Source: a virus
DNA: 20,707 nucleotides
Virus record (IMG/VR): IMGVR_UViG_3300008470_000032
Coordinates: 1 to 20,707 of that record
Direction: 5' to 3' (one strand)
Both the position numbers and the translations under genes were made by a program. This document shows positions 1-20,707 of the stretch, one piece after another. The notes below the pieces were generated by a model. That model did not search any database and had not been told where the DNA came from. It saw only the letters and a list, made by a program, of their open reading frames with translations. How positions within the stretch are numbered: position 1 is the first letter of the stretch; each line of letters begins with the position of its first letter.

Positions 1-345
1 AGCAGAGTCTGCTAATAAAGCCCATCCAGTTGTTAATCCACTTAAGTCTAATAAGTTTAATTCTGCAACTGTAGCTGTTACACCTGTTATATTAGATAAT
101 GGAATTGAATCTCCCTCAAATACAAAATTACCATCTGATAAAACTGCATCAAATTGAGCTTTTATATTAGGTGTTTTATTTACCCATGCTGTTCCATTCC
201 ATGAATACTCATTATTGTCTGAAGTATCAAAGAATATTTGTCCTAATCCAGGAGTTCCAGGAGCTGTCCCTAGATTTTCTACTCTTGCTGCAATTAGTTG
301 ATTTTTGTTTAAGTCTATATCGACTAAAAATTTACGACTTGCCAT
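1..345 (-). CDS. Tail fibre protein, N-terminal part (cut by window edge)
   Basis: The gene starts at the ATG at 345 and stays open to the left edge, giving 115 codons without a stop. It begins MASRKFLVDIDLNKNQL, followed by VENLGTAPGTPGLGQIFFDT and YSWNGTAWV. This layout, a short N-terminal strand, then a 'G-Q-I-F-D-T...W-N-G-T-A-W-V' segment, is common at the N-terminus of tail-fibre and baseplate-attached proteins in Bacteroidota phages. Downstream there is VTATVAELNLLDLSGL, a typical fibre-shaft spacer. It lies 30 bp after the 759-aa fibre gene on the same strand and is probably co-transcribed. Its leader (350-370) is nearly identical to that of the major capsid gene. There is no Shine-Dalgarno; the upstream is A-rich. 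It could instead be a minor appendage protein; receptor specificity would lie in the missing C-terminus. Confidence 0.75.
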   Translation of the reverse strand, partial: MASRKFLVDIDLNKNQLIAARVENLGTAPGTPGLGQIFFDTSDNNEYSWNGTAWVNKTPNIKAQFDAVLSDGNFVFEGDSIPLSNITGVTATVAELNLLDLSGLTTGWALLADSA

Positions 346-349
346 TTTA

Positions 350-370
350 TTTATTTTTTTTAATTGGTTA
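350..370 (-). promoter_or_regulatory. A-rich leader motif upstream of fibre gene (copy 1 of 2)
   Basis: Reading the minus strand towards the ATG at 345, the sequence is TAACC-A-ATT, then eight A, then TAAA. The same 21 nt, with one substitution (G for A), precedes the major capsid gene at 8862-8882. It is probably a translation-initiation leader in a genome where Shine-Dalgarno sites are rare. Confidence 0.5.
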
Positions 371-375
371 ATTTT

Positions 376-2655
376 TTAATTCAAATAAGCTTTTCCGGCA
401 AATATTGCATTAAAAGTTATTGTTAAGTTATTATCATCTATATATTCTACTTGACCTTTTACAACTGTATCTGCAGTATCCACTGTTTCTACAGAAGGTC
501 TTTTATTTAAAGGGTGATTTATATTCCATGTGTTACTTGGAACTCCCTGGTCAAAGATAAAGTTTTTATCTCCAAGTATAGCAGGAGTGAACTCTAATCC
601 TGTTTCAGCTAAATTTACTTTAACTTGGTAACCTCCAGAACCTATATAATCATTAGGAGTATCAGTAAGAGCTGTGAAGCTATCTACTCCAGTACCACCT
701 GTACCACCTCCACCTCCTAAAGTATTAGGGGACTTACCTCTAATATCTTGAGTTGCTATTAATTGCCATACCCCATTCTTTTGAGTGAATGTAAATCTAG
801 CCATAAGAAATCCAGTTCCTTCAAATAATTTAGGAATTGAATAATCAGTGTAATTTAAAGCATCATTCAATGCATCATCTGGAGATGAAAAGGCATAAGA
901 AGTAGTTGGTAGATTTACCATTATATGTTGAGTTTCTCCTGTCTTATTCATTACTCCCCACACCACTGCAGAAAAAGAAGTATTGTTTAAAGTTACACCA
1001 CTAGAATCTTCAGTCAATGTATTCAAATTAGTCTCAGCTCTGTAAGGATTGAAAAAATCATTTATTACGTGAAATTCATCTCCAGATTGTGTGTCTTGAG
1101 CAGGATAAACTTGTCTATGTAATTGATATATTATTCCTCCAGTGATAGTTAACCATACATCGTATGGAGTAATTGTATTATCTATTGTAGTAATACCTTC
1201 AGCTCCTGATTGCCACTTAGCTTCCAATAACCTTAATCTATCTCCAATATGTGCCATATGTCCTCTGCCATCACCACTAGGTTCTGCCATAGCATCATTT
1301 ATATTCTGATTTTTTATGGGTCCATCTGTTACTGTAGATGCTACAGACCTTAGGGCTACTCTAGCTATTCTAATGTGGGCTGTAGTAGGAAAATCTGAAG
1401 TACTTACAGTTAGAACTCTAGTACTCTCTGGTACATAAATATAATTTTCTGTTGGTAAAGGGTCTATACCTGGCACTAATTGTACTTCTATTCCCGGAGT
1501 AGCTATTAAAGTATCAAAAGCTCCGTTGAATATCATTGTAAGATTAAGTTTTGAACTTGCAGGAGTTAGTGTTCCTGTTACAGTAATCCCATCGGTAGTA
1601 ACTCTGAAGTCAAACTTTTCTCTTATTGTACCATTCCAGAAGTTAATTATAGTATCATTTGTATTATATTTAGGGTCAATAGTTATTACCCCTAACGATA
1701 AACTGCTATCTACAATTCCCATTAATATTTCATACTCTGGGAATTCTGGTTTTACACTTGTAAGTGCTCCTGGAATTGTAGAAGATAAATATACTGGACC
1801 TGTTGGGAATAAACTTGTATCAATAGGGTCTATAACTCCTTTTACATATACGTGTCCATTTGCTCCATTTAATATGTCTGAAGCAACAACACCCAACTGT
1901 AATGATATAGTCTCATGTGAATCTGCCAATGCTTTTGACACATTAGATATTTCTGCAGTTGAAGCTCCGTTAGGATATACAACAGTTCCTGCAAATAAAG
2001 TACTTCCTGTATCATTATGCACCTCAAATGCATTATCTATACCTACTTTTACTATAGTTCCATCACCAGTTGGTACATTAATAGTATGATATTTATCATT
2101 ATGAGATATAGGTTCACCTCCTTGAAAAGTTAAATCTTTTACATTTAATATACTCTTATTCTGAGCATCTAAGTCACCTCCTAATTGAGGAGTTATATCA
2201 TCAACTACATCTTTTAAAAAGTTAAAGCTGATTCCTTCAACTTCACTAGCATCCACTTTAATATAAGTGGAATCTGGGTTGAACACTAATGATGTTACAG
2301 AATTAGCTGTACCAATGTATCTTTGATAATGAGCAGGATTTGTTGGAGCACCAGATACTATAGCACCTGGAGTTTCTCCAACATATAATTTTTCTCCTAT
2401 GGTAAAAGGTCCTAATGCACCTTTAACCCCATATTGTAATAAGGGGCCTGCAGTGTCAATTATTATTGCTTGTTGAGCTATTCTTAATTCTGTACTACAT
2501 TTTGCAGCATCAGTTGAGCTAGCCAGATACCATTTGTTATCACCATTTAGATAACATAAGCTACCTTCAGTTAATGATTCTCCAGCTACCCCAATTTCTT
2601 CTACATTATTAATTATAGAATTAAGGACTTTTACATTTATTTTAAAATCTGCCAT
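376..2655 (-). CDS. Large modular tail/appendage fibre protein (759 aa)
   Basis: A 759-aa fibre read in modules. Residues about 22-128 (GESLTEGSLCYL...GEKLYVGETPGAIVSGAP) and about 212-327 (NDTGSTLFAGTVVYPNGA...GPVYLSSTIPGALTS) look like two copies of the same phage beta-domain. Between them, PQLGGDLDAQNKSI (156-169) is a classic fibre-shaft motif. Residues 561-640 contain the NKTGETQHIMVNLP and TQDIRG signature seen in fibres of Bacteroidota phages. A Gly-rich hinge (647-656) leads to FTALTDTPNDYIG and a C-terminal domain (695-759) with TWNINHPLNKRPSV and FAGKAYLN, typical of a fibre tip. The gene lies 17 bp after the cadherin-like gene and 30 bp before a second fibre gene. Role inferred: host-surface recognition or fibre scaffold. 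No enzymatic motif is seen. Whether it sits on the tail or the capsid cannot be told from sequence. Confidence 0.75.
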   Translation of the reverse strand: MADFKINVKVLNSIINNVEEIGVAGESLTEGSLCYLNGDNKWYLASSTDAAKCSTELRIAQQAIIIDTAGPLLQYGVKGALGPFTIGEKLYVGETPGAIVSGAPTNPAHYQRYIGTANSVTSLVFNPDSTYIKVDASEVEGISFNFLKDVVDDITPQLGGDLDAQNKSILNVKDLTFQGGEPISHNDKYHTINVPTGDGTIVKVGIDNAFEVHNDTGSTLFAGTVVYPNGASTAEISNVSKALADSHETISLQLGVVASDILNGANGHVYVKGVIDPIDTSLFPTGPVYLSSTIPGALTSVKPEFPEYEILMGIVDSSLSLGVITIDPKYNTNDTIINFWNGTIREKFDFRVTTDGITVTGTLTPASSKLNLTMIFNGAFDTLIATPGIEVQLVPGIDPLPTENYIYVPESTRVLTVSTSDFPTTAHIRIARVALRSVASTVTDGPIKNQNINDAMAEPSGDGRGHMAHIGDRLRLLEAKWQSGAEGITTIDNTITPYDVWLTITGGIIYQLHRQVYPAQDTQSGDEFHVINDFFNPYRAETNLNTLTEDSSGVTLNNTSFSAVVWGVMNKTGETQHIMVNLPTTSYAFSSPDDALNDALNYTDYSIPKLFEGTGFLMARFTFTQKNGVWQLIATQDIRGKSPNTLGGGGGTGGTGVDSFTALTDTPNDYIGSGGYQVKVNLAETGLEFTPAILGDKNFIFDQGVPSNTWNINHPLNKRPSVETVDTADTVVKGQVEYIDDNNLTITFNAIFAGKAYLN

Positions 2656-2672
2656 GTCAGCTTAAGATTTAT

Positions 2673-3959
2673 TTATGATACGAATATCCCAGAACCAGCA
2701 TCAGCTATCTGGAATGTAAATGCTTCTAATGTTCCTCCTGCAGCTACAGCTTGTTCATACGTAAGTAATGTTGCATCTATATCTGTAAAGTTAATAACAT
2801 CATTTGCTATTACAGCAATTCCATTCAATTTAAGTATACCACTTGAAGGTAATACTGTAACTTTAAGTTTGTCAGCAATATCTCCTTCTGGGTCAGTGTA
2901 TGGAGGAGTAGTGTTTAAAGTGAAATCATCTCTTGTAAAAGTTATTATAACTCCTTCTTCAACTGTTAATTCACCATCTCCAATTACTGCTGGTTGATTG
3001 ACATAAGCTGATACTGTCATTACCATAACCCCACCTGCTGTAAAGCAGTGGGCTCCTGTATCAGAGACGCTAAAATCAAACGTAGCTACATATAATGTTT
3101 CATCTGTTGGGTCTGAAACATATGTTAGTAAACCTAATGTTATATCACCTACTAGCACTACGTCATTAGGTACTAAATCCACTCCATTTAATTGTAATTC
3201 TCCTATTCCAGGAATTGTTGTAAACTTAACAGCTTCTGCTGGGTCACCATCAGGGTCTGAGTAAGGAGGTGTTGTGCCACTTGTAAAGTCAGCTAAAGAA
3301 AATATTTTAGTAGATTTACTATCAAGTGTAAATGCATTCACACCTACTGAGTCAGGACATTGGTTTATAATTTCATCTATGTTTATTGTAAATAAAGCCA
3401 TGTTGCTAAATAATTTATTTATGTTATTATCACTTACTCTAAAATTGAAAGTGTCTATTGTTTCTCCAGTATCATGAGTATATTCCAGTAAACTAACTGA
3501 TGATATATCAAATTCAAATCCTGCACTTATTGGACTACCTACATAGGTAATTTCTCCATTTATAGGTAAAGATACAATCCTTACTGTTTCTGGGATATCT
3601 CCATCTGCATCAGCGAAGTCTGTAGTGAAATTTGCATACTTAAATGTATATGAGCTTATATCATAATTAATTTCTCCATCACTCACGGTTGGTGCTACAT
3701 TAGCTATAATTATATTACTTGCACTAATAACATTTATAGGAACTGTACATATAGTAGGATTACTCATTTGAATTTTAGCAGCCATTTCCTTTAATTGCCT
3801 ATCACAATCAAATGGAATAGTCATGTTAGGATTGTCTATTAACTTATATAATAAGTTTAAAAATGAAAGTTGCACAACATCAGCTTTACCATAATATTTT
3901 AATATTTCAGTAAACTTAATACCTGAGCAAGTAATAACTGTCATGTGTTCAAGATTCAT
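2673..3959 (-). CDS. Virion protein with three cadherin-like repeats
   Basis: This 428-aa protein has a distinct N-terminal domain (1-80, start MNLEHMTVITCSGIKF) followed by three tandem cadherin-like (CSPG/Cadherin_5 type) repeats at about 88-196, 206-318 and 326-428. Each carries an acidic D-x-D/E-G-D turn (DADGD at 117, DPDGD at 235, DPEGD at 356), then a G-x-L/I-x-L-N-G type hairpin, then a Y-T/V-x...F-x-F-x-V-S/A-D core, as expected for Ca2+-linked beta-sandwich domains. No signal peptide or membrane segment is present, which fits a virion component. It sits between a Cys-rich virion protein (4 bp upstream) and the 759-aa fibre. Inference: a surface-exposed appendage helping adhesion to glycans or host cells. 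The N-terminal domain may anchor it to the virion. The third repeat ends at the stop codon, and its last strand looks short. Confidence 0.7.
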   Translation of the reverse strand: MNLEHMTVITCSGIKFTEILKYYGKADVVQLSFLNLLYKLIDNPNMTIPFDCDRQLKEMAAKIQMSNPTICTVPINVISASNIIIANVAPTVSDGEINYDISSYTFKYANFTTDFADADGDIPETVRIVSLPINGEITYVGSPISAGFEFDISSVSLLEYTHDTGETIDTFNFRVSDNNINKLFSNMALFTINIDEIINQCPDSVGVNAFTLDSKSTKIFSLADFTSGTTPPYSDPDGDPAEAVKFTTIPGIGELQLNGVDLVPNDVVLVGDITLGLLTYVSDPTDETLYVATFDFSVSDTGAHCFTAGGVMVMTVSAYVNQPAVIGDGELTVEEGVIITFTRDDFTLNTTPPYTDPEGDIADKLKVTVLPSSGILKLNGIAVIANDVINFTDIDATLLTYEQAVAAGGTLEAFTFQIADAGSGIFVS

Positions 3960-3963
3960 AATA

Positions 3964-4533
3964 TTATGATATTATTAGTTCATTATTAATTGTTGCAAAT
4001 CCAAATCCAGCTTGTGTAATTGCTGCTATATCGCAACATGTTTTACAGCTAACTTTGCACATTCTATTTAAATTTTCCCAAAACATTATTGCTGAAGTAT
4101 ACTGACTTAAGATTAAGGCATTCCTTAAACAGTCTATATATAAGTTAGCAGTTAATGAGTTAAATAAAGGCATATTATTATCAACACATGGGTCTGTTAC
4201 AGCACATACCATTTCACTTATACAGTAATAAAATCTTGTTAAGTTAGTAGTAACACCTAATGCTGCTTGTTGGGCAGCTTCATCTGTTTCAAATTCTATC
4301 CAATATATTCCATCCAATTCAGTTACTGACATATCAGCAGCTGTAATTTCGAATATTTCATCCTCGCTAGTTTGAGTCAATTTACTTGTAAAGTCTATTG
4401 CTTTAGTATAATCTTTATATGTATCTTGTGTCCATAAAATTGCAGAAGTTATTTTATAACTTGCTGCTGCTGAGACTGATACATTAAGCTTACTACCATC
4501 ACTAGCTATCGTAAAACTATTAATTGTTATCAT
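3964..4533 (-). CDS. Cys-rich virion-associated protein, function unknown
   Basis: A 189-aa protein whose N-terminal half is beta-rich (ITINSFTIASDGSKLNVSVS at residues 2-21) and resembles small tail-associated proteins of Bacteroidota phages. The C-terminal half holds all eight cysteines, in the segments YYCISEMVCAVTDPC, IDCLRN and MCKVSCKTCC, which could bind metal or form disulfides. It starts 28 bp after the terminator at 4561-4595 and is followed 4 bp later by the cadherin-like gene, so it opens the appendage unit. A TAnnTTTA box (4539-4546) ends 6 nt before the ATG, so the mRNA may be nearly leaderless. No signal peptide is visible. I do not recognise the family with certainty; a tail-completion or fibre-attachment role is only suggested by context. 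Confidence 0.6.
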   Translation of the reverse strand: MITINSFTIASDGSKLNVSVSAAASYKITSAILWTQDTYKDYTKAIDFTSKLTQTSEDEIFEITAADMSVTELDGIYWIEFETDEAAQQAALGVTTNLTRFYYCISEMVCAVTDPCVDNNMPLFNSLTANLYIDCLRNALILSQYTSAIMFWENLNRMCKVSCKTCCDIAAITQAGFGFATINNELIIS

Positions 4534-4538
4534 AGTTG

Positions 4539-4546
4539 TAAATGTA
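4539..4546 (-). promoter_or_regulatory. Possible -7 box (TACATTTA) of the appendage operon
   Basis: It matches the Bacteroidota -7 consensus TAnnTTTG except for the last base. It lies between a terminator and the start codon, where a promoter is expected. No clear -33 TTTG is seen. Confidence 0.35.
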
Positions 4547-4560
4547 GTTAAATATGTTAG

Positions 4561-4595
4561 AAAAAAAAAGGGCTACTTTGACAAGTAACCCTTTT
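4561..4595 (-). terminator. Rho-independent terminator after the 335-aa virion gene
   Basis: On the minus strand a 9-bp stem (GGGTTACTT / AAGTAGCCC with one G-U pair) closes a GTCA tetraloop and is followed by an uninterrupted T-run. The A-run before the stem can lengthen it. It ends the transcription unit 7269-4630. Confidence 0.85.
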
Positions 4596-4629
4596 ATAGT
4601 ATATTTTGATTACGCTAGTTTTAGCATAA

Positions 4630-5637
4630 TTATGCTACAACTGGTATTACAATTCCTGTTGCTAATAAAGATTTATTAACCTCTGCGATTAACAAATTCA
4701 TGTCAGCTGTATCTTGTATTACAAGAGTGAATTGTTTTTTAGACTTAATTTGAGCATCATCTCTTCCTTCATCGTAGTATCCAATTTCTAAAATGTGGTA
4801 AGTACCAGCTAAAATAGAATTATATACTGCATCAAAGTTATGAGGGTAACCCATTTGTCTGAAAGAATCTTCTCTATTTCCTAAGAAATAGTATTCCATG
4901 TTTCTTACTTGATAACCTGTACCTATACCATCACTCCCTGGAGTTAATGTATCAGTTGCTGGAGTATCACCACCACTAAAGTTAGCTCTCCACATCATAG
5001 TTAATCTATCTTTTTTACCTGTAACATAATACTCAGGTATCCAATTTTTCTCTGTAATAACTAATGCTGCTGTTGTAGTTGCACCAGTTTTAGTGAAAGT
5101 AAATCCTGTGTTTGTTGTTGGAGTTGAACCTTGCTCACGAGAGAAGTTTCTATTCAAAGAAGCAATTAAACCATCTACGATATCTTCTGCATCATCTCCT
5201 GTTTTAGACTTAAAGAAAGCCTCTTTAATGTATTCATTTTCTACTGAAAGAGAACCAAACCCTGCTATTGTAATTCTTACAGAATACAATTTGTTAGCTA
5301 CAGCATCAATAACTGAAAAAGTTTGTATTTTTTGTACAGGTGCAGCATATGATTTTGAACTAGCATATGTTACTCTTTTAGGGTTGATAACATCACTCAA
5401 TGTCATTTTACCTTTATGATTCCTAAGTGCAATTAGAAGTTCAGAGTTATTGGCAACAGCTAACCCACTAGGTTGTGATGCTAATACATCTAAATTAGTT
5501 CCATCATCCTTAAGAACTTTTACTAAGCTAGTCTCATCTGTATTGATTTGACCAGACCCACCTGATACGGTGTCTAATGTTGGGTAGCGATTTGCTACAA
5601 ACATGTTTCTTACTTGAATTTCGCCTATCATTGACAT
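4630..5637 (-). CDS. Virion structural protein (335 aa), possible tail/connector component
   Basis: A 335-aa soluble protein with no signal peptide or transmembrane segment. The N-terminus (MSMIGEIQVRNMFVANRYPT) and C-terminus (YHILEIGYYDEGRDDAQIKS, followed by a beta-strand and a helix) are well-ordered mixed alpha/beta segments. The middle is Thr/Ser/Gly-rich and beta (SFTR-type strands, TPATDTLTPGSDGIGTG loop at about 226-242). This composition fits a self-assembling virion protein such as a tail-tube, tail-sheath-like or tail-adaptor subunit, but I cannot name the fold from sequence alone. It follows the connector-like 247-aa gene by 16 bp and is the last gene before a strong terminator, which suggests abundant, unit-bounded expression. 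Upstream of the start is A/T-rich (TTTAATTAAAAATTATAA), with no Shine-Dalgarno. Confidence 0.55.
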   Translation of the reverse strand: MSMIGEIQVRNMFVANRYPTLDTVSGGSGQINTDETSLVKVLKDDGTNLDVLASQPSGLAVANNSELLIALRNHKGKMTLSDVINPKRVTYASSKSYAAPVQKIQTFSVIDAVANKLYSVRITIAGFGSLSVENEYIKEAFFKSKTGDDAEDIVDGLIASLNRNFSREQGSTPTTNTGFTFTKTGATTTAALVITEKNWIPEYYVTGKKDRLTMMWRANFSGGDTPATDTLTPGSDGIGTGYQVRNMEYYFLGNREDSFRQMGYPHNFDAVYNSILAGTYHILEIGYYDEGRDDAQIKSKKQFTLVIQDTADMNLLIAEVNKSLLATGIVIPVVA

Positions 5638-5653
5638 AATTTATAATTTTTAA

Positions 5654-6397
5654 TTAAACATTTCTTGTATTTAGTTGTACATTATTTTGTAATGTATTTT
5701 CTCTGTAACTTCTTACGGCTAGTTCTACAGCTCTGTTCAGTATATCTCTATGAACTTCTGCATTTAACTCACATTCAGTGACAGTATTCTCTCCTTCAAT
5801 TGATAAATTCATTCCAGTTAAATCTGGGTCTGATTCAAAATCAGTTAAGATTATAGGTTTTGGCTGCTTAATGTATCTGCAAGTATATTCTTCGATAGGG
5901 TAGGCAGAGACTATCTCGACTACTCTTTCATCACTTTGCTTTGTTACATTTAACCTCCAAGCTCTATTTTTATTTGGTTTTCTAAATGGACTTTTAATAG
6001 AAACATTAAACTCATCATGTGTGACTGGTTTAACATTTATGTATTTTCCATTTAAACATGGGTCAACTGAAATTAATTTCACTTGCTCAAATGTTATATA
6101 AAATACCTCTTCGGGTATCTTAAAGAACTTAGATGCACTACTTATTCCATTAGTGCTGGTAATTTGGGTTGTTGTCTTATATGGTATAACCAATTGTTCA
6201 AGTTCCCCTCTTCTTTTCTCAGTACTTTCAAATCCATTTTTGATTTGATTATATCCTGAATAGTAATTTTTAACTATTTCTTCTTGAGCCTTGGTGAGCA
6301 TGACAGATTTGTCATACTCATTTAGCCCAGGTGCTGAATTGCTTGTAATATTGTCATAAAGGATATTAAATTCTCTACTAAACTCAAGTACATTCAT
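5654..6397 (-). CDS. Head-tail connector / ring (neck) protein, crAss-like type
   Basis: A 247-aa protein with an N-terminal helical part (MNVLEFSREFNILYDNI...LTKAQEEIVKNYY), a central beta domain (KFFKIPEEVFYITFEQV, VKPVTHDEFNVSIKSPFRKP, then NKNRAWRLN), and a C-terminal helix (ECELNAEVHRDILNRAVELA). The order 'K-A-Q-E-E ... I-P-E-E ... P-V-T-H-D-E-F ... N-R-A-W-R-L ... Y-I-K-Q-P-K-P-I-I-L ... H-R-D-I-L-N-R-A-V-E-L-A' matches what I remember of conserved neck/ring proteins encoded downstream of the capsid gene in crAss-like phages. Inferred role: a ring below the portal that joins head to tail. It lies 5 bp from the 288-aa gene and 16 bp before the 335-aa gene, all in one operon. Family assignment is from memory of pattern, not a search. 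Confidence 0.6.
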   Translation of the reverse strand: MNVLEFSREFNILYDNITSNSAPGLNEYDKSVMLTKAQEEIVKNYYSGYNQIKNGFESTEKRRGELEQLVIPYKTTTQITSTNGISSASKFFKIPEEVFYITFEQVKLISVDPCLNGKYINVKPVTHDEFNVSIKSPFRKPNKNRAWRLNVTKQSDERVVEIVSAYPIEEYTCRYIKQPKPIILTDFESDPDLTGMNLSIEGENTVTECELNAEVHRDILNRAVELAVRSYRENTLQNNVQLNTRNV

Positions 6398-6402
6398 TAT
6401 TT

Positions 6403-7269
6403 TTATTCTTTAGCGTTTTTAATTCTAGCTTCTATTGATATTCTTGTTTCTTGTCCTACTGGACTTTTCAAGTAATTAGCTGCATTTTCTAAATTAGCTT
6501 CTTTTCCTTTCTCTGCTATAAAGTCTCCTTCCAGAGTATAGTATAAATCACTCATTCTTTTGGTAACTCCTAAAACTACTGCTTCATTCAAGATAGTTTT
6601 AATTTTAAGATTTTTATCTCCTGTAATCCTGATAAAGTTGTCAATATCAGTTTCAATCATTTTACCAACTTCACCTTTCAAGAATGATATTTTTTGACCT
6701 GCATGAGTATGTTTACCAAACTCTTTAAGTACATATCTTAAGATTGAAGCATCTTTCTTGATATCTCCAAATAAATCATAAGCTTGTTCTTTCTTATCAA
6801 CATTTGTTTCATCATGCTTGACTCCTTCATTTTCTCTAACCATTACATATTTATAGCTACCTTTCTGTCTAACTTCTTCTAGTGAGTTAGCTATTAATGA
6901 TTCATTTAACTTAAGAACTTTATATATAATATAATCCTCAGGAACTGATAAATTTAAAAACTTATCTCTTTTACCTAATGCTATTGGGAATAATCCTCCA
7001 CTTCTATAACCTTTCCAGAAGTCTCCGTAAATTGATAAGTCTTGCCCCATCAAATGTTCTAATCCTTCTTTTTCAACTGTTGTAAGAATATTTTTTAATT
7101 TATCCTTTCTAAGTCTAGGTGGTGCAATGTAATCATAACAATCTTCCATTTTACCTCCATAAGCAATATGCTTTGGGTCTCTTATTTCCTTTGTTGGCTT
7201 TGGTAAAAACCTTACTACAATAGTCTCATCTTTTAAAAAACTAGTGTCTATTTTTTTCTTTGTTTCCAT
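6403..7269 (-). CDS. Conserved phage structural-block protein, function unknown (288 aa)
   Basis: A 288-aa, mostly charged and helical protein. The N-terminus (TIVVRFLPKPTKEIRDPKHI) is extended and is followed by YIAPPRLRKDKLKNILTTVE. The middle holds a Gly-rich segment (LSIYGDFWKGYRSGGLFPIA), and the C-terminal third is helical. There is no transmembrane segment, signal peptide or recognised enzymatic motif. It is the first gene after the capsid terminator, followed 5 bp later by the putative ring protein, so it is probably translated together with the neck genes. I do not recognise it. Head-completion, connector or internal virion protein are all possible. A purine-rich AGGAGAAGAA stretch lies about 25 nt before the ATG, too far for a normal ribosome site. 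Confidence 0.55.
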   Translation of the reverse strand: METKKKIDTSFLKDETIVVRFLPKPTKEIRDPKHIAYGGKMEDCYDYIAPPRLRKDKLKNILTTVEKEGLEHLMGQDLSIYGDFWKGYRSGGLFPIALGKRDKFLNLSVPEDYIIYKVLKLNESLIANSLEEVRQKGSYKYVMVRENEGVKHDETNVDKKEQAYDLFGDIKKDASILRYVLKEFGKHTHAGQKISFLKGEVGKMIETDIDNFIRITGDKNLKIKTILNEAVVLGVTKRMSDLYYTLEGDFIAEKGKEANLENAANYLKSPVGQETRISIEARIKNAKE

Positions 7270-7313
7270 TCTTAATTCTTATTTAGCTTTAATTTCTTCT
7301 CCTATTAAAATTA

Positions 7314-7337
7314 AAAGGGTGTTAAGGTACACCCTTT
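7314..7337 (-). terminator. Terminator after the major capsid gene
   Basis: A perfect 9-bp inverted repeat (AAAGGGTGT / ACACCCTTT) with a 6-nt loop starts 15 bp after the capsid stop. It is followed on the minus strand by the T-rich TAATTTTAAT. It marks the end of the scaffold-capsid unit. Confidence 0.75.
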
Positions 7338-7352
7338 AAAACCTATTATTTA

Positions 7353-8183
7353 TTATCCTAATACCTCAGGTATAATTTGTGCTGTTCTACTTGGGTCATA
7401 TACAACTGTTGCCAATTGACAGAATTTAGTTACGATTGCACTATCTTCATCATGTGAACCATGCATGTTGTTAGCTCCACCAGTAAATGGATTTCTGAAT
7501 CCCCATCTGTACATTCTGTATTCTTCAGAATTTTTGATAGCTACTTTCTGGATATTTGGTTGTTGTGGAGTTCCGATATAGAAAATATCATATCTGTAAG
7601 ACTCTGCAACACCTCTAGAACCAGGGAATTGTATCTTGTTTCTTTCTTTATCATCGTAGAAATCATCAACTTCAACTTTGATTGTTACACCATTAGGTGC
7701 AAAATACTCAGTGAATTGGAATCCTGCTTTGAATGAGTTTTCATGTAATTCAGAACTTGTTTTTTGAATAGTTGCTGGATTAGTTCCTGGGTTTCCAATG
7801 TTACTTGCCCAACCTGAAGTTGAATTAAGTACTGCTTTATGGAATCCATAAGCTCCCCTTTCACCTGTACGTAACATGAAAGTTCTTTCTGTAAATCCTA
7901 ATTTACCTTCTGATAAAGTAAGTAAGATTTCTTCTAACATTTCTAAGTCAAATTGACCATCATAATAGAATGTGTTTGCATATTCCATTTGCTCTCTAAT
8001 ACCAGAACCCATTTTGATTTGCCATCCTGATTTGTCAATATTATGGTATTCACCTTTAGTATCACGATTTGTTCTACCGAACATTAAAGCTCTGTTTTTG
8101 TACATAGAGAATTCTTGCTCTACTAACCAGTCTTCATACAATCCTAAAACATTAAAAGATTTTTGTGCTCCTGCATTATCCAC
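7353..8183 (-). CDS. Major capsid protein, C-terminal part (reached by -1 frame)
   Basis: This frame holds the C-terminal part of the major capsid protein. Opened back to the A4 run at 8243-8246 it reads ISHKIAGNAQNKKIAV, then VDNAGAQKSFNVLGLYEDWL, and continues for 296 codons to TAA at 7353. It is rich in capsid-like segments such as YEDWLVEQEFSMYKNRALMF and MYRWGFRNPFTGGANNMHG. The only nearby start is a GTG at 8183 with no ribosome-binding site, inside what should be continuous coding sequence, so independent translation is unlikely. Joined to the 206 codons upstream of the slip it gives a 502-aa protein, about the size I expect for crAss-like capsid proteins. The shift may be a sequencing or assembly error in a homopolymer, a real mutation, or programmed frameshifting. 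Without it, this part would not be made. Confidence 0.8.
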   Translation of the reverse strand: MDNAGAQKSFNVLGLYEDWLVEQEFSMYKNRALMFGRTNRDTKGEYHNIDKSGWQIKMGSGIREQMEYANTFYYDGQFDLEMLEEILLTLSEGKLGFTERTFMLRTGERGAYGFHKAVLNSTSGWASNIGNPGTNPATIQKTSSELHENSFKAGFQFTEYFAPNGVTIKVEVDDFYDDKERNKIQFPGSRGVAESYRYDIFYIGTPQQPNIQKVAIKNSEEYRMYRWGFRNPFTGGANNMHGSHDEDSAIVTKFCQLATVVYDPSRTAQIIPEVLG

Positions 8184-8194
8184 AACTGGGATAC

Positions 8195-8860
8195 CTACTG
8201 CAATCTTTTTATTTTGAGCATTACCTGCAATCTTATGAGAAATTTTAATGTTGAAACATCACCTCTCATTGATACTGGAGTAACACGTCTAACTCCACCA
8301 ACATCTCTTGATAAACCTCTACCTACAGCAGCGTAATCTACAGAGAATCTTTTTCCTCTAACTAATTCTTCACCTGGAATACCATTTTCAGTGTCTCCAC
8401 CAAAGCATTCTACAAGATAAACAAAGTTAAGTCCTTCTGGCTTAGGTTCCTTAAGAACTCTAATTGGATATAATTCATTTTTCTCACCTACGATAGTTTC
8501 TCCATCAAAGAACCAAAGTTCTGGAAATACTAATTCGAATTGAGTTCCACCTTCACCAATGTTGAATTCACCATCAGTTACTATTGCTCCTTTGTAACGT
8601 GCTTCCACTAATGGAATATTACGTCTAGAACTTCCTATCAATTCCCAATAGAAATCTCTATCATCTTCGATGTATTTCGTTGGAAATTTGTTTAATAAAG
8701 CCTCTAAGCTTCTACCACGATTGATGGCAAGCAATTTGATAAACATATTGTTTATCTTTTGAGGACTACGTTTGTACATTGCATCCAAAGTATTCTCAGG
8801 ATTAATCATCCCTGCGATAGCCTGTGAATCTGTAACTTGGTATCTACCTAATTGAAACAT
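8195..8860 (-). CDS. Major capsid protein, N-terminal part (0 frame)
   Basis: It starts at the ATG at 8860, preceded by the A-rich leader shared with the fibre gene. The first 206 codons run through MFQLGRYQVTDSQAIAGMIN, the helical segment NNMFIKLLAINRGRSLEALL, the beta segment FWELIGSSRRNIPLVEARYKG (residues about 71-91) and VTPVSMRGDVSTLK. This fits the N-arm, long helix and P-domain start of an HK97-fold capsid protein. After the A4 run the 0 frame continues for only 14 to 15 residues of low-quality sequence (FLIRLQVMLKIKRLQ) and ends at TAG 8195-8197, the only TAG stop among the window's genes. The true protein continues in the -1 frame (see 7353-8183). The gene follows the scaffold protein by 31 bp, the usual scaffold-capsid order. 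Confidence 0.8.
   Translation of the reverse strand: MFQLGRYQVTDSQAIAGMINPENTLDAMYKRSPQKINNMFIKLLAINRGRSLEALLNKFPTKYIEDDRDFYWELIGSSRRNIPLVEARYKGAIVTDGEFNIGEGGTQFELVFPELWFFDGETIVGEKNELYPIRVLKEPKPEGLNFVYLVECFGGDTENGIPGEELVRGKRFSVDYAAVGRGLSRDVGGVRRVTPVSMRGDVSTLKFLIRLQVMLKIKRLQ
8243..8246 (-). other. -1 frameshift point in the capsid gene (A4 run)
   Basis: The minus strand reads ACA TTA AAA TTT CTC in the 0 frame. Re-reading one A gives AAA ATT TCT CAT AAG and restores the capsid frame. A P-site tRNA-Lys could slip from AAA to the preceding AAA. The site is not a canonical X-XXY-YYZ heptamer, and no strong downstream hairpin is seen, so an uncalled fifth A is the simplest explanation. Confidence 0.75.
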
Positions 8861-8861
8861 T

Positions 8862-8882
8862 TTTATTTTTTTTAATCGGTTA
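8862..8882 (-). promoter_or_regulatory. A-rich leader motif upstream of the capsid gene (copy 2 of 2)
   Basis: On the minus strand the sequence is TAACC-G-ATT, eight A, TAAA, then A and the ATG. It matches the leader of the fibre gene at 350-370 in 20 of 21 positions. It overlaps no other gene and sits where a ribosome loads, so a translation-enhancing role is the best guess. Confidence 0.55.
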
Positions 8883-8891
8883 TTTTTCTAT

Positions 8892-10022
8892 TTATATATC
8901 TAATTTCAAATCTCCTCCTAATGAGAAGCTTGAGTCAGTATCACTATTGTCGAAGTTTACTCCCCCTTTATCAAGGAATCCAGCTCCGTTATTTTTTAAG
9001 ACTTCATCAATTTGTCTTGATACATTAGATTCAACAGCATTGTTAATTTTAGAAAAATCAGTATAACCTTTAGTAACCATATATAAGTAGTTTTGAACTA
9101 CTTGATATTTAACTGGGTCTTCACTATAAGCTTTGTAATAAGCATTAGTTGGTTTACCATTTTTATCATTGCCAATTGGTGTTGTTATTTGTTTAAGTAA
9201 GTCATCTTTAACTCTTTGAGTTAATTTTACTCCTTTTAACACCTCTTCTGTTGTATCAATGAACTTCTTAATATCATCATTAACTTTAGTTTCTTCGGCT
9301 TTAGTAGCATCAATTGAATCATTATAATTCTTAACATTATGCTCTTTTAACCTTGCTAAAGCAGACGTAGCATCATTTACATCTTCTGCTAAATCTACAC
9401 TCCTTTTTGCATACTTTAAAGCTTCGTCTCTATCAAACCCTCTGTTCAAGAAATCTTGAGCAATTATGTTTGTTCTAAGATTGATTGCTGCATCATCATC
9501 AGCTGCTATCAACTCTGGTGTAATCCCATTAAGTTGGTTAGCTACTTTTTGATATGATACGTAATCATCTTTAGGGACTCCAGTCTCCATTGCCTTTTTA
9601 TACTCTGCTTGTGCAGAATCTAATCCGGAAGTTATTTCAGCTTTAATAGCATCAGCTAACTTAGTTGCATCAGTAATATCAATATTATCTTTATTAAGAC
9701 TTGGTAAAACCCCTTCATCAAATAAATGAGTAGCTAGGGAAGAATAGATTTTTGACAAACCGGGAGAAGAGTTACTCATATTCTCAGGGGTCTTAACCTC
9801 GTCTTTATCCTTAGCTACTATCTCTGAAGGTTTTTTAACCTCCTCACCAGGTATTATTTTGTTTTGTTCTTCAGTAGATGGTATCTTATCTACTACTGTC
9901 GCAGCTGCTTGCTCTTCTGGAGTCAATGCACCTGGTATATTATCTAAAAGACTTCCAGCTTCGTCTATACTGAATTCTTCTTCATTTAAGGCATCTAAGC
10001 CTAATATTGTTTCTCCTCCCAT
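8892..10022 (-). CDS. Probable capsid scaffolding protein (376 aa)
   Basis: A 376-aa soluble, very acidic protein. The N-terminus is disordered and Glu/Asp-rich (NEEEFSIDEAGSLLDN...TPEEQAAATVV...KKPSEIVAKDKDEVKTPE). The middle is helical and coiled-coil-like (about 110-280, with ADAIKAEITSGLDSAQAEYK and IKKFIDTTEEVLKGVKLTQ). The tail is short and disordered, ending SFSLGGDLKLDI. This composition and the position immediately upstream of the capsid gene (31 bp) are the usual marks of a phage scaffolding protein, which shapes the prohead and is removed before packaging. No protease motif is visible. It starts a unit with its own -7 box at 10063-10070 and shares the terminator at 7314-7337 with the capsid gene. 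Assignment is by context and composition. Confidence 0.65.
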   Translation of the reverse strand: MGGETILGLDALNEEEFSIDEAGSLLDNIPGALTPEEQAAATVVDKIPSTEEQNKIIPGEEVKKPSEIVAKDKDEVKTPENMSNSSPGLSKIYSSLATHLFDEGVLPSLNKDNIDITDATKLADAIKAEITSGLDSAQAEYKKAMETGVPKDDYVSYQKVANQLNGITPELIAADDDAAINLRTNIIAQDFLNRGFDRDEALKYAKRSVDLAEDVNDATSALARLKEHNVKNYNDSIDATKAEETKVNDDIKKFIDTTEEVLKGVKLTQRVKDDLLKQITTPIGNDKNGKPTNAYYKAYSEDPVKYQVVQNYLYMVTKGYTDFSKINNAVESNVSRQIDEVLKNNGAGFLDKGGVNFDNSDTDSSFSLGGDLKLDI

Positions 10023-10062
10023 AATTAATAATTATAATTAATAAATTGTTTCTTCCTTAACA

Positions 10063-10070
10063 CAAAAGTA
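10063..10070 (-). promoter_or_regulatory. Putative -7 box (TACTTTTG) of the scaffold-capsid unit
   Basis: It fits TAnnTTTG exactly and lies 41 nt before the scaffold start, in the 90-bp gap after the spanin-like gene. About 20 nt upstream is a T-run rather than a clear TTTG -33 box. Confidence 0.45.
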
Positions 10071-10112
10071 GTATGTTTATTTAAATATGTAAAAAACTAC
10101 ATATAGCTAAAA

Positions 10113-10781
10113 TCATTTTTTCTCTGGTATCTTTTCATACTTAGTAAAGACATCTTTACTAACACCTATCATGAATTCTTTGGTATTCAATAGATTAACA
10201 CTACCTTCGTAGGTCCATCCATTTCTTCCCTTAAATCCTATAGTTGGTAATAATTGTGGTCTAATGTATCCAGCTGAGTCCATTGCCATTCCTAATTTAG
10301 CTCCAGCTGTAATTGTATATTTTGGTTTCATATAATAAATACTCTCAAAGTATTCAATCTTCTGAGGTTTTACAGTCCAATCAACCTTTTGATTTTTAAG
10401 AATACCTCCTTCAACAACATCATCTACTTTAATACTAACAAGACTATCTGAATATACATTACTGTATAGTTTGCGAGCTATAGCTTCTGCATAAGCTCTT
10501 GTCTTAGCATTATCATCCTTCATTGCTTCAAAGGCTCTTAGCATTTCGTTATTCATTCCAGAATTAGTATTACCTGGTTGAGGTACTACTATGATAGTAG
10601 GTTGTGGGGATTCATTACTAAAAGTTCCTACTTTTTGAGGAATAGATAATACTCTTAGAATGCTATCTATCCTATCATCATTTTTTGTAGTACTGTTATC
10701 CCTATTCCCGGAATAGACAATATATAGAGCAAGTCCTGCAATTAACAGAATTGTCCAATTTTTATTTAGGAATGTTAGCAT
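10113..10781 (-). CDS. Membrane-anchored spanin-like protein
   Basis: A 222-aa protein with one N-terminal transmembrane helix (about residues 10-24, WTILLIAGLALYIVY) followed by a hydrophilic part. That part has a Pro-rich stretch (SPQPTIIVVPQPGN), a helix (MNNEMLRAFEAMKDDNAKTRAYAE...), and a beta-rich C-terminus (KYTITAGAKLGMAMDSAGYI, GRNGWTYEGSVNLL). The segment YSDSLVSIKVDDVVEGGILK resembles a domain I remember from DUF6808-like proteins of Bacteroidota phages that have been linked to spanin-type roles. The gene follows holin and UVR-like genes on the same strand, so a role in disrupting the outer membrane or linking it to the inner membrane during lysis is plausible. An alternative is a structural membrane protein used in virion assembly. 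No endolysin gene is present in the window. Confidence 0.5.
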   Translation of the reverse strand: MLTFLNKNWTILLIAGLALYIVYSGNRDNSTTKNDDRIDSILRVLSIPQKVGTFSNESPQPTIIVVPQPGNTNSGMNNEMLRAFEAMKDDNAKTRAYAEAIARKLYSNVYSDSLVSIKVDDVVEGGILKNQKVDWTVKPQKIEYFESIYYMKPKYTITAGAKLGMAMDSAGYIRPQLLPTIGFKGRNGWTYEGSVNLLNTKEFMIGVSKDVFTKYEKIPEKK

Positions 10782-10797
10782 TAGCTTTATTTATAAG

Positions 10798-10980
10798 TTA
10801 TATTCTATCACGTATCTCTGCACATCTTTCGAATTCATCAGTAGTTTCATAATATAATCTACATCTATCTAAAAATTCTACATCGTATGACTTCATTACT
10901 TCTCCATATGATGTACTATCTAGTATTGTTTCTATGGTTGCCATGTGGGGATTTTTAGAATTATTTTTTCTTTTTATCAT
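10798..10980 (-). CDS. Small UVR-motif-like protein in the lysis cassette
   Basis: A 60-aa ORF, 16 bp upstream of the spanin-like gene. The 3' end (DRCRLYYETTDEFERCAEIR, then DRI) resembles a UVR helix-hairpin as seen in UvrB/UvrC and in small phage proteins, where conserved E-x-x-A-x-x-I/L-R-D spacing occurs. The start is uncertain. The ATG at 10980 lies inside the holin gene (20-bp overlap). An alternative ATG at 10944 (MATIETILDSTSYGEVMKSY) starts just after the holin stop and gives 48 residues, which looks better as a folded unit. Function unknown; a small regulatory protein is possible. Confidence 0.5.
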   Translation of the reverse strand: MIKRKNNSKNPHMATIETILDSTSYGEVMKSYDVEFLDRCRLYYETTDEFERCAEIRDRI

Positions 10981-11545
10981 CTCCTAGTTTTTTAAAAAAT
11001 TTACCTTCTAAAATTTCAAATATCTTTTCTACAAGTTTAAATATATAAAGAGATTTATTAAATCTTCTCTCTATATTCTCACCTATACTAATGTATTCTC
11101 TTAATGTTACAAGCACTAAAGGTATAGTTGTTATAATCTCATATGTAGTGTTCATATACTTTAAATCTTCAAACTTAGTTCCTATAATATCAGCTAACCA
11201 TATCCATAAGAATAGCATTAAGAATTTAAAGAATGTAAATGTTATCTTTCGACTATTAAACTTTTTATCATAGGCTTCTTTCTTGTTTCCTTCTCTAATG
11301 GCTTTCAACTCTTCGAATCTACTGGCCATTACACCAGTCCAGAAGTCAACCATAAATAAAACAGATATCAATATTAAAAAGCTAGTAGAAACACCAAGAA
11401 AACTTGTATTAAGAATTTTATGAGTTATCTCAATACCTATACTTAATGCTGTAGATACAGGTAATAACATACCTTTTTTGTACATTACTGTCTTTGCGAA
11501 TAATGTAGCAAATGGGGAAAAATATATCTTCATATCATCTAACAT
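10961..11545 (-). CDS. Holin (phage_holin_4 / TcdE-like family)
   Basis: A 194-aa protein with hydrophobic segments at about 26-45, 50-75, 101-122 and 135-148. The signature MVDFWTGVMASRFEELKA, then KEAYDKKFNSRKITF and WLADIIGTKF, matches the TcdE-like holin family (phage_holin_4_1), and the REYISIGENIERR segment after the last hydrophobic stretch fits too. The C-terminus is very Lys-rich (KKLGDDKKKK), usual for holins. It would form membrane lesions that time lysis. The start is 2 nt after the portal stop, so it is probably translationally coupled to the portal gene. At 194 aa it is longer than the typical 100-150-aa member because of the C-terminal helix. Confidence 0.75.
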   Translation of the reverse strand: MLDDMKIYFSPFATLFAKTVMYKKGMLLPVSTALSIGIEITHKILNTSFLGVSTSFLILISVLFMVDFWTGVMASRFEELKAIREGNKKEAYDKKFNSRKITFTFFKFLMLFLWIWLADIIGTKFEDLKYMNTTYEIITTIPLVLVTLREYISIGENIERRFNKSLYIFKLVEKIFEILEGKFFKKLGDDKKKK

Positions 11546-11547
11546 TC

Positions 11548-13980
11548 TTATTTAGCTGCAGTCTTAACCACAGGCTTATTTAATTGTTTATTTTTTATAA
11601 CTAAGTTATCCTTATGCATTGACATCTTATCAGCTAACTCTTTAATTTTTAACTGAACTTTATCACCTTGGTCTTTTTTGTCTAGTTTGAACTTTGCTTC
11701 ATCTAATGGATTGTCTTCCCCATTTTCATTATCTTGATTCTCGTCTGCTCCAACTGCTCTATCTATAGATTTATCTTGTGATGTTACAATAAGTTTTAAT
11801 TCTTCTATTCTACTCTTTTCTGTAATTTCTAATTCTTTTAATCTTAATAACTCATTTTCTCTAGCTTCTAAAGCTTGTTGAGCTACCATTGCTTGTTTGT
11901 TTTGGTCTTCAGCTGACTTAGCATTTCTTTCTTGCATTTGTTTTTCATCTTTCTCTACAAGTCTTTGTACTTCTACTAGAGATGGAGATGTAAATATTTT
12001 CATTATAGTACCAAAACTTAATGTTTGATTCTGTAATGCTGCATGTGCCAATTGCTCTAAATTTTGTTCTAACTTAGCATAGTCTTCACCATTGGTAACC
12101 ATTAATCCATGGTCTTCTTCCATAAAGTCATCACCTTCAATTTCCATAACTTGGTTAGTCATATCATCAGCAATGTACATAAGTTTCATTTTATTACCTC
12201 TCATTGCAATCTTAGCAGTTTCAAGTAACAATGATAAAGCTCTTCTTTTTACACCATCATGTTTTTTAAAGTATGCTTCTGTAACATAATTAGATTGTCT
12301 AATAGCATGTTCAACTCCACCAACTGTTTCTCTATTCTCTACAGCTCCTAGACGTTGTTTAGGTATACCAAGTATCTCATCCATTTGAGTCTTAGCATAT
12401 TCCATCATGTTAATGTTTTGTTGGATGTAATCACCCATGTTAGGATTATATATTTTACCAGATGTATTACCAACTGCTCCAGCTAACTTACCTGTAGAAT
12501 TACCACGAGTACCTTCTTTAAATGAATCTATTACAATTACACCTGCCTTTTTAGCAAAGTATAATGTTTTTGTAATATCCCATCCTTCAGCAAACTTAGC
12601 TTTATCAATTTCAAGTAATGGTCCAAACCATTTAGAATAAGCTTCAAGCAATCTATGCCAAGCTGCATCGTATAATATATTAAAAGGTTTTGCTCTATCT
12701 AAAAGAGATACCACCTTTTGGTCATTTAAGTTATATATTTGTCCTACAATACCAGGGGAGTTAAATCCTGGATTACCTATTTTATTATATTGAATAGCTC
12801 TTGGCTTCATGTCAACATAAACCTCTTCACCTATCTTAGTACCTTGCCACCATTGTGAAACCCAATACTTTTCTGCAACTTCACCTTTATCAGATAAAAC
12901 TACATAATCTTCTCCTCTAAATTTAATTTGTTCATCTCCCTGCTCATCATAGTAAGTTACCTTCATGATTTGCTTAAGACTTTTCCAAAATACACGTAAT
13001 ACTCTTATATTACCATCATTGTCAAAGTAATTTGATTTAGTTGCAAAGTTATCAAAAGCACCTTCCATTAAATCTATATGGTCATCTAACATTAAAGACC
13101 TAGCATATTCTAAACCAGCTTTATCATCAATGTCTTCTTTAGACATATCACCATCCATGTTATCACCTGTTCCAGTAGAAACACCATTGCCTTGAATATA
13201 ATCAACATCTTTACTTCTCAATTGATTATAGTAAGTATCAATGACTTTACCCGGAGACCAGTAATCATCAGTTATAATTAAATCAGCATCCTCAAATCTA
13301 TCTGAGTTTCCTGCTCTAATCACATAAGTTTTCAAAGGGTTTAATCTCTCAAACACAGGATTGTTATGCTTGATGTCACACAGGTATGATTCTTCACCAT
13401 GAATTAATGCATCCATGAATCCATCACTTAACTTCTCTTCAACTTCCAATTCTTTAATGAAATGCTTCAGTAATAAGTTAGCTCTTTTTTCACGAATGTC
13501 TTGCCATTCAAAGTTCATGTAATCACCAAACTTAGCTAGTTCTTTTTCAATTTCTTCTTCGGAGTATTGGAGAGTAAGTAATTGTTCTAATTTAGATTGA
13601 ATCTCCTTTCTTTTATTATTTTCTATTGACGATATTGCCGTTGGACTGATAATGGTTACTCTCCAATCAAACCTCCTTGCTTTTTCTTCACCTACTAATA
13701 CATTTAGTCTTGGTACAATTATAGGATAATGCTGTATTGCCCCTGGGATATAGAAATCCTCAAGGTTAGATGGATTCAAAGTTAACTTTAAATCATCCTT
13801 ATGTACAATGCCATTAAAGAATTGAATATTACGTTTTTTACTACGTAATCTCTTTCTAAGGCTAACACTACTTATAGTGCTATTATCATCTGCCCAATCC
13901 AAATGTTTTTTTCTCCAGACTTTGTTTTTTCCTTTAAAGGATAACTTTTGTCTAGGAAACTGTTTAAATACACTTTTCAT
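11548..13980 (-). CDS. Portal protein (crAss-like, 810 aa)
   Basis: An 810-aa protein directly downstream of the large terminase, the usual place for the portal. The N-terminal region has YIPGAIQHYPIIVPRLNVLV followed by GEEKARRFDWRV (about 77-107), as in portal proteins with a P-x-I-x-x-L-V-G-E-E signature. Next come GFMDALIHGEESYLCDIKHN and NPVFERLNPLKTYVI (about 187-221), then TQMDEILGIPKQRLGAVENR and VGGVEHAIRQSNYVTEAYFK in the stem/wing region. The last 150 residues are a long charged coiled coil (ARENELLRLKELEITEKSRI) with a Lys-rich end, which may extend into the head. It forms the dodecameric DNA gate and binds the terminase during packaging. The length exceeds most siphovirus portals (400-500 aa) and agrees with crAss-like phages. 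A -7 box lies 19 nt upstream. Confidence 0.8.
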   Translation of the reverse strand: MKSVFKQFPRQKLSFKGKNKVWRKKHLDWADDNSTISSVSLRKRLRSKKRNIQFFNGIVHKDDLKLTLNPSNLEDFYIPGAIQHYPIIVPRLNVLVGEEKARRFDWRVTIISPTAISSIENNKRKEIQSKLEQLLTLQYSEEEIEKELAKFGDYMNFEWQDIREKRANLLLKHFIKELEVEEKLSDGFMDALIHGEESYLCDIKHNNPVFERLNPLKTYVIRAGNSDRFEDADLIITDDYWSPGKVIDTYYNQLRSKDVDYIQGNGVSTGTGDNMDGDMSKEDIDDKAGLEYARSLMLDDHIDLMEGAFDNFATKSNYFDNDGNIRVLRVFWKSLKQIMKVTYYDEQGDEQIKFRGEDYVVLSDKGEVAEKYWVSQWWQGTKIGEEVYVDMKPRAIQYNKIGNPGFNSPGIVGQIYNLNDQKVVSLLDRAKPFNILYDAAWHRLLEAYSKWFGPLLEIDKAKFAEGWDITKTLYFAKKAGVIVIDSFKEGTRGNSTGKLAGAVGNTSGKIYNPNMGDYIQQNINMMEYAKTQMDEILGIPKQRLGAVENRETVGGVEHAIRQSNYVTEAYFKKHDGVKRRALSLLLETAKIAMRGNKMKLMYIADDMTNQVMEIEGDDFMEEDHGLMVTNGEDYAKLEQNLEQLAHAALQNQTLSFGTIMKIFTSPSLVEVQRLVEKDEKQMQERNAKSAEDQNKQAMVAQQALEARENELLRLKELEITEKSRIEELKLIVTSQDKSIDRAVGADENQDNENGEDNPLDEAKFKLDKKDQGDKVQLKIKELADKMSMHKDNLVIKNKQLNKPVVKTAAK

Positions 13981-13998
13981 TTTATATATATATATTTA

Positions 13999-14006
13999 CA
14001 AAAATA
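13999..14006 (-). promoter_or_regulatory. Putative -7 box (TATTTTTG) of the portal gene
   Basis: An exact TAnnTTTG match in the 68-bp terminase-portal gap, followed by GTAAATATATATATATAA just before the ATG at 13980. No clear -33 TTTG is seen at the expected distance, so the assignment is tentative. Confidence 0.4.
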
Positions 14007-14048
14007 GCCATTAGCAGTGGACTAATCTAATTCTACTTATAGCTATAA

Positions 14049-16421
14049 TTAAGTTTGACGATTCATATAATTATTCCAGTTTTTATCAATAAAGTCATCA
14101 CCATCATTTGGTGAAGGTGCTATATCTCTATCTTCTTTATAATTTTCAATTGATATCTTCATATCCTCACGAAGTAGCATAACCATATCCATTGCTGATA
14201 CCCTATCAAAGTTACCATCTGGATTCCATTGTATACATTCCTCTAAATAACCTATACTCCTGATAGTCCTAAAGTTAGGTTTATAAATTTCATCTCCATC
14301 TTCATTCAGGGTTAACTGTTGTGTTAGTTGCCAACCACGCTGAAGTGTCTTACCTAATTTAATTGTCTCCTTATTTGTTCTAGTACCTTTAGCTTTATTT
14401 CCCCCTAATGAACCTGTAACTAATTCTTGGTCTCTTAGATATTGTAAAGTATCTGTTAGTAAATATAGTACATTATTATTAGAAAAATGACTAAACAATC
14501 CTTTAAGGTTATTTTCATAGTTTAATTTAGCATTATAAAACTTAAGTAGCATAATACATTTATCATAGTATTCCTCAGCTAGAATAGGTCTTCCTGTATA
14601 TTCTGCTACAATTCTATCTGTCCAAGTATCAAATATAAAGATTGATGCTAATGAACCATTTTGAGTATAATCATTATCCACGGGGTCAGCTCCAGCTATG
14701 TATCTATTATCAAATACCTTTCCAACTCTCTCACTCTTCTTAGGCATCTCAAATATCTCAATACCTCCATTTACATTTCTTTTATTCTTAAGTGGATATT
14801 CTCTAATTATTGTTACATCTGCATTAGGAAGCCATTTTACCTCTCCATTAGTATCATAAACTAAATCTCCTACATAATGTTCAGCTGTGAATCTTACTAT
14901 ATCAGGTTTAATTTCTTCTAAGTAATCTTTAAGTGATGCTACAGGAAATGCAGAACCTTCAGTTCTCATAATAGCCTCTTGAGGTGTTATTGGTCTCTCA
15001 GCTTTTTCCTGCACAATTGCATGTGGGTCAGTAGTATTATATTTTACATTTATCCTGGCCACAAGTATTTGGACTAGTGCACCTATCACATCAGAGTTAC
15101 CATTCTTATCATATCTTTCATTTACATTCATATATTGAGGAAAGAAGAATGCACACTGTGTTCTACCATTTATATTCTTATCAAATCTATTTGGCATAGA
15201 TAAGATGTTATATCCTTTAGGGTTATAGAAGATTTCTTGTAGTCCTGTAAGGTCACTACCTTCCTCACCACCTGTACCATAAGCATTCATTAATCCAAAG
15301 ACTCTGTTATCCTCTTCCACCGATGGTCTGGCAATACCCCATGCTGTAAGGAAGTTTGTAAAGGAACCTACTTCTTCCCATTCTATCAGAGCTCCCCTTT
15401 TACCCCTAGCTCTATGTGAATCATTTTTAAGAGTTACACCCATTACTGAATTCTGTACTCCAGCTGGTTGATTGGTCTCTGGGTCTTTGTATCCCATTTT
15501 CCATTCCATATCATTTGGTGAATCTTTCAATTCTCTAGTTCCTGGCCATGGTGTATGGTTAGAGCAGAAGTTTATAATATCTAAGTACTTATTTAATACA
15601 CCATCCTTAATCAAATATTCCTTCTCATTAGCAATAGCAAATGATTTTACATTATTTGTACTACGTGAGTTTTCACCTAATATAAAATTTCTACCAAGTT
15701 TAGACCCTCCTTTAAATGAGAATCCACAACCCCTTTTCTTAAGTGTTCCTGTATGCTTTCCTTTACCCCTTGCTTTCTGCAGGTAGTGATAAAATAAGTA
15801 GTCACCATCATATGGATTTGGAAATCCTTCAACACGAGTAGATGCTTCATCCCCTGAACCTGATACCTTTTGTATAGGACTATAGTTCCAATAAAAATAT
15901 AAATATCCTGGAATCCATTCCCCATCTTCTGGTCTTATCATTCCTTCTCTACATCTTCTTGCTTCTTCTATCCACCATTGTGAATATTCAGAGTAAGGAT
16001 TACTATTAGGGTATAAGTGAGTGTATCTTCCTGTTCTTTCAAATGTTAGTGCTGCTTGTCTAAAGAAATCCATATCCTCTAATATATGAGGGTCTGTAAG
16101 ATTTGGCTCTATGATTCCATCAGCTTTTTCAACTCTATGTCTGGAATATGGATTATCCCATCTAGGTAAGTCTTTAGCTAAAACTCTATCCTTCTTTGAT
16201 ATATTTTGTAAGAATTCTATACTGTCGTAAGCTTCTAAGAAATCAACTTTAACTTCTTTAAGATACATAGGGCTCAAGTCAGCTTTATCTAATTCATCTA
16301 AAATGGCTTCATCAAGTTGTTGAATATTCCATACATTAGATTGTCTATCATTAAACTGAAAAGTTCTTTCTTTAGGTATTAGATTAGATTCCATCTTCGA
16401 AAATAGACTTCTTTTTTCCAC
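14049..16421 (-). CDS. terL: Terminase large subunit
   Basis: A 790-aa packaging motor, ATPase plus nuclease. The Walker-A region is atypical: RGCGFSFKGGSKLGRNF (about 230-246) has no canonical GxxGxGKT. Walker B is GALIEWEEV (343-351, E349/E350). The coupling motif is MNAYGTGGEEG (378-388). The RNase H-like nuclease has its first Asp in YIAGADPVDND (D579), Glu in LNYENNL (E636), and its last Asp in RVSAMDMVMLL (D745). These three acidic positions are the expected metal-binding set. The protein would dock on the portal, whose gene follows 68 bp later, and cut and pump DNA. An ATG at 16394 (MESNLIPKERT) overlaps the upstream gene by only 11 bp and is an equally good start, giving 781 aa. The unusually large size is typical of crAss-like terminases. 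Confidence 0.9.
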   Translation of the reverse strand: MEKRSLFSKMESNLIPKERTFQFNDRQSNVWNIQQLDEAILDELDKADLSPMYLKEVKVDFLEAYDSIEFLQNISKKDRVLAKDLPRWDNPYSRHRVEKADGIIEPNLTDPHILEDMDFFRQAALTFERTGRYTHLYPNSNPYSEYSQWWIEEARRCREGMIRPEDGEWIPGYLYFYWNYSPIQKVSGSGDEASTRVEGFPNPYDGDYLFYHYLQKARGKGKHTGTLKKRGCGFSFKGGSKLGRNFILGENSRSTNNVKSFAIANEKEYLIKDGVLNKYLDIINFCSNHTPWPGTRELKDSPNDMEWKMGYKDPETNQPAGVQNSVMGVTLKNDSHRARGKRGALIEWEEVGSFTNFLTAWGIARPSVEEDNRVFGLMNAYGTGGEEGSDLTGLQEIFYNPKGYNILSMPNRFDKNINGRTQCAFFFPQYMNVNERYDKNGNSDVIGALVQILVARINVKYNTTDPHAIVQEKAERPITPQEAIMRTEGSAFPVASLKDYLEEIKPDIVRFTAEHYVGDLVYDTNGEVKWLPNADVTIIREYPLKNKRNVNGGIEIFEMPKKSERVGKVFDNRYIAGADPVDNDYTQNGSLASIFIFDTWTDRIVAEYTGRPILAEEYYDKCIMLLKFYNAKLNYENNLKGLFSHFSNNNVLYLLTDTLQYLRDQELVTGSLGGNKAKGTRTNKETIKLGKTLQRGWQLTQQLTLNEDGDEIYKPNFRTIRSIGYLEECIQWNPDGNFDRVSAMDMVMLLREDMKISIENYKEDRDIAPSPNDGDDFIDKNWNNYMNRQT

Positions 16422-16932
16422 CCTTTAAGCCTGTTTTGGATTCTAATTCTTTAATTACTTGTTCTCTACCTGTATGTAACTTAACCATTACATCAGGAAT
16501 ATCTTTAATCATTTTAAGTATAGTATCTAACTTATAAAGTTTACTTCCTTTCTCGTCTGTCTCATCTAATAAACCTTGAGGTTTTCTTAACTTTCCTTCT
16601 ATAAATTTTGCTGCAGCGATTGAAGCAGTATATAACCCAGAGCTTGGTGTACTAGAATAACTATGGTAAAACTCTATAGCATTTAATACTTCATCTGAAG
16701 GTTCCCAACTCTTAGGTAACCCTATACTATGTTTAACTTCTTCTATTCTTTCATCATCATCAATAACGTTTTGAAAGTCAGACCTCACATCTGCATAAAA
16801 CCATATAAAGCTTATTTCCAGTAATGTTAAATCATCATTCTTATTCTTATCTCTAATGGCTGCAAATTCCTGAATCATCATCACTTGAGGTTCAAAAACT
16901 ACATTGTAATTTTTTAATTGAAATAATTGCAT
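16384..16932 (-). CDS. Conserved phage protein before TerL (possible small terminase or neck factor)
   Basis: A 182-aa protein with MMIQEFAAIRDKNKNDDLTL, ISFIWFYADVRSDFQNVIDD and GLPKSWEPSDEVLNAIEFYH. I remember this pattern (a short N-terminal strand, then 'Y-A-D-x-R-S-x-F', a W near 96, and a helix with S-S-x-P-S-S-x-L) from a widespread protein of crAss-like and some jumbo phages whose role is unclear. The C-terminus is basic (GLKGGKKKSIFEDGI). The gene overlaps TerL by 11-38 bp depending on the TerL start. It is the first gene of the packaging unit, behind a terminator and a promoter-like sequence. A small-terminase role fits the position but nothing in the sequence proves it. It has an AAGGAG ribosome site, rare in this window. 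Confidence 0.55.
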   Translation of the reverse strand: MQLFQLKNYNVVFEPQVMMIQEFAAIRDKNKNDDLTLLEISFIWFYADVRSDFQNVIDDDERIEEVKHSIGLPKSWEPSDEVLNAIEFYHSYSSTPSSGLYTASIAAAKFIEGKLRKPQGLLDETDEKGSKLYKLDTILKMIKDIPDVMVKLHTGREQVIKELESKTGLKGGKKKSIFEDGI

Positions 16933-16937
16933 GTCTT

Positions 16938-16943
16938 CTCCTT
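16938..16943 (-). promoter_or_regulatory. Canonical Shine-Dalgarno AAGGAG for the 182-aa gene
   Basis: AAGGAG lies 5 nt before the ATG at 16932. Most other genes in this window show only A-rich leaders, so this may mark a gene with different translational control. Confidence 0.6.
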
Positions 16944-16947
16944 TTTA

Positions 16948-16978
16948 CAAATGTAACAAAAAAAAGAGGCTTTGTCAA
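16948..16978 (-). promoter_or_regulatory. Promoter of the packaging unit (TTG-N20-TACATTTG)
   Basis: The -7 box TACATTTG (16948-16955) matches TAnnTTTG. A TTG 20 nt upstream (16976-16978) is at the right distance for the -33 element. The -33 element lies inside the terminator loop and stem of the preceding unit, so termination and initiation sites overlap. Confidence 0.55.
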
Positions 16979-16985
16979 GCCTCCT
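16958..16985 (-). terminator. Rho-independent terminator after the small-gene operon
   Basis: On the minus strand GAGGCTT / AAGCCTC forms a perfect 7-bp stem around a GACA tetraloop, followed by eight T. It ends transcription of 19110-17013. Confidence 0.85.
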
Positions 16986-17012
16986 TTAAATTTGATATTA
17001 ATATAAAGGATA

Positions 17013-17336
17013 TTACTCCTTCTTTGCTCTAGGTTTTCTAGGCTTTCTTGATTTTTTTACCGGAGTAGGTCTATCATCTCTAATAGCCTCTTTTGGAAAA
17101 GCTTCCTTTGGAGTTACTGGGACCATCTTTACTTTAGTTTCCCTAATTTTCCTAAGTTCATTCTTAACCAATATTAAATCTCTATTAAGACTTTTTAACT
17201 TAACATCTCTATTTTTAATATCTATTGATAATTTTAAATTATCTTCTTTACAAATCTTAGCAGTTTCTTTCATTTCAAAGTAACCCCATGTTACTAATAA
17301 TAATGCTGCTATTAATACTATAACTAATATTCCCAT
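17013..17336 (-). CDS. Small membrane/coiled-coil protein with basic tail
   Basis: A 107-aa protein with one N-terminal transmembrane helix (about 2-18, GILVIVLIAALLLVTWG), a coiled-coil region (about 22-70, KEDNLKLSIDIKNRDVKLKS) and a Lys/Arg/Pro-rich tail (KKSRKPRKPRAKKE). The architecture is like an inner-membrane spanin or other membrane-anchored phage protein, but the basic tail could also bind DNA or RNA if it is cytoplasmic. It is the last gene of its unit, 11 bp after the GroES-like gene and just before a terminator. I do not recognise a specific family. Confidence 0.55.
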   Translation of the reverse strand: MGILVIVLIAALLLVTWGYFEMKETAKICKEDNLKLSIDIKNRDVKLKSLNRDLILVKNELRKIRETKVKMVPVTPKEAFPKEAIRDDRPTPVKKSRKPRKPRAKKE

Positions 17337-17347
17337 TTTGTTTAATT

Positions 17348-17881
17348 TTATTTATTATAAATATATTTTAAATTTCTTTCGTGCATTTCTATGTATTGAT
17401 TTCCATCAATCTCTTCTAAAGGTAGCTCAAACACCTCTTGTGAATTTACAGTATTAGGGTTTACTACCCTTGTAAAATCCTCAAATCTAATCTTCACTAA
17501 ATCTCCAATTTTAACTTGTTGACAACTAGGTCCAACAGCAACTACCACTTGAACATCTGATACAGATTTCTTTAGTGTGTCCATCATATTAATATCAAAT
17601 TTTTGTGCTGCTAAATACTTTTTTTGTTCTAGAATATTTAATAATGTAGCACTTGTAATAATTGATTGTCCAATAGGAGTAATCTCAGGGATAACAAAAT
17701 CTTTTGACTTCTCATACTTTTCTTTGTAATCATCAAAAGACTCATTCAATGTCATAATCATTTCATCCATGTTATGCTCTTCTAACTTGACATTGTTCTT
17801 AAGTTCATTTAACGAACTACCTAATAATTGGTCTGTTCTTTTTTCTCTGTTGATTCTCTCATTTGATTTTTCTAAACTCAT
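17348..17881 (-). CDS. GroES-like co-chaperonin-type protein
   Basis: A 177-aa protein with an N-terminal helical extension (1-60, very charged) and a C-terminal beta-barrel resembling GroES. An early strand has ITPIGQSIITSATL (about 67-80), the mobile loop region is replaced by a helix (NILEQKKYLAAQKFDINMMD), and VQVVVAVGPSCQQVKIGDLV then KIRFEDF (110-136) corresponds to the GroES 'V-V-A-V-G-P-G...V-K-x-G-D-x-V' signature. The barrel ends with YIEMHERNLKYIY (163-175). Phages such as T4 (gp31) encode their own co-chaperonins to help fold capsid proteins; the role here is inferred from the motif. It overlaps the preceding gene by 4 bp (ATGA), so translation is coupled. An alternative is a small unrelated barrel protein, since the mobile loop is not obvious. 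Confidence 0.55.
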   Translation of the reverse strand: MSLEKSNERINREKRTDQLLGSSLNELKNNVKLEEHNMDEMIMTLNESFDDYKEKYEKSKDFVIPEITPIGQSIITSATLLNILEQKKYLAAQKFDINMMDTLKKSVSDVQVVVAVGPSCQQVKIGDLVKIRFEDFTRVVNPNTVNSQEVFELPLEEIDGNQYIEMHERNLKYIYNK

Positions 17882-18141
17882 TCTTCTCGCTTTTTAAATT
17901 TTTTAAAACTATAAACGTTAGCATACATTTTCCCAATGTATGGTATATTAAAATTCTTACATTTTTCTAAGAACTCTTCCTCTGTTTTAATGTTGGGTAC
18001 ATCTACTGATGATATTGTTTTTCTGATAAACTTGAAAGGTGACTCTATAATTTGTGTAACTTGGTCAATTTCAACTCCATATTTTAAAGCTAATGCTTTG
18101 ACTATATTTCGTTGCCTTTTATCCAATTTCATCTGGTACAA
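17878..18141 (-). CDS. Small conserved phage protein, possibly HU/IHF-like
   Basis: An 87-aa basic protein: KLDKRQRNIVKALALKYGVE (helix), then SPFKFIRKTISSVDVP, and FNIPYIGKMYANVYSF before a Lys-rich end. The order 'helix - S-P-F-x-F-I - helix - F-x-I-P-x-I-G-K-x-Y' looks like compact HU/IHF-type or other nucleic-acid-binding small proteins of crAss-like phages, but the match is weak. It overlaps the 110-aa gene by 23 bp and the 177-aa gene by 4 bp. The ATG at 18132 (MKLDKRQRN) would be an equally good start and lowers the overlap. Confidence 0.5.
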   Translation of the reverse strand: MYQMKLDKRQRNIVKALALKYGVEIDQVTQIIESPFKFIRKTISSVDVPNIKTEEEFLEKCKNFNIPYIGKMYANVYSFKKFKKREE

Positions 18142-18451
18142 TATTAAAATTAAATACTAATTTAAAATTCTCCCCTGTCAATGAAGGTATTAAACCTTTA
18201 TTGATATTGTTATCTTTGTCTATGATATTTTTAGTTCTTAAGGCTGATATCATATTGTTTAATATTTGAGAACTTGAGTAGTTTAGTTTGTCTCGTATTT
18301 CATTTCTACTCTCTGTATCAAATAACATCTTAGTTAATATCTTGTCATCCTTAATTACTTTCTCTAACTGATACCTTTTATAAAGAAATAGACCTAATAA
18401 TTCTATTTCTTTCTGTCTTAATCCATGATATGGTTTAAAAATTCTAACCAT
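18119..18451 (-). CDS. Small helical (winged-helix-like) phage protein
   Basis: A 110-aa protein with a helical N-terminus (GLRQKEIELLGLFLYKRYQL), a middle helix (TKMLFDTESRNEIRDKLNYS), then SSSQILNNMISALRTKNIID and LTGENFKLVFNFNIVPDE. The helix-turn-helix look of 'R-x-E-I-R-D-K-L-N-x-S-x-S-Q-I-L-N-N...L-R-x-K-N-I-I' resembles winged-helix DNA-binding proteins. I recall similar small proteins in phages of Bacteroidota hosts. It overlaps the downstream 87-aa gene by 23 bp. Likely a small regulator, but this is inference. Confidence 0.5.
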   Translation of the reverse strand: MVRIFKPYHGLRQKEIELLGLFLYKRYQLEKVIKDDKILTKMLFDTESRNEIRDKLNYSSSQILNNMISALRTKNIIDKDNNINKGLIPSLTGENFKLVFNFNIVPDEIG

Positions 18452-18494
18452 CTTCTGAAAAATAGTTCTTCTGAGACATTTAATGTTTTTACAT

Positions 18495-18701
18495 TTAAGT
18501 TATTTCTTTGCATAATGTCATTGTGTTTCTTCCCTCTTTGCAAATATAATAATTCTTGTGTTCTTTTACAAACTTATGAATTATATCTACTTGAATTTTA
18601 GTTAATTCTAAAAATTCATGTTTGTAATAATCTCTCTCTGAGTCAATATGCCAGACTCTATCCCATTTACTTATTTCAGGAATCAATATAGTATTTTCCA
18701 T
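18495..18701 (-). CDS. Small hypothetical protein (68 aa)
   Basis: I choose the ATG at 18701 (MENTILIPEISKWDRVWHID...). The frame is open to an earlier ATG at 18773, but that start would overlap the zinc-ribbon gene by 98 bp instead of 26 bp. Visible features are acidic/aromatic segments (KWDRVWHIDSERDYYKHEFL) and a Lys-rich helix (VDIIHKFVKEHKNYYIC). It has no recognised domain. The leader is A-rich. Confidence 0.45.
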   Translation of the reverse strand: MENTILIPEISKWDRVWHIDSERDYYKHEFLELTKIQVDIIHKFVKEHKNYYICKEGRNTMTLCKEIT

Positions 18702-18873
18702 ATTTATTTTTATAAATTTCCTCCCAACTTCCAATTGAAGTTTTAGATACTTCAGTATTTCCACAATGTCCACAGTATTCTACATTACTGCTTTCTAATG
18801 ATATTATCTTTAAACTTAAACAAGTCTTACAATAATAAACTGGTATCGTATCATAATTATTATTTTTACACAT
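18676..18873 (-). CDS. Small zinc-ribbon protein (65 aa)
   Basis: A 65-aa protein with two CxxC-type pairs: YYCKTCLSL (residues 14-22 region) and VEYCGHCGNTE (about 31-41), then a conserved-looking tail (SIGSWEEIYKNKYGKYY). The paired CxxC spacing is typical of a zinc ribbon. I remember small phage proteins of Bacteroidota with the same 'Y-C-x-x-C-L-S-L...C-x-x-C' order. It may help transcription or nucleic-acid binding. It lies between the 77-aa zinc-ribbon gene (3 bp) and the 68-aa gene (26-bp overlap). Confidence 0.6.
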   Translation of the reverse strand: MCKNNNYDTIPVYYCKTCLSLKIISLESSNVEYCGHCGNTEVSKTSIGSWEEIYKNKYGKYYIDS

Positions 18874-18876
18874 AAT

Positions 18877-19110
18877 TTAATGTATTGAATTCCAATGATT
18901 CAATGGGCAACTTGAAGCTTCACTTCTAGTTTTAGCTGCTAAAAAGCATCCACATTCTCGACAAGTGCCAGTCATTCTATTTCTAGATGTACAATCTTTA
19001 CAAATGTCATATCTTAGCTTAGCCATGGTCTTTACCTCTTTATTACTAAGTAACAATTTAGACTTAACTAGATTCTTAAACCCTTCATATATTTCTTTAC
19101 TTTGAATCAT
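18877..19110 (-). CDS. Zinc-ribbon protein opening the small-gene operon (77 aa)
   Basis: A 77-aa protein with Cys pairs in YDICKDCTSRN, GTCRECGCFLA and a final SCPLNHW, i.e. a C-x2-C...C-x2-C-x-C...C pattern common in phage and host zinc-binding small proteins. The first third is helical and basic. It is the first gene after the tRNA-array terminator; a TAGCTTTG box ends 5 nt before the ATG, so the transcript may be leaderless. Possible roles are host-transcription modification or nucleic-acid binding; function unproven. Confidence 0.6.
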   Translation of the reverse strand: MIQSKEIYEGFKNLVKSKLLLSNKEVKTMAKLRYDICKDCTSRNRMTGTCRECGCFLAAKTRSEASSCPLNHWNSIH

Positions 19111-19114
19111 ACCT

Positions 19115-19122
19115 CAAAGCTA
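19115..19122 (-). promoter_or_regulatory. Putative -7 box (TAGCTTTG) of the zinc-ribbon operon
   Basis: It matches TAnnTTTG exactly, sits between the tRNA terminator and the 77-aa gene, and lies 5 nt before the start codon. The -33 region is a T-run. Confidence 0.45.
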
Positions 19123-19138
19123 TAGTTTATATCTAAAT

Positions 19139-19178
19139 AAAAAAAGGATAACCTGATATTTATTTTCAGATTATCCTT
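19139..19178 (-). terminator. Terminator of the tRNA array
   Basis: A 13-bp stem (AAGGATAATCTGA / TCAGGTTATCCTT, one G-U) with a 9-nt loop, followed by a long T-run on the minus strand. It lies 4 bp after the end of tRNA-Phe. Confidence 0.85.
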
Positions 19179-19182
19179 ATTG

Positions 19183-19255
19183 TGGGACAGACAAGAATTG
19201 AACTTGTACCTCTTGGGCTTCAACCAAGCGTGCAGACCAACTACACCACTCCCCC
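19183..19255 (-). tRNA. tRNA-Phe (GAA)
   Basis: Cloverleaf with anticodon loop TTGAAGC, stem CTTGG/CCAAG, D-stem GTGT/GCAC and T-stem ACAAG/CTTGT. The acceptor stem pairs except for a G5-G68 mismatch. The discriminator is A, followed by CA (no CCA). Confidence 0.85.
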
Positions 19256-19259
19256 TTAG

Positions 19260-19328
19260 CACACCTTGATAGAATCGAACTATCTCCTACAGTTTTGGAG
19301 GCTGCTTGGACACCATGTCCTAAAGTGT
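19260..19328 (-). tRNA. tRNA-Trp (CCA), compact D-arm
   Basis: Acceptor ACACTTT/AAGGTGT pairs with one G-U, T-stem GATAG/CTATC, anticodon loop CTCCAAA, discriminator G as expected for Trp. The D-arm is short (GGAC-ATGGT-GTCC) and the total is only 69 nt; the anticodon stem has a C31-A39 mismatch. Confidence 0.7.
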
Positions 19329-19333
19329 ATTTG

Positions 19334-19404
19334 ACACTAGAGAGAGAATCAAACTCTCAATAACAGTTTTGCAGACTGCTAGCTTCATCATCAGCATTCT
19401 AGTG
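19334..19404 (-). tRNA. tRNA-Cys (GCA)
   Basis: A perfect acceptor stem CACTAGA/TCTAGTG, anticodon loop CTGCAAA in stem GCAGT/ACTGT, and discriminator U73, the identity element of tRNA-Cys. Followed by CA. Confidence 0.85.
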
Positions 19405-19408
19405 ATTG

Positions 19409-19480
19409 AGTCAAAGGTCAGATTTGAACTGACGACCTGAGTGTTAACAGCACCCTGCTCTACCCCTGAGCTACTAAGAC
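19409..19480 (-). tRNA. tRNA-Asn (GTT)
   Basis: D-stem GCTC/GAGC, anticodon stem GGGTG/CACTC with loop CTGTTAA, T-stem GTCAG/CTGAC. The acceptor stem GTCTTAG/CTTTGAC has two U-U mismatches. The discriminator is U, followed by CA. Confidence 0.8.
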
Positions 19481-19486
19481 ATATTG

Positions 19487-19569
19487 TAGAAAGAGGAGTA
19501 ATTGAAACCCAAGGCTTTCACCTCTCATCCCTTAGCAGGGGAGTCCTACACCTTGCAGGTTCACTTTCT
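19487..19569 (-). tRNA. tRNA-Ser (GCT)
   Basis: Class II tRNA with a long variable arm, anticodon loop CTGCTAA, acceptor AGAAAGT/TCTTTCT with a U7-U66 mismatch and a weak T-stem. It decodes AGY serine codons. Discriminator A, followed by CA. Confidence 0.75.
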
Positions 19570-19574
19570 ATTAG

Positions 19575-19657
19575 AGGAAGATAGAGTAATCGAAACCCCA
19601 AGCTTTAATACTTGACCAGATGTTCAAAACCTGTTTGCTACCTTAGCGTTACCTTCC
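19575..19657 (-). tRNA. tRNA-Ser (TGA)
   Basis: Class II, with variable-arm stem CAAG/CTTG. Anticodon loop TTTGAAC in stem CAGGT/ATCTG, acceptor GGAAGGT/ATCTTCC (one G-U). Discriminator U, followed by CT. Confidence 0.8.
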
Positions 19658-19661
19658 ATTG

Positions 19662-19732
19662 TTGGCTAGGTAGGAATTGAACCTACTCAGTAGAGTTTTA
19701 CAGACTCGCTGGATACCTTATCTCCCTAACCA
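19662..19732 (-). tRNA. tRNA-Tyr (GTA), short variable loop
   Basis: Acceptor TGGTTAG/CTAGCCA, T-stem GTAGG/CCTAC, anticodon loop CTGTAAA. The variable region is only a few nt, although bacterial tRNA-Tyr normally has a long variable arm. Discriminator A, followed by CA. A terminator ends 8 bp upstream. Confidence 0.75.
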
Positions 19733-19739
19733 TTATATA

Positions 19740-19768
19740 TAAAAAAAGTCCTACATTTCTGTAGGACT
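19740..19768 (-). terminator. Internal terminator within the tRNA array
   Basis: A perfect 9-bp stem AGTCCTACA/TGTAGGACT closed by a GAAA tetraloop and followed by T-runs on the minus strand. It lies just upstream of tRNA-Tyr, so the Tyr-to-Phe half may depend on read-through, processing or another promoter. Confidence 0.85.
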
Positions 19769-19810
19769 CTTAATAATTAACATTTAAATTTGTATTATGA
19801 ACAAAAGAAT

Positions 19811-19865
19811 ATAGTTTAATCACATAAAAGTCCTGCTTGGCAATTATACCAAGAACTAAAACTAT
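19811..19865 (-). ncRNA. Structured RNA element in the tRNA array
   Basis: On the minus strand a 7-bp outer stem (ATAGTTT/AAACTAT) encloses a second stem made of AGTTC/GGACT and TTGG/CCAA, with a GCA bulge and an 8-nt loop. One G-U pair forms only in the minus-strand RNA. It is too short (55 nt) for a standard tRNA and has no T-arm. It lies between promoter-like boxes and a terminator, so it may be part of a small transcript of about 150 nt. Confidence 0.45.
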
Positions 19866-19887
19866 TATATGAATATGATTTTCTCAT
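19816..19887 (-). CDS. Possible 23-aa micropeptide overlapping the structured RNA
   Basis: ATG at 19887, TAA at 19816. It begins MRKSYSYN and ends NCQAGLLCD, with two Cys and several aromatic residues. The start codon is 8 nt after a -7-like box, as in the leaderless-looking 77-aa gene. It may be chance, or the real product of the mini-unit. No family is recognised. Confidence 0.25.
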   Translation of the reverse strand: MRKSYSYNSFSSWYNCQAGLLCD

Positions 19888-19894
19888 TACACTG

Positions 19895-19924
19895 TAAAGA
19901 TATAACTTTATTTTAAATAAACAA
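19895..19924 (-). promoter_or_regulatory. Promoter-like element inside the tRNA array (TTG-N19-TATCTTTA)
   Basis: The -7-like TATCTTTA (19895-19902) differs from TAnnTTTG only in the last base. A TTG (19922-19924) sits 19 nt upstream, the usual Bacteroidota spacing. It lies after tRNA-Met and before the structured RNA. Confidence 0.45.
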
Positions 19925-19940
19925 TATTTTTTTAATTTTG

Positions 19941-20013
19941 TTGTCTCGATGGGACTTGAACCCATTCTCTTTCCCTTATGAGAGGAATGCTTTCCCTGTT
20001 AAGCTACGAGACG
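19941..20013 (-). tRNA. tRNA-CAU (Met-type; initiator-like C1-A72)
   Basis: Anticodon loop CTCATAA, D-stem GCTT/AAGC, T-stem ATGGG/CCCAT. Position 1-72 is a C-A mismatch, a feature of initiator tRNA, but the anticodon stem lacks the three G-C pairs of initiators. It could be Met or Ile2. Followed by CA after A73. Confidence 0.8.
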
Positions 20014-20020
20014 ATATTTG

Positions 20021-20092
20021 AGGGTTAGCCTAGATTCGAACTAGGATTAATGGTTTAGAAAACCATGGTTCTGTCCCTTGAACTACAAACCC
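20021..20092 (-). tRNA. tRNA-Arg (TCT)
   Basis: D-stem GTTC/GAAC, anticodon stem ATGGT/ACCAT with loop TTTCTAA, T-stem CCTAG/CTAGG. The acceptor GGGTTTG/CTAACCC has one U-U mismatch. It decodes AGA/AGG, which suit an AT-rich genome. Discriminator U, followed by CA. Confidence 0.85.
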
Positions 20093-20097
20093 TTGAC

Positions 20098-20127
20098 GCA
20101 ATTTATAGCTATAGCCAGGAAAATTGC
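20098..20127 (-). repeat. Inverted repeat between tRNA-Val and tRNA-Arg
   Basis: A perfect 7-bp inverted repeat GCAATTT/AAATTGC with a 16-nt loop. It may be a processing signal; no T-run follows, so it is not a terminator. Confidence 0.4.
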
Positions 20128-20138
20128 AAAACCTTTAG

Positions 20139-20211
20139 TACCAGATACTGGGATTGAACCAGTGACCTTTTGTATGTAAAACAACTGCTGCTTCCACTGA
20201 GCTAATCTGGC
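20139..20211 (-). tRNA. tRNA-Val (TAC)
   Basis: Acceptor GCCAGAT/ATCTGGT (one G-U), D-stem GCT/AGC, anticodon loop TTTACAT, T-stem ACTGG/CCAGT. The anticodon stem is weak, with one mismatch at its base. Discriminator A, followed by CT. Confidence 0.85.
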
Positions 20212-20218
20212 ATTACTG

Positions 20219-20290
20219 AGGTTCATGACAGAATCGAACTGTCTTCCTTGCATTACAAAAGCAAACGTCATCCCTAAATGCTTAAGAACC
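20219..20290 (-). tRNA. tRNA-Thr (TGT)
   Basis: Anticodon loop TTTGTAA, T-stem GACAG/CTGTC. The acceptor GGTTCTT/ATGAACC has a U-U mismatch, and the anticodon stem has a U31-U39 mismatch. Discriminator U, followed by CA. Confidence 0.8.
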
Positions 20291-20395
20291 TGATGCCCAA
20301 TTTCATTTTAGAATTAAGCAGTTAACTAGAGGTCTTTGCCTTCTGTCAGACATTCTTAGTACAGCAATATACTTAGAATTGTTACTATCAATTTG
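20291..20395. other. Gap of about 105 bp in the tRNA array, no tRNA found
   Basis: There is no T-loop or acceptor stem of normal type. It holds the hairpin 20352-20379 and a 16-codon ORF (20303-20353, minus) that I regard as chance. It may be a degenerate tRNA or a processing spacer. Confidence 0.4.
20352..20379 (-). repeat. Hairpin in the Asp-Thr tRNA gap
   Basis: ATTCTAAGTA and TACTAAGAAT pair over 10 bp with one mismatch, closing an 8-nt loop. No T-run follows. It is a candidate RNA-processing or small-RNA structure. Confidence 0.45.
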
Positions 20396-20469
20396 CAGTC
20401 CACACGAGAGTCGAACTCGCAATCTTCTGGGTGACAACCAGATGCTGTTACCATCAACACTTCTGGACT
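20396..20469 (-). tRNA. tRNA-Asp (GTC)
   Basis: Anticodon loop TTGTCAC in stem TCTGG/CCAGA, T-stem GCGAG/CTCGT, acceptor AGTCCAG/GTGGACT with a G7-G66 mismatch. Discriminator G as expected for Asp, followed by CA. Confidence 0.85.
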
Positions 20470-20474
20470 ATTAG

Positions 20475-20549
20475 TGGCGAGTGTGGAAATCGAATCCACC
20501 TAGTTACTGCTTATGAGACAGTCGAGTGCACCAGCTCTACTTACTCGCT
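20475..20549 (-). tRNA. tRNA-CAU (second Met/Ile2-type gene)
   Basis: Anticodon loop CTCATAA in stem ACTGT/GCAGT, T-stem GTGGA/TCCAC, acceptor AGCGAGT/ACTCGCC with an A1-C72 mismatch. The D-arm is unusual. It may decode AUA after lysidine modification, or AUG. Discriminator A, followed by CT. Confidence 0.75.
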
Positions 20550-20555
20550 AAATTG

Positions 20556-20627
20556 TGTAGGTGACCAGATTCGAACTGACTCCCTAAGCTTGGAAGGCTT
20601 GCATGATGCCATTAACACCACACCTAC
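20556..20627 (-). tRNA. tRNA-Gly (TCC)
   Basis: A perfect acceptor GTAGGTG/CACCTAC, anticodon loop CTTCCAA, T-stem GTCAG/CTGGT. It decodes GGA/GGG. Discriminator A, followed by CA. Confidence 0.85.
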
Positions 20628-20707
20628 AATTGAGAGGATATCTCCTCTCTTGTCTAGTTCACATGCTAAGACTTCACAACATGCTTACTACTTGTTGGAA
20701 TAATTGG
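20628..20707. other. Right window edge, no gene assigned
   Basis: It contains a perfect 7-bp hairpin (GAGAGGA/TCCTCTC, 20632-20649) just before tRNA-Gly, and the imperfect repeat CATGCTAAG...CATGCTTA. No complete tRNA is recognisable; a partial one could run off the edge. Confidence 0.35.

Follow-up and report, generated by a model that had tools for sequence, protein, structure and literature searches.

Where ribosomal frameshifting is known from capsid genes, as in T7 gp10A/10B, the shift extends a capsid protein that is already complete. The major capsid protein of the Crassvirales (PF23898; phrog_11589; phiCrAss001 gp32, PDB 7qof) is usually encoded in a single uninterrupted frame, as it is in phiCrAss001, and the I-domain of the phiCrAss001 protein occupies residues 79–180 (PMC10172136). 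The uninterrupted frame is a usual rather than a strictly defining trait of the gene, as inserts are present in two phages. In the Asinivirinae phages cr111_1 and cr128_1, the capsid gene (locus L086, 501–2910, and locus L087, 501–2732, respectively) is interrupted by a homing endonuclease. These inserts, which are likely mobile introns, lie at two different places, and two “major head protein” genes are annotated in each phage. In virome assemblies, indels amount to anything from under 2 to 474 per 100 kb, depending on the method (PMC6487183).

The window analysed here is the entire IMG/VR virus record IMGVR_UViG_3300008470_000032, 20,707 bases in length. A nucleotide search of phage records gave no match. 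The minus strand carries a crAss-like structural module composed of the auxiliary capsid protein, the ring protein, the major capsid protein, the portal and the terminase. The neighbours of the capsid gene were identified by profile matches (auxiliary capsid protein, PF25650; ring protein, PF25710; portal, phrog_6547; terminase, phrog_6681), and such crAss-like structural neighbours are as expected for a Crassvirales major capsid protein gene. The auxiliary capsid protein (4630–5637, minus strand) is about 100 residues shorter than the 439-aa protein of a relative (G001), which contains a further central segment of about 140 residues. At the far end of the window, no fewer than nine phage tRNA genes are clustered at 19182–20627 on the minus strand; ARAGORN and Rfam differ on some of these tRNAs (19259–19328, 19334–19404, 19662–19732 and 20218–20290).

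The crAss-like major capsid protein gene extends from 8860 to 7353 on the minus strand, and is distributed over two frames. The upstream part (8243–8860) encodes residues 1–206 in the frame of ATG 8860, and matches positions 3–206 of the 496 positions of the PF23898 Crass_capsid profile (E 2.5e-54, 184.9 bits; cut-off 27), as well as positions 6–207 of phrog_11589, the major head protein. Homology in this frame stops at 8243; the remaining codons (8195–8242) are non-homologous and end at the TAG at 8195–8197. The downstream part (7353–8249) lies in the −1 frame, which is open from 8258, and encodes about 296 residues before the stop codon ending at 7353. It matches PF23898 positions 205–495 (E 1.1e-93, 314.7 bits; same cut-off), and is 80% identical to its counterpart in the closest relative, L002. 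The two parts thus match one capsid family without gap or overlap, jointly spanning 3–495 of the 496 profile positions. The switch between the frames is located in 8249–8243, at ACA TTA AAA TTT. Here the record has one base fewer than the Leu/Ile-Arg-Ile codons in the alignment of 53 relatives, and a run of four A bases (8243–8246) lies inside this site. Consistently, the gene spans 1,508 bases in the window and 1,509 in L002, exactly one base short.

The split of the capsid gene in this record is far beyond chance, and the first-pass annotation had described it correctly, with the upstream frame ending at TAG 8195 and 206 plus 296 residues giving 502. When aligned to a crAss-like capsid protein, as that annotation had proposed, the two parts correspond to residues 4–206 (E 9e-60) and 204–502 (E 9.7e-91) of phiCrAss001 gp32, to which the window capsid is about 49% identical. 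Homology to PDB 7qof settles the capsid fold, which would not help to tell an error from a mutation. In its 502 codons and in the full-length homology of both parts, the gene is like the Crassvirales major capsid protein gene, and it differs in that the window record alone is one base short, at about codon 206. A reassigned stop codon does not resolve the split, since readthrough of TAG 8195 remains in the wrong frame and cannot restore the capsid protein.

How is the gene arranged in the relatives? Both capsid halves are encoded in one frame in all 53 related IMG/VR records. The peptide patterns used to retrieve these relatives came exclusively from the downstream half, so that broken capsid genes would have shown up among them. 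The fusion in every IMG/VR relative speaks against the downstream half as a separate gene. Homologues with two truly separate proteins, which would have spoken against a single capsid gene, were not found among these 53 records, and the two interrupted phages carry their inserts at other sites. Among the 60 phage-record matches listed for the full-length capsid query, 58 are in one piece and two, those of cr111_1 and cr128_1, are in two pieces, with the match covering only part of the query in distant records. The capsid gene of a metagenome-assembled contig (L085), 65% identical, is also in one piece; this contig was binned as an uncultured Mollicutes genome, for which a binning error is more likely than a host link. 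An exact-pattern search for near-identical records across the capsid break gave no match in IMG/VR, from which close neighbours of the window may have been withheld. Relative to L002, the two capsid halves show 77% and 81% amino-acid identity and dN values of 0.20 and 0.18, with dS near saturation. This equal conservation indicates that the gene either still functions or ceased to do so only very recently; it fits both an error in the record and a fresh mutation, and does not discriminate between them.

The first-pass annotation had proposed that one missing A in the A run would repair the gene. The gene is indeed one base short, and repair by an A is possible, but not favoured. At the break, the relatives have Leu-Arg-Ile (3 records), Ile-Arg-Ile (41) or Ile-Arg-Met (9), and hence an arginine at the break codon in all 53. 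An error in the length of the A run would leave a lysine at this position, so the missing base is not necessarily one of the A bases. From the aligned codons, the loss of another base in the break codon appears at least as plausible. The run is also short for a homopolymer error, with four bases, and its role as the specific cause of the capsid break is unproven.

A second one-base break, missed by the first-pass annotation, is present in the same window. It lies in a small gene on the minus strand (18119–18513), whose conserved homologues have about 126–133 residues. Approximately 26 N-terminal residues are encoded in frame −2 from ATG 18513, and the rest in frame −1; the frames join where WLEFL meets KPYHGLRQKEI. 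The gene is intact in all seven relatives found, with 126–141 open codons each, and the profile built from them matches two window frames, scoring 129 bits on the main part of the gene and 20.2 bits on the N-terminal one. The break site (18433–18439) contains the slippery-type heptamer TTTAAAC, read as TTT TTA AAC in the upstream frame. This heptamer occurs eight times in the window, as compared to 8.35 expected, the same Leu-Lys/Gln-Pro stretch lies in a single frame in the relatives, and the hairpin that follows downstream is A/U-rich and weak (z −1.39 and −0.71). In view of the chance frequency, the one-frame relatives and the weak hairpin, we regard the motif as arising incidentally from the codons at this site. 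In the remaining window genes with relatives, a survey for frame breaks found none; 10798–10980, 10961–11545 and 17013–17336, which have no relatives, were left out.

Could the capsid gene be expressed through programmed −1 ribosomal frameshifting, giving both a short form of somewhat more than 206 residues and the whole capsid protein of 502? The two frames overlap and are related by a shift in the −1 direction, and a single tRNA could physically slip on A AAA; with its two open frames in the −1 relation, the gene resembles that of T7 gp10A/10B. Nevertheless, the first-pass annotation's suggestion of a short and a long form finds no support in the features expected in the sequence. The upstream capsid frame contains no XXXYYYZ heptamer at all, and the other window genes contain 41 in 5,076 codons, or about one per 124 codons. 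The RNA 3′ of the break folds no better than shuffled sequences (z +0.98, +0.84 and +0.21, with pseudoknots left out), and an Rfam scan of the window for known RNA elements detected tRNAs only. The two-frame arrangement is found in none of the 53 IMG/VR relatives. Accordingly, a slippery heptamer in the overlap, a downstream structure and conservation are all lacking. Moreover, translation of the short product would stop shortly beyond the equivalent of gp32 residue 206, not far past the I-domain, without most of the HK97-fold body; comprising 41% of the capsid protein and lacking about 60%, it would not be a complete capsid protein, unlike the short forms in the known capsid frameshifts. We consider programmed frameshifting extremely improbable for these reasons. 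Equally little credence is due to a lineage in which the short form is genuine, with the capsid protein produced through an unconventional −1 shift on A AAA and the small gene read by a slip on TTTAAAC at 18439. An intron or homing-endonuclease insert that was later lost, leaving the break as its scar, would have precedents in cr111_1 and cr128_1, but the insertion points in these phages correspond to residues 148–149 and 288–292 of the window protein, rather than 205–206, and such an origin is most doubtful.

A very recent real mutation is the next most likely explanation, and it would look identical to a consensus error. Either the phage genome would be defective, with the deletion as a recent mutation that abolished function, or the deletion would belong to a minority strain in the assembly, and no functional capsid would arise from this copy. 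The capsid break is exact and single, and the presence of two broken genes could point to genome decay. On the other hand, the portal, terminase, ring protein, auxiliary capsid protein and other genes with relatives are unbroken, and the conservation on both sides of the capsid break is unrelaxed. For a virulent phage, loss of the capsid protein is lethal without complementation. A real deletion is thus unlikely, although it deserves far more weight than frameshifting or an insertion scar. The explanation that we favour, and hold to be quite probable, is that both the capsid break (about 8243–8249) and the small-gene break (18433–18439) are consensus errors of the record, introduced by sequencing or assembly. 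It is favoured by the exact one-base deficit, the intact homologues, the conservation on both sides, and a similar break in a second conserved gene that is unrelated to the capsid gene. The first-pass annotation had likewise put an error of assembly or sequencing first, and the small gene and the intact genes in all 53 relatives now back it. Isolated one-base breaks in otherwise conserved genes, with two or more on a contig, are characteristic of the indel-type consensus errors in virome assemblies, and two breaks in 20.7 kb fall inside the reported range (PMC6487183). In another record (G015), a terminase-like gene (L082) is split over three frames, with breaks near 8443 and 9920 that are probably consensus indels as well; IMG/VR contigs of the crAss-like family therefore do carry breaks, in essential genes too. 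A survey of the relatives' regional sequences also gave single-query break signals in L065 and L083, two in all.

Under a consensus error, the crAss-like phage itself would have an ordinary single-frame capsid gene of 502 codons. The consensus of the record would have lost one base at about 8243–8249 by a sequencing or assembly error, and another in the small gene near 18433–18439. We infer that the base is absent from the record rather than from the phage. The frame break is very unlikely to represent a novel mechanism for producing two shell proteins. It instead calls for caution, as metagenomic phage records may show an essential gene in two pieces, which automatic annotation would report as a pseudogene or as two capsid genes. 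If programmed frameshifting were true, it would belong to the normal gene expression of this lineage, and if reads confirmed the short form, this would be a crAss-like lineage with an unusual way of capsid production.
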